Below are positions 1 through 64,000 of a stretch of 64,000 nt of DNA, one piece after another (the stretch's first letter is position 1; every line of letters begins with the position of its first letter). The DNA is from Myxococcales bacterium. Lineage in GTDB: Bacteria > Myxococcota_A > Polyangia > Polyangiales > Polyangiaceae. The stretch covers positions 1-64,000 of the forward strand of contig JACPVJ010000188.1 of the NCBI GenBank assembly GCA_016191785.1. Direction: 5' to 3'. Under the pieces are notes generated by a model. The model was not told the origin of the DNA. It made no database searches and saw nothing but the letters and a program-made list of their open reading frames with translations. The position numbers were made by a program, and so were the translations under genes.

Positions 1-23
1 CCCTGTGGCCATTGTCGCTCACA

Positions 24-160
24 GCGACACCGACCACGTCGGAGCGCACCGGAGTGGAGCCCCCAGCGACACCGACCACGCCGGAGCGCACCGGCGTGGA
101 GCCCCCAGCGACACCGACCACGCCGGAGCGCGCCGGAGCGGAGCTCACAGCGACAGGCAG
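24..160. repeat. 42-bp tandem repeat, three copies plus a partial
   Basis: Three head-to-tail copies of a 42-base unit start at 24, 66 and 108, and a partial fourth begins at 150. Each unit begins GCGACACCGACCACG. Copies 1 and 2 differ at two positions; copy 3 diverges mainly at its end. The unit length is a multiple of three, so plus-strand frames stay open through it, but no start, signal or homology supports a protein here. It lies directly 3' of the minus-strand lipoprotein gene that ends at 164. Confidence 0.85.
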
Positions 161-163
161 CCG

Positions 164-1519
164 CTACTTCTCCGCGAGCTCCACCGACTCGACGAGCACT
201 GCCAGATCCTGCTGCGGGCCGGCGCTGACGATGTAGCCACCGCACTCGTTCGGCCGCCGAGCGTCGAGCCAGAAGCCGATCGTTGCGGGCGCGCCGTCGG
301 GCACGTTCAGCGTGGCCGTGATCGAATCCGTCACCCAGCCCAGCCCGTCCACGGGGGCGGCGGCCTTCTGAAACGCGGTGCCTGCCGGCGTCGTGACGCG
401 GGGCGCGGGCGCCGTGGCGCCCGGAACCTCGAGACCGGCGACGAACGCCTGGAGCGCGGCATCGGGCTTCTGCGAGACGTCGTCGGGCGCGACGGCGGCG
501 AGCCGATAGTGGATGCGGACGAAGCGTGCCGCGCCGCGCTCGAGCAGCGCCGCGAAGCCCCCCGCCTTCTGGCCGCACCCGTCCGAAACGAAGCGGAGGC
601 ACCCGGGCCCCGAGCACCCGTCGGTGCCACCGGCGACGACCTCCGAGTCGCCCCAGAGTGTCTCCGGCGCCTGCGCAAAAGTGAGCCCCGTCGCGAGGTC
701 GCCCAGCCCGACCAGGTCGATGCCGAGCGACTTCGCTGGTCCGACGTTGCCGCTGGAATCCGTCAGGCCCTTTGCCGTGAGCGTGAGCGCGCCGCCCTCG
801 GCAAGCGGCAGCCAGTCCAAGACGCGGCCGCGGCGGCGCGATGTGCCGACCCAAGCGGTGGTCGGGTCTTCGGTCCACGTCCAGTGCAGGGGCACCACGC
901 TGCCCTTGCCGTCGGTCGCCGAAAGCGAGCTCTGCCAGACGGCGTCGGTGAGCGGCTCGGTCGCGATCGCCTCGAAGTCGAGCCAGGGCAGCGCGATCGG
1001 GGGCGCCGGCAACGCACCCGTGCCGGTCATGAACAGCGCTCTCGGTGCCTCGTCGTCCACCGCGAGAACGGTGCTCGCCTGGTACTCGTCGACTGTCAGG
1101 ATCTCGCCCGGGTAGCTGGCGAGGACGCCCTTCACGCTGACCTGCTTCGACCCGTCGAGCCGGATACGGATTTCGGTGGGGAGGTCCACGGGCTCGTCGG
1201 TCGGCGGCTTGGGGATCGAGAGCACGAGCTCGCCGCCCGACCGGGTGATCGCGTACGCCATCGGATCGGACTGCTCGCGGGTGACCGCCGCGAGCAGCGG
1301 TGCGGAGCCCGACTCGAGACCGCCGGCGTAGCCCAGGTCGACGCGATAGGTGGCTTGCCACTCGGCGGGCTCGGGGTAGCTCGCGAGCGTGCGCGACTCG
1401 AAGCGCAAGAGGTGAGAGCCCACCGGGACGTCGGCCGCCTGGTCGTCGGTCGATGACACGCCGCAGCCCGCCAGCGCCACGGCTGCGGCCAGTGTGCCAA
1501 GCTGTGTCAGGGGTCGCAT
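164..1519 (-). CDS. Ig-like domain lipoprotein
   Basis: This is a predicted outer-envelope lipoprotein of 451 residues. The start at 1519 is chosen because it gives a short type II signal peptide ending in lipobox LAGC (Cys19); upstream in-frame codons lack a signal. The middle (about residues 200-270) reads like a bacterial Ig-like (Big_5/SbsA type) fold: a proline-rich strand, then a stretch ending in GLTDSSGNVG. The C-terminal third has several Cys (CSGPGC, CGQK, ECGG) that could form disulfides outside the cytoplasm. It is the last gene of a likely operon with the Cys-rich lipoprotein and kinase upstream, 29 bases behind the former. Function is unknown; the Ig-like assignment is tentative. 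Confidence 0.8.
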   Translation of the reverse strand: MRPLTQLGTLAAAVALAGCGVSSTDDQAADVPVGSHLLRFESRTLASYPEPAEWQATYRVDLGYAGGLESGSAPLLAAVTREQSDPMAYAITRSGGELVLSIPKPPTDEPVDLPTEIRIRLDGSKQVSVKGVLASYPGEILTVDEYQASTVLAVDDEAPRALFMTGTGALPAPPIALPWLDFEAIATEPLTDAVWQSSLSATDGKGSVVPLHWTWTEDPTTAWVGTSRRRGRVLDWLPLAEGGALTLTAKGLTDSSGNVGPAKSLGIDLVGLGDLATGLTFAQAPETLWGDSEVVAGGTDGCSGPGCLRFVSDGCGQKAGGFAALLERGAARFVRIHYRLAAVAPDDVSQKPDAALQAFVAGLEVPGATAPAPRVTTPAGTAFQKAAAPVDGLGWVTDSITATLNVPDGAPATIGFWLDARRPNECGGYIVSAGPQQDLAVLVESVELAEK

Positions 1520-1548
1520 TCGGTCGCACGTTGCAACACGGGTGCCAC

Positions 1549-1980
1549 TCAGCGGCAGCGGCCTTGGTCGGCGTCGCACGCCTCGGGCGAGTCGCATTGC
1601 CGCGCGCGGGTCCAACCGTTGGCGTGGCACTGCTCGAGATCGGCGCCGTGGCACTGGTACTCACCCAAGATGCAGGGGTCGACCAGGCACTGCCGCAGCT
1701 TGGCGTTGCAGTGCGCCGCGGTCTGGCAAACGTTGACCTGGACGAAGCCGCTGGCCTCACACGCCTCGAGCTTGTCGCGCACGCAGCGGTGGGTGCCGAT
1801 CACGCAACCGCCCGGGCCCGGCGGGGCCGAGCGGGGCAGGGCGGGGGCCGCGGCGCTGGCCGAACCCAGGACCAAGGGCTTGGCCACACCTTGGCTCGGC
1901 GCGGCGTTGTCGCGCTCGCACCCGGCGAGCAGCGCCAGCCCGAGCCCGAGCCCGAGCCCGAGCTCAGAGCCCGAGCGCAT
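1549..1980 (-). CDS. Small Cys-rich lipoprotein
   Basis: The product is 143 residues. The start overlaps the 3' end of the kinase gene by 17 bases, which suggests translational coupling. The signal peptide is unusual: its hydrophobic core is a Gly-Leu repeat encoded by a hexanucleotide tract, followed by lipobox LAGC (about Cys21). After a Pro/Ala linker come about ten cysteines in a pattern of short loops (GGCVIGTHRCV, DKLEACE, NVCQTAAHCN, PCILGEYQC), probably a disulfide-rich exported fold. Similar Cys-rich EGF-like or Dickkopf-like modules are common in myxobacterial lipoproteins. Position between kinase and Ig-like lipoprotein suggests they work on one envelope process, but the role is unknown. 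Confidence 0.8.
   Translation of the reverse strand: MRSGSELGLGLGLGLALLAGCERDNAAPSQGVAKPLVLGSASAAAPALPRSAPPGPGGCVIGTHRCVRDKLEACEASGFVQVNVCQTAAHCNAKLRQCLVDPCILGEYQCHGADLEQCHANGWTRARQCDSPEACDADQGRCR
1937..1964. repeat. Hexanucleotide tract in a signal peptide
   Basis: About four copies of CGAGCC (plus strand) encode the Leu-Gly repeat that forms the hydrophobic core of the lipoprotein signal peptide on the minus strand. Slippage by whole units would add or remove two residues without shifting frame. Confidence 0.75.
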
Positions 1981-4324
1981 CGAGCACCGTGCGGGCGCGT
2001 TCGGTCACCGCGGCGAGCGCGGCTGCATAGCTCGGCCGGGCGCGCGCGGGCGCGAGGGCTGGACAGCGTTCGAGCCACGCCAGGTCGAAGAGCCCGCTCT
2101 TCACTGCCGCGTCGAGCTCGCTCTCGGCGCCCTCGAAGTCTCCGAAGTGACAGAGGGCCTCGGTGGCGATCTGGTGCATCAGCGAACGGAATCGAGGGTT
2201 GCGGTCCGAGGTCTTGATGAACTGTCGGAACGCCGCGAGCTCGGGCGAGCCGGGACCACCGCGCAAGATCGCCAAGACGCCGTGCGCGAAGGCCCAGCTC
2301 GGGTCGTCGCGCAGCGTCAGCTCGGGCAGGGTCGCCATGATCTGGGGGCTCCACGTCGACAGCCGCAGGCGGAGCACCACGTCACTCAGGGAGGCGTTCG
2401 GATCGCTGGTGGGCGCCAAGAGCGACAGCACGCGATCGAAGTCGCCCTGCAACGCGTGGGCGCGGATCAGGTCTTGTCGAGCGTTGGCCAGGCTCGGCTC
2501 CAGGGTCAGCGCCTGCTCGAGCGCCCGGGTGGCCTCGGCCGGGCGCCCTGCCTCGAGCAGCAGCCGGCCGCGCATCTCGAGCGCGTCCGGGTTGCTCGGC
2601 GACGCCGCCAGCGCGCGGACGGTGAGCTCGGCGGTGCCGCGCAGGTCGGCCTGCATCAGGCGCACGAGCGCGCCGGCCAGGAGCGCCTCGGCGTCATCGG
2701 GGGCGGCGCCGAGGGCGCGCTCGGACAGGTCGATCGCGGCGTTCGCCCAGGCGGCGACGTCGTCTTCGCCGAAGTACCAAAGCTTGGCGCACGCCCGCGC
2801 GTAGGTCGCCAAGATGGTCACGTCGTCGGGCGCGCGTTCGTGGGCTTGTTGCAGCAAGGCGGCCGCGGCCTTCACGTGCCTCGTCCAGACCAGGCGGAGC
2901 TCGGCGCGCGCCTTCAAGTACAGCTCGACGGCGACCGGATCCGACGGCGCCACGCGCTTTCGTCCGGAAGCGTGGACGGTCAGCGCCTCGGCGACCCGGT
3001 GCGCCGTCTCGTCGCTGACCACCAAGAGGTCGGCGGCCGGCCGATCGAAGCGCTGTGCCCAGAGCTGGAAGCCGTCCTCGACGCTGATCAGCCGCGCGCT
3101 CAGACGCACGGTGGTGGCGGCCCTGCGCACCGAGCCTTCGACCACCACGTCCACGTCCAGCTCTCGCCCGATCTCGCGCGGGTCGAGGGTCGACCCGGCG
3201 TAACGCGCCACCGCACCGCGGGGTCGAACGCGCAGCCCCGGCGTCATGCTCAGGGTGTCGATCAGATCTTCGGTCAACCCTTCGGCCACGTACGCGTCAT
3301 CGGGTGAGCCGAGGTTGCGCAGCGGCAGCACGGCCACGGCGCGCTCGCTGGCGGGGGACGGCTTCGACGGCACCGGCAGGCTCAGCGTGACGCCCTCGGG
3401 CAGGGTCGGCCCGGCGACCGCCAGCGCGTCGCGGACCTGATCGGCGCTCGCCAGGCGCGCCGCGGGATCCCGAGCCATGCACCGCGTCACCACCGCGGCG
3501 AGCGCGGCCGGCACCTCGGGAGCGACGCTCCGCGCGTCCGGCGGGTCGGCATAGAGTCGGGCAGCCGCCACTGCCATGGGCGAGCTGCCGGTCCACGGCA
3601 CCTGGCCGGTCAAGAGCTCGAACAGCATGGCCCCCAGGGCGTAGATGTCCGCTCGGGCGTCGATGTCGGGCTTGGCCTCGACCTGTTCGGGCGCCATGTA
3701 CGCCGGCGTTCCGACCACCAGGCCCACCGTGGCGCCGCCCTGGGCCGTGACCGGATCGCGTGCGATACCGAAGTCGGTGATCAAGACGCGACCGTCCCGC
3801 CCGAGCATCACGTTGTCGGGCTTCAGATCGCGGTGGACCACCCCGGCCCGATGCGCGGCGGCGAGGCCGGCGCAGATGGCCCGCGACAGCTCGAGCACCT
3901 TGGCCACGGGAAGGCGCCCGGTCCGACTCAGGAGATCCGCCAGGGACTCGCCCTCGATGAACTCCATGGTCAGAAAGCGCGCCCCGTCGTGCTCTCCGAT
4001 GTCGAACATCCGGGCCACGTTCTCGTGGGTGACCCGGCGCGCGAGCTTCACCTCGCGGCGAAAACGATCGATCAGCGCCGCGCTGCCGGCGAGCTCGTCG
4101 GAGAGCACCTTGAGCGCCACGTCCTCGTCGAGCTCGGTGTCGCGCGCTCGATAGACCGCGCCCATGCCGCCGCGCCCCACCAGCTTCAAGATGCGATAGC
4201 GTCCCGCGATCAGCGGCTCGGCAGCGGCGCTGGCCAGCGCATCCGAGGGCTCTCGCGGCTCGGCCTGGGCGGACGGCGGCACTGCGATGGTCGCTGCGAG
4301 ATCGGTTTCTTGGTCGGCCGCCAC
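1964..4324 (-). CDS. Ser/Thr protein kinase with TolB-like and TPR regions
   Basis: Soluble eukaryote-like Ser/Thr kinase, 786 residues from the GTG at 4324. This start has GGAG four bases upstream and avoids running into the divergent gene at 4434; an upstream TTG is possible. The kinase domain spans about 43-300: Gly loop GRGGMGAVY, Lys72 in VALK, HRDLKPDN at 164-171, DFG at 184-186, and APEQ, so all catalytic residues are present. Residues about 330-440 resemble the FlgO/TolB-like N-terminal domain seen in TPR-type cyclases and kinases (AVLPLRNLG, AEGLTEDLIDTLS). The rest is a series of TPR-like helices. No membrane segment is seen. Its gene leads the three-gene unit with two lipoproteins; the substrate is unknown. 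Confidence 0.93.
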   Translation of the reverse strand: MAADQETDLAATIAVPPSAQAEPREPSDALASAAAEPLIAGRYRILKLVGRGGMGAVYRARDTELDEDVALKVLSDELAGSAALIDRFRREVKLARRVTHENVARMFDIGEHDGARFLTMEFIEGESLADLLSRTGRLPVAKVLELSRAICAGLAAAHRAGVVHRDLKPDNVMLGRDGRVLITDFGIARDPVTAQGGATVGLVVGTPAYMAPEQVEAKPDIDARADIYALGAMLFELLTGQVPWTGSSPMAVAAARLYADPPDARSVAPEVPAALAAVVTRCMARDPAARLASADQVRDALAVAGPTLPEGVTLSLPVPSKPSPASERAVAVLPLRNLGSPDDAYVAEGLTEDLIDTLSMTPGLRVRPRGAVARYAGSTLDPREIGRELDVDVVVEGSVRRAATTVRLSARLISVEDGFQLWAQRFDRPAADLLVVSDETAHRVAEALTVHASGRKRVAPSDPVAVELYLKARAELRLVWTRHVKAAAALLQQAHERAPDDVTILATYARACAKLWYFGEDDVAAWANAAIDLSERALGAAPDDAEALLAGALVRLMQADLRGTAELTVRALAASPSNPDALEMRGRLLLEAGRPAEATRALEQALTLEPSLANARQDLIRAHALQGDFDRVLSLLAPTSDPNASLSDVVLRLRLSTWSPQIMATLPELTLRDDPSWAFAHGVLAILRGGPGSPELAAFRQFIKTSDRNPRFRSLMHQIATEALCHFGDFEGAESELDAAVKSGLFDLAWLERCPALAPARARPSYAAALAAVTERARTVLDALGL

Positions 4325-4433
4325 CGGGCTCCGTCGCCGCAGGTCGGGGGCGGCGCGTCGAACTATATGCCACCCCGGCGGCTTTCGCCCAGGCGACCGT
4401 GCAAGCGCGTCGTTCCCCAAGTATCTTCTCGGT

Positions 4434-6149
4434 ATGGCTGGATGGCGCTGGCTCGTCGGTGTGGTGGTCTTGGCGGGTGGGCTGGGCGCGAGTTGCTCGT
4501 CGGAAGACGGCGGCGTCGCCGGTGGCAGCGGCGCGGTGACCGGGACCGGGGCCAGCTCCGGCAGCGGTGGCGGCGGCGCGGGCGGAACCGGGGGCATCGG
4601 GCTCGGTGGCAGCGGCGCGCAGGGGCCTTTCTCGGACTTCCCCAAAGAGCCCGAGCTCGAGGCCTCGCTGCCCTCGGATCTGGGCAGTCAGTTCTCGGCC
4701 GCCGGCCAGACCAGTGGCGGGCCGTGTCTGAGCGAGCCCCCCACCGACGCGCTGGTGCCCAAGAACTGGACGCCCCTGCGCTTCGAGTGGTCGGCGCCGG
4801 CGGAGCAGAACGTGTTCGAGCTGCGCTTGCACGTGAAGAACCAGACCAACGATCTGGTCGTGTACACCACCCAGAAGTCGTACTCGATCGCGCCGACCGT
4901 GTGGAAGTCGCTGACCTTGCACAGCGCCGGCGAAGACATCGAGGTCACCCTGCGCGGCGCCAAGCTCGATAGCGGCAAGATCACGGCGGGCCCATTCACC
5001 GGCGCGCAGGGGCCGGTACACCTGGCCCCCGTCGCCGCGCCCGGCTCGGTCGTCTATTGGACCACGGGCCCCGCGGGCAGCGGAAAGACCGCCCTCAAGG
5101 GCTTCACCATCGGCGACACGTCGGTCACGACCGTGCTCACCCCAGCGATCGTGGGTGGTGACACCACCTGCGTCGCCTGTCACGTCTCGTCGCCCGACGG
5201 CAAGCACACGTTCTACGTCCGGGACGGGAACAAGACGCGCAGCGTGGACGTGCGCAGCGTGGACGGGCTCGGGGCACCCCCGCCCGCCACCGTGGTGTCG
5301 CCCACCGCGCTCACGCTGCTCGGCCGCACCAACCAGTCGGCTCCCGTCACGTCCAAGGCGCGCTACTCGGCGACCGACGCGGTGGTGGTGAACGTGTTCA
5401 ACGAACCGACCGCCACCGCCGGCAAGGCCGAGCTGGTCTGGACCGACCTCCACGCTCAGAGCGCCGCGGCGGGGTGGGGGATCTTCGCCCGAACCGGCGA
5501 TCCCCGTCCGGTGGCCTCGCCCACCTGGTGGCACGACGGGTCGACCCTGGCCTACGTGTCGGCGCCGATCACCGGCGAAGGCGTGATCGCGCGCGTCACC
5601 GACGCCGACCCCACGATGGACATCTACACCGTGCCCTACAACGAGCGGAAGGGCGGCGCGGCTACCCCGCTGCCGGGCGCCAGCGACCCCAACTTCTGGG
5701 AGTACTACCCGGTGATCTCGCCGGGCGATGCGCTCTTGGCCTTCAACCGCTGCGCGCCCCGCAAAGAGAGCGACGGCACCTGGGCCGACAGCTACAACGA
5801 AGCGACGGGCGAGGTGTTCGTGGTGCCGGCCAAGGGCGGCACCGCCACCCGGCTGGCGGCCAACGATCCGGCCGCGTGCACCGGCGCCACGAGCCCGGGT
5901 CTGACCAACTCGTGGCCGCGCTGGGCGCCCTCGGCCGAAGAGTCCGGGGGCAAGCGGTACTACTGGGTGGTGTTCTCGTCGATGCGGCGCGACGGCAAGA
6001 ACCCGCAGCTGTTCATCTCGGGCATCGTCACCGACGCGGCCGGCGGCATCGAGAAGACCTACCCGGCGGTGTACGTGACCGCGCAGGTCGCGGACGAGAA
6101 CAACCACACGCCGGCCTGGGACATGTTCCAGGTCAAGCCGCCGCAGTAG
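4434..6149 (+). CDS. Lipoprotein with CxxCH motif and TolB-like propeller
   Basis: The protein has 571 residues. Start 4434 gives a signal peptide with lipobox GASC (about Cys20) followed by a Gly/Ser-rich spacer. A fibronectin/Ig-like segment comes first (about 80-200). Then CVACH at 246-250, the haem c attachment pattern, sits just before a region of TolB/WD40-type propeller blades, for example SSPDGKHTFYVRDG and the C-terminal YYPVISPGDALLAFNRC. The single CxxCH could bind c-type haem in the periplasm, or could be a metal or disulfide site. A TATCTT hexamer lies six bases before the ATG. The gene is divergent from the kinase operon. Substrate and partner are unknown. Confidence 0.87.
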   Translation: MAGWRWLVGVVVLAGGLGASCSSEDGGVAGGSGAVTGTGASSGSGGGGAGGTGGIGLGGSGAQGPFSDFPKEPELEASLPSDLGSQFSAAGQTSGGPCLSEPPTDALVPKNWTPLRFEWSAPAEQNVFELRLHVKNQTNDLVVYTTQKSYSIAPTVWKSLTLHSAGEDIEVTLRGAKLDSGKITAGPFTGAQGPVHLAPVAAPGSVVYWTTGPAGSGKTALKGFTIGDTSVTTVLTPAIVGGDTTCVACHVSSPDGKHTFYVRDGNKTRSVDVRSVDGLGAPPPATVVSPTALTLLGRTNQSAPVTSKARYSATDAVVVNVFNEPTATAGKAELVWTDLHAQSAAAGWGIFARTGDPRPVASPTWWHDGSTLAYVSAPITGEGVIARVTDADPTMDIYTVPYNERKGGAATPLPGASDPNFWEYYPVISPGDALLAFNRCAPRKESDGTWADSYNEATGEVFVVPAKGGTATRLAANDPAACTGATSPGLTNSWPRWAPSAEESGGKRYYWVVFSSMRRDGKNPQLFISGIVTDAAGGIEKTYPAVYVTAQVADENNHTPAWDMFQVKPPQ

Positions 6150-6182
6150 TCACACTCTGGGGCCGCGGCGCGAAGCCCGATC

Positions 6183-7136
6183 ATGCGCCTGCTCGTGATC
6201 ACCCTGCTCTTGGCGGCCTGCACCCCCGAAGCCTCCGCTCCGGTCGAGCGCCCCCCGCCACGCAAGGTCGCGAAAATGGCGGCTCCGAGCCCGGAGCCGG
6301 CGCCCTCCGTCGCGGCGTCGTCGCCCCCGCCAGTCCCATCAGCCCCGACCTACGACCTGGCACAGGACCTCGCGGCGCGCCAGCAGCTGGCGAAGGACGA
6401 GCTCGGCGCCAAGACCGACACCGAGCGGGTCGAGGGCGTGTTCCTGGTCGCCGCCCCCGGGGGGCGGGCAGCGCTCAGCGGCGCCATCGACGTCACGCGA
6501 CGGGCGCTCGCGGCCTACTTCAACGGGCGCTTCGAGCATCGTCCCGAGCGGGTCATCAGCGTTTACCTCTTCCCGAACGCTGCGCCCTACGACGCCTACT
6601 GCAAGAAGCTGTGGAGGACCAAGTGCGACTCCCCCTACGGGTTTTACCTGGCGAGCGAGCGCAAGATCATCATGAACGTCGGCCCCGGCATCGGCACGCT
6701 CACGCACGAGCTCGTGCATCCGCTGGTCGAGGCCGACTTTCCCGATGCGCCCGACTGGATCAACGAAGGCATCGCGTCGCTGTTCGAGCAGTTCCACCTG
6801 CCCCGACCCGGGGAAATCCGCGGCAGCAAGAACTGGCGCCACCCGCGGCTCGCGGCCGCGCTGGCCTCGCCCAAAGAGCGAGAGCACGCGACCCTGCCCG
6901 CGCTCTTCGCCATGAACGACGACGAGTTCCGCGGCGCCCGCGAAGATCTGAACTACGCCACGGCGCGATACCTCTGCCAGTGGCTGGACGAGCGGGGGTT
7001 GCTCTGGCGCTTCTACCAGCGCTGGAGGGACACCCGAGCTACCGATCCCAGCGGCGAGAAGGCGTTCCGGGAGGTCACCGGCGAAACCCCGCTCGAGGCC
7101 CACGGGAAGTGGGCGCGTTGGGTGCGGGCGCTGTGA
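6183..7136 (+). CDS. Gluzincin-like metallopeptidase lipoprotein
   Basis: 317 residues with a short signal peptide and lipobox LAAC (Cys13), then a Pro/Ala-rich linker to about residue 56. The remaining domain has the zinc site HELVH at 175-179, and NEGIA with Glu195 about sixteen residues further on, the third ligand pattern of gluzincin peptidases of the peptidase_MA type. A catalytic Glu (E176) is present, so activity is plausible. It lies 33 bases behind the CxxCH propeller lipoprotein and is probably cotranscribed. It ends directly against the stop of the convergent PilZ gene. Substrate unknown; a cell-wall or envelope-protein protease is the simplest guess. Confidence 0.85.
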   Translation: MRLLVITLLLAACTPEASAPVERPPPRKVAKMAAPSPEPAPSVAASSPPPVPSAPTYDLAQDLAARQQLAKDELGAKTDTERVEGVFLVAAPGGRAALSGAIDVTRRALAAYFNGRFEHRPERVISVYLFPNAAPYDAYCKKLWRTKCDSPYGFYLASERKIIMNVGPGIGTLTHELVHPLVEADFPDAPDWINEGIASLFEQFHLPRPGEIRGSKNWRHPRLAAALASPKEREHATLPALFAMNDDEFRGAREDLNYATARYLCQWLDERGLLWRFYQRWRDTRATDPSGEKAFREVTGETPLEAHGKWARWVRAL

Positions 7137-7802
7137 TCACGCCGGCGCGACGGCATCGGTGAGCGCCGAGCGCTCCCACGGCACCGACAGGCCTTCGCGA
7201 TTCGGCCCGGGGGGCCCACCGATCAGCACCCGACGCGCCTCCGGCATGCCCGCGCCGAGCACGTCCAGCACCGCTTCGGCCCGCTCGGACGAGCCGTTCG
7301 CCACGCAGACCAAGGTCTGCACCTCGGCGGCTGCCACCTCGACCAGCCCGATGGCCTCGAGCGGGGTCGACGCGTAGAGCACGCTCCGCCCGGCCTCGTG
7401 CACGTCGCGGATCAGCGACACCACCAGCGCCGACGGCTCGCCCACCACCAGCACCGTCGGCTCGGCCGCGGCCTCGAGCTCCCGGAGCACGGCGCGCTGG
7501 AGGGCGTCTTGGAGGTCGGCGGGCAAGTTGCGAAACTCGACGCCGAAGCCGGGTCGGCCGCTCGGCAAGGCCGCGTGCCGGACCACCGCGGCCTCGGCAC
7601 CGATGGGGCGCCGGCCGCGCAGCTTCAGCGACATCCGGATGCGTGCGCCCTCCGGCAGTACGGGCCCGAGGGTGATCAGCGCACCGCCGGCCGAGACGTT
7701 CTCGACCAGGTACTCGCCCACCTTCTCGCGCTCGCGCATCACGCTTGCCGTCGCCGCCACCCGCGCCCGGGGGTGCTGTCGCCGCTCGGAACCTTTTCGC
7801 AT
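7137..7802 (-). CDS. PilZ domain protein with pseudo-receiver
   Basis: 221 residues, cytoplasmic. Residues about 5-105 form a PilZ c-di-GMP-binding domain: the RxxxR motif is at residues 8-12 (R-Q-H-P-R) and the second motif NxSxxG is present as NVSAGG. Residues about 113-215 look like a response-regulator receiver fold (TVLVVGEPSALVVSLI...), but the acidic pair and the phospho-accepting Asp are missing: the strand that should carry it reads LVCVANG. It should therefore bind c-di-GMP but not be phosphorylated at this site. Its start has a good GGAGG-type ribosome site. A terminator separates it from the lipoprotein gene upstream. Confidence 0.88.
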   Translation of the reverse strand: MRKGSERRQHPRARVAATASVMREREKVGEYLVENVSAGGALITLGPVLPEGARIRMSLKLRGRRPIGAEAAVVRHAALPSGRPGFGVEFRNLPADLQDALQRAVLRELEAAAEPTVLVVGEPSALVVSLIRDVHEAGRSVLYASTPLEAIGLVEVAAAEVQTLVCVANGSSERAEAVLDVLGAGMPEARRVLIGGPPGPNREGLSVPWERSALTDAVAPA

Positions 7803-7928
7803 GCTCCTCCCGGGCCGTCTTCACGCCCTCGGCGCGTTGCCCTCGAAAGGGAGAGCACGGCCGATCGCGGAGAAGCTTGAGGCGTGCCGGGCTCGGAAGG
7901 TGGGAGCGGGTGCGCTCCGACAAACGCG

Positions 7929-7958
7929 AAAACGCCCTCCCGTTCGGGAGGGCGTTTT
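7929..7958. terminator. Strong rho-independent terminator
   Basis: A perfect 13-bp stem (AAAACGCCCTCCC paired with GGGAGGGCGTTTT) closes a GTTC loop. Read on the minus strand it ends in a T run, about 20 bases after the stop of the lipoprotein gene ending at 7977. It is symmetric enough to work in both directions. Confidence 0.92.
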
Positions 7959-7976
7959 ACAGCGCCGGTCAGTCGT

Positions 7977-9047
7977 TCACGGAGCCGGAGGCGCCGGCGG
8001 CGGGGGAGCGCCGGGGCCGACCTTCAGGTTGCAGGTCGTCTCGGCCCAGCCGCCGACGAACTTGCCGCCGGGTCCCGGCGTGTCGAAGTAGTGACCGCCG
8101 AGCACGCCCGCCTCGTGGGCCGCGTGCAGCCACTTGCCCTTGTACTCACCCTCGCCGTACTTGCCGGCGAAGATTCCACGGAAGTGCCCCTGGTCGTCGA
8201 TGTACTTCCCGAAGAACACCTGCTCGCCGTTCTTGCGCTGACCCCAGATCCCCTTCACGTGTCCGATCGGATCGCCCACCGGGTTGGTGACGACGCCGAT
8301 CATCCGGCCGCGGTGCGGCGCGACGCGCAGCCACTTGCCGCCGAGCATGCCGAACTGGCAGACGTCGACCGGCTTGGCCATCGCGATCCCCACGAAGCGG
8401 TTGCCCGCCTCGTCGACTGGCACGCTCTCGGGGCCGCCCACCAGATCACCGATCGGCGCCTGATAGACGATGCCGGTCTTGTTCTCGTAGGTCAGGACCA
8501 GCGGCTCTTTCGAGAGCGGATCGGGGTCCAGCACCGTCAACCGCAGGCCGTCGTTGTGGGGCAGGGTGACGCTGGTGAACGCGACCTCTCGAGGGCTCTT
8601 GCGCGGCAAGAGCTGGTCGCCCTTGTCCTCGAAGCGGATCGTGCGCCGCACCAGCATCGCGCCGCGGCTGATGCTGATCTTGCCGCTCCAGTTGTAGGGC
8701 GTCTTGTTCTCGAGGTTCCCGGGGATCTGCCCCCACATCAGCGCGACCTCGATCTTGGCGGCATCGGGCTTCTGGGACAGCTGCACCACCTCGGGCGCGC
8801 TTTCGAGCTCGTCGGTGACGGGCGTCTCGGGATCGACCGCCTCGGTGAAGAGCGACTCGCTCGCGAACATCGGAGCCTCGTCGGCCTCTTCGAGGCCACC
8901 GTTGTCGAGCTCGAGCGCTTCGGCGATCTCTCCGGCCTCCGGACTCTCGTCTTGATCGTCGCGGGCAGCCCCACAGCCGACGGCGAGGGCCGCCGCGAAG
9001 ATGCCGAGGACCATTGCCGAAGTGTTCGTGATGCGTCGCGTGCTCAT
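7977..9047 (-). CDS. Lipoprotein with Gly-aromatic repeats
   Basis: 356 residues. The ATG at 9047 has AGGA eight bases upstream; the nearby ATG at 9056 overlaps that site and is less likely. The signal peptide ends in AVGC (about Cys24), followed by an acidic linker. The centre (about 110-230) is beta-rich with no recognised family. The C-terminal part contains repeated motifs of the form G-x-W/Y-G plus K-Y (KGIWGQR, FFGKYIDD, FAGKYGEG, YKGKWLHA), which suggest a short beta-repeat structure. A candidate sigma54 promoter lies 56-71 bases before the start, and a strong terminator follows the stop, so it is probably monocistronic. Function unknown. Confidence 0.82.
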   Translation of the reverse strand: MSTRRITNTSAMVLGIFAAALAVGCGAARDDQDESPEAGEIAEALELDNGGLEEADEAPMFASESLFTEAVDPETPVTDELESAPEVVQLSQKPDAAKIEVALMWGQIPGNLENKTPYNWSGKISISRGAMLVRRTIRFEDKGDQLLPRKSPREVAFTSVTLPHNDGLRLTVLDPDPLSKEPLVLTYENKTGIVYQAPIGDLVGGPESVPVDEAGNRFVGIAMAKPVDVCQFGMLGGKWLRVAPHRGRMIGVVTNPVGDPIGHVKGIWGQRKNGEQVFFGKYIDDQGHFRGIFAGKYGEGEYKGKWLHAAHEAGVLGGHYFDTPGPGGKFVGGWAETTCNLKVGPGAPPPPAPPAP

Positions 9048-9102
9048 GGCTTCCATCCTTTCGAGGAGCCCCGTTGGTTTCGTCGGGCTCACCCGGAGGC
9101 TT

Positions 9103-9118
9103 TGCAGGAAGGCTGCCA
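9103..9118 (-). promoter_or_regulatory. Candidate sigma54 (-24/-12) promoter
   Basis: On the minus strand this reads TGGCAGCCTTCCTGCA, matching the RpoN consensus TGGCAcg-N4-TTGCa at most positions, with GG and GC at the required 10-base separation. Transcription would begin near 9092, leaving about 45 bases of leader before the lipoprotein start at 9047. The rest of the 9048-9326 gap shows nothing else I can assign except a -10-like TACGTT at 9314 for the plus-strand gene. Confidence 0.45.
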
Positions 9119-9326
9119 AGGTGGGCGACGCGGAATCGTTGGGGTTTTCTCTCGGCCCGTGGGTGGAGTCGCTACAGCCCCCGCGGGAAGGTGTTGGCAC
9201 CAGCCCTACAGGTCGCGACAGAGCGCGCTGCTCACGCGCGGGGGCCCAGCCGACCCTCGCCGGGCGGTCAGATGTCAGCACCTGCTGACTCGCGCCCGCG
9301 CCCGCGCGGACGCTACGTTGGAGCGA

Positions 9327-10874
9327 ATGCCTGCGGACACTCGCGTGGTTCACCCTTGCTCACTCAACCGCAAGCAATGCTGGGTGGTGTTGCTCTCGGC
9401 TCTGTTGCTCCTCCATTGCTCGGCGGAACGTGACGACGCCACGCCGGGCGGGCGAGGATCCATCGCCGGCGTCGTCACGGCGAAAGACGGGCAGCCCTTG
9501 TCGGGGGTCTTCGTCTCAGCCTACGGCGGCAGCGCGACGTCGGACGCGGCAGGACGCTTCCAGATCGACGGCTTGGCTCTTCCGCCGGACCGCGCCGTCG
9601 CCACGCTCCAGAAGGACGGGTACTTCGGGCTCTCCGTTGGAACGAGACCAGCGCCGGCGGGCGAAGCGACCAATATCCGCGCGGTGCTCTTGCCCCGCGA
9701 GCTGGTCGGGGAAATCCAGGACTCGTCCGGGGGAAAGGCGACCAACGGACAAGTCTCGATCGAGACCCAACCACTCACGTTCGTCGACGCGACCGGGCAG
9801 CCAGCGGCGCGCGCTCGAGTGTTCGCGGCGTACTTCGACCCCGAGAGCGATACGTTTGGCTCCGAGATGCCTGGTGGAGACTTCGCCGCCGACAACGCGA
9901 AAGGTGAGGACGGCGTGCTCGAATCCTTCGGCGCGGCGGTCATCGAAGCGGAAACAGAGTCGGGCGAGCCGCTTTCATTGGCCAAGGAGGCGATCACGTG
10001 CATCAAGATCCCCGCCACCATGAAGGACAGCGCGCCTGCGCAGATCGCCGTGTGGAGCCTCGCGCCAGGTGGCCGGTGGAAAGAGATCGGTGTGGCGGAC
10101 CGTGTCGATGGACAGTACTGCTTCACCAACGGAACGCTGGGCCCGGTGAACTGCGACCTGTTTTCTCGAACTGCGGTGCTGAGCGGAAGGGTGTGCGACG
10201 AGGCTGGCGCGCCGCGCGGCAACATCCGGGTCGACGTCGGTCAGATCTCGACGATGACGGCGGGGGACGGCAGTTACTCGGTGGCAATCCCCGCGGGAGA
10301 ACAGGTCGCCGTCGCGTCCGAGTACGGGAGCGACATCCTCTGCAAGGTGGGCGCAGGCGAGGCCATCACCCTCGACCTGGGCGCGTGCGCGAACGCGAAG
10401 AAGGGCGACGGGAAGTGCCAACCCGCGATCGACCCCGGCGTCGTCTGGAAAGACGCGAGCGGACGTTCGTGGCAGACGCCGTCCAAGGAGGACTCGATGC
10501 GCGATTGGTTTACCCTTCAAGAGGCGAAGGCCTACTGCGCGAACCTGAATCTAGAGGGAACGGGTTGGAGTCTGCCCACGCTGGACGACCTGCGCTCGAT
10601 CATCGTCGGGTGCCCAGAAACCCAGACGGGTGCGCCGCTGTGTTCGATCGAGGAGGCCGGGGCGGGCGCGTGCACGTGCTCGTACGTGCCGGCCGGCCCG
10701 GCAGCGAACGGCTGCTACTGGCAGTCGGTGTTGGACGGATACGACTGCGACTACCGGGATTTCTGGTCGGCCACACCCGCAGACGGTACGCGCGCCTGGT
10801 CCGTCGAGTTCCGGCGGGCGGCGCTGTACCCGGACGCTACTACGCATCAAAACAGCGTCATGTGTGTGCGCTGA
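9327..10874 (+). CDS. Lipoprotein with carboxypeptidase-regulatory-like and DUF1566-like domains
   Basis: 515 residues. Start 9327 has GGAG just upstream, and a TACGTT hexamer seven bases before the ATG. A long n-region leads to a signal core ending LLLHC (about Cys31). Two carboxypeptidase-regulatory-like (transthyretin-type) domains follow: about 45-110 (GSIAGVVTAKDG...GRFQIDGL) and about 285-340 (LSGRVCDEAG...GSYSVAIPAG). The C-terminal about 130 residues resemble the DUF1566/Lcl C-terminal domain: VWKDASGRSW, LQEAKAYC, GWSLPTLDDLRSI, DFWSATP, and a terminal SVMCVR. Such proteins are usually surface-exposed. The gene stands alone between two oppositely oriented units. Its ligand is unknown. 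Confidence 0.87.
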   Translation: MPADTRVVHPCSLNRKQCWVVLLSALLLLHCSAERDDATPGGRGSIAGVVTAKDGQPLSGVFVSAYGGSATSDAAGRFQIDGLALPPDRAVATLQKDGYFGLSVGTRPAPAGEATNIRAVLLPRELVGEIQDSSGGKATNGQVSIETQPLTFVDATGQPAARARVFAAYFDPESDTFGSEMPGGDFAADNAKGEDGVLESFGAAVIEAETESGEPLSLAKEAITCIKIPATMKDSAPAQIAVWSLAPGGRWKEIGVADRVDGQYCFTNGTLGPVNCDLFSRTAVLSGRVCDEAGAPRGNIRVDVGQISTMTAGDGSYSVAIPAGEQVAVASEYGSDILCKVGAGEAITLDLGACANAKKGDGKCQPAIDPGVVWKDASGRSWQTPSKEDSMRDWFTLQEAKAYCANLNLEGTGWSLPTLDDLRSIIVGCPETQTGAPLCSIEEAGAGACTCSYVPAGPAANGCYWQSVLDGYDCDYRDFWSATPADGTRAWSVEFRRAALYPDATTHQNSVMCVR

Positions 10875-10943
10875 GCGACGACGAGGATTCGCACCCTGTC
10901 TGCTCGCACAGGAGCCGGGCCGGTGCGTTCCGGGAGTACCCGA

Positions 10944-12257
10944 TCAACGACAAAGCGCCTTCCACACGCCCAGGTCGGGGACGGGGTTCGCCTCGGTGGA
11001 GCCCGACTCGCCGTTGCCCAGCTGGCCGTAGTCGTTGCGGCCCCAGCAGTGGATGCGGCCAGTCACGCTGCGGGCGCAGCTGTGCTCGCGCCCGGCGCTG
11101 ACCCGCTCGGTCGCTTCGGGCAGATCCACGATCACCGGGCCCGACGGCTTCACGCCGGGCTCGGCCCGCGGCCCCAGCTGCCCGTACAGGTTCGAGCCCC
11201 AACAGCTCACGCGGCCGTCGCCGAGCACGGCGCAGGTATGGGCGTAACCCGCGGCCAGCGACGTCGCGTCGCCTTCGAGCGCGACCTTGGTGGGCGCCGG
11301 AGTCCACGGACCCGGGGCGCCGAGCTGCGCTTGGTCGTTGTTGCCCCAGCAGGCCACGACGCCGTTCATCAGCGCGCAGGTGTGCGCCGCGCCGACGGCC
11401 ACGTGCTGCGCAATGACTTGCGTCGGCGCCGGCGTCTCTTGGTTCTGTCCCGGCGGGGTTCCGAGCTGCCCGACCTCGTTGTTGCCCCAGCAGTGCAGCT
11501 TGCCCACCGCGGGGACCGCGCAGGTGTGCGCGAGCCCCACGCCCAGCTCCAGGATGTCGGCCTTCCACTCGACGGGCGAGGGCACGTTGACGCCGAGGAG
11601 GGGACACGACCCCGAGCCGAGCTGCCCGCTCTTGCAAAGCCCCCAACAGCGCGCGCCCCACGAACCCAGCGCGCAACTGTGGGCGATGCCCGCGACCACC
11701 GCCACCGCCGGCTGCGCTTGCGGCGTGGCCAAGGGCAGCTCGACCGGACCGGGCTCTTTCGCGCCCCCCACGCCGAGCTGCAGCCCCTGGTTCGAGCCCC
11801 AGCACCAGACCGAGCCCTCGGGGCTCTTCACCGCGCAGGTGTGGTCTTCCCCCGCGGACACGTACGCCGCCGGCTGCACGCTCGGATCGACCTCGACCGG
11901 CGAGGCATAGCTCTGGGTCGCGGTCTTGCCGTTTCCCAGCTGTCCGTCGCGGGCGTCGCCCCAGCAGCGAAGGCTGCCGTCGCTGCGGAGCGCGCACGAG
12001 TGGAACTGCCCGAGCGCGAGCTGAGTCACGCACTCGGGCACGCACGCGTTGGCCCTGTCGCTCGGCGCGTTCGCGCCATAGCGGCGCTTGGTGCCGGCGC
12101 ACTCGTCGTCGGCAAAGCTGCAATACCCGCTGGCCTCGCACAGGCCCTGCTCGCTGCCCTTCACGCACGCCTGGTCGTCGTCGCAGCGGAACGGCAGGTC
12201 GTCGATGCTGCACGCGGGCACCAGCACCAGCAGCGCTGCGAGTCGGAGCCTTCGCAT
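10944..12257 (-). CDS. RCC1-repeat beta-propeller lipoprotein
   Basis: 437 residues with lipobox VPAC (Cys16). A short Cys-rich segment (about 17-60) precedes seven RCC1-type repeats, each with the core H-[ST]-C-A ... C-W-G ... GQLG, enough to close a seven-bladed propeller. Every blade carries two matched cysteines, which suggests one disulfide per blade and fits an extracytoplasmic location. It is the last gene of the four-gene operon with the FHA activator, kinase and TPR protein; its ATG overlaps the stop of the TPR gene by one base (TGATG). A ligand-binding or sensor role for the operon is an inference from context. Confidence 0.92.
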   Translation of the reverse strand: MRRLRLAALLVLVPACSIDDLPFRCDDDQACVKGSEQGLCEASGYCSFADDECAGTKRRYGANAPSDRANACVPECVTQLALGQFHSCALRSDGSLRCWGDARDGQLGNGKTATQSYASPVEVDPSVQPAAYVSAGEDHTCAVKSPEGSVWCWGSNQGLQLGVGGAKEPGPVELPLATPQAQPAVAVVAGIAHSCALGSWGARCWGLCKSGQLGSGSCPLLGVNVPSPVEWKADILELGVGLAHTCAVPAVGKLHCWGNNEVGQLGTPPGQNQETPAPTQVIAQHVAVGAAHTCALMNGVVACWGNNDQAQLGAPGPWTPAPTKVALEGDATSLAAGYAHTCAVLGDGRVSCWGSNLYGQLGPRAEPGVKPSGPVIVDLPEATERVSAGREHSCARSVTGRIHCWGRNDYGQLGNGESGSTEANPVPDLGVWKALCR

Positions 12258-13057
12258 CAGAACGCCCGCCCGAAGCTCACCCCCGCGTGCGCGGGTCCGA
12301 GCGAGAGGCCCACCCGCGGGCCCGCTGGCTCGCGGAGCGTGTAACGCAAGACCGCCCCGCCGATCAGGGCCAGCCCGCCGGCGCCGACGATCACGCCGGT
12401 GGTGCGCTGCCGCTCGGCGCGCTCGAGTCGGGCCTGGTGCTCTGCGTAGTTGTCACTGCCCGGTGCGGCGCCCGCGTCTTCGGCGGTGGACTCATTTCCG
12501 TACGACGAGAGCAAGAAGAACCCGCCCACGCCCGTGGCGACGAGGCCGCTGCCGAGCAGCACGTCGCCCAGCACGTCCGAGTACCAGGGCGACGCCTCGA
12601 CCGGTGGCGCGGGTCGCTTCGGCAGAGGCCCGGGCGGAGCGGACTGCGGTGCGGCGGCAACCGCCGCGGGCGCGGGCGCGAGCGTTGGTGCAGGCGCCGG
12701 CGCGGGCGCTCTTGCTGCCAGCTCGTCCTTGCACTTGGCGAGGTTCGCCCGGGCGGCGGCCTCGCGCTCGGGTTCGGGCCCGGTGGACAGAAAGGCCTCG
12801 TAGTGCCCTACGGCCTCGGCGCACTTGCCGCCGAGTCGCTCGGCCTGGGCCCGCGCGTACATGAGCTCGGGCTTGGGGTCGATGGCGTAGCCCTTCTCCA
12901 GCTCGGCGATGGCCCCGGCGTAGTCCTTCTGCGCGTACAGCTCGAGGCCCCGATCGAGGTGGGCCTTGGCCTTGGGGTCGATGGCACTCCCCCCGGCGTG
13001 CGCCGCGCCGGCCGTCAGCAAGAGGGCGAAGGCGAGAGCGAACCGAGCACGCGACAC
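12257..13057 (-). CDS. Exported TPR protein with Pro-Ala linker and C-terminal membrane segments
   Basis: 266 residues with a signal peptide (MSRARFALAF..., cleavage after AHA). Residues about 28-115 form two to three TPR-like helical pairs. An Ala-Pro-rich linker (about 115-165) leads to two hydrophobic segments, one about 180-200 (VLLGSGLVATGVGGFFLLS) and one about 228-245 (VIVGAGGLALIGGAVL). This TPR-linker-paired-TM arrangement is recurrent in myxobacterial proteins encoded beside Ser/Thr kinases. It lies 12 bases behind the kinase gene and is translationally coupled to the RCC1 lipoprotein. It probably acts in the envelope as an adaptor; no enzymatic motif is visible. Confidence 0.87.
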   Translation of the reverse strand: MSRARFALAFALLLTAGAAHAGGSAIDPKAKAHLDRGLELYAQKDYAGAIAELEKGYAIDPKPELMYARAQAERLGGKCAEAVGHYEAFLSTGPEPEREAAARANLAKCKDELAARAPAPAPAPTLAPAPAAVAAAPQSAPPGPLPKRPAPPVEASPWYSDVLGDVLLGSGLVATGVGGFFLLSSYGNESTAEDAGAAPGSDNYAEHQARLERAERQRTTGVIVGAGGLALIGGAVLRYTLREPAGPRVGLSLGPAHAGVSFGRAF

Positions 13058-13069
13058 GCGCGGGTCATG

Positions 13070-14488
13070 TCACGGCGGCAGCGGCGAGTCGAGATCCCAC
13101 TTCTTGCCCGAAGGCGCCGCGCTGGGCGCAGGGCGCGTGCTCGACGGCTGAGACCGGGGCGGCGGCTCGCCCTTTCGCACCGGCGGCGGCGCGATCGAGG
13201 CCGAGGGCGACGGTGCGAAAACCGGCGCGGCCGACGCCACGGGCTCGCGGGTCGGGCTCGGCGGAGCGACGCTCGGGTCGGTGGTGCTGGGCGTGGTGGC
13301 CGGGGGCGGCGGGCTGGCGGTGAGCGCGCGCCACGACAGCGCGGCGGCGACCACCAGCGCCACCATCACGCCAAAGAGCCAGGTCCGCGAGCGCTCGATG
13401 GGCAGGCCCACGCTGGTGGTCACGACCGGATCGGCGGCAGCGCGGAGCGGCGTGATCGGTCGGGTCTCGTCGCTCTTGGGCGGCGGCGTCGCGTGGGTGG
13501 CGGCAGCGGGGAGCGGCGGCAGCGCGAACAGATCCGCGGTGTCTTCGCGCTCGCCGAACAGCTCGCGCATGAAGCTGCCCAGGGTCGCGCTCGAGCTCGC
13601 GAGCTGCTCGGTCCGCGCGAACTCGTCCAGCGCCGAACGCAGCTCGCCCGCGGTCGCAAAGCGATCGTCGGGCTTGCGGCTCATCGCCTTCATCACGATC
13701 TGCTCGAGCTCGGGGGGGTAGCCCTCGCGTCGCTCGCTGGGCAGCGGCGGCGACTCGTTGACCAGCTTGAAGAGCACGGCAAAGTCGTTGGGCGCCGAGT
13801 ACGGCCGGCGACCCGTCGTCAGCTCGTAGAGCAACACCCCCAGGCTGAACACATCGCTGCGCCGGTCCACGTCGTGACCCTGCGCTTGCTCGGGCGACAT
13901 GTAGAACACCGTGCCCTTGACCGCGCCCGTCTCGGTCTCGGTGACGCGCACGGCCGCCTTGGCGATGCCGAAGTCGACGATCTTGACCGCGCCCTCGTAG
14001 GTGATCATCACGTTGTTCGGCGAGACGTCGCGGTGCACGGCGCCGATCGGTTGGCCATCTCGGCCCTTCTTGTCGTGGGCGTAGTGCAGGCCGGCCGCCA
14101 CCTCTTTCACGATGTGCAGCGCCAGCGAGAGGGTCAGGCCACGCTTCTTGCTGCGACACCCCGCGAGCACGCTGGTCAGATCGCGCCCGTGCACGAACTC
14201 CATCGTGAAGAAGTAGCTGTCGCCGATCCGGTCGACCTCGTACACCTGCACCACGTTCGGGTGATTCAGGCTGGCGGTCAGGCGGGCCTCGTCCAGGAAC
14301 ATGTCGACGAACTTCTGATCGCTGCCCAGGCTGGGGCGGATCCGCTTGAGCACCACCGCCTTCTCGAAGCCAGCGAGCCCGCTCGAGCGCGCCAGATAGA
14401 TCTCGGCCATGCCGCCCACTGCGAGCTGTCGAATCACCTGGTACTTCCCGAGCAAGGTGCCCGGGGCGAGGGGGGTGTCGGCGATCAC
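13070..14488 (-). CDS. Membrane-anchored Ser/Thr protein kinase
   Basis: 472 residues. The kinase domain covers about 15-290: Gly loop QLAVGGMAEIY, Lys48, catalytic loop VHRDVSPNN at 151-159 (the HRDVSPxN variant common in myxobacterial kinases), DFG at 172-174 and MSPEQ. A linker leads to one membrane segment at about 369-388, then a Pro/Ser-rich extracytoplasmic tail without a recognised sensor domain. The kinase should therefore face the cytoplasm. It sits nine bases behind the FHA-sigma54 activator gene and 12 before the TPR gene. The FHA neighbour, which would bind phospho-Thr, makes autophosphorylated kinase or its product the likely activator input; this is inference. Confidence 0.94.
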   Translation of the reverse strand: MIADTPLAPGTLLGKYQVIRQLAVGGMAEIYLARSSGLAGFEKAVVLKRIRPSLGSDQKFVDMFLDEARLTASLNHPNVVQVYEVDRIGDSYFFTMEFVHGRDLTSVLAGCRSKKRGLTLSLALHIVKEVAAGLHYAHDKKGRDGQPIGAVHRDVSPNNVMITYEGAVKIVDFGIAKAAVRVTETETGAVKGTVFYMSPEQAQGHDVDRRSDVFSLGVLLYELTTGRRPYSAPNDFAVLFKLVNESPPLPSERREGYPPELEQIVMKAMSRKPDDRFATAGELRSALDEFARTEQLASSSATLGSFMRELFGEREDTADLFALPPLPAAATHATPPPKSDETRPITPLRAAADPVVTTSVGLPIERSRTWLFGVMVALVVAAALSWRALTASPPPPATTPSTTDPSVAPPSPTREPVASAAPVFAPSPSASIAPPPVRKGEPPPRSQPSSTRPAPSAAPSGKKWDLDSPLPP

Positions 14489-14497
14489 GGCGCGCGC

Positions 14498-15856
14498 TCA
14501 GCTCCGAAGGCCATGCCGGTGAAGCAGCTTGTAGAGGTACACGCGGTCCATGCCCGCCTCGCGCGCGGCCTTGGACACGTTGCCGCCATGCAGCGCCAAG
14601 AGCCCCTCGAGGTAGCGCCGCTCGAACTCGTCGAGCAAGAGCCGCTTGGCCTCGCTGTAAGAGCGACGTGGGTCGATGGCGAAGCCGCTCGGCCCCGTCT
14701 CGTCGGCCTCCGACACCGAGAGCGGCTGCTGCAGCACGACGCAGCGCTCCAGGTGATTTCTGAGCTCGCGCACGTTGCCGGGCCAGGCCGCCCGCGCGAG
14801 CTGTGCGAGGAAGTCCGGGGCCCGGAGCGGGGCGGCCGCTACCGGATCGAGGCCCATCGCGCCGATGAAGTGCTCGACCAGGACCGGCACGTCGTCCAGG
14901 CGCTCGCGGAGCGAGGGCAGGGGGATCTGGACGACGGCCAGGCGAAAGTAGAGGTCCGAGCGGAACGCGCCGGAGTTCACCTGGGCGCGCAGGTCCCGGT
15001 TGGTCGCCGCGACCACGCGCACGTTCACCGGTCGGTATTGGTTCTGGCCCAGGCGGCGGATCTCGCGGCGCTCGAGCACGCGCAAGAGCTTGGGCTGCAG
15101 ATCCGGGGGCAGCTCGCCGATCTCGTCCAGGAACACCGTGCCCCGGTCGGCTTCTTCGAAGGCGCCGATGCGTCGGGCGCTGGCGCCGGTGAACGCGCCC
15201 CGCTCGTGGCCGAACAGCTCGCTCTCGAGCAGCGCGGCGGGCATCGCGCTGCAGTCGACCACGATGAACGGCGCCTCGGCGCGGGGGCTCGACCGGTGGA
15301 TCGACTCGGCGGCGCCTTCTTTTCCGGTGCCGGTCTCGCCCTCGATCAGCACGGTGGCGTCGCTCTCGGCGGCGCGCTCGAGCAAGGCGAAAGCGGCGCG
15401 CATCGCCACGCTCGCGCCGACCAGCGTACCGAACTGGGTTCGGCTCGAGATCGGCAGCACGTTCTGCTCCGCGGCCAGGTGAAAGCGCAGGGTGCTGTGC
15501 CCGATCTTGATCAGGCTCCCCTCGCGCAGCCCCGCCTTGATCACCGGGACACCGTCGAGCTCGGTGCCGTTCGAGCTGTCCTGGTCCACCAGCCAGTGGC
15601 CCCGGGCGTCGGCCCGCACCTCGCAGTGGAAGCGGGAAACCGCGGCATCCTCCAGCACCAGGTCGTTCGAGGCGTGGGAGCCGATGGAGCACCGGTCGGC
15701 GCTCGAAGCGACGCTCTTGCCGGTGGCAGGGCCGGCCACTCCGACCACGCGGAAGCGCCGGACGGCGCTCGGCTTGCCCCGAACGCCGATCAGCTCGGTC
15801 GCCGGGCGCCGGCTGTCCACCAGCTCCGAGACGTCGATTTCGTCGTCGAGGCCCAC
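14498..15856 (-). CDS. FHA-domain sigma54-dependent transcriptional activator
   Basis: 452 residues from the GTG at 15856, the last start before the divergent gene. Domains in order: FHA phospho-Thr-binding domain about 35-125 ([30 protein letters not shown]); AAA+ sigma54-interaction domain about 146-370 with Walker A GETGTGKE at 173-180, an intact GAFTGA loop at 220-225 and Walker B VFLDEI at 241-246; and a Fis-type helix-turn-helix at the C-terminus ([21 protein letters not shown]). No receiver domain, so control should come through the FHA domain. This is the first gene of the operon with kinase, TPR and RCC1 proteins. TAGCTT lies seven bases before the start. The candidate sigma54 site at 9103-9118 is one possible target. 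Confidence 0.95.
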
Positions 15857-15863
15857 GGCCCGG

Positions 15864-15905
15864 AAGCTACCACGCCTCCCCCGAGCCGCGCCCTCGGGGT
15901 ATCGT
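15864..15905. promoter_or_regulatory. Divergent -10-like elements between activator and membrane protein genes
   Basis: The 57-base gap holds a minus-strand TAGCTT (15864-15869), seven bases before the activator GTG, and a plus-strand TATCGT (15900-15905), eight bases before the membrane-protein GTG. At those distances transcription would begin at or next to the start codons. No convincing -35 boxes are visible. Confidence 0.45.
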
Positions 15906-15913
15906 GCGGGGCT

Positions 15914-16540
15914 GTGTCGTGGCCGTTCCGCCTGTACCTGGGACTCTGGGCGACGGTCACGGTCGTCGCCGTGCTGGTCGCGGTTCGCCGGCGGCGGACG
16001 CTTCCGCTCGTGTCGCGTGCCTATGCTCGTGGCCTGACGCGACCCTGGAAGCTGGTCACCTTCACGCTCGCCGCCGGCTTCTTCGTGGTGATCGCGCCGT
16101 ACAGCGGTGACCCGACCTGGGACGCCGTGGACGCAGCCATGATGAGCGTGCTGACCTATTTGACCGCGCCCTTCAGCGTCGGCACGCTCTACCGTGCGCT
16201 CCGTGGCGGCGCTCGAGCTGGGGACGTGTTCGTGGCCGTGGTCGCGTGGCTCTTCTCGGCGAGCTGGTGCTACGACGGCTGGCTGGTGTTCCGCGACGGC
16301 CGATACCCCCCGACCTGGGCGTCGAACATCCTCGCGTCGAGCATCCTCTACTTGTCGGCCGGGCTGTTCTGGAGCGCGGCCCACGCCCCCGACCGTGGCG
16401 TGGTCTTCGCCTTCATGCTCGACGGGTGGCCCGCGCATGAAGAGGTCTCGAGCAGGCGGGTGTTCTGGGTGGCGGCCGCCTTCGCGCTGCTGGTGGCAGC
16501 GATGATGGCGCCCTTCATCGCCAACGCCCTCGGGTTCTAG
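15914..16540 (+). CDS. Multi-pass membrane protein
   Basis: 208 residues from the GTG at 15914, which has GCGGGG a few bases upstream. There are five to six predicted membrane segments, for example about 8-24, 47-64, 74-95, 102-119, 131-149 and 181-204, with a charged loop RRRRTLP after the first. I see no catalytic motif and do not recognise the family. It is divergent from the FHA activator gene and shares its short control region. The long plus-strand reading frame that runs upstream through the kinase operon is not used: its first part is antisense shadow. Confidence 0.8.
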
Positions 16541-16559
16541 GGGGGCACGGCCCACCCCC

Positions 16560-16571
16560 GCGAAATCTTCC
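16560..16571 (+). promoter_or_regulatory. GCGAAATCTTCC motif, copy 1
   Basis: A 12-base sequence in the gap before the MYXO-CTERM gene recurs exactly at 20225-20236 before the PEGA gene. It is AT-richer than its surroundings and is followed within 20 bases by a T or A run in both places. Confidence 0.3.
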
Positions 16572-16626
16572 CACCCGGCCAACTTTTTGGTAGTCAGATG
16601 TAGGCAAGGGTGGTAAACCTACCTCC

Positions 16627-18900
16627 ATGGTCTCACCCGCCATTCGTCTTAGGACCTCCCTTTCTTCGCTGTTTGCCCTTGGTTTCCTGACCTCGCTGGC
16701 CGGCGCGGCGCCCCCCAAGCTCCGCCACCAGGCCGACGCCCAAGGCGACGTCTTCGTCCTCGGCAGCACCCTGGCGGTCGACTGCTCGGCCAGCGTGCCG
16801 GCGCCGCCCGCGGGCACCACCACCTCATGCGCGACCCAGTCGAACATCGACGACACCGCCCCCGACCTCTACTGGCGCGACACGGTGGCCAACGCGACCA
16901 TCACCCCCGAGCAGGCTCGCACCAGCGCCACGCTCGTGGTCCCAGCTGGAGCCAAGGTCACCTACGCGCGCCTCTACTGGTCCGCGCTCAAGGTCGGGGC
17001 GACGGCCGACAAGACCGTGGTGCTCGACTGGAAGGGCGGACCCACCCAGGGCGTCACCGCCGACGAAAGCTGGACGATTTCCTACGGCTTCGCGAGCCAC
17101 CCGGACTGGTACTACTACCAGTCCACCGCCGACGTGACCGACTACGTCTCGAAGTGGGGCGGCGGCGACTTCCGCGTCACGGGCGTCGAGGCGCTGCCGC
17201 TGGTCGGCATCGAGGTCGATCGCGCGTTCTCGGCCTGGAGCATGGTCGTCTTCTACGAGAAGGCCGGTGACGAGCTCCGGAACCTGGCGTTGTTCGACGG
17301 CTTCACCTCGATCGATCCCGGCATCGCCGGGCAAGAGAAGGCCGAGGTCACGCTCTCGGGCTTCCTGGTGCCGCCGGGCTTCTCGGCCAAGATGACCGCG
17401 TTCACCTATGAGGGTGACAAAGCCTACACCGGCGATTTCTTCACCTTCAACGGCCAGAAGCTGACGGACGCCGAGAACCCCCTCGACAACTTCTTCAACG
17501 CGTCGCGCAGCTATCTGGGCACCGCCGTCAGCGGCAGCGCCGACGTGCCCAAGCTGTCGGGCAAGCCCGGCACCATGGCGGGCTTCGATCTCGACACCAC
17601 CAACGTCACCAGCCTGGTCAAGGCCGGCGACAAGTCGGCCAAGGTCGGTGCCGCGTCCGATCTGGACATCTTCCTCCTGGGCGGCTTCGTCACCTCGCTG
17701 ACCAACAAGGCGCCCGACTTCCTCGAGTTCGACAAGAAGGCCACCGACGTCAACGGCGGTGCGCTCCTCACCGGCGACGTCGTCGAGTTCGTGCTCACCG
17801 CGAAGAACAGCGGCAACGATGCCGCGATCGGCAGCGTGCTCACCGACGTGATCGATTCCGGCTTCGACTTCGTGCCCGGCAGCCTCGAGATCGTCAGCGG
17901 TCCGAACGCCGGCGTGAAGACCGACGCCAAGGACACGGATCAAGGCGAGTACGACGCCGCCAAGAAGACCCTGACGGTGCGCCTCGGGACCGGCGCGAAC
18001 GGCACCACCGGCGGCACGGTCTCGGTCGGCACCGCCCTCAGCGTGAAGTTCCGCGTGAAGGTCACGGCGCTGACCGGCAGCCTCGAGAACCAAGGCAAGA
18101 TCGAGGCATCGGGGCAGTCCGGCGGGCCCCTGAAGAGCTGGCTGTCCGACGGCGACCCCGTCACCGTGGGCCAGCAGCCCACCAAGGTCACGATTCAAGA
18201 GTGCGACACGGACAAGAACTGCCCGGTCGCCAAGCCCCACTGCGACGCCACCACCAAGACCTGTCAGCCGTGCAAAACCGACGCCGACTGCAGTGACCCG
18301 AAGGCGCCGGCGTGCCAGGCCGACGGGACCTGCGGCGAGTGCTCGAAAACCAACACCTCGCTCTGCCCGAACGACAAGCCCGCGTGTAACCCCTACACCG
18401 GCAAGTGCGCGGTGTGCGATCCGGATGACGACTCGAAGTGCACCGGCAACCCGAACGGTCCGGCCTGTCGCGTGGGCGCGGGCAACGAGACCTTCTGCGG
18501 CTGCGAGAAGGACAGCGACTGCGGCAATGCGACCAGCGGCAAGGTCTGCGACACCCTCAAGACCCAGATCTGCATCGACGGTTGCCGCGGCACCGACGGC
18601 AACGGCTGCCCGACCGGTCTCGAGTGCACCAGCAAGGACGAGACCATCGGGAAGTGCGTGCCCATCCAGGGCAACACCGGCGGCACCGGCGGCACCGGCG
18701 CGACCGGTGGCATCGGCGCCATGGGCGGCACCGGCGCCACGGGTGGCGCGAGCGGCGACGACGACTCGGGCGACGACGGCGGCTGCGGCTGCCGCGTCCC
18801 GAACGCCGAGCGCGAGCCGCGCGGCGCCCTCTACACGATCCTGCTCGGCCTGAGCCTGCTCGCCCTGCGTCGCAGGGCCGGCGCTCGCAAGCCGAGCTGA
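16627..18900 (+). CDS. MYXO-CTERM-tagged surface protein with DUF11-like domain
   Basis: 757 residues, exported. A signal peptide (cleavage after LAGA, about residue 28) is followed by a large beta-rich region. Residues about 375-515 resemble a DUF11/conserved-repeat domain (GDVVEFVLTAKNSGNDAAIG...), the type found in surface adhesins. Residues about 520-685 contain many cysteines in short spaced pairs (CDTDKNCPVAKPHC, CQPCKTDADC). A Gly/Thr-rich linker leads to the C-terminal tag: GCGC, a hydrophobic helix (YTILLGLSLLALR) and RRR. This is the MYXO-CTERM sorting signal, cleaved by a myxosortase in myxobacteria. The protein is therefore probably surface-anchored. Partner and role are unknown; adhesion or motility are possibilities. 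Confidence 0.9.
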   Translation: MVSPAIRLRTSLSSLFALGFLTSLAGAAPPKLRHQADAQGDVFVLGSTLAVDCSASVPAPPAGTTTSCATQSNIDDTAPDLYWRDTVANATITPEQARTSATLVVPAGAKVTYARLYWSALKVGATADKTVVLDWKGGPTQGVTADESWTISYGFASHPDWYYYQSTADVTDYVSKWGGGDFRVTGVEALPLVGIEVDRAFSAWSMVVFYEKAGDELRNLALFDGFTSIDPGIAGQEKAEVTLSGFLVPPGFSAKMTAFTYEGDKAYTGDFFTFNGQKLTDAENPLDNFFNASRSYLGTAVSGSADVPKLSGKPGTMAGFDLDTTNVTSLVKAGDKSAKVGAASDLDIFLLGGFVTSLTNKAPDFLEFDKKATDVNGGALLTGDVVEFVLTAKNSGNDAAIGSVLTDVIDSGFDFVPGSLEIVSGPNAGVKTDAKDTDQGEYDAAKKTLTVRLGTGANGTTGGTVSVGTALSVKFRVKVTALTGSLENQGKIEASGQSGGPLKSWLSDGDPVTVGQQPTKVTIQECDTDKNCPVAKPHCDATTKTCQPCKTDADCSDPKAPACQADGTCGECSKTNTSLCPNDKPACNPYTGKCAVCDPDDDSKCTGNPNGPACRVGAGNETFCGCEKDSDCGNATSGKVCDTLKTQICIDGCRGTDGNGCPTGLECTSKDETIGKCVPIQGNTGGTGGTGATGGIGAMGGTGATGGASGDDDSGDDGGCGCRVPNAEREPRGALYTILLGLSLLALRRRAGARKPS

Positions 18901-18909
18901 CTGCCCCCT

Positions 18910-18989
18910 CGAGCAGGGAGGCGACCCGCTCACACGGATCTGGCCCGAGCGCCACGTCACGAGCGAGAGCCGGTCGCCTCCCTGCCTCG
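18910..18989. repeat. Long interrupted inverted repeat between genes
   Basis: CAGGGAGGCGACC (18914-18926) pairs perfectly with GGTCGCCTCCCTG (18972-18984). After one mismatch the stem extends inward by GCTC/GAGC and, past a one-base bulge, outward by CGAG/CTCG, leaving a loop of about 35 bases. It fills most of the gap between the MYXO-CTERM and DUF2341 genes. There is no T run, so it is not a standard intrinsic terminator; it could stabilise the upstream mRNA 3' end. Confidence 0.75.
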
Positions 18990-19037
18990 AACCTCTCTGC
19001 CCCCCGTGGCCCGCGGGACGCTGCTAGCATCGCTACG

Positions 19038-20225
19038 GTGACCAGAGCTCGACGCACGCGAACGGCAGCCGGGCTGGCGCTCGCGCTGGTCTCGGCCTGC
19101 GAGCTCGAGCGACTCGGGAGCGGGCCGCTGGCCGCGGAAGACGCGGGCTCGGACGCCGGCGCCGGCGGGGTGTTCGACGACGCAGGGTTCGGCGGCACGG
19201 GCGGCCAGGCCGAGGCGGAGGCGGAGGCGGCGAGCCCGCTGCCCTACGGCTACCGGCGGCGGCTGACGCTCACGCCCGGCGCGAGCGGCGTGCCCGTCGG
19301 GGCGTCGATCCGGTTCGAGCTCGACCATCGGGCGCTGGTGCTCGCCGGCAAGGCCCGCGGCGACGGCAACGATCTGAGGTTGTTCTTCAAGGGGGACGGC
19401 GACAGCCAAGAGATCCACCGGGTGCTCGACCTCGCCTCGGGGTGGGATCGCGCCGATACGAGGATCTGGTTCCGGGTGCAGGCGCCCATCGGACCCGAGC
19501 CCGGCGGCGCGTACTACCTGTACTACGGCGACCCGCAGGCGACCGAGGCGCTGGATGATCCTCGTGAGGTTTACGCGGCCTTCGACGACTTCGACGGGAC
19601 GGGGATCGCGCCCGAGTGGAAGGGGGAGGCGATCGGTGCTGCGCAGGGGACCTTCACCGTGAAGGGTGGCGTGCTGCGCATCGAGGGAAAGACCGGCGAC
19701 ATCTGGGACAACGGCGACGACTTCCTGTTTCTGTTTCGCACCCTGACCGGCAACTTCGTCGCCGAGGCGCGGGTCTCGGCATCGGGCGGCACCGCCGCGG
19801 GCTGGGCGAAGCTGGGCGGCGTGATGGTGCGCGCGACTACCGACAAGGCCTCGATGAACCGGGTGATCGCGCCGGTGAACGGCAGCAAGGCGATCACCAG
19901 CTCGTATCGACTCGGTGCGGGCGCAGCCACCGAAGAGAGCGCGAAGAGCGGCCCGAAGCTCATTCCGCAAGTGGTGCGGATCGCGCGGCGCTTCGACGTG
20001 ACCCGCTCGTGGCACTCTCCGGACGCCGTCGACTACTCCGAGCTCGGCGCCGAGCAGACCTTCCAGAGCCCGCTGCCCGACACGGCGCTGGTCGGGATCC
20101 CGCTGGCGAACCTCTCGCCGGCGTCCGGCTGGGTCGAGATCGACTGGTTTAGGGCGTGGCGTTGGTACGACCACGAGCCCGCGCTCGCGCTCGAGCCCGA
20201 AGAGCCGGGGCCGTTCCTGCCATAG
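19038..20225 (+). CDS. DUF2341-type lipoprotein
   Basis: 395 residues from the GTG at 19038, placed seven bases after a TAGCAT hexamer. The signal peptide ends VSAC (about Cys18), and an acidic/Gly and Ala-Glu-rich linker follows. Residues about 65-165 match the DUF2341 pattern: RRRLTLTPGASGV, RFELDH, DGNDLRLFFKG, WFRVQAPI and AYYLYYGDP. The C-terminal about 200 residues look like a concanavalin-type beta sandwich (DUF1349/LamG-like: FDDFDGTGIAPEWKG..., GGVMVRATTD). Such proteins are associated with carbohydrate or surface binding, but no catalytic residues are visible. It lies behind a long inverted repeat and is probably transcribed from its own promoter. Confidence 0.85.
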   Translation: MTRARRTRTAAGLALALVSACELERLGSGPLAAEDAGSDAGAGGVFDDAGFGGTGGQAEAEAEAASPLPYGYRRRLTLTPGASGVPVGASIRFELDHRALVLAGKARGDGNDLRLFFKGDGDSQEIHRVLDLASGWDRADTRIWFRVQAPIGPEPGGAYYLYYGDPQATEALDDPREVYAAFDDFDGTGIAPEWKGEAIGAAQGTFTVKGGVLRIEGKTGDIWDNGDDFLFLFRTLTGNFVAEARVSASGGTAAGWAKLGGVMVRATTDKASMNRVIAPVNGSKAITSSYRLGAGAATEESAKSGPKLIPQVVRIARRFDVTRSWHSPDAVDYSELGAEQTFQSPLPDTALVGIPLANLSPASGWVEIDWFRAWRWYDHEPALALEPEEPGPFLP

Positions 20226-20281
20226 CGAAATCTTCCGGCGCAGCTAAAAAACACCTGCGGTTTCAAGCATTTGCCAGGTGT
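20225..20281 (+). promoter_or_regulatory. Motif cluster upstream of the PEGA gene
   Basis: Copy 2 of GCGAAATCTTCC is at 20225-20236. An A tract (20246-20251) leads into ACACCTG (20251-20257), which pairs with CAGGTGT (20275-20281) across 17 bases, and the interval contains GCGGTTTC. A closely similar A tract plus GCGGTTTC occurs at 35280-35296 just before a sigma70-type promoter. An operator role is a guess. Confidence 0.35.
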
Positions 20282-20318
20282 AATCCGAGGTGGGTTGGTG
20301 TAGCTTCATGGGGTTGCC

Positions 20319-21482
20319 ATGAGCTACTTCCCCGACTGGAGCGCGGACGACGACGACCTGACGCGGACCCGGAAGTGGGACGGCGGCGAGCGGTTCGAGC
20401 GGGAGATCACCGACGTCATGGTCCATCCGGACTTCGCGGCCGGGTCGGTCACCGAAGAGATGCCGATCCCGGCTTGGGTCCAACCCACGCTTCCGCCTCC
20501 GCACGCGCTCGTCGAGGCTTTCCCGTCCCAGCCTGGACGGTTCGAATCCGCCCCGAACCACCCGCGGTTGCACTCTGCGCCGCAGCTCGCCGTTGGCCGC
20601 AAGCCCTACGACTCCGAGACCAGCGTGAGCACCTGGAAGAAGACGGTGCCGGCGCTGCGCCAGATGATCGGATTGCCGATCGTTCCGGGCTGGCGGAAGA
20701 CCCCCCTTCCGCCCGCGCCCTCGCGGTGGCCCGAGCCGGTGTCCCAGGTCGTGGCGGCGCCGTCGCGGCTCTCGCCGTGGGTCTCGATCGCGATGGCGGT
20801 GTGCCTGGTGGCCATGGTCTTGATGGCGATCGTCGGGCTCGGGTCGCGGGCTCGCGAAGCGTCGCGTCGAGCTCACATCCGCGTGGTGAGCGCGACCGCA
20901 CCGGACGGCACCGCCGTCACGGACGGACGAGTCTTCGTGGACGGTGGCGCCGAGTGCGACGGCACTCCGTGCGAGCTCGAGCTGACGCCAGGCGTGCACT
21001 GGATCACCGTTCGCGCTCCTGGTTTCGAGACGCCGCCGTCGCGCTCGGTGAACGCCGGGCTCGAGGGCGAGCCGACGAGCGTGGCGTTCGACCTGGTTCC
21101 CGGCCGCGAGCCTCCGCCGGTCGTCGCGGCCGCGCCTGCGCCGCCCGTTCCGGCGCCGGCCCCGTTGGCGCTCGCCGCCGTGGCGCAGCCCGCGCCTCCT
21201 GCGCCGCCGGCCGAGGCAGTCGCGGCCGCCGTACGCCCGGCCCAGAGCCCGCGCCCCGCGCTCGTGCCCCCCGCGGCCTTCGGCGCGCGCCTGAACGTCA
21301 ACTCGATCCCCGCGTCCACCGTGGTCGTGGACGGCCGTCCCGCTGGCCAAACCCCGGTGATGGGCCTGAAAGTGAAGCCTGGCCCCCACACCGTCGTCTT
21401 GATTGGTCCCGGCGGGAAACGCGAGGTGCGGAGCACCGCGGTCGGGGCGGGGAAGACGGCGACGGTCGCCGTGCGGTTCTGA
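20319..21482 (+). CDS. Single-pass membrane protein with PEGA domains
   Basis: 387 residues. An acidic cytoplasmic N-terminal region of about 150 residues with no recognised domain is followed by one membrane segment at about 154-174 (SIAMAVCLVAMVLMAIVGL). Outside, a first PEGA-like domain (about 190-265: GRVFVDGGAECDGTPCELELTPGVHWITV...) is linked by a Pro/Ala-rich stretch to a second (about 325-387: VNSIPASTVVVDGRPAGQTPVMGLKVKPGPHTV). PEGA domains are small beta folds common in exported bacterial proteins and kinase tails. The inside-out topology and unstructured cytoplasmic part suggest a transducer or anchor. It is followed by the atpD promoter and is probably not part of the ATP synthase operon. 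Confidence 0.87.
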   Translation: MSYFPDWSADDDDLTRTRKWDGGERFEREITDVMVHPDFAAGSVTEEMPIPAWVQPTLPPPHALVEAFPSQPGRFESAPNHPRLHSAPQLAVGRKPYDSETSVSTWKKTVPALRQMIGLPIVPGWRKTPLPPAPSRWPEPVSQVVAAPSRLSPWVSIAMAVCLVAMVLMAIVGLGSRAREASRRAHIRVVSATAPDGTAVTDGRVFVDGGAECDGTPCELELTPGVHWITVRAPGFETPPSRSVNAGLEGEPTSVAFDLVPGREPPPVVAAAPAPPVPAPAPLALAAVAQPAPPAPPAEAVAAAVRPAQSPRPALVPPAAFGARLNVNSIPASTVVVDGRPAGQTPVMGLKVKPGPHTVVLIGPGGKREVRSTAVGAGKTATVAVRF

Positions 21483-21505
21483 GCGGAAACCCGAGACGAG
21501 AACCG

Positions 21506-21534
21506 TTGGCAGACGCGGTGCGGCATGGTAGACG
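21506..21534 (+). promoter_or_regulatory. Sigma70-type promoter for atpD-atpC
   Basis: TTGGCA (21506-21511) and TAGACG (21529-21534) are separated by exactly 17 bases, giving a leader of about 65 bases before the atpD ATG. Confidence 0.65.
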
Positions 21535-21592
21535 CGCGCTCGTCCGACGAGGTCCTGCCCATGCGGCCAGCGTCCCTCTCGGGCCCGAATAA

Positions 21593-23053
<1,461 letters not shown>

Positions 23054-23067
23054 TCCGAGCGGGCGTC

Positions 23068-23619
23068 ATGGCAGCGCAGACCATCACCTTGGAAATCGTC
23101 ACGCCCGAGGGCGTGGCCCTCAGCGAAGAGGTCCACGACCTCACGGCGCCCAGCGTCGAAGGCGAGTTCGGTGTCCTTCCCGCGCACCGCCCGCTGCTCG
23201 CGGCGCTGAAGACCGGCATCGTCAGCTACCACCAAGAGGGCGAAGAGCACTGGGTGGCGGTCGGCGCCGGCTTCATCGACGTGGCCGACGAACGCGCGGT
23301 CTTGCTCACCGATCGCTTCATCCGCAAGGCCGACGTCGACCCGGTCCGCGCGCGTCTCGAGCTGAAAGAGGCGGACGAGGCCCTCGACCAGTACACCGGC
23401 GAGCCGGGCACGCCCGAGCATGCCGCGCTGATCACCAAAGAGCTCTGGGCCGCCACCGAGCTCGAGCTCTACGGCGATCCCCCGCCCGCCACCGTCCGCA
23501 CCTTCCAAGAGTTCCAGCTGGTGCCGCACCAGAGCTACCTCGCGGAGGCGATGCCGCTCTCGGAGGCCATCGTGGAAGAGGAAGCGGCGGTCGACGAGAA
23601 ACACGAACGCGAAGGCTGA
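23068..23619 (+). CDS. atpC: F1Fo ATP synthase subunit epsilon, extended
   Basis: Epsilon subunit of the F1 central stalk, which couples rotation and can inhibit ATP hydrolysis. The N-terminal beta-sandwich (residues 1-88) is typical: LEIVTPEGVALSEEV, VEGEFGVLPAHRPLLAALKTGIV. The usual C-terminal helical hairpin is replaced by a longer region: the protein has 183 residues against roughly 130-140 in most bacteria, with about 45-50 extra residues ending in an acidic tail (SEAIVEEEAAVDEKHE). It is cotranscribed with atpD. Whether the extension changes inhibitory control is unknown. Confidence 0.94.
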   Translation: MAAQTITLEIVTPEGVALSEEVHDLTAPSVEGEFGVLPAHRPLLAALKTGIVSYHQEGEEHWVAVGAGFIDVADERAVLLTDRFIRKADVDPVRARLELKEADEALDQYTGEPGTPEHAALITKELWAATELELYGDPPPATVRTFQEFQLVPHQSYLAEAMPLSEAIVEEEAAVDEKHEREG

Positions 23620-23667
23620 AGCGCCGCCGGATTTGCCCCGGGCCTCGACCCGTGGTTTGACTCGGGC

Positions 23668-24351
23668 ATGCGCAAGCTCTCGCTCTGGCTGGTTCCGTGG
23701 CTCGCGCTCGCCTGCGCGGCCCAGCTGCCGAGCGCCACGCCCCTGGGCGAGGGGCCCCTCGCGAAGGCCGAGGCCCTGGCCGCGGCCAAGGCACTGGCCG
23801 CGCGGGAAGCGAAAGCGAAGGGCAAGCCGGGCCCGCCGGTCACCCCACCCCCGCCCGCCCCGGTCGCGCCGCCACCGGTCGCACCGCCCCCGTCGGCGAC
23901 CGCCGAGGCGCCCAAGCCTGGTGCCCCCGCGCCCAAGTCGCCGGGTGCGAAGCCGACGGCGGTGGTGGTCTACGCCGGCGAGTACGTCGGCAGCGACACG
24001 TCGGTCTACAAGATGGCCGGCACCGAGCGCTCGGAGAAGGACGACAAGGCTCGCACCCGCGTCGACGGCAGCGGCGCCGAGATCGCCGTGAGCTTCATCG
24101 ACAGCGGCACCGGCAAGGACATCTGCACGCTCAAGGCCAAGACCAACGGCAAGACCGCCAGCTTCACCGCCGGCCAGAAGTGCTGGGGCAACGACGGCCC
24201 CGGAATGACGGGCACCCTGACCCAGGGCACCGCCACCTTCGAGGACAAGAAGCTGACCATCGACGCGGACTTCGACATCGAGGTGGGCGGCGGGGAGTCG
24301 TTCTCGATGAGCGGGAAGCTGCACTACCACTTCGAGGGCGCTCGAAAGTAG
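23668..24351 (+). CDS. Lipoprotein with Pro-rich linker
   Basis: 227 residues with a signal peptide ending LALAC (Cys16). An Ala/Lys-rich helical stretch (about 30-55) and a Pro/Ala-rich linker (about 55-95) precede a beta-rich C-terminal domain of about 125 residues (YAGEYVGSDTSVYKM ... SMSGKLHYHFEG). The domain has repeated Gly/Thr strands and two cysteines. I do not recognise the family. It lies 48 bases behind atpC, so it could share the ATP synthase transcript, and 10 bases before the diguanylate cyclase gene. Confidence 0.82.
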   Translation: MRKLSLWLVPWLALACAAQLPSATPLGEGPLAKAEALAAAKALAAREAKAKGKPGPPVTPPPPAPVAPPPVAPPPSATAEAPKPGAPAPKSPGAKPTAVVVYAGEYVGSDTSVYKMAGTERSEKDDKARTRVDGSGAEIAVSFIDSGTGKDICTLKAKTNGKTASFTAGQKCWGNDGPGMTGTLTQGTATFEDKKLTIDADFDIEVGGGESFSMSGKLHYHFEGARK

Positions 24352-24361
24352 CGGCGAGAGC

Positions 24362-25255
24362 GTGGCGAACTTCGATCAAGAGACCGTCATCACCGAGGTC
24401 GGCAAGCGGGGGCCGCCGACTGCCCCTGGCAACGACTCGTTGGTGGTGATCTACGCCAAGGACGAGGGGATGCGGGGCAAGCGCTTCAAGCTCGAGAAGA
24501 GCCCGCTCACCATCGGCCGCGTCCAAGACAGCGACATCGTGCTCGACGACGACGCGGTGTCGCGCCGGCACGCGCAGATCGAGCAGCGCGAGACCGCGTG
24601 GTTCGTCGTGGACGTCGGCTCGCGCAACGGGACGCTGCACAACGAGGGCGAGCTGGCGCGCGAAGCAGCGCTCGCCCACGGGGACCGCATCAAGGTCGGC
24701 TCCACCATCTTCAAGTATTTGACTGGCGCCGACGCCGAGAGCGCCTACTTCGAAGAGGTCTTCAAGCTGACCATCACCGACGGGTTGACGCAGGTGAACA
24801 ACCGCCGGCACTTCGACGAGACCCTCGAGCGTGAGTACCTGCGTGCCCGCCGCCACCGACGGCCGCTGGCGCTCTTGGTCCTCGACATCGACCACTTCAA
24901 GAAGATCAACGACCAATACGGGCACCTGGCCGGCGATCACGTCTTGCGCGAGCTCGCGGGTCTGGTCCAGAGCCGCGTGCGCCGCGACGAGACTGTGGCG
25001 CGCTACGGCGGCGAAGAGTTCGTGGTGCTCTTGCCCGAGACCACCCTCGAAGGCGCCGTCTCGTTGGCCGAGAACCTGCGGGCCCGCATCGCCGCGCACA
25101 GCTTCGTCTTCCAGAGCACGACCATCCCGGTCACGGTCAGCATCGGGTGCGCGGCGGCGATCGAGGCCGACACCACCGCGCCGGATCTCTTCCGGCGCGC
25201 CGACGAGCTCTTGTATCGGGCCAAGAAGGGCGGCCGAAACCGCGTGTGCTCGTAG
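24362..25255 (+). CDS. FHA-GGDEF diguanylate cyclase
   Basis: 297 residues from a GTG start, cytoplasmic. An N-terminal FHA domain (about 25-115: LTIGRVQDSDIVLDD, VSRRHAQI, GSRNGTLHNEG) should bind phospho-Thr peptides. The C-terminal GGDEF domain (about 135-295) has the active motif GGEEF and the conserved DIDHFKKIND, so c-di-GMP synthesis is expected. The product-inhibition I-site RxxD reads R-R-D-E at its register, i.e. RxxE, so feedback inhibition may be weak. The pairing suggests that a Ser/Thr kinase controls c-di-GMP production; kinases are encoded elsewhere in the window. Start spacing suggests cotranscription with the lipoprotein upstream. Confidence 0.94.
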   Translation: MANFDQETVITEVGKRGPPTAPGNDSLVVIYAKDEGMRGKRFKLEKSPLTIGRVQDSDIVLDDDAVSRRHAQIEQRETAWFVVDVGSRNGTLHNEGELAREAALAHGDRIKVGSTIFKYLTGADAESAYFEEVFKLTITDGLTQVNNRRHFDETLEREYLRARRHRRPLALLVLDIDHFKKINDQYGHLAGDHVLRELAGLVQSRVRRDETVARYGGEEFVVLLPETTLEGAVSLAENLRARIAAHSFVFQSTTIPVTVSIGCAAAIEADTTAPDLFRRADELLYRAKKGGRNRVCS

Positions 25256-25265
25256 GCGGACAGAG

Positions 25266-25400
25266 TGAACCGCCAAGGCGCCAAGGGCGCCAAGGGCGCC
25301 AAGAAGCTGGGGCTGGCGAATCCGAGGCAGAGCAGACCGGCCACAGGTGTGACACCTGATGAGGTCAGGCCTTGGCGCTCTCCGCGTCTTGGCGGTTGGT
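25266..25400. repeat. CGCCAAG-repeat inverted element
   Basis: Four phased copies of CGCCAAG(G)(G) (25271-25303) form a left arm after GTGAAC. A right arm (25370-25398) has CTTGGCG and CTTGGCGGTT in inverted orientation. Between them sits a 15-base palindrome CAGGTGTGACACCTG (25344-25358). The whole fills most of the gap between the convergent diguanylate cyclase and lipoprotein genes. It looks like a short non-autonomous dispersed repeat; no transposase or target duplication is visible. Confidence 0.7.
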
Positions 25401-25424
25401 CTTCTCCCGGGCCGCTTCGGCGCC

Positions 25425-25898
25425 CTACTTGCCGCTCTGTTTTCCCAGGACGGGCTCGCGCTTGCGGGCGGCGGCGTCGTAGATCACGACGCTGCGGTCG
25501 AGGGCGACCTCGCCGTCGACGAACACGCGGATCTTCCAGCTGCCGAGCGGGTCGCCGGGTTTCATCGCAAGCTCGCGATCGAGCACCGTCATGCCGACCC
25601 GCGCCTGGGACTCCCCGAGCTCGACCGCCCGGCCTCGGCCCCGGGGACCCGGCCGATCGATCTCCCACCTGATCTCTGCCGGTCGCGCGAGCGGCTGGTG
25701 GAAGGTCAACCGAAAGCCCTGGGTCTGGCGGTTGCGATCGAGCGTGAAGGGGATCTCCTGGCGCTCTTGCACCTGGCCCCCGAAGAACACGCCGAGCTCG
25801 GCGCGCGCCACCGGTCCCTGGGGCGCTGCCGGTCGGTCGCAGGCAGCGGCGCAGGCGAGCGCCAGCCCCACCAGCAGTGCGCGACGGGTGAGGGTCAC
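25425..25898 (-). CDS. Small lipoprotein
   Basis: 157 residues from a GTG at 25898 that overlaps the rsmA stop (GTGA), so it is translationally coupled to rsmA. The signal peptide ends LACAAAC (about Cys17). The body is a beta-rich domain with a distinct pattern (VFFGGQVQERQEIPFTLD..., TFHQPLARPAEIRWEIDRPG, LGSWKIRVFVDGEVALDRSVVIYD) that resembles a single Ig-like fold with C-terminal strands. I do not recognise the family. Coupling to an rRNA methyltransferase is probably positional only. Confidence 0.83.
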   Translation of the reverse strand: MTLTRRALLVGLALACAAACDRPAAPQGPVARAELGVFFGGQVQERQEIPFTLDRNRQTQGFRLTFHQPLARPAEIRWEIDRPGPRGRGRAVELGESQARVGMTVLDRELAMKPGDPLGSWKIRVFVDGEVALDRSVVIYDAAARKREPVLGKQSGK

Positions 25899-26740
25899 GC
25901 TCCGAGCTCCTCGGCCATGCGCGCGAAGTCCGCGACGGACAGCACCTCTCCGCGCAGATCCAGATCGATGCGTGCACGCTGGGCGGCGGCGGCGACGGCG
26001 CTGCTCTCTTTTCCGCACACGCCGCGCCACGCGTTGACCAGCTTCTTGCGGCGCTGGGCGAAGGCCGCCCGGACCAACCCGCGGAAGGCCTCGGTCTCGG
26101 GCACGGGCGTGGCCAGCGGCTCGAGCACCAGCACCGCCGAGTCGACGTTGGGCTGCGGGTGAAACGCGCCACGACGGACCAGCAGCGCACGTTTCGGCGC
26201 GAACTGCGCCTGGACGAACACGCTGAGGGCGCCCCAGGCTTCGGAGCCGGGCGCCGCGGCCACTCGGTCGGCCACCTCGAGCTGAACCAGGTACACCACA
26301 CGGTCGAGGTTCCGGGCCCGCTGGGTGGCCAGGGTGAGCAGCGGCCCGGTGATGTTGTAGGGCAGGTTTCCAGCGAGCACGTGGGGGCGCGGGTGCTCGC
26401 CGGCGAGCGCGACCGGATCCACCTCTTTGGCGTCGCCCTCGACGATCCGCAGGCGGCCCTCGCCGATCGCCCCGCTGAGCTTCTCCTCGAGGGCGGGGAT
26501 CAGGTCGCGATCGCGCTCGACGGCGACCACGTACGCGGCACGCTCGAGCAGCGGGGAGGTGAGGGCGCCGAGGCCCGCGCCCAGCTCGATCACCGTGCCG
26601 CCGGGCGGGGTCGTCGCCAGCTCGGCGATGCGGCGGGCAAGGGTCGGGTCGTGCAAGAAGTTCTGCCCGAAGTGCTTCTTGGCCCGGAGCCCGCGCGCGG
26701 CCAACTGGGCCTTGGGGCCGTGCTCGCGCTCCGTCATCAC
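25895..26740 (-). CDS. rsmA: 16S rRNA adenine dimethyltransferase (KsgA/RsmA)
   Basis: 281 residues. Dimethylates the two adjacent adenines in the 3' terminal hairpin of 16S rRNA during small-subunit maturation, using S-adenosylmethionine. Motifs: KKHFGQNFLHDP at the N-terminus, SAM-binding ELGAGLGALT, the acidic VERDRDLIP, and catalytic NLPYNITGPLL. The C-terminal helical domain is present (AFAQRRKKLVNAW). Length and layout are normal for the family. Loss of this enzyme is known to confer kasugamycin resistance. It heads a short minus-strand unit with the lipoprotein overlapping its stop. Confidence 0.97.
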   Translation of the reverse strand: MMTEREHGPKAQLAARGLRAKKHFGQNFLHDPTLARRIAELATTPPGGTVIELGAGLGALTSPLLERAAYVVAVERDRDLIPALEEKLSGAIGEGRLRIVEGDAKEVDPVALAGEHPRPHVLAGNLPYNITGPLLTLATQRARNLDRVVYLVQLEVADRVAAAPGSEAWGALSVFVQAQFAPKRALLVRRGAFHPQPNVDSAVLVLEPLATPVPETEAFRGLVRAAFAQRRKKLVNAWRGVCGKESSAVAAAAQRARIDLDLRGEVLSVADFARMAEELGA

Positions 26741-26797
26741 CGAACGGACCTAACGGACGAGCGGCCGCGTTGTCACCTTTGTCGCATCCGGAAGCAC

Positions 26798-28381
26798 TTA
26801 CGGAAGCTCCCCCGCGCTCGGCGCCGTGGGCAGCGCGGCGCCGCGGGGAACGGCGCGCTCGACCCGGATGCCCTGGCGCCTGAGCTCGTGCTCGCCGCGC
26901 TCTTGGGCGACCAGCGCGCGGATGCGAACTGCGTCGCCGACCGCGCCCATGCTCTCGCTGCCGGCCGTCGGGATGCCCGGCTCGAGGCGCATCGAGAGCC
27001 ACCTGAGGTCGATGCTGCGCCGCGGGAAGCGCGCCAGGGCCGCGGCGAGCTCGGGGCGGGCCGCCACGTCGGGCGCGACCGACCACACGTAGACCACGCT
27101 CGCGCGGGGCTTGTCCCGGGTCACGCGCTCCAGCGCCGCCGCCAGGCGCGCGTCGGTGCGAGGTCGCTCGGCTTCCAGTCGGGGCGGCGACGACATGCCG
27201 AAGGCAGCCAGGTAGCTGCGCAGGGAACGATCGCGGGCGGCTTCGGCCCAGACCGCGGCCGACGGAAACGGCGACCGCGCCTTCACGCGCTCCACGCGCC
27301 GCGCCACGCGGTCCAGATCGCTCGGACGCACCCGGGCCGCGGCGGCGGGGTCGAGCGGTCGCATGTGCTCGAGCACCCGCATCGCGACGTCCACTTCGTC
27401 CAGATCGCTGCGGTCCGAGTCGAACGTGCCCGTGGCGTGCGCCAGGGCGACCATCATCTCGATGCCGTGCGCCGGCCCCCGCGCCGGCGGCATCCACGCC
27501 AAGCGGCGCGCCCCCAGCACACCGAGCCCCACGCGATCGCCTCGGCCCAGGTGGCGCATGGCCACCGCCGCGACCTCGTCGATGGCCAGGTCGAGGGGCG
27601 AGAGGCCGAGCTCGCCGGACCACAGCTCGACCGAAGCGTCGAGCAGGATCCACACGACGTCCCGCTCTTCGCGCTCGTAGTCGCGGACCATCAGCGTGCC
27701 GCGCCGGGCCGACGCTTTCCACGCCACGCGCTTGAGCGCGTCGCCCGGCCGGTGCTCCCGCAGCTCGCGCAGCTCCATGCCGTCGCCCGAGAGCGGCCCG
27801 GGGCGCCCCTCGTCGGCGACCATGCGACTTCTGCCGCCGCGCGGCGAGCGCATCGTCAGCACGAAGGGTCGTGGCAAGACCTCGATGCCGAAGGGGTTGG
27901 CGAAGGTGAGGGGGACTTCGTAGAGTCCCGGGCTGCCGCGCACCTCGAGCGAGAGGCCGTGCAGCCCGTGGCGCCCGACGCGAGGCGACTTCACCTTCAC
28001 CACCGCCCGCAGGCGCCCGCCGGCCGGCACCTCGCCCTCGGCAGGCTCGATCTCGACCTCGAGGTTCGGTGACGCCACGACGCGCAATCCGACGTAGCGC
28101 GCCGCGCGCGTGTCGCGGTTGCGCACCTCGGCTTCGAGCTCGAGCACTTCGCCGCGAGCGACTCGCCGAGTTCGGGGCTCGGTGCGCCACAGCATCTCGA
28201 AGCCCGCCGCCCGCACCCGCGCCACGCCCACCGCGGTCACCGCGCGCGCCACCGCGAGCCCGACCAAGAGTGCGCCGCCCCAGGCCACCACCGCCGCCTC
28301 TTGCGCGACCAGGCCGACCCCGACAGCCAGCACGCCAGCGACGGCGAGATCCACGGCGGTGCGGGTGGGGTGAAGGTGCAC
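26798..28381 (-). CDS. DUF58 (VWA-like) membrane protein
   Basis: 527 residues from the GTG at 28381, 11 bases after the upstream stop. Two membrane segments near the N-terminus (about 8-24 and 28-46) are followed by a beta-rich periplasmic-like domain and then the DUF58 core: GDALKRVAWKASARRGTLMVRDYE, followed by VVWILLDASVELWS, a von Willebrand A-like strand. DUF58 proteins are usually encoded with a MoxR AAA+ ATPase and DUF4350 proteins; here those two genes lie 4.5 kb away on the same strand (32921-35229). The MoxR system is thought to act as a chaperone for metal or co-factor insertion or envelope assembly. The likely partner is that MoxR. Confidence 0.92.
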   Translation of the reverse strand: MHLHPTRTAVDLAVAGVLAVGVGLVAQEAAVVAWGGALLVGLAVARAVTAVGVARVRAAGFEMLWRTEPRTRRVARGEVLELEAEVRNRDTRAARYVGLRVVASPNLEVEIEPAEGEVPAGGRLRAVVKVKSPRVGRHGLHGLSLEVRGSPGLYEVPLTFANPFGIEVLPRPFVLTMRSPRGGRSRMVADEGRPGPLSGDGMELRELREHRPGDALKRVAWKASARRGTLMVRDYEREERDVVWILLDASVELWSGELGLSPLDLAIDEVAAVAMRHLGRGDRVGLGVLGARRLAWMPPARGPAHGIEMMVALAHATGTFDSDRSDLDEVDVAMRVLEHMRPLDPAAAARVRPSDLDRVARRVERVKARSPFPSAAVWAEAARDRSLRSYLAAFGMSSPPRLEAERPRTDARLAAALERVTRDKPRASVVYVWSVAPDVAARPELAAALARFPRRSIDLRWLSMRLEPGIPTAGSESMGAVGDAVRIRALVAQERGEHELRRQGIRVERAVPRGAALPTAPSAGELP

Positions 28382-28391
28382 GTGAGCGAGC

Positions 28392-29021
28392 CTACTTGAA
28401 ATCGCCGAGCGAAGCCCCGAGCTGACCACAGAAGGGCGAGGTCTTGCCCACGCACAGCTCCAGGGCGCGGCGCCGGAGCGCACCGGCGGCCTCGGGGCTC
28501 GGTTTCACCCCGAGGCCGCGCTCGTGGAGAAGCGAGAGATCGAGACAAGCTTGGGCGTCCCGCGCGACGCAGCGCTCGTCGAGCAGCGACAGCGCGAGGG
28601 AACGATAGAGCCTTGCCTTGGCGGCGTCGGCCCGGATGCCGCGACCGGCCTCGAAGGCGCGCGCGGCGGCCGAGCACGAGGCCGGCTGGCGAAAGGCACA
28701 GCGCTTCTCGAGCTCGACCACCGGCACGCGGTCGAGCTCGTCGCCCTCGTCCGGCGCGACCCCGGGCGCGCTTGCGGTCGGGGTCGGGCTCGGGCTCGGC
28801 GTGGGCACCGGCACGGGGCTCGCCACGGGCGGGCCGGCGGGCGGCCGGCCCGCGGCTACCCTTTCCGGCGTCGGTGCCGGGCCCCCGGTCATGACGGGCG
28901 TCACGTCCGACCGCGTCGGCGCCGGTCCGGGTGCAGGCGGACCGGAACAGAGCGCCGCCAGCGTGCCGACGACGACGCCCGAGACGATCGCCGCCGTGGT
29001 CGCTCCGCGTGCGCTCGTCAT
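28392..29021 (-). CDS. Exported protein with Cys-containing Sel1-like repeats
   Basis: 209 residues. A signal or membrane segment (about 9-25: AAIVSGVVVGTLAALCSG) is followed by a Pro/Thr-rich linker (about 27-85). The C-terminal part has two to three Sel1-like helical repeats in which paired cysteines recur: EKRCAFRQPASCSAAARAFEAG, DERCVARDAQACLDLSLLHERG, and ELCVGKTSPFCGQLG. This disulfide-bearing Sel1 pattern resembles Hcp-type exported repeat proteins. Cys25 could be lipidated, but LAALC is a weak lipobox. It lies 11 bases before the DUF58 gene, so it may be in the same transcript. Confidence 0.8.
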   Translation of the reverse strand: MTSARGATTAAIVSGVVVGTLAALCSGPPAPGPAPTRSDVTPVMTGGPAPTPERVAAGRPPAGPPVASPVPVPTPSPSPTPTASAPGVAPDEGDELDRVPVVELEKRCAFRQPASCSAAARAFEAGRGIRADAAKARLYRSLALSLLDERCVARDAQACLDLSLLHERGLGVKPSPEAAGALRRRALELCVGKTSPFCGQLGASLGDFK

Positions 29022-29080
29022 GGTCCCGACGCCGATGATCGCACAACAGGACGCGCCGCGAGTCTGCTAAAAGCGAGGGT

Positions 29081-30856
29081 CTGTCGACCGCTGCCCGAAT
29101 CGCCGCGGCCTTCGCCGCTGCCCTGCTGCTCTGTCCGGCCGTCGTCGGCGCAGCCCCGACCAGCTATTCCGCGTACGAGCGCGAGACCCTCGATGCCGCG
29201 CTCGAAGAAAAGCAGGGTCGAGTCGATCCCCAGCCCGAAGGCAAAGAGATCGAGAGCATCGAGATCGTCACCCTGGAAGTGATCGAGGACCGCGACCCCG
29301 TCCCGAACTTCTTCAACGTGTTCCACGCCACCACGCGCAAGGGCGTGATCCAGAGCGAGCTCTTGTTCGACCCGGGGCAGAGGTACGAAAAGCGCCTGAT
29401 CGAGGAGTCGGCTCGCAACTTGCGCAAGCGTCGCCAGCTCTCGCTGGTGCTGATCGTCCCCATGGTCGGGAGCACGCCCGACAAGGTGAAAGTGCTGGTG
29501 ATCACGAAGGACGTGTGGAGCCTTCGCCTCAACACCAATTTGCAGGTCTACGAGGGGAACCTGCTGAAGCTGCTGCTCCAGCCGGCAGAAGAGAACATGT
29601 TCGGGACCCACACCATGCTGGGTGGCCTGTTCATCCTCGATCTCGACACCTATTCGTTCGGTGGCCAGTACATGGATCGGCGCGTCGCCGGCAGCCGCAT
29701 CCAGTCGGTGGTCAGCGCGAACCTGATCGTGAACCGCGAGACCGGCGCGCCCGAGGGGTCGTTCGGAACGCTGTTCTACGGCCAGCCGCAGTACTCGGTG
29801 GACTCGAAGTGGTCGTGGAAGACCTTGCTGGTCTGGTACGACGAGATCTTTCGCAGCTTCGTCGGGACCAACCTGCGGACCTTCGACTCGGAGACCACGC
29901 AGAGCGACGATGCCGTCCCCTATGTGTACGACGCGGCCCGTTGGTTCTCGGCCTACTCCGTCACGCGCAGCTTCGGATCTCGTTTCAAGCACGACCTGTC
30001 CACCGGCCTCGAGATCGATCGCCGCCACTACCGCCTGCGCGACGCCGACCTCTACGTGCCGAGCGCCGTGGCGGACTTCGAGTCGAGCGAGATGCCCGTG
30101 TCGGACACCCGGGTCAGCCCTTTCGTGCAGGTGCGGAGCTACTTGGCCGACTACCACCGGGTGCACGACTTCGAGAGCCTGGGGCTCGAAGAGGACTTCC
30201 GTCTCGGGCACGAGGCGGTGGTGCGCGTCTACCCGGCGTCGCGCGACGTCGCGTCCACTCGAGACATGCTCGGCACCTACGCGGCGCTGGGCTACAGCGT
30301 GCCGCTGGGCTCGGGCATCGCGCGCGGTATCGTCGCGTCGACGATCGAGAAGTCGACCCGGGCCCAGACCGACGCCAGCGTGCAGGTCGGTGCGCGGCTG
30401 GTCACGCCGCGGATCGGTTTCGGACGGTTCGTCTACGACGGCGTGCTCCTCAACCACTACGAGAACTACCTCAACGAGCGGCTCACCGTCGGTGGCGACG
30501 GCCGCTTGCGTGGGTATCCCCCCGCGGCGTTCATCGGAAAGGACGCGATCGCCAGCAACCTCGAGTTCCGGACCCAACCCGTGTCGCTCTTCAGCGTGCA
30601 GGTCGGCGGCGCGGTGTTCTACGACGCCGCCGACGCGTTCGAGGGCATGCGGGACCTGCGCCTCAAACACGCGACCGGCGTCGGCCTGCGCACGGTGTTC
30701 CCCCAGGCCGAGCGCATCGTGTTCCGGGCCGACTACGGCGTGCCGGTGACCGGATCCGGCTTCGTGTTCCCGGGCTCGCTGTTCATCGCGTTCGGGCAGG
30801 CCTTCGGGATGCCGACGCTGCCCTCGCCCACGCTGGAAACCGAATACCGCGAATAA
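29081..30856 (+). CDS. Outer-membrane beta-barrel protein (BamA/TamA-like), CTG start proposed
   Basis: 591 residues if it starts at CTG 29081. In frame there is no ATG, GTG or TTG between the stop at 29036 and GTG 29279, yet codons 29081-29150 encode a clear signal peptide (STAARIAAAFAAALLLCPAVVGA, split here as an n-region with one Arg, a hydrophobic core and GA/AP cleavage). A TAAAAG hexamer ends seven bases before the CTG. The mature protein has a POTRA-like segment (about 65-160: IEIVTLEVIEDRDPV ... LVLIVPMVG ... VKVLVITKDVWS) and then alternating amphipathic strands typical of Omp85 barrels, ending in an aromatic strand. GTG 29279 would delete the signal and part of the POTRA. Partner and substrate unknown. 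Confidence 0.82.
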   Translation: MSTAARIAAAFAAALLLCPAVVGAAPTSYSAYERETLDAALEEKQGRVDPQPEGKEIESIEIVTLEVIEDRDPVPNFFNVFHATTRKGVIQSELLFDPGQRYEKRLIEESARNLRKRRQLSLVLIVPMVGSTPDKVKVLVITKDVWSLRLNTNLQVYEGNLLKLLLQPAEENMFGTHTMLGGLFILDLDTYSFGGQYMDRRVAGSRIQSVVSANLIVNRETGAPEGSFGTLFYGQPQYSVDSKWSWKTLLVWYDEIFRSFVGTNLRTFDSETTQSDDAVPYVYDAARWFSAYSVTRSFGSRFKHDLSTGLEIDRRHYRLRDADLYVPSAVADFESSEMPVSDTRVSPFVQVRSYLADYHRVHDFESLGLEEDFRLGHEAVVRVYPASRDVASTRDMLGTYAALGYSVPLGSGIARGIVASTIEKSTRAQTDASVQVGARLVTPRIGFGRFVYDGVLLNHYENYLNERLTVGGDGRLRGYPPAAFIGKDAIASNLEFRTQPVSLFSVQVGGAVFYDAADAFEGMRDLRLKHATGVGLRTVFPQAERIVFRADYGVPVTGSGFVFPGSLFIAFGQAFGMPTLPSPTLETEYRE

Positions 30857-30934
30857 TTCGCTACAAATCCGAAGGTGCTGGACGAGTGGGCATGAGATGC
30901 GAAACTCTCTTGTCTGCGCGTTTCGAGGTGGCCG

Positions 30935-31918
30935 ATGAATTCAGCGAACACAGCGCCGATGGATGTCCTGACCGACGTGCTCCAGACCGTGCGGGTCTCG
31001 TCGGTCTGCTACGGCCGTGTCGAGCTCGGGGCGCCCTGGGGCGTGAGGGTGCCCGAGAGCGACGCCGCGTCGTTCCACGTGCTCCTGCGCGGAAACGCCT
31101 GGCTCGAGGTCGAGGGCGCTCGCGAGCCGGTCGCGCTGGCGAGCGGAGATCTGTTCGCGCTGCCCCACGGGCGCGCGCACGTGCTGCGCGACTCGCTCGA
31201 CACCCCCGCCCGACCCCTCGAGGAGATCGTCGGCGGCTCGGACGTGTGCTCGACCGGCACCGTCAAGGTGGGCGGCGGGGGCGCCGCCGCGACGCTGGTC
31301 TGCGGCGCCTTCCAGTTCGAGGACCGCAAGCACAACCCGCTCTTGAACGTGCTTCCGCCGCTGATCTTGATCAAGGGCGAGGAGGGTCGTGCGGTGCACT
31401 GGCTCGAGCCCACGCTGCAGTTCATGGCCTGCGAAGCGGCTTCGGCCCGACCCGGCGCACGCACGGTGGTGAGCCGCCTCGCCGACATCCTCTTCATCCA
31501 GATCGTGCGCGGCTTCTTGAGCTCGACCCCCGAGAGTCAGCGGGGGTGGCTGCGAGCGCTGACCGAGCCACAGATCGGCGCGGCGCTCGGGCTGATCCAT
31601 CAAGATCCGCGCACGCCCTGGACGGTCGCGATGCTCGCGTCGAAGGTCGGCATGAGTCGCTCGACCTTCGCCGGCCGCTTCGCCGAGCTGGTGGGCGAGC
31701 CGCCGCTCCACTACGTGACACGTTGGCGGATGCAGCGCGCCGCGGCTCTGCTTCGCGACGGGCGCGCCACCCTGGCCGACATCGCCGATCGCGTCGGATA
31801 CGAGTCGGAGGCCGCCTTCAGCAAGGCCTTCAAGCGGTGGGTGGGCGCGGCTCCCGGCGCGTACCGAAGAGCCTCCCGCGACAACGGCGCGGGCAGCGCC
31901 GAGCACGCGCCGCACTGA
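30935..31918 (+). CDS. AraC family transcriptional regulator (cupin type)
   Basis: 327 residues, cytoplasmic. N-terminal cupin domain (about 20-180: GVRVPESDAASFHVLLRGNAWLEV, ALASGDLFALPHGRAHVLRD), of the cupin_6 type, probably binds a small effector. The C-terminal AraC DNA-binding domain (about 215-315) has two helix-turn-helix units: WTVAMLASKVGMSRSTFAGRF and LADIADRVGYESEAAFSKAFKRWVG, ending APGAYRR. An imperfect inverted repeat CGAAAC-N14-GTTTCG (30900-30925) lies just upstream and could be its own operator. Targets unknown; the barrel gene upstream is a candidate. Confidence 0.93.
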   Translation: MNSANTAPMDVLTDVLQTVRVSSVCYGRVELGAPWGVRVPESDAASFHVLLRGNAWLEVEGAREPVALASGDLFALPHGRAHVLRDSLDTPARPLEEIVGGSDVCSTGTVKVGGGGAAATLVCGAFQFEDRKHNPLLNVLPPLILIKGEEGRAVHWLEPTLQFMACEAASARPGARTVVSRLADILFIQIVRGFLSSTPESQRGWLRALTEPQIGAALGLIHQDPRTPWTVAMLASKVGMSRSTFAGRFAELVGEPPLHYVTRWRMQRAAALLRDGRATLADIADRVGYESEAAFSKAFKRWVGAAPGAYRRASRDNGAGSAEHAPH

Positions 31919-31934
31919 AGCGCGCGCTGCCCGG

Positions 31935-32861
31935 TCAGCTCGCCGGCGGCGAGGCCTTCGCCTTCTCTTCGGCCTTCTTCTTCAGACCGTCGAAGGCCTG
32001 CTGGTACTCGTCGGCCAAGAGCTGGTTCTTCTTTTCGACCTCGTCGAGCAGCTTCTGCGCTTCGGCGGTCTCGGTGTCGATCCGGCCCTTGGCCTTCTCG
32101 GCCGCTTCGAAGCGGGCCTGCGCCCGCTTCCGATCGCCTTCCGAGCGCTTGGTGTCGGCGGCGGCCTCTTTGCTCTCGCTGAGGGTGCGGTCCAGCGTCG
32201 ACTTCACGTCGCTCGATTCGGCCATCAGCTCGGTGAGCTTGCGGCGGGTCATGGGGCCCGCCACCCGCACCAGATAGCTGGTCAGGCTGATCTCGTCGGC
32301 CTGCTTCTCCAGCTTCTCGCGGTTCGGCTTGCCGAGAGCGTCCTCGTGCTCGTCGATCAAGCGGTGCGCCTCGTTGCGTTCGCGCAGGCGCTTCTCGAGC
32401 TGCTTCTCCACCGACTTCTCCAGGGCGACGCTGGTGCTTCCGAACAGCTCGACCGTGCAGCCCTTCTGCTTGGCGGTGTACTGCGCCGCGCCGCCGACCT
32501 TCTTGTTGATCTCGGCCTTCTCGTCGCTGAAGAAGGTGGCCACCGTGTCCGTCTCTTGGCGGCGCTCAACGTACTCCTGGCTCTTGCCGGCAAGATCGGC
32601 GGCCTCGTACACCTTCAGCACGTCGGCCCACGAGGTCTTGTCCAGCTCCGCCGGGAACCCGGCGAACGCGCCCATGCTGCGGCGCGCGCGCCCTTCGTCC
32701 TCGGAGAAGCGCGCTCGTGCCTTGGCCAGCTCGTCCGGGTAGCGGGCGGCATAGCCGGGCTGGTCGCTCGACGGCGAAGCAATCGCGGTGCTGTCATTCT
32801 TTTGACACGCGACACCCAGCGCGAAGACGGCCAGCGCGGCCCAGCTCAGTCGGCTCGACAT
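31935..32861 (-). CDS. Coiled-coil lipoprotein
   Basis: 308 residues, lipobox GVAC (about Cys19). After the anchor, nearly the whole protein is strongly charged alpha-helix with heptad patterns, for example the stretch from about 130 to 300 rich in Glu, Lys and Ala (EKSVEKQLEKRLRERNEAHRL, KLLDEVEKKNQLLADEYQQA). Two cysteines in the middle (GCTVELF) could pair. Length and composition fit a periplasmic coiled-coil spacer or tether. It is convergent with the AraC gene and follows the MoxR gene at a 59-base gap. Function unknown. Confidence 0.85.
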   Translation of the reverse strand: MSSRLSWAALAVFALGVACQKNDSTAIASPSSDQPGYAARYPDELAKARARFSEDEGRARRSMGAFAGFPAELDKTSWADVLKVYEAADLAGKSQEYVERRQETDTVATFFSDEKAEINKKVGGAAQYTAKQKGCTVELFGSTSVALEKSVEKQLEKRLRERNEAHRLIDEHEDALGKPNREKLEKQADEISLTSYLVRVAGPMTRRKLTELMAESSDVKSTLDRTLSESKEAAADTKRSEGDRKRAQARFEAAEKAKGRIDTETAEAQKLLDEVEKKNQLLADEYQQAFDGLKKKAEEKAKASPPAS

Positions 32862-32920
32862 GCAGGGAAGTAGAGTCCCCCGGGCGGGCGGGGGTCAACC
32901 CGGTCGGGCCTTCGGGCAGG

Positions 32921-33888
<968 letters not shown>

Positions 33889-33892
<4 letters not shown>

Positions 33893-35229
33893 GGCTCTCT
33901 CCTGGGGCCGGCGGCCTCGGTCAAGATTGCTAGCACCGCTCGCCGGGTTCTCTCCACGGTTTCCTTCGTCACCCGCAGCGGCTGGGACGCAGCGACGGCG
34001 GTCTCGGCTCGGCCGAGCTCGGCGAACAGGCGTTTGAGCTCTGCCAGGCTTCCGGGGGCGAGCACCTCGCGGCGCTCGGCTTCGGCGACCAGCGCCGCGG
34101 AGCCAGCGCGGGGTGAGAGGCCGAATCGCTCGGCCAGCCCCTCTTCGAGCGCGCTCTTGAGCTCGAGCAGCACCAGCGCGCGATGAGTGGTCGGCGCTCC
34201 GAGCACTGCCGCCCTTCCGGCCACGCCGCCTTGAGCCACCAGCAGCTGCGCGCTCGCGAAGCGCGGTGGCGTCCGCCGGTAGACCTTCGCCGACGACGAC
34301 ACCGCCCAGCCCACGGCGACGACCCCGGCGATCACCGCGAACAGCATCGCCAGCACGTCCGGCAGGCCGTCGTCGTGAACCTTCGAGACCATGTCCTCGA
34401 AGCCCTCGAGCTGGTCCTTGATTTCCTGCCCGAGGCTGGTCCCCCCGCCGTACGCGCCGCGCTGCCGGAAGTCGTTGGCGACCAGGTAGAGCTTGCCCCC
34501 GCGGTGGCCCCAGCTGTCGTCCTCGACCAAGTAGTCGACCAGACCCTCCGAGAACGCACGGTTGCCCGGGTAGCGCAGCATCAGGTTGATGCTGGCGGAA
34601 GAGTCGGCCATCGCGAACAGGCGGCCGCGGTTGACGATGATGCCCGTCACCGCGAGGGTCGCGCCGGGCTCCCCGCGCGCGGGGATCTCGAGCACCGGCG
34701 TCAGGTTCGGGTGGGCGAAGGCCGAGGGGTGGTTGGTGACGACCTCTCGCACTTGCGCGACGATCGGGTGTCGGCCCTGCTCTTGCCCTGCCACCAGCTG
34801 AACGGCAGGGACGGCGATGGCGTAGCTCGGGTTGTCGCGGAGGGCCCGGGCCGGGCGAAGCGGGGCGGTGACGCGCCGGATCTGGAACCGCCCGAGCAGC
34901 ACGTCGCCCTTGCCGAAGTCGTCGAGCACCGCGATCCGCCCGCCCGCGCGGAGGAACGCGCTGGCCTCGTCGTAGTCGACCTCGACCGTGGGGTGGACGA
35001 TCAGCACCCCGTCGGCGGGGCGCAGCCGCTCCCAGTCGAGCACCGCCAGGATCTCGACTCGGGAGCCTCCGAGTCGCGCTCGGGCCAGGGCCAAGAGCTC
35101 GCTCGTGCCCTCCCAGGTGGTGTCGTTGAAATCGAACGCCGCCGCGCGGGCTGGGCTGGGCCACGCCAGGCCCAGGACCAAGGCGAACAGCCCCAGAAGC
35201 TGGAACCATTTCGCGGCGTGAGCCCGCAT
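33889..35229 (-). CDS. DUF4350 membrane protein
   Basis: 446 residues from ATG 35229, preceded by TAGCGT eight bases upstream; ATG 35247 is an alternative that adds six residues. A signal peptide (cleavage after ARA, about residue 28) leads to a DUF4350-type domain (about 30-230: LALARARLGGSRVEIL..., GGRIAVLDDFGKGDVLL, VNRGRLFAMADSS). One membrane segment follows at about 298-318 (VLAMLFAVIAGVVAVGWAV), and a cytoplasmic helical tail. It begins the DUF4350-MoxR unit. Family members occur with MoxR and DUF58 proteins; a shared chaperone complex is inference. Confidence 0.9.
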
Positions 35230-35302
35230 CGGGCAGCACGCTACCATGCCCCGTCCGGCGCGTCCGGCCGCGGGCCTGCAAAAACGCCGCGGTTTCCCGA
35301 AC

Positions 35303-35330
35303 TTGACCGCACCCGCAGGGGCGCTAGATT
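35303..35330 (+). promoter_or_regulatory. Sigma70-type promoter for the 61-residue protein
   Basis: TTGACC (35303-35308) and TAGATT (35325-35330) are separated by 16 bases. An A tract and GCGGTTTC at 35280-35296 lie just upstream. The start codon follows after about 31 bases. Confidence 0.65.
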
Positions 35331-35361
35331 GTTCGGCATCAGGTCCGAAAGCGAGGCCGAC

Positions 35362-35547
35362 ATGCTCCCCCCCTTCATCATCGACCAGATCCGTCGGCGC
35401 GAAGAGGAGGAGCAACGTCGCCGCGACGAGCAGCAGCCGCGACTCGAGCTGCCCGTGGACGCGATTCAACCTCGTCGCCGCCCCGAGCCCGACCGCGAGG
35501 ACGAGGACGACAAGGACCGCGGCGTCATCATCCTCGACCTGGCGTGA
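35362..35547 (+). CDS. Small charged protein, probably conserved in myxobacteria
   Basis: 61 residues. The start has GAGG five bases upstream and lies behind a good promoter. The N-terminus LPPFIIDQIRRREEEEQ is hydrophobic then strongly charged helix; a Pro/Arg-rich middle precedes an acidic segment (EDEDDKDRG) and a terminal hydrophobic VIILDLA. I recall similar short proteins in myxobacteria from memory, without a database check, and know no function. The terminal motif could be a peptide for docking to another protein. It is a separate transcription unit between the DUF4350 gene (divergent) and the propeller lipoproteins. Confidence 0.8.
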   Translation: MLPPFIIDQIRRREEEEQRRRDEQQPRLELPVDAIQPRRRPEPDREDEDDKDRGVIILDLA

Positions 35548-35604
35548 ATCAACGCCGAAACAGTCGCGCGGGCCCCGCGACTTGACTAGGCTGCGCCGGC
35601 CCCA

Positions 35605-37281
35605 ATGCCCCGATGGTCTCTGCGCTCTGCTGCGCCCGCTGCGCTCGCCGTGCTCGCGCTCACTGGTTGCTACGACCAGGGTGGGGGCGTCGAGCCCCCG
35701 CTCGATCGCATCTACTTCCCGGTGGGGCTGGCGGTGTCCCCCGCCGCGTCGCGCCTCTACGTCGTGAACAGCGACTTCGATCTGCAATACAACTCCGGCT
35801 CGCTTCAGGCGTTGGACCTCGACCGGGTGCGCGCGATCGTTCCCAAGGCGTGCGACGCCGACAGCGACTGCGCCGGCGAGGGCCGGGTGTGCGATCTCTT
35901 GCCGTCCGACGCGAACGGCGGTCATCCGAGCCGCTGGTGCGTCGACGCCTCGGGCCCGAACGCCGGGATGCCCTGCGGCCCCTTCGGTGAGAAGGGCCCT
36001 GCCAACAAGCTGCTGCATCCCGGGCGGTGCGGCTACGTCGATCACGTCTCGCCCCAAGACGGGGGCTCGAGCCTGGTCGCCGGCCGGGTGGGGATCGGGG
36101 CGTTCGCGACCGACGTGATCTATCGCCCGCGACCCACGGGCCCGGGTGGCCGTTTGTTCATCCCCGTGCGCGGCGACGCGACGCTGCACTTCGTCGACGT
36201 GATCGACGACAGCGAGGCACCCCAGGTGCCCTTCGAGCTCGACTGTGGGCAGAGCGGCAACGGCGGGGACTGCGACGACCGCCACCGGCGGGGCGACGAC
36301 CCGGACCAAGAGAACACCCGGGATCTGCGGCTCGCCGCTGAGCCCTTCGGGATCGCGGCCACACCCGACGGCGAGGCCGTGGTCGTGACCCACCAGACCG
36401 AAGGGGCCGCGTCGCTCTTCGTGAACGACGCCGCATCCTGGGGCGATGGCGAGTCCAGCCTGGGGGAAGGCCCGCGGCTCACGTTCACCGCGACCGGGAT
36501 GCCCAGCCGAGTGATCGGCGTGGCGGCGTTGCCGACGCCGCTCCTCGCCCAAGAGCTCGGCGCGCCGTACGACCCGGGGTTCTTGGTCACCTTCCGGGAC
36601 GCCGCTCAGGTCAACCTGCTCCGCTATTTCGCCGACGCGGCGTCCAAGCCCGCGCGGCCGTTCATGCAGGTGGCGGGCTCGGCGCCCATCACCGCCAACT
36701 CGCTGGGCATCGACTCCCGCGGGATCGTCGTCGACGGCGACGAGCGAAAGGCGTGCGAGCTCGGCTGTCCCGGTGGCTCGGGGGATGAGCGAAAGGCGTG
36801 CCTGGCGGAGTGCGCCGGGCTCCCGATCCGCGTGTACATCGCCAACCGCGCCCCCTCGTCGCTGCTGGTCGGAGAGACGCGGCCGAATCCCGGGCTGTTC
36901 TCCACCGACGACCTGCCTCGCTTGACCGAGAGCATCCCGCTCAGCTTCGGGCCTTCGCGGGTGATCCTGGGCAAGGTCATCGGGCTCGATGGCGCGCCCC
37001 ACACCCGCGTGTTCGTGGTCTGCTTCGATTCGCGCAAGGTCGGGGTGTACAACCCCACCACTCACGCCATCGAGGACTGGATCGAAACCGGGCGCGGGCC
37101 CCACGGGTTCGTCACCGAGCTGGGCACCGACGACACCGGCGCGCCCCAGTGGGCGTACGCCTACGTCGCGCACTTCACGGATTCCTACATCGGGGTGGTC
37201 GATCTCGACATGCGCCACCCGACCTTCGGGACCATCGTCACCACGATTGGCCGCCCGAGCGCGCCGAGGGCCAGCAAATGA
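35605..37281 (+). CDS. YVTN-type beta-propeller lipoprotein
   Basis: 558 residues, lipobox LTGC (about Cys22). The sequence has recurring propeller blades of the YVTN/lactonase type: RIYFPVGLAVSPAASRLYVVNSDF, GRLFIPVRGDATLHFVDV, PFGIAATPDGEAVVVTHQ, and TRVFVVCFDSRKVGVYNPTTHAIEDW, ending SYIGVVDLDMRHPTFG. Several short Cys-rich insertions (ACDADSDCAGEGRVCD, ACELGCPGG) may add disulfides. It is translationally coupled by ATGA to the next gene, a larger propeller lipoprotein, so the two probably act together on the cell surface. No catalytic site visible. Confidence 0.88.
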   Translation: MPRWSLRSAAPAALAVLALTGCYDQGGGVEPPLDRIYFPVGLAVSPAASRLYVVNSDFDLQYNSGSLQALDLDRVRAIVPKACDADSDCAGEGRVCDLLPSDANGGHPSRWCVDASGPNAGMPCGPFGEKGPANKLLHPGRCGYVDHVSPQDGGSSLVAGRVGIGAFATDVIYRPRPTGPGGRLFIPVRGDATLHFVDVIDDSEAPQVPFELDCGQSGNGGDCDDRHRRGDDPDQENTRDLRLAAEPFGIAATPDGEAVVVTHQTEGAASLFVNDAASWGDGESSLGEGPRLTFTATGMPSRVIGVAALPTPLLAQELGAPYDPGFLVTFRDAAQVNLLRYFADAASKPARPFMQVAGSAPITANSLGIDSRGIVVDGDERKACELGCPGGSGDERKACLAECAGLPIRVYIANRAPSSLLVGETRPNPGLFSTDDLPRLTESIPLSFGPSRVILGKVIGLDGAPHTRVFVVCFDSRKVGVYNPTTHAIEDWIETGRGPHGFVTELGTDDTGAPQWAYAYVAHFTDSYIGVVDLDMRHPTFGTIVTTIGRPSAPRASK

Positions 37282-40200
37282 GCGGCAAAGTCGGTGGGGC
37301 GCTGGTTGCCCTGGTCGCGTTCGCAGCGTTCGGCCTGGGTTGCTCCGAGACCCCCGTCTCGGTGCCCCTCCGGTCCCTCGAGCGCAGCGGGGAAGTGTCC
37401 TTCGTCTGCGCCGACCCAGAAGGCGCGGGTCACGACATCGACGCCTGCCCGGACTTCGACAACGAGAGCAGCCAGCGACACCTGTACGCCCTGGTCACCC
37501 AGACGCTGCGCGGCGAGGTCGCGGTGGTCGATCTGAGCGCGGGTCGCGTGCTCGACCTCGATCCATCGACCCCGGGCTTCAGCTTCTTGCCGGTCGGCGA
37601 GAACCCGGTGGACATCGTCTCGACGCCGGGTGGCGTCGCGAGCTTCGTGGGCGTGGCCGACATCGGCAAAGAGGGCATCTTCGCCATCCCCACCAGCTGC
37701 GCAAGGCCGCCGGCCCGGGACTTGACCTCGTGGTCGGCCTGCGCGCTGCCCGTCGCGCCGGGCGAGATGGCGCTGGCGATCGATCCTCCGGCAGCCGACG
37801 ACGACGCCGACGCCACCACCCCCGCGCCCGTGCGCGCGCGTTGCGACGCCGGCTTCAGCGCCGAAGCGGCCACCCCCGGCACGGCACTGGCGGCCACGCG
37901 GGCCGAGTGCCCCGCGGATCTGGCCCTCGAGAAGGCCCCGGCCGGGCGCCGTAAGCTGATCGTCACCTTGCCCTCGCTGGGCGGGTTCGCGGTGATCGAC
38001 GCGCAGGGCGTGCTCGATCGCGAGCCCGGCACCTATCAGCCGTGCGACATCGAGCGCTTCATCGCGCTCGAGCCCAAGCTGGGGGACGCCGTGGTCCAGA
38101 AGGTCCCCGCGGATCTCCAGGCCCCCGGCTGCACGCTTCCCGAGATCAACTACGGTCCCGTCCCCGACACGTTCTATCCGCAACCCGCGGGGATCGAGCT
38201 GAGCGAGGGTCGCCTGTTCATCTCCGATCGAGGGTCGCCCGCGGTGCACGTGGTCGACGTCTCGGATCCGTGCGCGCCGCGCCAGGACCCGCCGCTGCGC
38301 CCGGTGGCGTTCGAGGCCAGAAACCGGATCGTCACCACGACCCGCGTCGCCGTCAGTCCGCCGACCACCACTGGCCAGCGCTTCGCCTACGCGGTCGACG
38401 AGTTCGACGGCAGCGTCATGATCTTCGACGTGACGCCGGGCAACTCGGACCGCACGCCGATCGTTCGCCCCGGTTCACCCCTCTTGCCGTTCGAGCCGCC
38501 CGATCGCATCGCGTTCAGCTCGCCGGCGCGGGACGTCGGGTTCGTGCTGCGCGACGTCCCGATCGCCGACCCCGAAACCGGTGTGGCCACCATCGGCACG
38601 TCGTGCAACCCCGATCCGGCGCTTCCGTCGACCGACCCGGGGGCGAAGTACCGCCCCAGCAGCGACTACAGCCGCGGGGCCGCGCCCCGGAACCTGCGCG
38701 GCGTGTTCGGTACGGTGATGCTCGCCAGCGGGCAGGTCGCGGTGATCGATCTCGAGGACTTCGACGCCCCGTGTCGGCGGCCGGTGTCGACCAACTCGGC
38801 CGACGTCGCGGACTTCCGCGGGTGTGCGGGCGACGGCGAAAAGCCCGAGTTCTTCACGCTCGACAGCACCGCAACCGGCAAGCGCACCGTCAGCGCAGAG
38901 TTGTCGTGTCGGGTGGTCGAGCCGCACCGGGCCCGCAGCGGTCGCATGATGGTCAACGGGAGCGACGTCGGGGTCAACGCACCGGCGCTGCGCAACCTTC
39001 CCAAGCTCAGCGCGCGCACCGGCGGCAACCTGGCCACGGATCAGTCGGACGAGGGTCGATTGCACCCCAAGCTCTTGGCGGTGGACTTCCCGAACCCCGA
39101 GGGTGGGACCCACCCGGTGGAGCTTCACGTCGGCTCGACGCTCTACCGCAGCCCGACCGCAGGCTCGACCAACCCCATCAACGTGCTGCCGGTCGACCCT
39201 GCCGTCGCCGAGCGCTCTTCGGTGGGGCTGGTGTTCGTCCAGCCTAGAGCCTTCGGCGGCGACGAAGAGATGACGCTCGAGTACGAGGGCAACGTCGTCT
39301 CGGAACGCAAGACCGGGTTCCCGAAGTGGGAGGTCACCGAGGTCCGGGACACCGACGCTGCGTTCTGCAACGGCGGTGTGCAGGACATGGCCGTCGCGAC
39401 CCAGGTGGGACAAAAGCTCGGCGTCGCGAGCGCCGATCTGCCGGCGTTCGCGCGCCGCCACGCCGACGTCGTCAGCGTGACCCAAGACCTGCCGGGTGAG
39501 GACTCGTCGTACTGGGACGGCGGGGCCGGGGCGAGCTGCTCGGCGAGCGGCAAGCTGGCCTACTTCAAGTGCCGCGAGGCGTTCGGCCCCGCCGACGCCC
39601 CCACCGCGCTCCGGGACCTGAGGGTCGTCGAGGCGTACCAAGACCGCCTGGTGGTCGAGCCCAAGGCGTTCAAGAACGCGGCCGATCGCGCCCGGATCGA
39701 GCAGCTCTTTTTCTGCTGCATGGGCGGGGGCTCGGCGATCTCGTACGAGGTGCGCGCCGGCCACCAGTGGGTGCTCACCGGAAGCGGCGGCGGGTTCCGC
39801 CACGACGTGGTGGCGGTTCCGGTGTCGGGCACCAGCGACCTGCGCTGCGAGCTCGACTGCAACCCGCGGCGTGCCCAGCTGACCAGTCGAGTCTTCGAGG
39901 TCTCGGCCAAGGACTGCGCCGCGCCGAAGGACGGGAAGAGCGCCTGCGTCGTCGGGCCGGCGACCAGCGCCGACGTCGCCTGCGTGCTCGACAAGGGCGC
40001 CGGGCTCGAGCCGGGCAAGCCCGGCGCCGAGTGCATCTTCCAGAACCTGACCCATCGCTTCGCCGTCTACCGCGGGAACGAGCCCAGCGAGCGCGGCATG
40101 GCGTTCAGCTGGGGCGTGTCCGGGGGCTTCGTACCGCTGGCCGCGAACCTGGCCGCGCAGAGCCGCGCGGTGTCTCCGCAGTCGATGGTGTTCGTGCCGC

Positions 40201-40292
40201 AGATCGGCCAGCTGGCAGTGGCCGACGGCGCCTCGCAGGGGCTGGTGCTGGTGAGCCTGGACTCGGTGGCGGTGTCGAGGCTGTTCTTCTGA
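37278..40292 (+). CDS. Large propeller-like lipoprotein
   Basis: 1004 residues; the ATG overlaps the stop of the preceding gene (ATGA). Lipobox GLGC (about Cys21). The first about 460 residues contain propeller-like strands matching its partner (HLYALVTQTLRGEVAVVDLSAGRV, LIVTLPSLGGFAVIDAQG, EGRLFISDRGSPAVHVVDVSD, AVDEFDGSVMIFDV), with Cys pairs in insertions. The rest is more divergent, with a CCMGGG element near 790 and a C-terminal propeller-like segment (MVFVPQIGQLAVADGASQGLVLVSLDSV). The pair could form one large surface complex. It lies 51 bases before mutS; function unknown. Confidence 0.85.
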   Translation: MSGKVGGALVALVAFAAFGLGCSETPVSVPLRSLERSGEVSFVCADPEGAGHDIDACPDFDNESSQRHLYALVTQTLRGEVAVVDLSAGRVLDLDPSTPGFSFLPVGENPVDIVSTPGGVASFVGVADIGKEGIFAIPTSCARPPARDLTSWSACALPVAPGEMALAIDPPAADDDADATTPAPVRARCDAGFSAEAATPGTALAATRAECPADLALEKAPAGRRKLIVTLPSLGGFAVIDAQGVLDREPGTYQPCDIERFIALEPKLGDAVVQKVPADLQAPGCTLPEINYGPVPDTFYPQPAGIELSEGRLFISDRGSPAVHVVDVSDPCAPRQDPPLRPVAFEARNRIVTTTRVAVSPPTTTGQRFAYAVDEFDGSVMIFDVTPGNSDRTPIVRPGSPLLPFEPPDRIAFSSPARDVGFVLRDVPIADPETGVATIGTSCNPDPALPSTDPGAKYRPSSDYSRGAAPRNLRGVFGTVMLASGQVAVIDLEDFDAPCRRPVSTNSADVADFRGCAGDGEKPEFFTLDSTATGKRTVSAELSCRVVEPHRARSGRMMVNGSDVGVNAPALRNLPKLSARTGGNLATDQSDEGRLHPKLLAVDFPNPEGGTHPVELHVGSTLYRSPTAGSTNPINVLPVDPAVAERSSVGLVFVQPRAFGGDEEMTLEYEGNVVSERKTGFPKWEVTEVRDTDAAFCNGGVQDMAVATQVGQKLGVASADLPAFARRHADVVSVTQDLPGEDSSYWDGGAGASCSASGKLAYFKCREAFGPADAPTALRDLRVVEAYQDRLVVEPKAFKNAADRARIEQLFFCCMGGGSAISYEVRAGHQWVLTGSGGGFRHDVVAVPVSGTSDLRCELDCNPRRAQLTSRVFEVSAKDCAAPKDGKSACVVGPATSADVACVLDKGAGLEPGKPGAECIFQNLTHRFAVYRGNEPSERGMAFSWGVSGGFVPLAANLAAQSRAVSPQSMVFVPQIGQLAVADGASQGLVLVSLDSVAVSRLFF

Positions 40293-40343
40293 TGGCGCGG
40301 CTCGGGCGCGATCCGCTCCGGCGCCTGGGGGCCCGCGACTGAG

Positions 40344-42929
40344 ATGGCCGGGCCGAACACGCCCGTGATGCAGCAACACGCCGCGGCCAAGCGGGCGCAC
40401 CCCGACGCGGTGATCTTCTTCCGGCTCGGCGACTTCTACGAGATGTTCGGCGACGACGCCGTGGTCTGCGCCCGCGCGCTCGATCTGACGTTGACCAGCA
40501 GAAACCGGGGCAAGCCCGACGAAGTCCCGATGGCGGGCGTCCCGCACCACGCCGCGCATCAGTACATCGCCAAGCTGCTCGAGCTCGGGCACAAGGTCGC
40601 GATCTGCGAACAGATGGCCGACCCCTCGAAGGTGAAGGGGATCGTGCCCCGCGAGGTGGTGCGGGTGATCACGCCCGGGCTGGTCACCGATCGGGATCAG
40701 CTCGACGCGCGCTCGAACAACTGGCTCGCCGCGATCGAGCTCGGGGCCGCGGGCGTGGGCATCGCTCTGTTCGACCTGTCCACCGGCGAGCTGTGCGCGG
40801 CCGAGGTCTCCGACCTCACTCGGCTCTTGTCCGAGCTGTGCCGCTCGGCGCCGCGCGAGATCCTGGTGGGCGCCGACGGCGCCGCGGGCGCCGAGCACGC
40901 CCTTCAGGCGCTGCGCCGGGCCGTGCCGCGGGCCGCGCTCCGGCCCGATCCACCGTTGGCAGAGGGCGAGCTCGATCACCAGCTGGGCGCCCGACGCGGC
41001 GAGGCGGCGTTCGCCGGAGCGCTGGGGTCGAAGGCAGCCGCCCGGGTGCTGCGCTTTGCTCGGAGCTGCACGCCCGGTGCCGAGCTGCCCCTGCGGCGCG
41101 TCGCGCGCTGGGATCCCCGCGCCGAGCTGGTGATCGACGCCGTGGCGCAGCGACACCTCGAGCTCTGCGAGTCGTGGTCGGGCCTTCGCCAGGCGACCCT
41201 GCTCGGGGTGATCGACGACACCCAGACCCCGATGGGGGCGCGGCTCTTGCGACGGCGGCTCTCGGCGCCGCTGATCGACGTCGAGCAGATCCGCCGTCGC
41301 CATGATCAGGTCGAGCTGTTCGTGGTTCACGCCAAGCTCCGCACCGAGCTCCGTCGGGCGCTCGGCGACGTCACCGATCTCGAGCGCATCGTGTCGCGCG
41401 CCAGCCTGGGCGAAGTGAACCCCCGCGAGCTGGGCTCGCTGCGCGACGGCCTCTGTGCGGCGGCCCGCGCGAGCGAGGTCCTCGGCATGGTCCACGACGC
41501 TACCGGGCGCGAGGTCCTCGGCCTCTCTGGCAAGCTCGACCTGTGCGTCGAGCTCGCCGACGAGCTCAGGCGCGCGCTGGTCGAGCGCCCGCCCGCCCAG
41601 GCGAAAGAGGGCACGGTCTTCGCGTCGGGCTACGACGCCGAGCTCTCGGAGCTCGACGCGCTGCAGAAGAACGGCGCCGAGCGCATGGTCGAGCTCGAGA
41701 CGCGCCTGCGCGAGAGCACGGGGATCCCCACGCTGAAGCTGCGCTACACCCGGGTGTTCGGCTGGTACATCGAGGTCTCGCGGGCGCACGCCGCCAAGGC
41801 GCCGAGCGGGTGGCGGCGCAAGCAGACCGTGGCCACCGGCGAGCGCTACACCAACCCCGAGCTCGACGATCTGGCCGATCGGATCACCACCGCGGAAGAG
41901 CGCCACCGCGAGCGCGAGCTCGAGTTGATTCGTCGGCTGGTCCGGGCGGTGGCCGACGCGGGTCATCGCATCGTCGCGCTCTCCGAGTGCGTGGCGCAGT
42001 GGGACGTGGCCTCGAGCTTGGCCGAGGTCGCTCACCGCTACGACTACACCCGGCCCGTGGTCGACGACTCGGACCAGCTCGAGCTCGAAGAGAGCCGCCA
42101 CCCCGTGGTCGAGCGGCTCGCCGCTCAGGGCCGTTTCGTTCCCAACGACGTGCACCTCTCGCTGGGTGCCGAGCGGCTCTGGCTGATCACTGGACCGAAC
42201 ATGGCGGGCAAGAGCACCTTGCTCCGACAGACGGCACTCTCGGTCGTGATGGCGCAGCTCGGGAGCTTCGTTCCGGCGCGACGCGCGCGGATCGGGGTGG
42301 TCGACCGCGTGCTGTCGCGGGTCGGGGCCAGCGACGACGTGGCCCGGGGCGAGAGCACCTTCATGGTGGAGATGCGAGAGACCGCCGAGATCCTGAAGAC
42401 CGCGACGCGGCGGAGCCTGGTGATCTTGGACGAGATCGGGCGCGGCACCAGCACCTACGACGGGCTCGCGATTGCCTGGGCCGTGGCCGAGCACATCGAC
42501 CAAGCCGTGCAGTGCCGCGCGCTCTTCGCCACGCACTATCACGAGCTGACGGCGCTCGCGGCCGCCAGCGATCACGTGGCCAACCACTCGGTGAGCGCTC
42601 GCGAGTCGGGGGACGACGTGGTGTTCTTGCACCGCCTCGTGGCGGGTGCGGCCAGCCGCTCCTACGGGATCGCGGTCGCGCGGCTCGCCGGGCTGCCAGA
42701 GTCGGTGCTGGCACGGGCGCGAGCCATCTTGATCGGGCTCGAAGGCGAGGGCACCAAGCCTCAGCGGCCGGGCGCGACCGAGCCCCAGCTCTCGCTCTTC
42801 CAGAAGCCGGAGGCCCACGAGCCGGGCCCGCGCGAGGTGATCGACACGCTGCGGGCGCTCGAGGTCGACCGCATGACTCCGCTCGACGCCCTGAGCCTGC
42901 TCGCGAAGCTGAAGGCCAAGCTCACCTGA
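40344..42929 (+). CDS. mutS: DNA mismatch repair protein MutS
   Basis: 861 residues, the usual length of MutS. It recognises mismatches and small loops and recruits MutL. The N-terminal mismatch-binding motif FYEMF is at 31-35 (GDFYEMFGDD). Connector, core and clamp regions follow, then the ATPase: Walker A GPNMAGKST near residue 617, Walker B ILDEIGRGTST, and the HYHEL signature. The C-terminal helix-turn-helix/dimer region is present. It follows the propeller lipoproteins at 51 bases and ends in an eight-base convergent overlap with hrpB. Confidence 0.98.
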   Translation: MAGPNTPVMQQHAAAKRAHPDAVIFFRLGDFYEMFGDDAVVCARALDLTLTSRNRGKPDEVPMAGVPHHAAHQYIAKLLELGHKVAICEQMADPSKVKGIVPREVVRVITPGLVTDRDQLDARSNNWLAAIELGAAGVGIALFDLSTGELCAAEVSDLTRLLSELCRSAPREILVGADGAAGAEHALQALRRAVPRAALRPDPPLAEGELDHQLGARRGEAAFAGALGSKAAARVLRFARSCTPGAELPLRRVARWDPRAELVIDAVAQRHLELCESWSGLRQATLLGVIDDTQTPMGARLLRRRLSAPLIDVEQIRRRHDQVELFVVHAKLRTELRRALGDVTDLERIVSRASLGEVNPRELGSLRDGLCAAARASEVLGMVHDATGREVLGLSGKLDLCVELADELRRALVERPPAQAKEGTVFASGYDAELSELDALQKNGAERMVELETRLRESTGIPTLKLRYTRVFGWYIEVSRAHAAKAPSGWRRKQTVATGERYTNPELDDLADRITTAEERHRERELELIRRLVRAVADAGHRIVALSECVAQWDVASSLAEVAHRYDYTRPVVDDSDQLELEESRHPVVERLAAQGRFVPNDVHLSLGAERLWLITGPNMAGKSTLLRQTALSVVMAQLGSFVPARRARIGVVDRVLSRVGASDDVARGESTFMVEMRETAEILKTATRRSLVILDEIGRGTSTYDGLAIAWAVAEHIDQAVQCRALFATHYHELTALAAASDHVANHSVSARESGDDVVFLHRLVAGAASRSYGIAVARLAGLPESVLARARAILIGLEGEGTKPQRPGATEPQLSLFQKPEAHEPGPREVIDTLRALEVDRMTPLDALSLLAKLKAKLT

Positions 42930-45474
42930 CGCGCGGAGGCTTGGGCGCCGGCGGCGTGGCGCTCCGACCGTCTTCTGGCCACGCGTGCCGGGGGTAGCGT
43001 CGCATCAGCTCCTTTCGAATGGTCGGGTAGTGGCGCTGCCAGAAGCCCTCGAGATCGGTCGTGACCTGCACGGCTCGCCCGTTCGGGGCCAGAAGCTGCA
43101 GGGTCACCGGGAGCCGACCCCTGCACAAGAGCGGCCCCGTCGCCGAGCCGAAGAAGTCCTGCAGGCGCGACTCGATGAAGGGCGGTCGGCCGGGCTCGTA
43201 GTGAACCAGAGCCGTGCGTCCGCCGCCGAGGCGCACGCGTTCGGGCAGCTCGCTCGCGAGCAGGCGCTGCTGATCGGCAGACAACGAAGCGAAGACCGAG
43301 GCCGAGAGCGACGAGGCACGGAGCTCGTCGAAGCTGGTCAGCCCGTCGCAGGCACGCTCCAGGGCCTCGGCGCGGGTCTCGGGACCGAGCTCGGGGAAGG
43401 CCGCCTCCGGGAGGTGCTTTTTGGCGAGCTCGATGCGGCAGAGGAGCACGTCGAGGCTCTCGGCGGCGGCGCTGAGCTCGGGCGAAGCCAGCGCCGCGCG
43501 TGCCAAGAGGCGGGACGCCTCGGCCGACGCCGGAGCCCGCGTGCGCGACTCGTCCAGTACCAGCACTCCGAAGCTCAGCCGCTCGACGCGCTCGACCCGC
43601 TGGTTATTGGCGTTCCACGCGAGCTCGTCGCTCTCGCTCAGCGCGTCGGAGTCGAGGTCCAAGAGCCAGTCGGCTTCGATGGCGCTGGCGACGCGCACCA
43701 CGTTCCCCCCCCGGCCGGACCGCTCCTCCACGTCGACGGCGATCAAGAGCGGCGCGTCGTGGACCACGCTGTCCTCCGACAGCTTGGCGCCGCCGCCCCG
43801 GGCGAACACCAGCTCGGGCGCGCCGGGGCGCGCCCGCTTCGCGACGCGGTCGAAGAAGCCCGTCAAGAGGGCACGCCGGATGCGGCGCTCTTCTTCGGGC
43901 AGGTCGCCAGGCTTCGCCCCTGTGTCTCGGGCCACGCGCTCGAGCTGCGAGCGCGCGTTCTCGACGGCCCGCACCGAACGGCGGTCGAGATCCATCCGGG
44001 CGAGGGCCTGGGCGTCGAAGCGGGCGTCCCGGGCCTCGTCGAAGCGATCCATCAGCTCGATCACGTCCGAATCGCCGCGGGCGCCGTCCAGGCTCCTGCG
44101 CCGGCCGAAGGCGGTGCGCGCGGCACGCCGGATGTCGCGCTCCGAGAGCAGCGCGGCAGCGAGCGCTCCCCGACGCGCGACGCCCAACCGCTCTGCTTCG
44201 ACCACCACCCGGGCCAGCCGCGGGTGGAGCGGAAAGGCCAGCATGCGGCGGCCGACCTCGGTGATGGTGCTGCGCCGTGTGGCGCAGAGTCCCGCGAGCA
44301 GGGTCTCTGCCGCGGTCTTCGCTGCGTTGGGCGGCGGCTCGAGCCAGGCCACGGCCTCGAAGCCGTCGAGGCCGGCGCCGTACAGCGTGAGCAGGGCCTC
44401 GCTCAGATCGGCGCGCCGGATCTCCGGCGCGTCGTGCTCGGGCCGCGCCTCGAAGTCCCCGCGGGTGTAGAGGCGGATCACCCGCCCAGGGCGCGTGCGC
44501 CCCGCACGGCCGGCGCGCTGGGTGGCCGACGAGCGGCTCACCTTCGCGACCTCCAGTCGTGGCAGCCCGGTCCAGGGCGAATGCCGCGCGACGCGTGCCA
44601 GCCCCGAGTCCACTACTCCGGTGACGCCGTCGATGGTCACGCTGGTCTCGGCGACGTTGGTCGAGAGCACTACCTTGCGCCGAGACGCGTGTTCGACCGC
44701 CCGGCTCTGTTCTTCCACCGTTTGATCCCCGTGCAACGGCAGCACCAAGAGACCCTCGCTCTTCGCCAGCTCGGCCAGGCTCTCTTCGGCGCGGCGGATC
44801 TCGGCGGCGCCCGGCAAGAACACCAACACGTCGCCGTCGTCGGCCCGCAAGAGCTCTCGCACGGCGCTCACCACTTGCTTCTCGAGGGGGCGGTCATCCG
44901 GGCGGCTCGCGTGGTCGATGGTCAGCGAAAACGCGCGCCCCGGGCTGTCGATCACCGGACACCCACCCAAGAACGCAGCGACGGGGGCGGCCTCGAGGGT
45001 CGCGCTCATCACCACCAGGCGAAGATCGGGCCGCTCGCCGGCGCGACGCGCGTTCAAGAGCGCGAGGGCCAGGTCGGTGGACAGGCTGCGCTCGTGGAAC
45101 TCGTCCAAGATCACCAGTCCGACGCCGTCGAGCTTCCGGTCCCCGAGCAGGCGCCGCACGAGCACGCCCTCGGTCACATAGCGCAGGCGGGTCTCGGGCC
45201 CGGACACGTCCTCGAACCGCACGCTGTAGCCCACGCGTCCTCCGAGGCGCTCGCCGCGCTCGCTGGCCACGTGACGCGCGACCAGGCGGGCTGCCAGCCG
45301 GCGTGGCTCGCTGACCCAGATCTCACCTCCGCCGGCCAGCCCGGCCTCGAGCAGCGCCAGGGGCACCCGCGTGGTCTTGCCCGCGCCGGGGTCGGCCGAG
45401 AGCACCAGCGCCCCGTGCTCGCGGAGCTTTGCCGCGAGCTCGGGCAAGAGCGGGTCGATCGGCAAGGCCACCAT
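42922..45474 (-). CDS. hrpB: ATP-dependent helicase HrpB
   Basis: 850 residues, a DEAH/RHA-family helicase of the HrpB type. Walker A ADPGAGKTT (28-35), VSEPRRLAARLVA (motif Ia), Walker B with the DEFH variant at 124-127 (VILDEFHERS), SAT in VVMSATLEA, and motif VI QRAGRAGR followed by PGRVIRLYTRGDF. The C-terminal HrpB-type extension is present (LPVTLQLLAPNGRAVQVTTDLEGFWQRHYP). It probably unwinds RNA or RNA-DNA structures; the physiological substrate of HrpB is not well defined. The gene converges on mutS with an 8-base overlap. Confidence 0.96.
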   Translation of the reverse strand: MVALPIDPLLPELAAKLREHGALVLSADPGAGKTTRVPLALLEAGLAGGGEIWVSEPRRLAARLVARHVASERGERLGGRVGYSVRFEDVSGPETRLRYVTEGVLVRRLLGDRKLDGVGLVILDEFHERSLSTDLALALLNARRAGERPDLRLVVMSATLEAAPVAAFLGGCPVIDSPGRAFSLTIDHASRPDDRPLEKQVVSAVRELLRADDGDVLVFLPGAAEIRRAEESLAELAKSEGLLVLPLHGDQTVEEQSRAVEHASRRKVVLSTNVAETSVTIDGVTGVVDSGLARVARHSPWTGLPRLEVAKVSRSSATQRAGRAGRTRPGRVIRLYTRGDFEARPEHDAPEIRRADLSEALLTLYGAGLDGFEAVAWLEPPPNAAKTAAETLLAGLCATRRSTITEVGRRMLAFPLHPRLARVVVEAERLGVARRGALAAALLSERDIRRAARTAFGRRRSLDGARGDSDVIELMDRFDEARDARFDAQALARMDLDRRSVRAVENARSQLERVARDTGAKPGDLPEEERRIRRALLTGFFDRVAKRARPGAPELVFARGGGAKLSEDSVVHDAPLLIAVDVEERSGRGGNVVRVASAIEADWLLDLDSDALSESDELAWNANNQRVERVERLSFGVLVLDESRTRAPASAEASRLLARAALASPELSAAAESLDVLLCRIELAKKHLPEAAFPELGPETRAEALERACDGLTSFDELRASSLSASVFASLSADQQRLLASELPERVRLGGGRTALVHYEPGRPPFIESRLQDFFGSATGPLLCRGRLPVTLQLLAPNGRAVQVTTDLEGFWQRHYPTIRKELMRRYPRHAWPEDGRSATPPAPKPPRVR

Positions 45475-45542
45475 CGCGCCCGGGTGATAGCCGCGTTTTT
45501 CGGGGAGTGCATGGGAAACCCAGAACTCACTACAATCCCCCC

Positions 45543-46202
45543 ATGGTGCTGCGGCAGGCTGCGCTGTTCGACATGGATCGCACCCTGATCCGGCGCGACA
45601 CGGCGAGCCTCTACGTGCGCTATCAGCGTGATCGCGGCGAGGTGAGCCGCGGTTACTCGCTGCGCGTGGCCTGGTGGCTGTTCAAGTACACCCTGGGGGT
45701 GATCGACGCCGAGAAGGTGGCAGAGCGCGCGCTCGCCTCGTATCGCGGGAAAGAAGAGGCCTGGATGGCGGAGCGCTGCCAGGGGTGGTTCCGCGACTAT
45801 GTCTTGCCCCACGTCACCGACAGCGGGCGCCGCGCCGTCGAGCGCCATCGCGCGTCCGGCGACGTGCTGGTGATCGTGACCGGCGCCACGCGCTATGCTG
45901 CCGAGCCGCTGGCGCGCGAGCTCGGTATCGATCATGTGGTGTGCACCGAGCTCGAGGTCGACCCCGCGGGTCGATTCACCGGCAAGCTGTCCCGCCCGAT
46001 GTGCTACGGCCACGGCAAGATCACGCGCACTCAGCGCCTGGCCGCCGAGCAGGGTTTCGATCTGGGGCGGTCGTGCTTCTACTCCGACAGCATCACCGAC
46101 CGGCCGCTGCTCGAGCACGTGCACGAGCCGATCGTGGTCAACCCCGACGCCCGCCTGCGCCGCCTGGCCAAGCAGCGGGGCTGGCGGATCGAGCGCTGGT
46201 GA
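45543..46202 (+). CDS. HAD-IB family phosphatase (SerB-like)
   Basis: 219 residues. Motif I DMDRT with nucleophile Asp10 and Asp12, motif II VTGA (in VIVTGATRYAAEPLA), Lys in motif III (GKITRTQRLAAE) and motif IV CFYSDSITDRP. This arrangement is the HAD-IB subfamily related to phosphoserine phosphatases. A helical insertion after motif I (about 35-85) is the substrate-specifying cap. Such proteins hydrolyse small phosphomonoesters; the substrate is not determined. TACAAT ends six bases before the ATG, so the mRNA may be leaderless. The gene is divergent from hrpB. Confidence 0.92.
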   Translation: MVLRQAALFDMDRTLIRRDTASLYVRYQRDRGEVSRGYSLRVAWWLFKYTLGVIDAEKVAERALASYRGKEEAWMAERCQGWFRDYVLPHVTDSGRRAVERHRASGDVLVIVTGATRYAAEPLARELGIDHVVCTELEVDPAGRFTGKLSRPMCYGHGKITRTQRLAAEQGFDLGRSCFYSDSITDRPLLEHVHEPIVVNPDARLRRLAKQRGWRIERW

Positions 46203-46211
46203 GCGCCTGGG

Positions 46212-46490
46212 TCAGCCCCCGGCCTTCTTCAGATTGCTGATCCCGACGAAGAGCAAGATGGCCGCGACGATGGCGATGGGGAAGGCGAGGCCGGTGGTGA
46301 TGATGCCGAAGGGCATGGCCTCTTGGGTGGCTCGCTGGGAGCCGAACGCGACCAGGACCACGCCGCCGATCAGGGTGAGCAGCGCGAACGCGCAGCCGCA
46401 CCCGCCGCAGCCCCGGAGCAGCTTCGCGTTCTTGATCTTGCCCGGGTCGGCGGCACCGGCGCCGGGCAGGCCGGGAGCTTGGGGTTGCAT
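46212..46490 (-). CDS. Small two-segment membrane protein
   Basis: 92 residues. A short Pro/Gly-rich N-terminus and a Cys cluster (LLRGCGGCGCAF, residues about 25-36) are followed by two membrane helices, about 34-52 and 64-82. The Cys-Gly-Cys group lies at the membrane interface and could bind metal or be modified. I do not recognise a family. It follows the SRPBCC-cyclase gene at 60 bases on the same strand and is convergent with the HAD phosphatase gene. Confidence 0.7.
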   Translation of the reverse strand: MQPQAPGLPGAGAADPGKIKNAKLLRGCGGCGCAFALLTLIGGVVLVAFGSQRATQEAMPFGIITTGLAFPIAIVAAILLFVGISNLKKAGG

Positions 46491-46550
46491 GCTCGGTGAT
46501 TAAGTGCGCGCTCCGACGCGCGCGTCAAGCCGGCCCGGGAGCGCAAGCGC

Positions 46551-48362
46551 TCAGTCTCTTCGGTCGAGCGCGATGCGCGCCGCGGTGAGCGGTTCGGAGA
46601 GACCTTTCAGCTCGGCCGCGAACGTCTCGGGCACGCACGGGGTGTCGAGCCAGCCCAGCGTCCGGGCGCTGTCGGCCAGCGCTTTCGGCAAGACCAGCTC
46701 TCCGCCCTGGGCCGCGCCCTGCAGGCGGGCCGCCACGTTCACCGTCTGCCCGAAATAGTCGAGGACGCCGTTGGCGGTCACGACGTAGCACGGGCCCGCG
46801 AACACTCCGACCTTCAGGCTGAGATCGCCCGCGTCCGCCTCGCTCCGCCGAAACGCGCGGAACTCGGCGTGCATGGCCGCGCCGGCGCGCACGGCGTCTT
46901 CCTCCCGGATGAACGCGGCCATCACCGCGTCACCGATGGTCTTGACCACCGTCCCAGAGTGCTCGGCCACGACGCGGTCCAAGAGCTCGAAGTGGGCCTG
47001 CACCACCCGGAAAGCGCGGGCGTCGCCCACCGCGGTGTAGAGCGCGGTCGACCCGGTGAGGTCGGTGAACAAGAGCGCGACGCGCGCGATGCGCAGCGAG
47101 AGCCCGGGCCGCAGCACCTCGCGGGCGAACTGCCTTCGAAACTCGGGCAGCATGCTCACGTGGTGGGCGGTCGCCGCGGTCTGGGTGAAGTCCACCCGCT
47201 CGAGCTTCACGTGACGCTCGCGGGGGTCTTCCTGGCTGACCACGATCCGTGCGCCGGGCTCGAGATCGGCCTGGGCCGGCTCGAGCGTCGTGGCGCTCGC
47301 GGTGGCACTCAGGCTCTTCGCGCCGCCGGCCCCGACGCGGAGGATGGCCGCGGGGCCGCCGCGGACGAACAGGCGGTAGCGCCCGGGCTTGGAGGGTGCC
47401 GAGAGCTCGACCTGGCCCGACGCCGGGAGCACGGTCTGCGCGAGCACGTGGGGCGTCCGCGCCGGCCCGCCGATGCAGTACGGCCCCTCGTCGACGGTGC
47501 GGATGCCCGCGGTCGGTCGGAAAGTGGCCTCGACCGCCTGATCCAGGTCCAGATCGAACGAGATGTCGCACAGCTGGCAGTGCGCGTGGGCGCCCAGGTC
47601 CGTGAGGCTCTGGCTGCGCTCGGAGGCGGTGCGGCAGCTCGGGCAGATCAAGTCCCAGCACAGCTCGAGGAGGCCAGCGCTCACCGCGTGGAGACACGCT
47701 GCGAGCATCACGTTCCGGTCGATGCCCCAGGTCTCTGCGAGCTCGAACGGGCGGATGCGATCGACGTCGACATCGGACCCCGACCGGATCAGATCGACCA
47801 GCTGCTTGCCCGCCGACTGGGCCGGCCCGGGCAGCGACTCGAGGTACGGTGCCGCCAGGCGATCGAGCACCGACCCGTCGACCGATCCGGCGGCCGAGGC
47901 GAGCGCGCGGCCGCCGGCGGCGAGCGCGCCGTCGATCTGCTCGATGTAGTCGGCGATGCGCCCGACGAAGCGGCCGACCTGCAGCCGCAGCACCGGCGCG
48001 ATCACGCCAAACTTCGGCTGCGCACCTACCCGCACCGTGACGTTCGTGCCCCCGCCGGTCCGGGGTGCGAGCTCGAACTCGTTGAGCAGCTGGGTGACCA
48101 GGCCGCGGCGGACGTCCCGTCGCACGCTGAAGCGCGTGGGCTCGATCCACTCGTACGGCCGCTCCTCGTACTCCAGCGGAAAGCCGCCGGACACGGTGGT
48201 GACCACGTGTCGGGCGGCGCTGGCGTCGTCGTTCGGCGAGAGCGCGAGGCGGCCGAGCCCGACCGCGCGATTCAGGCGCTCGGTGTCGGTGACCAGCGGC
48301 CAGAGCGCTCCGGCGTCTGCCCGGCACGCGACGACGCGCTCCACCACCACCGCTTTTGCCAT
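46551..48362 (-). CDS. Adenylate-type class III cyclase fused to SRPBCC domain
   Basis: 603 residues, cytoplasmic, no membrane helix. Residues 1-150 are a START/SRPBCC-type hydrophobic-ligand domain (VVVERVVACRADAGALWPLV, FSVRRDVRRGLVTQLLNEFEL). The middle (about 160-400) has a zinc-ribbon-like pair of CxxC motifs at 240-243 and 262-265 and matches the DUF5939 type found before cyclase domains. The class III catalytic domain (about 425-595) has both metal aspartates (Asp434 in LFTDLTGST, Asp478 in KTIGDAVMA), Lys474, the Asp in DYFGQTVNVAARL, and the Asn/Arg of the transition-state pair. The Lys/Asp combination indicates ATP specificity. Synthesis of cAMP in response to a lipid-like ligand is inference. 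Confidence 0.93.
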   Translation of the reverse strand: MAKAVVVERVVACRADAGALWPLVTDTERLNRAVGLGRLALSPNDDASAARHVVTTVSGGFPLEYEERPYEWIEPTRFSVRRDVRRGLVTQLLNEFELAPRTGGGTNVTVRVGAQPKFGVIAPVLRLQVGRFVGRIADYIEQIDGALAAGGRALASAAGSVDGSVLDRLAAPYLESLPGPAQSAGKQLVDLIRSGSDVDVDRIRPFELAETWGIDRNVMLAACLHAVSAGLLELCWDLICPSCRTASERSQSLTDLGAHAHCQLCDISFDLDLDQAVEATFRPTAGIRTVDEGPYCIGGPARTPHVLAQTVLPASGQVELSAPSKPGRYRLFVRGGPAAILRVGAGGAKSLSATASATTLEPAQADLEPGARIVVSQEDPRERHVKLERVDFTQTAATAHHVSMLPEFRRQFAREVLRPGLSLRIARVALLFTDLTGSTALYTAVGDARAFRVVQAHFELLDRVVAEHSGTVVKTIGDAVMAAFIREEDAVRAGAAMHAEFRAFRRSEADAGDLSLKVGVFAGPCYVVTANGVLDYFGQTVNVAARLQGAAQGGELVLPKALADSARTLGWLDTPCVPETFAAELKGLSEPLTAARIALDRRD

Positions 48363-48397
48363 CCGCCCAGCAGCGTAGCGCCCCCGGGTGCCGAACG

Positions 48398-49107
<710 letters not shown>

Positions 49108-49111
<4 letters not shown>

Positions 49112-50424
49112 GGCACGAGCTCCCGTGCGTGGTCGGCGGCGTCGCGTCCGAAGATCAAGGCGTCTTCCATCGATGAGTAGTTCCAGTTGCCGTAGCGCCC
49201 GGCCGGAAGGATGTCCCGGCTCGTGAGGAAGGCCCGCACGGTCTCGAGCGCGTCGAAGTAGGAGTGGTCGAAGATCACGTACGCATAGTCGATCTTGCGA
49301 ACGCGGGCGAAGGCCACGTCGCTGGGCTGGGAAATCAGGCCGAGCTCCAAGAGGCCCGCGGTCACGCGGGGCAAGAGGCTTGCTTCGTCCGGGGGCGTGC
49401 GGTCGGCCAGCTCGACGTACAGGCAGGCCTTGCCCGGCGGCGCCATCGCGCTCGAGAAGTGCGAGTAGCAGCCGACGCGGTAGAACGGATACTTCGCTTC
49501 CGGGACGTAGATCCAGTGGTAGGGCTTGCCCGAGGGGGCTGCCAGGGCGACGTCCAGGTAATAGAGCGGGTTATGGCGCAGCTTCGCTGCGGCGGAGCGC
49601 ACCTCGTCGGGCGCGTCGGTCAGGCTCTGGACCAGCTGCGGCAGCGGCGCGGTGCTGATCAACACGTCGTAGCTCACGCGCTCGCCGTCGGCGAAGTGCA
49701 GGCGCTTTTCGTGGGCGTCGATGCGCTCGGGGGCGCGCCCGAGCTCGAGCTCCGGAAGCTCTTTGGCCATGGCCTTCGGGAGCTCGCCGATCCCCAGTCG
49801 CGGGTAGACGAAGCTCTGGTTGTAGCCGAGCTCGCGCTCGCTCGCGCCCACCGCGCCGGCGATCACGTCTTCGAGCTTGGGCAGCGGAACGAACCTCTGG
49901 CACCACGCGGCGGTGATCTCGCTCGGGTGCACGCCCCAGAGCCGCGAGTTGTAGGGGAGCATGAAGTGGCGGCTGAACCCGGGACCGAAGTGGGTGAGGC
50001 AGAACTCCTCGAAGTTGCGAGGCTCGGCCTTTCCCTCGGCGAAGTGCGCCGTCAGAAACCCCATCAGACACTCGTAGGCCACGGCCGGCGGCAGGCCGAA
50101 GGTGTTGGCCTGGAAGGGGTAGCGTGTGTAGACGCCATTCGACCAGATCACGCTGTTGCGCTGCACCACCGTGTGGTCGCTGCCGATCCACCCGAGCACC
50201 CGCTCTCGCATCGCGGCGTCGCGCAGGTGGAGCAGGTGCCCAGTGCGATCGAACCGATACCCCGAGTCCTCGAGGGTGACGCAGTGGCCCCCCGGGTGCC
50301 CCTGCTTCTCGAAGATTCGGTGATCGGTGCCCGCCGCCTTCAGGCTCAGCGCCGCGCTCATGCCGGTGAGCCCGGCGCCGAGGATGGCGACGGGAACGTG
50401 CGGACGCCGTTCGGTCGGGGGCAT
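49108..50424 (-). CDS. FAD-dependent oxidoreductase / UDP-galactopyranose mutase-like
   Basis: 438 residues. N-terminal Rossmann motif [35 protein letters not shown] (given here in parts) binds FAD; the second motif is [22 protein letters not shown]. The layout, with [23 protein letters not shown] and [17 protein letters not shown], fits the amine-oxidase/protoporphyrinogen-oxidase superfamily and is close to UDP-galactopyranose mutases, which act on nucleotide sugars. It is translationally coupled to the GT2 gene downstream and lies 41 bases behind polA. A sugar-nucleotide mutase/transferase pair is the simplest reading; substrate specificity cannot be read from sequence. Confidence 0.88.
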
Positions 50425-50465
50425 GGCGCGCGGAAGCTAGTCCAAGCTCGGGCCCGAGGCGAGGG

Positions 50466-53198
50466 TCAGTGTGCGTCTTTCCAGGTCTTGCCCGCGCCCA
50501 CGTCGACCGCCAGCGGAACGTCGAGCGAAAGCACGGCTTCCATCGCCGCCTTGACCTTCGCCTTCGCGGCGTCGACCTCCGAATCGGGGACCTCGAAGAC
50601 CAGCTCGTCGTGGACCGTCAGCACCATGCGTGCGCCCGGGGTGGGTGGCGTGCGGAAGCACAACATCGCGAGCTTCAAGATGTCGGCGGCGGTGCCCTGA
50701 ATGGGAGCATTCATCGCGATGCGCTCCGCCGCGAGGCGCTTCTGGCGGTTGCCGCTCTGGATGTCGGGCACCATGCGTCGCCGCCCGGAGAGGGTGTGGA
50801 CCGCCTCGCTGGCGCGGGCACCGTCCAGGGTGGCGTTCATGAAGCGTCGAACGCCCTCGTAGCGGCGGAAGTACGCTGCGATGAAGCTCGAGGCTTCGGC
50901 CCGCGGGATCCCCAGGCTCTTGGAAAGTCCGCTGTCACCTTGGCCGTAGATCACGCCGAAGTTCACCGCCTTGGCGCGCCGGCGCATCTCGGGGGTGACC
51001 GCGGCTGCGTCCACCTCGAAGACCTCCATCGCGGTGCGCGTGTGGACGTCCTGCCCGCTCCTGAACGCGTCGCACAAGACCGGGTCTTTCGAGAGGTGCG
51101 CGAGCACGCGGAGCTCGATCTGCGAGTAGTCCGCGCTCACGATGCTGTGGCCCGGCGGCGCGATGAACGCGCCGCGGATCTCGCGGCCCAGCTCGCTGCG
51201 AATCGGGATGTTCTGCAGGTTCGGGTCGGTGCTCGAGAGCCGCCCCGTGGCCGCCACCGCCTGCTCCCAGCTGGTGTGCACCCGGCCGGTTCGCGGGTTC
51301 ACCAGGCTCGGCAGCGCGTCGATGTACGTGCCCTTCAGCTTGGCCACCTGCCGGTGCTCCAGGATGACCTTCGGCAGCGGGTGCTCGTCGGCCAGCGCCT
51401 CGAGCGTGTCGGCGTCGGTGGAACGCGAGGTCTTGGTGCGGCGCAGCGGGGTGAGCCCGAGCTCGTCGAAGAGGAGCACCTCGAGCTGACGGGGCGAGGC
51501 CAGATTGAAGGCCCGCCCGGCGAGTCGGTGCGCTTCGGCCTCGAGCCGTGCGAGCTCGCTCCGGCAGAGGCCACCGAGCTCGGCCAGGCGCGAGCTGTCG
51601 ATCAGCACGCCACCGAGCTCCATCTCGGCCAGCACGCTCGAGAGAGGTAGCTCGATCTCGTCCAGGATCGTGCCGAGCCCCTCGTCGAGCACTCGCTTCC
51701 TCGAGCGCTCGGCCGCGCGCAGCGTGGCTTCGGCGCGGAGCGCCGCGTAGCGGGTCGCCTCGGCCAGGGGCACCTGGTCGAAGTCGAGTCGCTGGCCGCG
51801 CGCGGGTCGGGTCAGCGCGGCGAGATCGGGCAGCACCACGCCCAGCTCGCGCTCGGCGATCGACTCGAGGTCGTTGCGGCGCTCGGGGTCGAGCAGGTAG
51901 CTGTCGAGCTGCACGTCGGCGTGACCGCCGACCAGACTGAGCCCGTTCCAGGCGAGGACCACCGTCTCGTGCTTGAGGCAGTGCGCCAGCTTGTGCACCG
52001 AGGCGTCCGCCAAGATCGCCCCGAGCGCAGCCTTCACTTCGTCGAACGAGAGCTGGCGCGGCGTCCCCAGGGCGCGGTGCGCGATGGGGACGTAGTACCC
52101 GACGCCGTCTGCCGGCGACAGCGCGATGCCCGCCAGCGGCGACAAGGGCGAGTGCTCTGCCGTCTGCGCGGCGACCGCGACGCGCCCACTCGCGCGGATC
52201 GCCTCGGCCAGTGATCGGAGGCCGCCCTCGTCGAGCACGCACGTGGTCGTCACCTCGATGGCCGGGCCCGGGCTCGGAGACGGCGCGCTCGGGCGGAGGG
52301 CGGTCGGAGCGGCGTCGGCCTCGCTCTGAAGGGCGTGAAGCTGCCGCAGGAACCCGAGCTCGCCGTAAAGCCGCTTCAGCCGCTCGACGTCGCGTCCGCC
52401 CCAGCGCAGCGCCCCGAGGTCGAAGTCGATGACCGAGTCGTCCTTGAGCGTCACCAGCTTCTGACTGATCAGCGCCTGGTCGCGGTGCTGCTCCAGGTTC
52501 TGGCGCAGCGCCTTCTTGGTGATCTTGTCGAGGTTCGCGTAGACGCCCTCGAGCGTCCCGAACTCGACCAGCAAGTCGCGAGCGGTCTTGGGGCCCACGT
52601 GGGGAACGCCCGGCACGTTGTCGCTGGTGTCTCCCATCAGTGCCAGCAGATCGCGGACCTGGTCGACGCGCACCCCGAAGCGCTCTTCCACCTCGGGAAC
52701 GCCGAACACGCGGTCGCGCATGGTGTCCCACATCACGACGTCCGCCCCCACGAGCTGCATCAGATCCTTGTCCGCTCCGACGATCACGACCTTGAGCCCG
52801 TGGCGTCGCGCGTCCCGCACGGCGGCGGCGATCAAGTCGTCGGCCTCGATGCCTTGCTCCTTCAGCACCGGAATGGCGAAGGCCTCGATGATCTCCTGGC
52901 ACCGCCCGAACTGCACCTTCAGGTCGTCGGGCGCCGGTGGCCGGGTCGCCTTGTACTCGGGGTACAGCTCGCGCCGGAACGTGTCGCGTCCGGAATCCAT
53001 GGCGACCGCCAAGAGCGCGGGCCGTCGCTCGCGCACCAGGCGCTCGAGCATGCTGACCGTCCCGAAGGTGGCGTTGGTCGGCTCGCCGCTCGGGCTCGAG
53101 AGCTCGCCGATGGCGTGGTAGGCACGCAGGACGTAGCTCGAGAGGTCCACCACGTAGAGGACCTCGGGATCGCCGGGTGGGAAAAGGTGCGTGCCCAT
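50466..53198 (-). CDS. polA: DNA polymerase I, proofreading site degenerate
   Basis: 910 residues; fills gaps after Okazaki fragment and excision repair. The N-terminal 5'-3' exonuclease domain (about 12-290) is intact (VDLSSYVLRAYHAI, GIEADDLIAAAV, LMGDTSDNVPGVPHVGPKTA). The polymerase domain has motif A DYSQIELRVLAHLS, motif B RRAKAVNFGVIYGQ, and motif C VHDELVFEVP. The middle 3'-5' exonuclease domain has lost key residues: the Exo I DTE is A-A-Q (VAVAAQT), Exo II Asp is Glu (KHE), and Exo III Asp is Arg (RYAALRA). It should therefore lack proofreading, as in Taq polymerase. TATTCG lies seven bases before the start. Confidence 0.97.
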   Translation of the reverse strand: MGTHLFPPGDPEVLYVVDLSSYVLRAYHAIGELSSPSGEPTNATFGTVSMLERLVRERRPALLAVAMDSGRDTFRRELYPEYKATRPPAPDDLKVQFGRCQEIIEAFAIPVLKEQGIEADDLIAAAVRDARRHGLKVVIVGADKDLMQLVGADVVMWDTMRDRVFGVPEVEERFGVRVDQVRDLLALMGDTSDNVPGVPHVGPKTARDLLVEFGTLEGVYANLDKITKKALRQNLEQHRDQALISQKLVTLKDDSVIDFDLGALRWGGRDVERLKRLYGELGFLRQLHALQSEADAAPTALRPSAPSPSPGPAIEVTTTCVLDEGGLRSLAEAIRASGRVAVAAQTAEHSPLSPLAGIALSPADGVGYYVPIAHRALGTPRQLSFDEVKAALGAILADASVHKLAHCLKHETVVLAWNGLSLVGGHADVQLDSYLLDPERRNDLESIAERELGVVLPDLAALTRPARGQRLDFDQVPLAEATRYAALRAEATLRAAERSRKRVLDEGLGTILDEIELPLSSVLAEMELGGVLIDSSRLAELGGLCRSELARLEAEAHRLAGRAFNLASPRQLEVLLFDELGLTPLRRTKTSRSTDADTLEALADEHPLPKVILEHRQVAKLKGTYIDALPSLVNPRTGRVHTSWEQAVAATGRLSSTDPNLQNIPIRSELGREIRGAFIAPPGHSIVSADYSQIELRVLAHLSKDPVLCDAFRSGQDVHTRTAMEVFEVDAAAVTPEMRRRAKAVNFGVIYGQGDSGLSKSLGIPRAEASSFIAAYFRRYEGVRRFMNATLDGARASEAVHTLSGRRRMVPDIQSGNRQKRLAAERIAMNAPIQGTAADILKLAMLCFRTPPTPGARMVLTVHDELVFEVPDSEVDAAKAKVKAAMEAVLSLDVPLAVDVGAGKTWKDAH

Positions 53199-53322
53199 CG
53201 AGGGGCGAATACCCCACCGGGCCCGCGCTGGCGACGCCGCGCAGAGTCCTTCGTTTCTCCAGGCGGTTCGGCCGAGTCCTGGCGTCGCCCGGGTCGCCCG
53301 AGTAGGCTAGCGCCTCGGAGCG

Positions 53323-54732
<1,410 letters not shown>

Positions 54733-54789
54733 GCGCGCGCGTGGGGCGCGAACCTTGACCGGCGCGGCGGATCGGCCGTACGGAAGGGC

Positions 54790-56181
54790 ATGCGCTTCAT
54801 TCGACGATCCGTCGCCCTTCTGACCCTGAGCGCCCTCGGGAGCGCGGTCGGGCTCGGCGGCGCACCGATTTCGGTGGCTCGGGCCCAGACAGCGGCGGAC
54901 AAAGCGACCGCGCGTCAGCTGGCCACCGAGGGCATCGAGCTGTACAAGGCCGGGAAATTCTCCGAAGCCCTCGACAAGCTGGATCGGGCAGAGCAGCTCT
55001 ACGACGCACCGGTCCACTTGATCTACATCGCCCGGGCCAACGCGCAGCTCGGCCAGTACGTCGAGGCCGCCGAGGCGTATCGAAGATTGGTCCGCACTCA
55101 GCTGCCCGACAATGCCCCCGCGGTCTTCAAAGAGGCGGTGGCCGACGCGAAGAAAGAGCTGCCCGATGTCGAGCCGAAGATCGCCAGCCTGCGCGTCGAC
55201 GTCGAACCGCGAGACATCAAGGCGCTGAAGCTCGAGATCGACGGCGCCGCGGTGTCGAGCGCGGCGCTGGGCGTCGATCGCCCGGCCAACCCCGGCACTC
55301 GGAAGATCACTGCGTCGGCGCCGGGCTACAAGTCGGTGGAGCAGACCCTCGAGCTCAAGCCGGGCGAGAAGAAGAAGCTCGCGCTCACCCTCGAGCCCGA
55401 CCCGTCGGGCGCAGCCGGTGGCGGTGAGGGCGGGGCGGCAGGCGGGGCGGGCGGCGCGTCCGGCGACGGCGAGAAGGGTGGGTCGACACCTTCCGCCGAG
55501 CCCACCGGCAACTTCGGGTTCATCGCGGGCCTGCGCCTCGGCGCGGCGATCCCGGTCGGCAAGGTCGCCGAGGGGCACGAGATGAAGAACTACTTCGGGC
55601 CCGGAGGCGGCGTGGAAATCCGCGGCGGCGTTCGGGCCTTCAAGCGGTACTCCGCGGTGCTCCTGTTCGGGGTCGATAGCTACCAGCCGGGCCAGGTCTT
55701 CGAGGGGGGGCCCGGCGACTCGGTCGTCGAGGTCGTGCCCCAGGGGTTCAACGCCGGAGTCGGCATCATGTACGCCCCCCCGCCCGGGACGCTGGGCATC
55801 ATCGCCGAGCTCGATTTTCTTCCCCTGCACCGGTTCGAGGCGAAGCGCGACGTGAAGTTCAAGGCCCAGCCCCCGCCGCCCGATCCCAAGCGCAAGGACT
55901 GCAGCCAGACGCTGAAGGCTCATGGCACCGCGGTTCGGGTGTCCGGTGGGCTCCAGGTGCCGCTCACGCCCTGGCTCCAGCTCTCGCCCTACGCGGGGGT
56001 GGCTTTCGGCCAGCTCGGCGACTTCAGCAAAGACAGCGACTGCGTCGACGACGACTACACCTGGGCGGCCAAGGTCACGCCCTGGCACGACAAGGAGACC
56101 CCGGCTCAGGCGGGGCACGTGATGGTGAGTCTGGGGGTCGGCGGCGACATCCTGTTCGGGAGTGACAAGCCCTCGAAATGA
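54790..56181 (+). CDS. Exported TPR-PEGA protein with C-terminal beta barrel
   Basis: 463 residues. Signal peptide (cleavage after ARA, about residue 33). Residues about 40-125 are TPR-like helices (LATEGIELYKAGKFSEALDKLDRAEQLY). A PEGA-like domain follows at about 138-205 (SLRVDVEPRDIKALKLEIDGAAV...ITASAPGYKSVEQTLELKPGEKKKLALTLEP). A Gly-rich linker (about 208-240) leads to a barrel-like C-terminus with alternating strands (FGFIAGLRLGAAIPVGKV, TAVRVSGGLQVPLTPWLQLSPYAGVAFGQLG, MVSLGVGGDILFG). It probably sits in the outer membrane and is encoded 57 bases behind the kinase. Function unknown. Confidence 0.87.
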   Translation: MRFIRRSVALLTLSALGSAVGLGGAPISVARAQTAADKATARQLATEGIELYKAGKFSEALDKLDRAEQLYDAPVHLIYIARANAQLGQYVEAAEAYRRLVRTQLPDNAPAVFKEAVADAKKELPDVEPKIASLRVDVEPRDIKALKLEIDGAAVSSAALGVDRPANPGTRKITASAPGYKSVEQTLELKPGEKKKLALTLEPDPSGAAGGGEGGAAGGAGGASGDGEKGGSTPSAEPTGNFGFIAGLRLGAAIPVGKVAEGHEMKNYFGPGGGVEIRGGVRAFKRYSAVLLFGVDSYQPGQVFEGGPGDSVVEVVPQGFNAGVGIMYAPPPGTLGIIAELDFLPLHRFEAKRDVKFKAQPPPPDPKRKDCSQTLKAHGTAVRVSGGLQVPLTPWLQLSPYAGVAFGQLGDFSKDSDCVDDDYTWAAKVTPWHDKETPAQAGHVMVSLGVGGDILFGSDKPSK

Positions 56182-56183
56182 CG

Positions 56184-56268
56184 ATGTAAAGCGCGTTTCT
56201 ACAACGCAGTGCAACAAATTACATTGTCGTGACGATCGCAGGATTTGCCGGTGTTACCTGAACACCGG
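56184..56268 (+). promoter_or_regulatory. AT-rich control region with start-proximal hairpin
   Basis: This gap is visibly AT-richer than the rest of the window. ATGTAA (56184-56189) and TTACAT (56219-56224) are inverted copies. A perfect 8-bp stem CCGGTGTT/AACACCGG with a five-base loop (56248-56268) ends six bases before the glycosyltransferase ATG and covers the position where a ribosome site would lie. Confidence 0.5.
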
Positions 56269-56274
56269 TAGCGC

Positions 56275-57786
56275 ATGGAAACTGCCCTCGTCGTCCTCTA
56301 CTTCGCCGTCCTCCTCCTGCTCTGTGGCTACGGTGTCCACCGAGCTCACCTCGTGCTCTTGGTCGCGCGCAACCGCCGCGTGCTCGCTCGCGCGGCCGCG
56401 ACCCCCGAGTCGATCGAGGCCGAGCTTCCGACCGTCACGGTGCAGCTCCCGCTGTACAACGAGGCCACGGTCGTGGCGCGGCTGCTCGAAGCAGCGGCGA
56501 CCTTCGACTATCCCCGCGATCGCCTCGAGATCCAGGTCCTCGACGACTCGTCGGACGAGACCCGGTCCATCGCCCAGGCCAAGGTCGCCGAGCTTCGGCG
56601 AACCGGCCTCGACATGGTCTACATCCGCCGCCCGAACCGCGTCGGCTACAAGGCGGGCGCGCTCGACTACGGCTTGGATCAGGCCAAGGGCGAGCTAATC
56701 GCCATCTTCGATGCCGACTTCATTCCGCAGCCCGGCTTCCTGCGCGACGTGGTGGGTCACTTCCGCGATCCGAAGGTGGGAATGGTTCAGACCCGGTGGG
56801 GTCACCTGAACCGCAACCACAGCATGCTCACCAGCATCCAGGCGCTGATGCTCGACGGCCACCACCTGGTCGAGAACCGCGCACGCTTCGGGGCGGGGCT
56901 GATGTTCAACTTCTCGGGAACCGGCGGCATCTGGCGCCGCGCGGCCATCGACGCCGCCGGCGGGTGGCAGCACGACACGCTGACCGAGGACCTGGATCTG
57001 TCGTACCGCGCCCAGCTCGCGGGCTGGCGCTTCGTCTATCGCCCTGACGTGATCACGCCGGCTGAGCTGCCGGAGGACATGTCCGCGTTTCGTGCGCAGC
57101 AGTTCCGCTGGGCCAAGGGCACGGTGCAGACCTCACGCAAGCTGCTCGGGCGCGTGATGTCGTCGAGCCTGCGCTTCTCTCAGCGACTCGAGGCGTTCTT
57201 CCACCTCACGCCGCACTTCGCCTACCCGCTGATGATGCTCCTCTCGGTGCTGCTCCTTCCGGCGCTCATCCTGATGCCCGCGACCGATCCTCGCATGATG
57301 CTGGTGGTCGATCTGCCGCTGTGCTTCGGCGCCACCGGCTCGCTCGCGACGTTCTACATCGTCGCCGAGAAGTCCCAGGGGCGGACGGTGTGGGACGCGG
57401 TGCGCCGACTGCCGATGCTGATCGCGCTCGGTGCGGGTCTCGCTCCGCACCTCTCACGCGCCGTGTACGAAGGCCTGAGAAGCATGTCCGGTGAGTTCGT
57501 GCGCACGCCCAAGAAGGGCATCATCGCCGGGCGCTATCGCCAGCATGCCGAGCTGCCCTGGCTCGAGATTGGGCTCGCGCTCTTGAGCGCTGCCAGTGTC
57601 GTCGCTTCGATCGAGACCGGGCACTGGTTCGCGGCGCCGTTCGCCTCGCTGTTCATGCTCGGCTACTCGTACGTGGCCTGGCTGGTCGTTGCCGAGCAGG
57701 TCTTGGTCAAGCGCGCGGCGCTCGCCCGCGCCTCCGAGCCGCCGGCCGAGGCCGTCGAGCAGCCCGCCATGCCGCGGGCGGCGTGA
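56275..57786 (+). CDS. Processive-type GT2 glycosyltransferase
   Basis: 503 residues, membrane-bound. One N-terminal helix (about 5-30), GT-A domain with VQLPLYNEATVVARLLEA, DDSSD (90-94), DAD at 146-148, TED at 237-239 and the QxxRW motif QQFRW at 275-279, then four to five C-terminal helices. This set (D, DxD, TED, QxxRW) is that of cellulose-synthase/ceramide-glucosyltransferase-type enzymes that build or extend beta-linked polysaccharides or glycolipids from nucleotide sugars. No PilZ or BcsB-like partner is adjacent. It begins 93 bases behind the TPR-PEGA gene with its own control region. Confidence 0.92.
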   Translation: METALVVLYFAVLLLLCGYGVHRAHLVLLVARNRRVLARAAATPESIEAELPTVTVQLPLYNEATVVARLLEAAATFDYPRDRLEIQVLDDSSDETRSIAQAKVAELRRTGLDMVYIRRPNRVGYKAGALDYGLDQAKGELIAIFDADFIPQPGFLRDVVGHFRDPKVGMVQTRWGHLNRNHSMLTSIQALMLDGHHLVENRARFGAGLMFNFSGTGGIWRRAAIDAAGGWQHDTLTEDLDLSYRAQLAGWRFVYRPDVITPAELPEDMSAFRAQQFRWAKGTVQTSRKLLGRVMSSSLRFSQRLEAFFHLTPHFAYPLMMLLSVLLLPALILMPATDPRMMLVVDLPLCFGATGSLATFYIVAEKSQGRTVWDAVRRLPMLIALGAGLAPHLSRAVYEGLRSMSGEFVRTPKKGIIAGRYRQHAELPWLEIGLALLSAASVVASIETGHWFAAPFASLFMLGYSYVAWLVVAEQVLVKRAALARASEPPAEAVEQPAMPRAA

Positions 57787-57847
57787 TTCGGCCCCGACCC
57801 CGGGCGCGCCGCTGCGGCCCCCCCCCGGGCTACCCTCGCGATTGCCA

Positions 57848-57875
57848 TGGACTTTACGGCAAGGCGCTGTAGACT
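57848..57875 (+). promoter_or_regulatory. Sigma70-type promoter for ihfA
   Basis: TGGACT (57848-57853) and TAGACT (57870-57875) are 16 bases apart. The leader to the ihfA start at 57947 is about 65 bases. Confidence 0.5.
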
Positions 57876-57946
57876 GACGCTACCCTGACGACCGCGTTTC
57901 GGCTGTCCGGAACGCTCAGCCCCGTGGGGCACGAAGGGGGATGGCA

Positions 57947-58279
57947 ATGACCAAGGCTGACATCGTCCAGACCGTCTATGCCCGTCTCGGAGGCTTCTCG
58001 AAGAAAGAGTCCGCCGATCTGGTGGATCTGGTCTTCGAGACCATGAAAGAGACCCTGGGCCGGGGCGAGAAGATCAAGATCTCGGGCTTCGGGAACTTCG
58101 TGCTTCGCGACAAGCGCCAGCGCCAGGGGCGGAACCCCCAGACCGGGGATCCGATCGTCATCACCGAGCGCCGCGTGCTCAATTTCAAGGCGAGCCAGCT
58201 GCTCAAGCAGGCGTTGAACGAAGAGCGCGACGGCGCGCCCGCGACCGGGGCGCCCTCGCTGGAAGCGGAGAAGGGGTAG
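57947..58279 (+). CDS. ihfA: Integration host factor alpha-type DNA-bending protein
   Basis: 110 residues from ATG 57947, nine bases after AAGG; ATG 57941 would leave the ribosome site too close. The sequence MTKADIVQTVYARLGGFSKKES is the IhfA N-terminus. The beta-ribbon arm is FGNFVLRDKRQRQGRNPQTGDPIVI, with the Pro that intercalates between base pairs. It forms a dimer and bends DNA; IHF assists sigma54 activation and other assembly reactions. The C-terminus has an extra short acidic tail (LNEERDGAPATGAPSLEAEKG). The next gene, a MerR-type regulator, follows at six bases, the usual arrangement. Confidence 0.95.
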   Translation: MTKADIVQTVYARLGGFSKKESADLVDLVFETMKETLGRGEKIKISGFGNFVLRDKRQRQGRNPQTGDPIVITERRVLNFKASQLLKQALNEERDGAPATGAPSLEAEKG

Positions 58280-58285
58280 CCGCGG

Positions 58286-58717
58286 GTGGCCGACATCCCG
58301 GTGAAGCTCTACTACCGGATCGGCGAAGTCGCCGAGATCGTGGGCGTCGAGCCCCACGTGTTGCGTTACTGGGAGACCGAGTTCCGCTCGATCCGCCCCA
58401 GCAAGAGCGCCAAGGGCCAGCGGGTCTACTCGCGCCGCGATGTCGAGAAGCTGATGAAGGTGAAAGACCTTCTCTACTCTCACGGCTTCACCATCGCCGG
58501 GGCGCGCAAGCGGCTGCGCCAAGCGAACGAAGAGCCCGCGCCGGCCCCCGGCCCTGCGCCGACCGCGTCCGTCGCGCCGCCGCTGCCGTCGGTCCGCCAG
58601 ACCTTGCTCGGCCTTCGCGCTGACGTCGCCGCCATGCTCGCGGATCTGGGGGACGACGCCGCCGCCGGCGAGCAGGGGCGTTTTCTGTCCGCGCAGCGCT
58701 TGACTCCTTCGGGCTGA
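58286..58717 (+). CDS. MerR family regulator
   Basis: 143 residues from a GTG start. N-terminal winged helix-turn-helix: YYRIGEVAEIVGVEPHVLRYWETEFRSIRPSKSAKGQRVYSRRDVEKLMKVKDLLYSHGFTIAGARKRL (shown in outline; residues 9-78). This matches the short MerR-type gene that commonly follows ihfA. A Pro/Ala linker and a short helical C-terminus (LRADVAAMLADLGDD) replace the metal- or drug-binding domain, so no effector is evident. Probably dimeric DNA-binding; targets unknown. Confidence 0.94.
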   Translation: MADIPVKLYYRIGEVAEIVGVEPHVLRYWETEFRSIRPSKSAKGQRVYSRRDVEKLMKVKDLLYSHGFTIAGARKRLRQANEEPAPAPGPAPTASVAPPLPSVRQTLLGLRADVAAMLADLGDDAAAGEQGRFLSAQRLTPSG

Positions 58718-58777
58718 ACGACCAAACCGGTCCGACACAATTTCCCCCGATCACGGGGCGACGAGGAGTGCCGACCG

Positions 58778-59281
58778 ATGGCTGAAGGTCTGAACCGCGT
58801 GTTCTTGCTCGGGAATCTCGGAGCCGATCCCGAGCTGCGCGTCACCAATTCCGGGCAAGCAGTCTTGAAGATGCGGCTCGCTACCAGCGAGACCTATCTC
58901 GACAAGAACCGCGTCCGCCAAGAGCGGACCGAGTGGCACAACGTGGTGGTGTGGGGGAAGCGCGCCGAAGCCCTCGGAAAGTTCCTGACCAAGGGCTCCC
59001 GCATCTTCGTCGAGGGCGGCCTGCGCACGTCCAGCTACGACGATCGCGAGGGCAACAAGCGGTACAAGACGGAAATCGTCGCCAGCAACATCATCTTGTC
59101 CGGGAGTGGCGGAGGCGGCGGCGCGGGTCGCGGCGGTGGCGGCGGGGGCGGAGGTGGCGGCGGCGCCCGGGACGACTATGGTCACTCCGATGAGCAAGGT
59201 CCGGCGACTGGCGGCGGCTACGACGACGCAGACTACGGTGGCGGCGGCGGTGGCGGTGGCGACGACGACATCCCGTTCTGA
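58778..59281 (+). CDS. ssb: Single-stranded DNA-binding protein
   Basis: 167 residues. OB-fold about 1-110 (LNRVFLLGNLGADPELRVTNSGQAVLKMRLATSE, TEWHNVVVWGKRAEALGKFLTKGSRIFVEGGLRTSSYDD, given in part). A Gly-rich flexible region follows with long Gly runs. The C-terminal tail ends DDDIPF, the conserved docking peptide for repair and replication proteins. Normal SSB layout. It lies 60 bases behind the merR gene and overlaps the start proposed for the next lipoprotein. Confidence 0.97.
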   Translation: MAEGLNRVFLLGNLGADPELRVTNSGQAVLKMRLATSETYLDKNRVRQERTEWHNVVVWGKRAEALGKFLTKGSRIFVEGGLRTSSYDDREGNKRYKTEIVASNIILSGSGGGGGAGRGGGGGGGGGGGARDDYGHSDEQGPATGGGYDDADYGGGGGGGGDDDIPF

Positions 59282-61043
59282 GCGGTCGCGGGCCAGGCCT
59301 CTGGCCCGGCTGGCGCTCCTGGTCGCGCTCGTCGCGGCGGTCGGCTCGTGCACCGACAAGACCCATGCGCCCGCGGACGCGGCGGCTGCACCCGTCGACC
59401 TCGCGCCCGTCCCCAAGCCCGCCAACCTGGCTGCGACCCTGATCGTGAGCAAACCCGGGGAGACCTGGGCAAAGCTGCGCGAGACCGGGGGCGCGCCGGC
59501 GCGGCTGTTGCCGCAGAGCTTCGGCCTGCTGGTCTCGACGTTCCTCGGGCTGCCGGCTGCGGCCGCCGACTCCATCGATCCCGACGTGGCCATGACGGGC
59601 GCCGCGCTCTCGGACGACCAAGGCAAGCTCGAGGTCGCGGTCGCGATCCACGTCCGCAGCGGTCGCGAGCTCACGGCGCGGCTCAGCGCCGGAAGCGATG
59701 CGGCTTACTCGGCGCGCGAGGACGCTGCCACCGGGATCACGCTTCTCGAGGGGAAGCCCGGCAAAGCTTCGACCGGCGTCGCCCTGGGCGTGCTCGGCAA
59801 CTACTTGCTCGCGGCGCGCAAGCCCGCCGACCTCACCGCCGCCGGTCCGTACGCGGCCCGGACCTTGCCGAAAGAGCCGGCGCCGAAGGCTCCGGCAGCA
59901 ATCTCGCTCGAGAAGCGCGCGCTCTCGGGCCCCGTCGTCGCGGCGATTCGCGAGACGTGGAAGGGTAAGCAGGCCGAGCTCACCCGGCTCGACGACGTGA
60001 ACCGCCAGAAGCACGGCGGGCGAGCGCCGGACTTCGGAGATCCGCGTGCCGCGCTCTCCGCGCTCTCGGGCGCGATCGACGGCTTGGTCAAGGTGCTCGA
60101 GAGCTCGGCTGCCGGACGGGTGGTGATCGAGCCCGCCGGCGATCGACTCGAGCTGACCGTCGAGCTCGATGCGGAGCCCCAGGGCGCGGCGGCCGAGACC
60201 TTCGCCTCGCTGACGGTCGGAGATGCCGAGCCGATCGGCGCGCTGCCCGCGCTGACTCCCATCGTGGTGCTCACGCGGACGACCGCGGCGTCGCGCCAGG
60301 CGTCGGCCAAGAGCATGGACGAAGGCGTCGCGGCCCTGCTGGGCGATCGCCTGACCGCGCCCGATCGCGACAAGGTCAAGGGGGTGCTCGAGCGCTTGGC
60401 GCAAGGGCGTGGCGATTGGGAGACCTACGGCGTGTATCTCGACGCGGGGAAGGGCGGGCTGGTCTACCGCGCGCTCTTGACCGATCAGAAGGCCTTCGAC
60501 GCCGGGGCAAAGGACCTGTTCAAGCTGCTCACCGTGCGCGCGCTGGCCGAGCCACTCCGGCAGTTCGCCGGCGAGACCACGGTCAAGCAGAGCACGGCGC
60601 AGGTGCCGGGCGTGCCGGGCACGACGCAGCGGACGCTGGTCCAGCTCAAGCCCAGCGCGATGCGCGCGGCGAACGACAAGACCGGAAAGGTGAGCACCGA
60701 GCTGCAGAACATCGAGCTCTTGTGGGCTTACCAAGGCGGGCGCGTGCTCGGCGCCGCCTCGTTCGATGCAGTGCCCGTCCTCGGCGCGTTGGTCGGCGCC
60801 GAGGCCGACCCGAAGGTGACGCACGCCGGGGATCCCAAGGTCGCCGCGGCGTTGGCTCGAGTGAAGAGCGCCGCCTTCGTCGTGCTGCTTCAGCCTCTCC
60901 GACTGGCGGGCGGCTCGGCGCAGGTGCCCCCATCGCCGCTCGTGGCGAGCTTCGGCCGCCGCGACCGGACGGGCTTCTTGCGGGTCGAAGCGGATCAAGC
61001 CGCCCTCGAGTCGGTTTTGAAGAGCGTCGCGCTCGGCCAGTGA
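59256..61043 (+). CDS. Lipoprotein of unknown family
   Basis: 595 residues from the GTG at 59256, which overlaps the 3' end of ssb by 26 bases; upstream GTG codons at 59250 and 59238 are also possible. The signal core (LARLALLVALVAAVGSC) ends in a lipobox with Cys about residue 30. After a Pro/Ala linker comes an alpha/beta-looking body with recurring segments such as LAATLIVSKPGETWAKLRE, GLLVSTFLGLPAAAADSIDPDVAMTGAALSD and EVAVAIHVRSGRELTARLSAG (given in part), somewhat like the DUF3352 type of exported proteins. No catalytic motif. It may be cotranscribed with ssb. I do not recognise the function. Confidence 0.82.
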   Translation: MATTTSRSERSRARPLARLALLVALVAAVGSCTDKTHAPADAAAAPVDLAPVPKPANLAATLIVSKPGETWAKLRETGGAPARLLPQSFGLLVSTFLGLPAAAADSIDPDVAMTGAALSDDQGKLEVAVAIHVRSGRELTARLSAGSDAAYSAREDAATGITLLEGKPGKASTGVALGVLGNYLLAARKPADLTAAGPYAARTLPKEPAPKAPAAISLEKRALSGPVVAAIRETWKGKQAELTRLDDVNRQKHGGRAPDFGDPRAALSALSGAIDGLVKVLESSAAGRVVIEPAGDRLELTVELDAEPQGAAAETFASLTVGDAEPIGALPALTPIVVLTRTTAASRQASAKSMDEGVAALLGDRLTAPDRDKVKGVLERLAQGRGDWETYGVYLDAGKGGLVYRALLTDQKAFDAGAKDLFKLLTVRALAEPLRQFAGETTVKQSTAQVPGVPGTTQRTLVQLKPSAMRAANDKTGKVSTELQNIELLWAYQGGRVLGAASFDAVPVLGALVGAEADPKVTHAGDPKVAAALARVKSAAFVVLLQPLRLAGGSAQVPPSPLVASFGRRDRTGFLRVEADQAALESVLKSVALGQ

Positions 61044-61064
61044 ACTTGGGGTAGACTCCTCGTC

Positions 61065-62684
61065 ATGGTGCCGCGCGTGGCCGTCACTCCGAGGCGTTGG
61101 CTGACGGTGGTCGTCGGGCTGCTGCTCGCCGCCGTGCTCGCGCCGACCGGTTGCGGACGAAGCCCGCTCGAGCTCGACGAGACCTCGGCGCTCCCCGACG
61201 GTGCGGCCGGGACCGGCGCGGGGGGCTTCGGTGGGGGCCAAGGTGGCGGCGGGTTCGGCGGCAGCGCGGGGGGCGGCGGGATGGCCGGCGTCTCGGGCGA
61301 AGCGGGCATGGGCGGCCTGGCAGGCGCCGCCGGCGAAGGCGGCTTCGGCGGGTTCGGCGGAGGGGTGGGGGGCGGCGGCATGGGCGGCTTCGGGGGCACG
61401 CCGGGCTGCGGCCCCTGTGACGGGTGCTGCGACGCCGCGGGCGTCTGCCGCAAAGGCACCGAGACCAACGCTTGCGGCAAGACCGGCGTCGCATGCTTCG
61501 ACTGCGGTCAGGTGGGCTTCGGGTGCGTCGGTGGCACGTGCCAAGGCGTCCCCCCCAAGTGCGGCCCCGCCACCTGCGGCGGGTGTTGCGACGCGAAAGG
61601 CAACTGCCGCAACGGCGCCGAGTCCGATGCCTGCGGCGTCGCCGGCGGCCAGTGCGACGACTGTCTCACCAAAGGCCAGGGGTGCACGGCGGGCAAGTGT
61701 CAGGGCCCCCCGCCGGCGTGTGGGCCCGGCACCTGTGGTGGCTGTTGCACGGCCGCGGGCAAGTGCGTTCCGGGGACCGACAGCACCGCCTGCGGCGCGG
61801 CCGGTCAGAAGTGCGAAGCCTGCGCATCGCCGAAGAAGTGTTCCGTGCCCGGTGGCTACTGCGCCTACATCCCGAGCTGTGGTCCGCTCACCTGTCCCGG
61901 CGGTTGCTGCGACGCGCAGGGAGAGTGCAAGGACGGCCACACCAACTCGCAGTGTGGGGTGGGCGGGACGAAATGCTGGGACTGCACGGCCGCGAAGTTG
62001 AGCTGCGCGCCGCAAGGGTTCTGTTACGAGGGCGCGCACTGCGGTGCGGACGTTTGCGCGGGCTGCTGCGACGGCACCGGCCAGTGCCGCCCCGGCGGCA
62101 ACAACCAGTTCTGCGGCCAGTACGGCGGGCTTTGCGACAACTGCGCGAGCAAGGGGCAGACGTGCGCGGGGCAGGTGTGCGGCACCGGCAGCGTGTGCCC
62201 GAAGGCCTACGCGGGCTGCGCGCCGAACGCGGCGACCCCACCCCCTGCGTCGTTCAAGGCCTGCGGGGCGCCAGCGCTCTCCGTCATCGCGGCGGCGTGC
62301 AAGGGCCAGGGCGACAACCCGAACTGCGGTCCGGCCTTCCAGAAGCTCCTGAGCAGCGACCCGGGGTGCTACGACTGCCTGATCCAGTTCGCCACCGACG
62401 CCGCTTACGTCCGGTGCCTCGCGCCGTTCCTGAGCCCGTCGTGCAACCACTCGCTCAGCTGCGCGGTCGAGTGCTCGAACACCTCGTGTAACGAGTGTCC
62501 GGCGGCGAAGGAAGAGCAGTGCCGAAACGGCCTGTTTGCCAAAGGCGGAGCGTGTCGCGACTACGTGAACGGCTACTACTGCGCCCAGGCGGCGCTCGAC
62601 GGTCCGGCGGCGTTCTGCGAGTGGACGGGCGACACGGGGCAGTGGATCGCCAAGGTCGGCGCTCACTACTGCGGCGGGGGCTGA
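61065..62684 (+). CDS. Lipoprotein with five Cys-rich repeats
   Basis: 539 residues, lipobox PTGC (Cys30), then a Gly-rich spacer to about 112. Five repeats of about 50 residues follow (from Cys115, 166, 219, 272 and 326), each with nine Cys in the order C-x(4)-C-x(2)-CC-x(5)-C-x(8)-C-x(6)-C-x(2)-C-x(6)-C-x(4)-C, with the core GGCCDAxGxC. Such dense, regular disulfides suggest a rigid exported rod or a metal- or ligand-binding surface. A further about 165-residue C-terminal domain also contains paired Cys. TAGACT lies seven bases before the ATG. Function unknown; the repeat may be a myxobacterial surface module. Confidence 0.9.
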   Translation: MVPRVAVTPRRWLTVVVGLLLAAVLAPTGCGRSPLELDETSALPDGAAGTGAGGFGGGQGGGGFGGSAGGGGMAGVSGEAGMGGLAGAAGEGGFGGFGGGVGGGGMGGFGGTPGCGPCDGCCDAAGVCRKGTETNACGKTGVACFDCGQVGFGCVGGTCQGVPPKCGPATCGGCCDAKGNCRNGAESDACGVAGGQCDDCLTKGQGCTAGKCQGPPPACGPGTCGGCCTAAGKCVPGTDSTACGAAGQKCEACASPKKCSVPGGYCAYIPSCGPLTCPGGCCDAQGECKDGHTNSQCGVGGTKCWDCTAAKLSCAPQGFCYEGAHCGADVCAGCCDGTGQCRPGGNNQFCGQYGGLCDNCASKGQTCAGQVCGTGSVCPKAYAGCAPNAATPPPASFKACGAPALSVIAAACKGQGDNPNCGPAFQKLLSSDPGCYDCLIQFATDAAYVRCLAPFLSPSCNHSLSCAVECSNTSCNECPAAKEEQCRNGLFAKGGACRDYVNGYYCAQAALDGPAAFCEWTGDTGQWIAKVGAHYCGGG

Positions 62685-62687
62685 AGC

Positions 62688-63818
62688 TTGGCGCGGCGTG
62701 GCTACGACGAGGTGACGCTGGTCACCGGGTTCCCCAATTTCCGCGCGCGGAAGATGGTGGAGTGGCTGCTCGTGGCGGAGCAGCGGTCCTTGTTCTACCT
62801 GGTCGTGCGAAAGGCCCTCGAGAAAGAGGCATCGGCCGCGCTGGCTCGGCTCCCCAAGAACCAGCGCGAGCGTGTGGTGATCATCGAGGGTGACGCCGCC
62901 GCCATGGACCTCGGTCTCAGCGGGGCCGAGTACCGCACGCTGGGGGCCGAAGTCGATCGCGTCCACCACCTGGCCCAGGTCACCTATCCGGGCGTCCCCC
63001 CCCAGACGACCGAGGCCACCAACATCGGCGCCATGCGCGAGGTGATCGAGCTCGGACGCTGCTGCACCAACATGCGCTCGATCGTCGTCCATTCGTCGGC
63101 GCTGGTGAGCGGAAACCGCGAAGGCCTGGTGCTCGAGGACGACCTCTCTGCCGGGCAAGCGTTTCGCTCGCCGGTCGAAGAGACGCTGGCCCGCGCCGAA
63201 CGCCTGGCGCGGAGCGCGCTGCCGCAGCTGCCGATCGTCGTGCTGCGCCCGACCTGGATCGTCGGCGACTCGACCACGGGCGAAATCGAGCGCTTCGACG
63301 GGCCGTACTTGCTGGTCCTCTTGTTGGTCACCTCGCCGCAAGACCTGCCGGTGCCGCTGCCGACCCGCGGCGACGCCCTCTTGCACCTGGTCCCCATCGA
63401 CTACGTGGTGCGCGCTGCGCACTTCATCGGCCGCCATCCCAAGGCGATCGGGCGCACCTTCCACCTGGCCGATCCCCGTCCGCTCACCGTGCGAAGGGTG
63501 TTCGAGCTGGTGGCGGCCAGCGGCGGCAAGCGGCTGCCCGGCGGCTTCATCCCCACGCGCGTGACCAAGGCGCTGCTCTCGGCTCCGGGCCTGGGGCTCC
63601 TGGCGAAGAGCCCGCGCGCGTTCGTCGACATGCTGGCGACCCCGGTGCGTTACGACACGCGGAACAGCGCCGAGCTGCTCAGAGACTCGGGGATCGCCTG
63701 CCCACCGTTCGAGAGTTACGTCGACACGTTGGTCGCCCACGTCCGGGGCCGCGTGCAAGAGCGCCGCGTCCAGAGCCAGGCCGATCGCTACGGCGAGGTC
63801 GAGGACGCCCTGTACTGA
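62688..63818 (+). CDS. Degenerate SDR/NAD-binding-4 family protein
   Basis: 376 residues from a TTG start at 62688. The fold is that of extended short-chain reductases of the fatty-acyl-CoA-reductase (NAD_binding_4) type: N-terminal strand VTLVTGF, VHHLAQVTYP, IVVHSSALVSG, IVVLRPTWIVGDSTTGEI and HLVPIDYVVRAA. But the Gly-rich loop reads TGFPNFRA instead of TGxxGxxG, and the catalytic YxxxK position reads V-E-E-T-L (Val163 and Leu167), so both NAD binding and catalysis are doubtful. It may be a structural or regulatory pseudo-enzyme, or a related enzyme using other residues. It lies three bases behind the Cys-repeat lipoprotein. Confidence 0.85.
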   Translation: MARRGYDEVTLVTGFPNFRARKMVEWLLVAEQRSLFYLVVRKALEKEASAALARLPKNQRERVVIIEGDAAAMDLGLSGAEYRTLGAEVDRVHHLAQVTYPGVPPQTTEATNIGAMREVIELGRCCTNMRSIVVHSSALVSGNREGLVLEDDLSAGQAFRSPVEETLARAERLARSALPQLPIVVLRPTWIVGDSTTGEIERFDGPYLLVLLLVTSPQDLPVPLPTRGDALLHLVPIDYVVRAAHFIGRHPKAIGRTFHLADPRPLTVRRVFELVAASGGKRLPGGFIPTRVTKALLSAPGLGLLAKSPRAFVDMLATPVRYDTRNSAELLRDSGIACPPFESYVDTLVAHVRGRVQERRVQSQADRYGEVEDALY

Positions 63819-63822
63819 GCGA

Positions 63823-64000
63823 TGACGCCGGCCGACCGTCAGTCTCTCGCGATCTCGCTGATCGCCCTGGTCGTGGTCGTGACCTGCGCGGGCGGCAGCG
63901 TCGGTCCTGCGCACCCTGGCGCGCCGCCCCCGCCCTCCGCGACCCCACCACCGGCCCCGAGCCCAGAGGCCAGCGTGCCCGCGGCGTCGGCGCTGCCGAG
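63823..64000 (+). CDS. Truncated exported protein (runs off the window)
   Basis: The first 59 codons are present and the frame is open to the window edge. A signal segment (SLAISLIALVVVVTCAGGS) is followed by a Pro/Ala/Ser-rich linker. Cys22 in VVVTC could be a weak lipobox. The body lies outside the window, so no function can be given. It follows the SDR gene by four bases. Confidence 0.65.

Follow-up and report, generated by a model that had tools for sequence, protein, structure and literature searches.

The window, the whole 64,000-nucleotide stretch of Myxococcales DNA that we analysed, carries on its minus strand a gene for a 603-residue protein in which an SRPBCC domain, a DUF5939 region and a class III cyclase domain follow one another (Table 1). 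The initial annotation had put this gene at 46551–48362, and these ends are exact, with an ATG start codon at 48362 and a stop codon at 46551–46553. The domain order proposed there is borne out by 45 full-length relatives that share it. A structure model of the whole protein had a pLDDT of 92.6 and a pTM of 0.86; the most hydrophobic 19 residues (218–236, mean Kyte–Doolittle value 1.72, borderline) fall within its winged helix.

Table 1 Features of the cyclase gene and its upstream neighbour in the window
Feature	Residues	Positions	Strand	Basis
Whole gene, SRPBCC–DUF5939–class III cyclase, 603 aa		46551..48362	−	
SRPBCC/Polyketide_cyc2-like domain; invariant W21, E67, P69, R82	1–150	47913..48362	−	DSSP of model, PF10604, alignment A3
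Helices and winged-helix core (first half of DUF5939)	163–239	47646..47876	−	PF19363, model, structural neighbours with Z ≤ 7.4
Predicted zinc-ribbon region, C240xxC243 ... C262xxC265	240–276	47535..47645	−	Cys invariance, secondary structure
β-sandwich, with C296 and H305 invariant in alignment A1	284–400	47163..47513	−	Alignment, model
Link to cyclase, with short helix 406–415	401–421	47100..47162	−	Model
Class III cyclase domain	422–600	46563..47099	−	PF00211, Ma1120 match, fold match to 5d0h, conservation
Glycosyltransferase family 2 gene, 35 bases upstream of cyclase start		48398..49111	−	

The source genome (8.3 Mb in 216 contigs) contains 12 Guanylate_cyc matches, only one DUF5939 match and 22 cNMP-binding-domain matches. 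Directly upstream of the cyclase gene, on the same strand, lie the glycosyltransferase gene and a gene for an FAD-dependent amine-oxidase-like protein (together 48398–50424), possibly on one transcript with the cyclase gene. A small gene downstream (46212–46490, same strand) encodes a 92-residue protein with no Pfam match, in which two hydrophobic stretches can be made out by eye (19-residue mean up to 2.5).

Searching loci L001–L089 with six neighbour proteins of the window, we found HrpB, the small protein (93% identity), the glycosyltransferase, the FAD oxidoreductase and PolA outside the source genome in L010 only, and the HAD neighbour nowhere outside the source genome; no hint of a ligand came from these six proteins in these loci. 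Open frames shared among the relatives comprised the cyclase itself (31 loci) and five small groups, each from three or four loci. One further, mixed group contains 22 frames at 18 loci, and only 8 of these frames share at least half of their extent with the cyclase gene. It resembles the spurious frames, antisense ones included, that GC-rich DNA produces, and a conserved neighbour could still exist.

An N-terminal SRPBCC domain with a candidate ligand pocket

An SRPBCC or START-like domain had been proposed for the N-terminus, and this is supported by PF10604 matches of the relatives and by the predicted topology. The assignment rests on these two because the window's own domain scores below the Pfam cut-off: no SRPBCC match was returned when the whole 603-residue protein was searched against Pfam, and residues 1–150 alone matched PF10604 with E = 5.9e-4 and 20.6 bits, under the 27.4-bit cut-off. 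With the window protein counted, 22 of the 46 full-length proteins in the alignment matched PF10604 at E ≤ 0.01, and five of nine N-termini, picked from the 45 relatives, exceeded the cut-off. For residues 5–148, DSSP of the model gave the helix-grip order: one strand, then a pair of helices, more strands and finally a long helix at the C-terminal end. When the model was read in blocks of ten residues, pLDDT was at least 90 in 13 of the first 15. The rows of the Foldseek and VIA fold lists for the whole model were filled by cyclases. An hhalign comparison of the SRPBCC profile with five SRPBCC-like sequences of the source genome (9.5% probability over 30 columns, from a small, ragged alignment) can carry little weight at that size, yet it counts against the SRPBCC reading.

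The strands of this domain show a regular pattern. Phe61, Leu63 and Tyr65 are followed by Glu67, and Phe78 and Val80 by Arg82 and Val84; the positions of F61/L63/Y65 and F78/V80/V84 are hydrophobic in 80–100% of rows, while E67 and R82, in the same strand register, are charged in 100%. The register suggests that these invariant charges sit on the face that should point inwards. An excerpt of PMC3127847 describes a Glu169/Arg188 ion pair between strands of STARD1, among the key residues of its cavity, and reports the pair to be missing in other cholesterol-binding START members. The best match of the SRPBCC profile to a solved protein was CC1736 (E = 0.0012, covering profile positions 87–148 of 151 only), presented in an excerpt of PMC11541779 as a Coq10 orthologue with a START domain that binds CoQ. 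Together, the strand register, the likeness to STARD1 and the CC1736 match favour a pocket and say nothing of its contents.

A probable winged helix with a ribbon, and a β-sandwich, in the DUF5939 block

Pfam placed DUF5939 (PF19363) at residues 184–290 (E = 1.6e-17, 64 bits against a cut-off of 22.5), although this match spans only positions 19–126 of the 281-position profile; the second half of DUF5939 aligns with the short forms described below only profile to profile. Two CxxC knuckles (C240, C243, C262 and C265) are present between short strands, and all four cysteines occur in 46 of 46 aligned proteins, which bears out the CxxC–CxxC region of DUF5939 type named in the initial annotation. 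Its description of this region as a zinc-ribbon linker stands for the cysteine ribbon and not for a simple linker, since in the model the ribbon region is enclosed by two wing strands (232–239 and 277–283) of a winged helix, with a β-sandwich following. On this confident model, the 'linker' would probably be a winged helix whose wing carries the ribbon, followed by the sandwich.

Residues 158–400 were predicted separately and searched with Foldseek and VIA. Foldseek gave no match at E ≤ 0.001. All VIA rows had Z below 8, were mostly of winged-helix type and covered the first half; among them were Fur (Z 7.4, r.m.s.d. 2.5, 86 residues aligned) and TFE-α (Z 7.0, r.m.s.d. 2.4, 80 aligned), matches weak enough that they may reflect a common arrangement alone. 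No family could be assigned to the β-sandwich; its two sequence matches to designed immunoglobulin-like proteins, with no single stretch passing, are probably due to chance.

The catalytic residues of an adenylate-type cyclase are intact

The C-terminal domain matched Guanylate_cyc (PF00211) at residues 425–560 (E = 4.6e-17, 62.6 bits against a cut-off of 21.9). Its closest solved relative by sequence was the adenylyl cyclase Ma1120 (E = 8.1e-18), and a triple mutant of Ma1120 (5d0h) was the top structural row (Z 22.5, r.m.s.d. 1.7, 161 residues aligned). All six catalytic residues of the adenylate type are present, namely D434 and D478, which we take to be the metal residues, K474 and D535, presumably the base-selecting pair of adenine type, and N542 and R546, presumably acting on the transition state. 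The adenylate-type site proposed earlier therefore has its full residue set, and the protein is predicted, from these residues, to be probably a soluble class III adenylate cyclase that makes cAMP.

Relatives with the same layout occur in several phyla

One scan of genome contigs gave at least 551 relatives, of which the best 80 were kept. Forty-seven of these match the query all the way from the N-terminal part into the cyclase. Two were dropped, L026 for a broken frame and L053 for an early frame end, and the remaining 45 with the window make up the 46 rows of alignment A1. By record title, and mostly in metagenome-assembled records, they come from at least six phyla (Myxococcota, Planctomycetota, Armatimonadota, Chloroflexota, Pseudomonadota, Spirochaetota and Bdellovibrionota), so the domain order is not peculiar to the genome of the window. 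The genome of Minicystis rosea DSM 24000 holds two copies. Two very similar proteins that adjoin in the tree, L044 and L049, are titled Anaerolineae and Alphaproteobacteria, and one of these bins is probably contaminated or misplaced.

Invariant in all 46 rows are W21, E67, P69, R82, C240, C243, C262, C265, C296, P300 and H305 on the sensor side, and D434, K474, D478, D535 and N542 in the cyclase; position 546 is Arg in 39 rows and Lys in 7. As the relatives align over their full length, with five catalytic and four zinc-type residues identical throughout, the layout is, on sequence grounds, far from a chance arrangement. It is a real and conserved regulatory layout that sits on a known class of enzyme.

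The other 33 of the 80 relatives match only from residue 126 or later. With L069 dropped (broken frame) and L053 added there were again 33 short rows, and 21 of these were used in alignment A2, leaving out the fragments L053 and L083 and ten near-duplicate rhizobial rows. These short forms, DUF5939–cyclases (PF19363 with PF00211) of rhizobia and others, can be aligned to the family of the window protein along the length of both DUF5939 and the cyclase (hhalign probability 100, E = 2.1e-97) and, like it, have a complete catalytic set (21 of 21). Unlike it, they have no SRPBCC match and lack the C296/H305 pair, and C243 is Ser in 5 of the 21. A search for an SRPBCC gene beside short-form genes (34 loci, L056–L089, several of them short; frames of at least 80 residues, E ≤ 0.01) returned only L057, which is itself a long form.

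C296 and H305 were found in 46 of 46 rows of A1, in all 17 kinase-fused rows described below and in 90 and 94, respectively, of 95 other class-wide relatives, whereas in the short forms Cys occurs at 296 in 0 of 21 and His at 305 in 0 of 21 (two rows being gapped at 305, where the alignment is gappy). The two residues thus go with the SRPBCC domain, and this pattern of conservation suggests that they may be a contact or a switch between that domain and the sandwich.

Kinase-fused relatives carry degenerate cyclase domains

We searched 192 genomes drawn from the class with A1 at E ≤ 1e-60. At least 87 of them had a match, with at least 139 matches in all, both being lower bounds as six candidates were scored per genome. 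We analysed 112 matches, excluding the window itself, one with an internal stop and 25 that did not span the model. In 17 of the 112, from 16 genomes, the same frame contained a kinase match (L090, L091, L092, L093, L095, L182–L190, L192, L194 and L201), the kinase being of Ser/Thr type and placed before the SRPBCC–DUF5939–cyclase cassette. HRDxKPxN and DFG motifs were present in all 17; by crude patterns a glycine loop was seen in 14 and a lysine strand in 7, the L185 sequence being truncated where its stretch ends. Pfam found Pkinase and DUF5939 in each of three kinase-fused relatives tested, and no Guanylate_cyc at E ≤ 0.01 in any of the three. By eye, the N-termini of L090–L092 also seem to include a second stretch that is kinase-like but divergent; the kinase search itself gave a second match in L189 only. 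Long open frames were dropped as evidence of fusion and only kinase matches were counted: in 10 of the 95 unfused relatives the domain starts beyond residue 300 of the frame, or the frame runs off the retrieved sequence still open, with no kinase match.

The complete catalytic set (D, K, D, D, N, R/K) was found in 0 of 17 relatives with a kinase versus 88 of 95 without one. The degree of loss varies, with D478 kept in 4 of the 17, K474 in 13 and D535 in 14; L194 keeps both metal aspartates and D535 and has lost K474, N542 and R546. On these losses we predict that the cyclase domain of kinase-fused relatives is dead. On the sensor side, W21, E67, R82, the four cysteines, C296 and H305 occur in all 17 rows and P69 in 16. 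The seven exceptions without a kinase are L170, which ends before the last three residues, L179, which stands alone, and five members of a separate unfused clade (L175, L191, L195, L196 and L200). In this clade position 434 is Glu and position 542 is altered, as are 474 and 478 in some members, so that it looks, judging by these residues, like another line of pseudo-cyclases.

A tree of residues 1–405 was built by a quick method with SH-aLRT support for 133 rows (the 112 relatives, the window and 20 named relatives). It placed 16 of the 17 kinase-fused rows in one group (support 99) and L201 apart on a long branch, with at least two changes. Since the kinase-fused rows mostly form one group, the tie between kinase and degenerate cyclase amounts to about one or two events and not 17.

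Discussion

We favour, with moderate confidence, a reading in which the window protein is a soluble, ligand-gated class III adenylate cyclase, a cAMP switch that we take to be cytoplasmic. Its SRPBCC domain would hold a ligand, presumably hydrophobic, with Glu67 and Arg82 probably anchoring the polar end. A change in the occupancy of the pocket, in either direction, would shift the block of winged helix, putative zinc ribbon and β-sandwich. Through the short link this shift would change how the two cyclase domains, presumably of a dimer, meet, and would thereby alter the rate at which ATP, rather than GTP, is presumably cyclized. The putative coupling of a lipid-like ligand to cAMP synthesis, raised in the initial annotation, is plausible, and it is strengthened by the hydrophobic register with its invariant Glu and Arg and by the retention of the cassette with a kinase where the cyclase is degenerate.

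The invariance of C296 and H305 in A1 and their absence from the 21 short forms, which point to a possible contact with the SRPBCC domain, would also suit a docking or assembly domain that binds a partner or the dimer mate and whose pocket is vestigial; the cyclase would then be set otherwise, for example by C296/H305 or the zinc ribbon through their redox or metal state. A domain that served for docking alone could, however, presumably do without strands in hydrophobic register and the invariant charges placed among them, and we consider this explanation rather unlikely. The winged helix might instead still bind DNA, as its nearest structural neighbours, winged-helix regulators and TFE-α, could suggest, which would make the protein a cyclase bound to DNA or coupled to transcription, with its binding to DNA governed by the SRPBCC ligand; but with Z scores below 8 the likeness perhaps lies in the common arrangement alone, and such a role seems very improbable. 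A cyclic UMP synthase among the structural rows (Z 18.9) would be in keeping with a product other than cAMP, either cGMP or a pyrimidine cyclic nucleotide, against which stands the presumed adenine-type pair K474/D535, the same in 46 of 46 rows; we regard another product as quite improbable.

If the ligand-gated adenylate cyclase that we prefer is the true reading, cAMP synthesis would gain a novel type of input, a START-like receptor that recognizes a lipid, quinone or polyketide. The kinase-fused relatives offer a natural comparison, with one sensor and two outputs and with one catalytic site lost where another was gained; these relatives, which trade cyclase for kinase, are the most surprising side of the family and lie outside the window. 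They allow a broader and more tentative reading, which we place somewhat short of probable, in which the SRPBCC domain with the winged helix, zinc ribbon and sandwich would be a general sensor cassette for hydrophobic metabolites with two alternative outputs, an active adenylate cyclase or an active PknB-type kinase, and in which the cyclase domain of the kinase line would be a pseudo-cyclase that has stopped cyclizing but mostly keeps the adenine-binding Lys/Asp and might act as an ATP-sensing dimer hinge.

Comparison with known systems

Within open-licence PubMed Central, which leaves most subscription journals outside, we found no paper on DUF5939 or PF19363, none on SRPBCC with an adenylate, class III or nucleotidyl cyclase and none on SRPBCC with a protein kinase in Myxococcus; a search for START domain, adenylyl cyclase and lipid sensor gave nothing related by title. 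The SRPBCC–DUF5939–cyclase layout is thus undescribed in that literature, while the enzyme class itself is known.

DUF2652 proteins are like the window protein in joining a cyclase-like and a polyketide-cyclase domain in one protein, and differ from it in that the case described, a single one from Bradyrhizobium, has the reverse domain order and, in the excerpt of the source, no mention of DUF5939 (PMC4886424). Coq10/CC1736 and the START domains resemble the window protein through a weak, partial match to the SRPBCC profile and, for STARD1 as excerpted, through a Glu/Arg pair comparable with E67/R82, but have no fused cyclase.

Ma1120, from Mycobacterium avium, is like the window protein in its cyclase domain, by sequence and in the mutant chain alike, whereas the matched chains have no SRPBCC–DUF5939 part. 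Among soluble bacterial cyclases, the known inputs include light, bicarbonate, pH and fatty acids. Rv1264 and Rv2212, both soluble and of class III, are mycobacterial examples of regulation by fatty acids, which act through an N-terminal regulatory domain; to our knowledge this domain is not an SRPBCC domain. The photoactivated cyclases bPAC and OaPAC share with the window protein a soluble cyclase placed after an N-terminal sensor, and their structural match reaches back to about residue 405; their sensor, however, is a light sensor, whereas that of the window protein would be the SRPBCC domain with the winged helix, zinc ribbon and sandwich.
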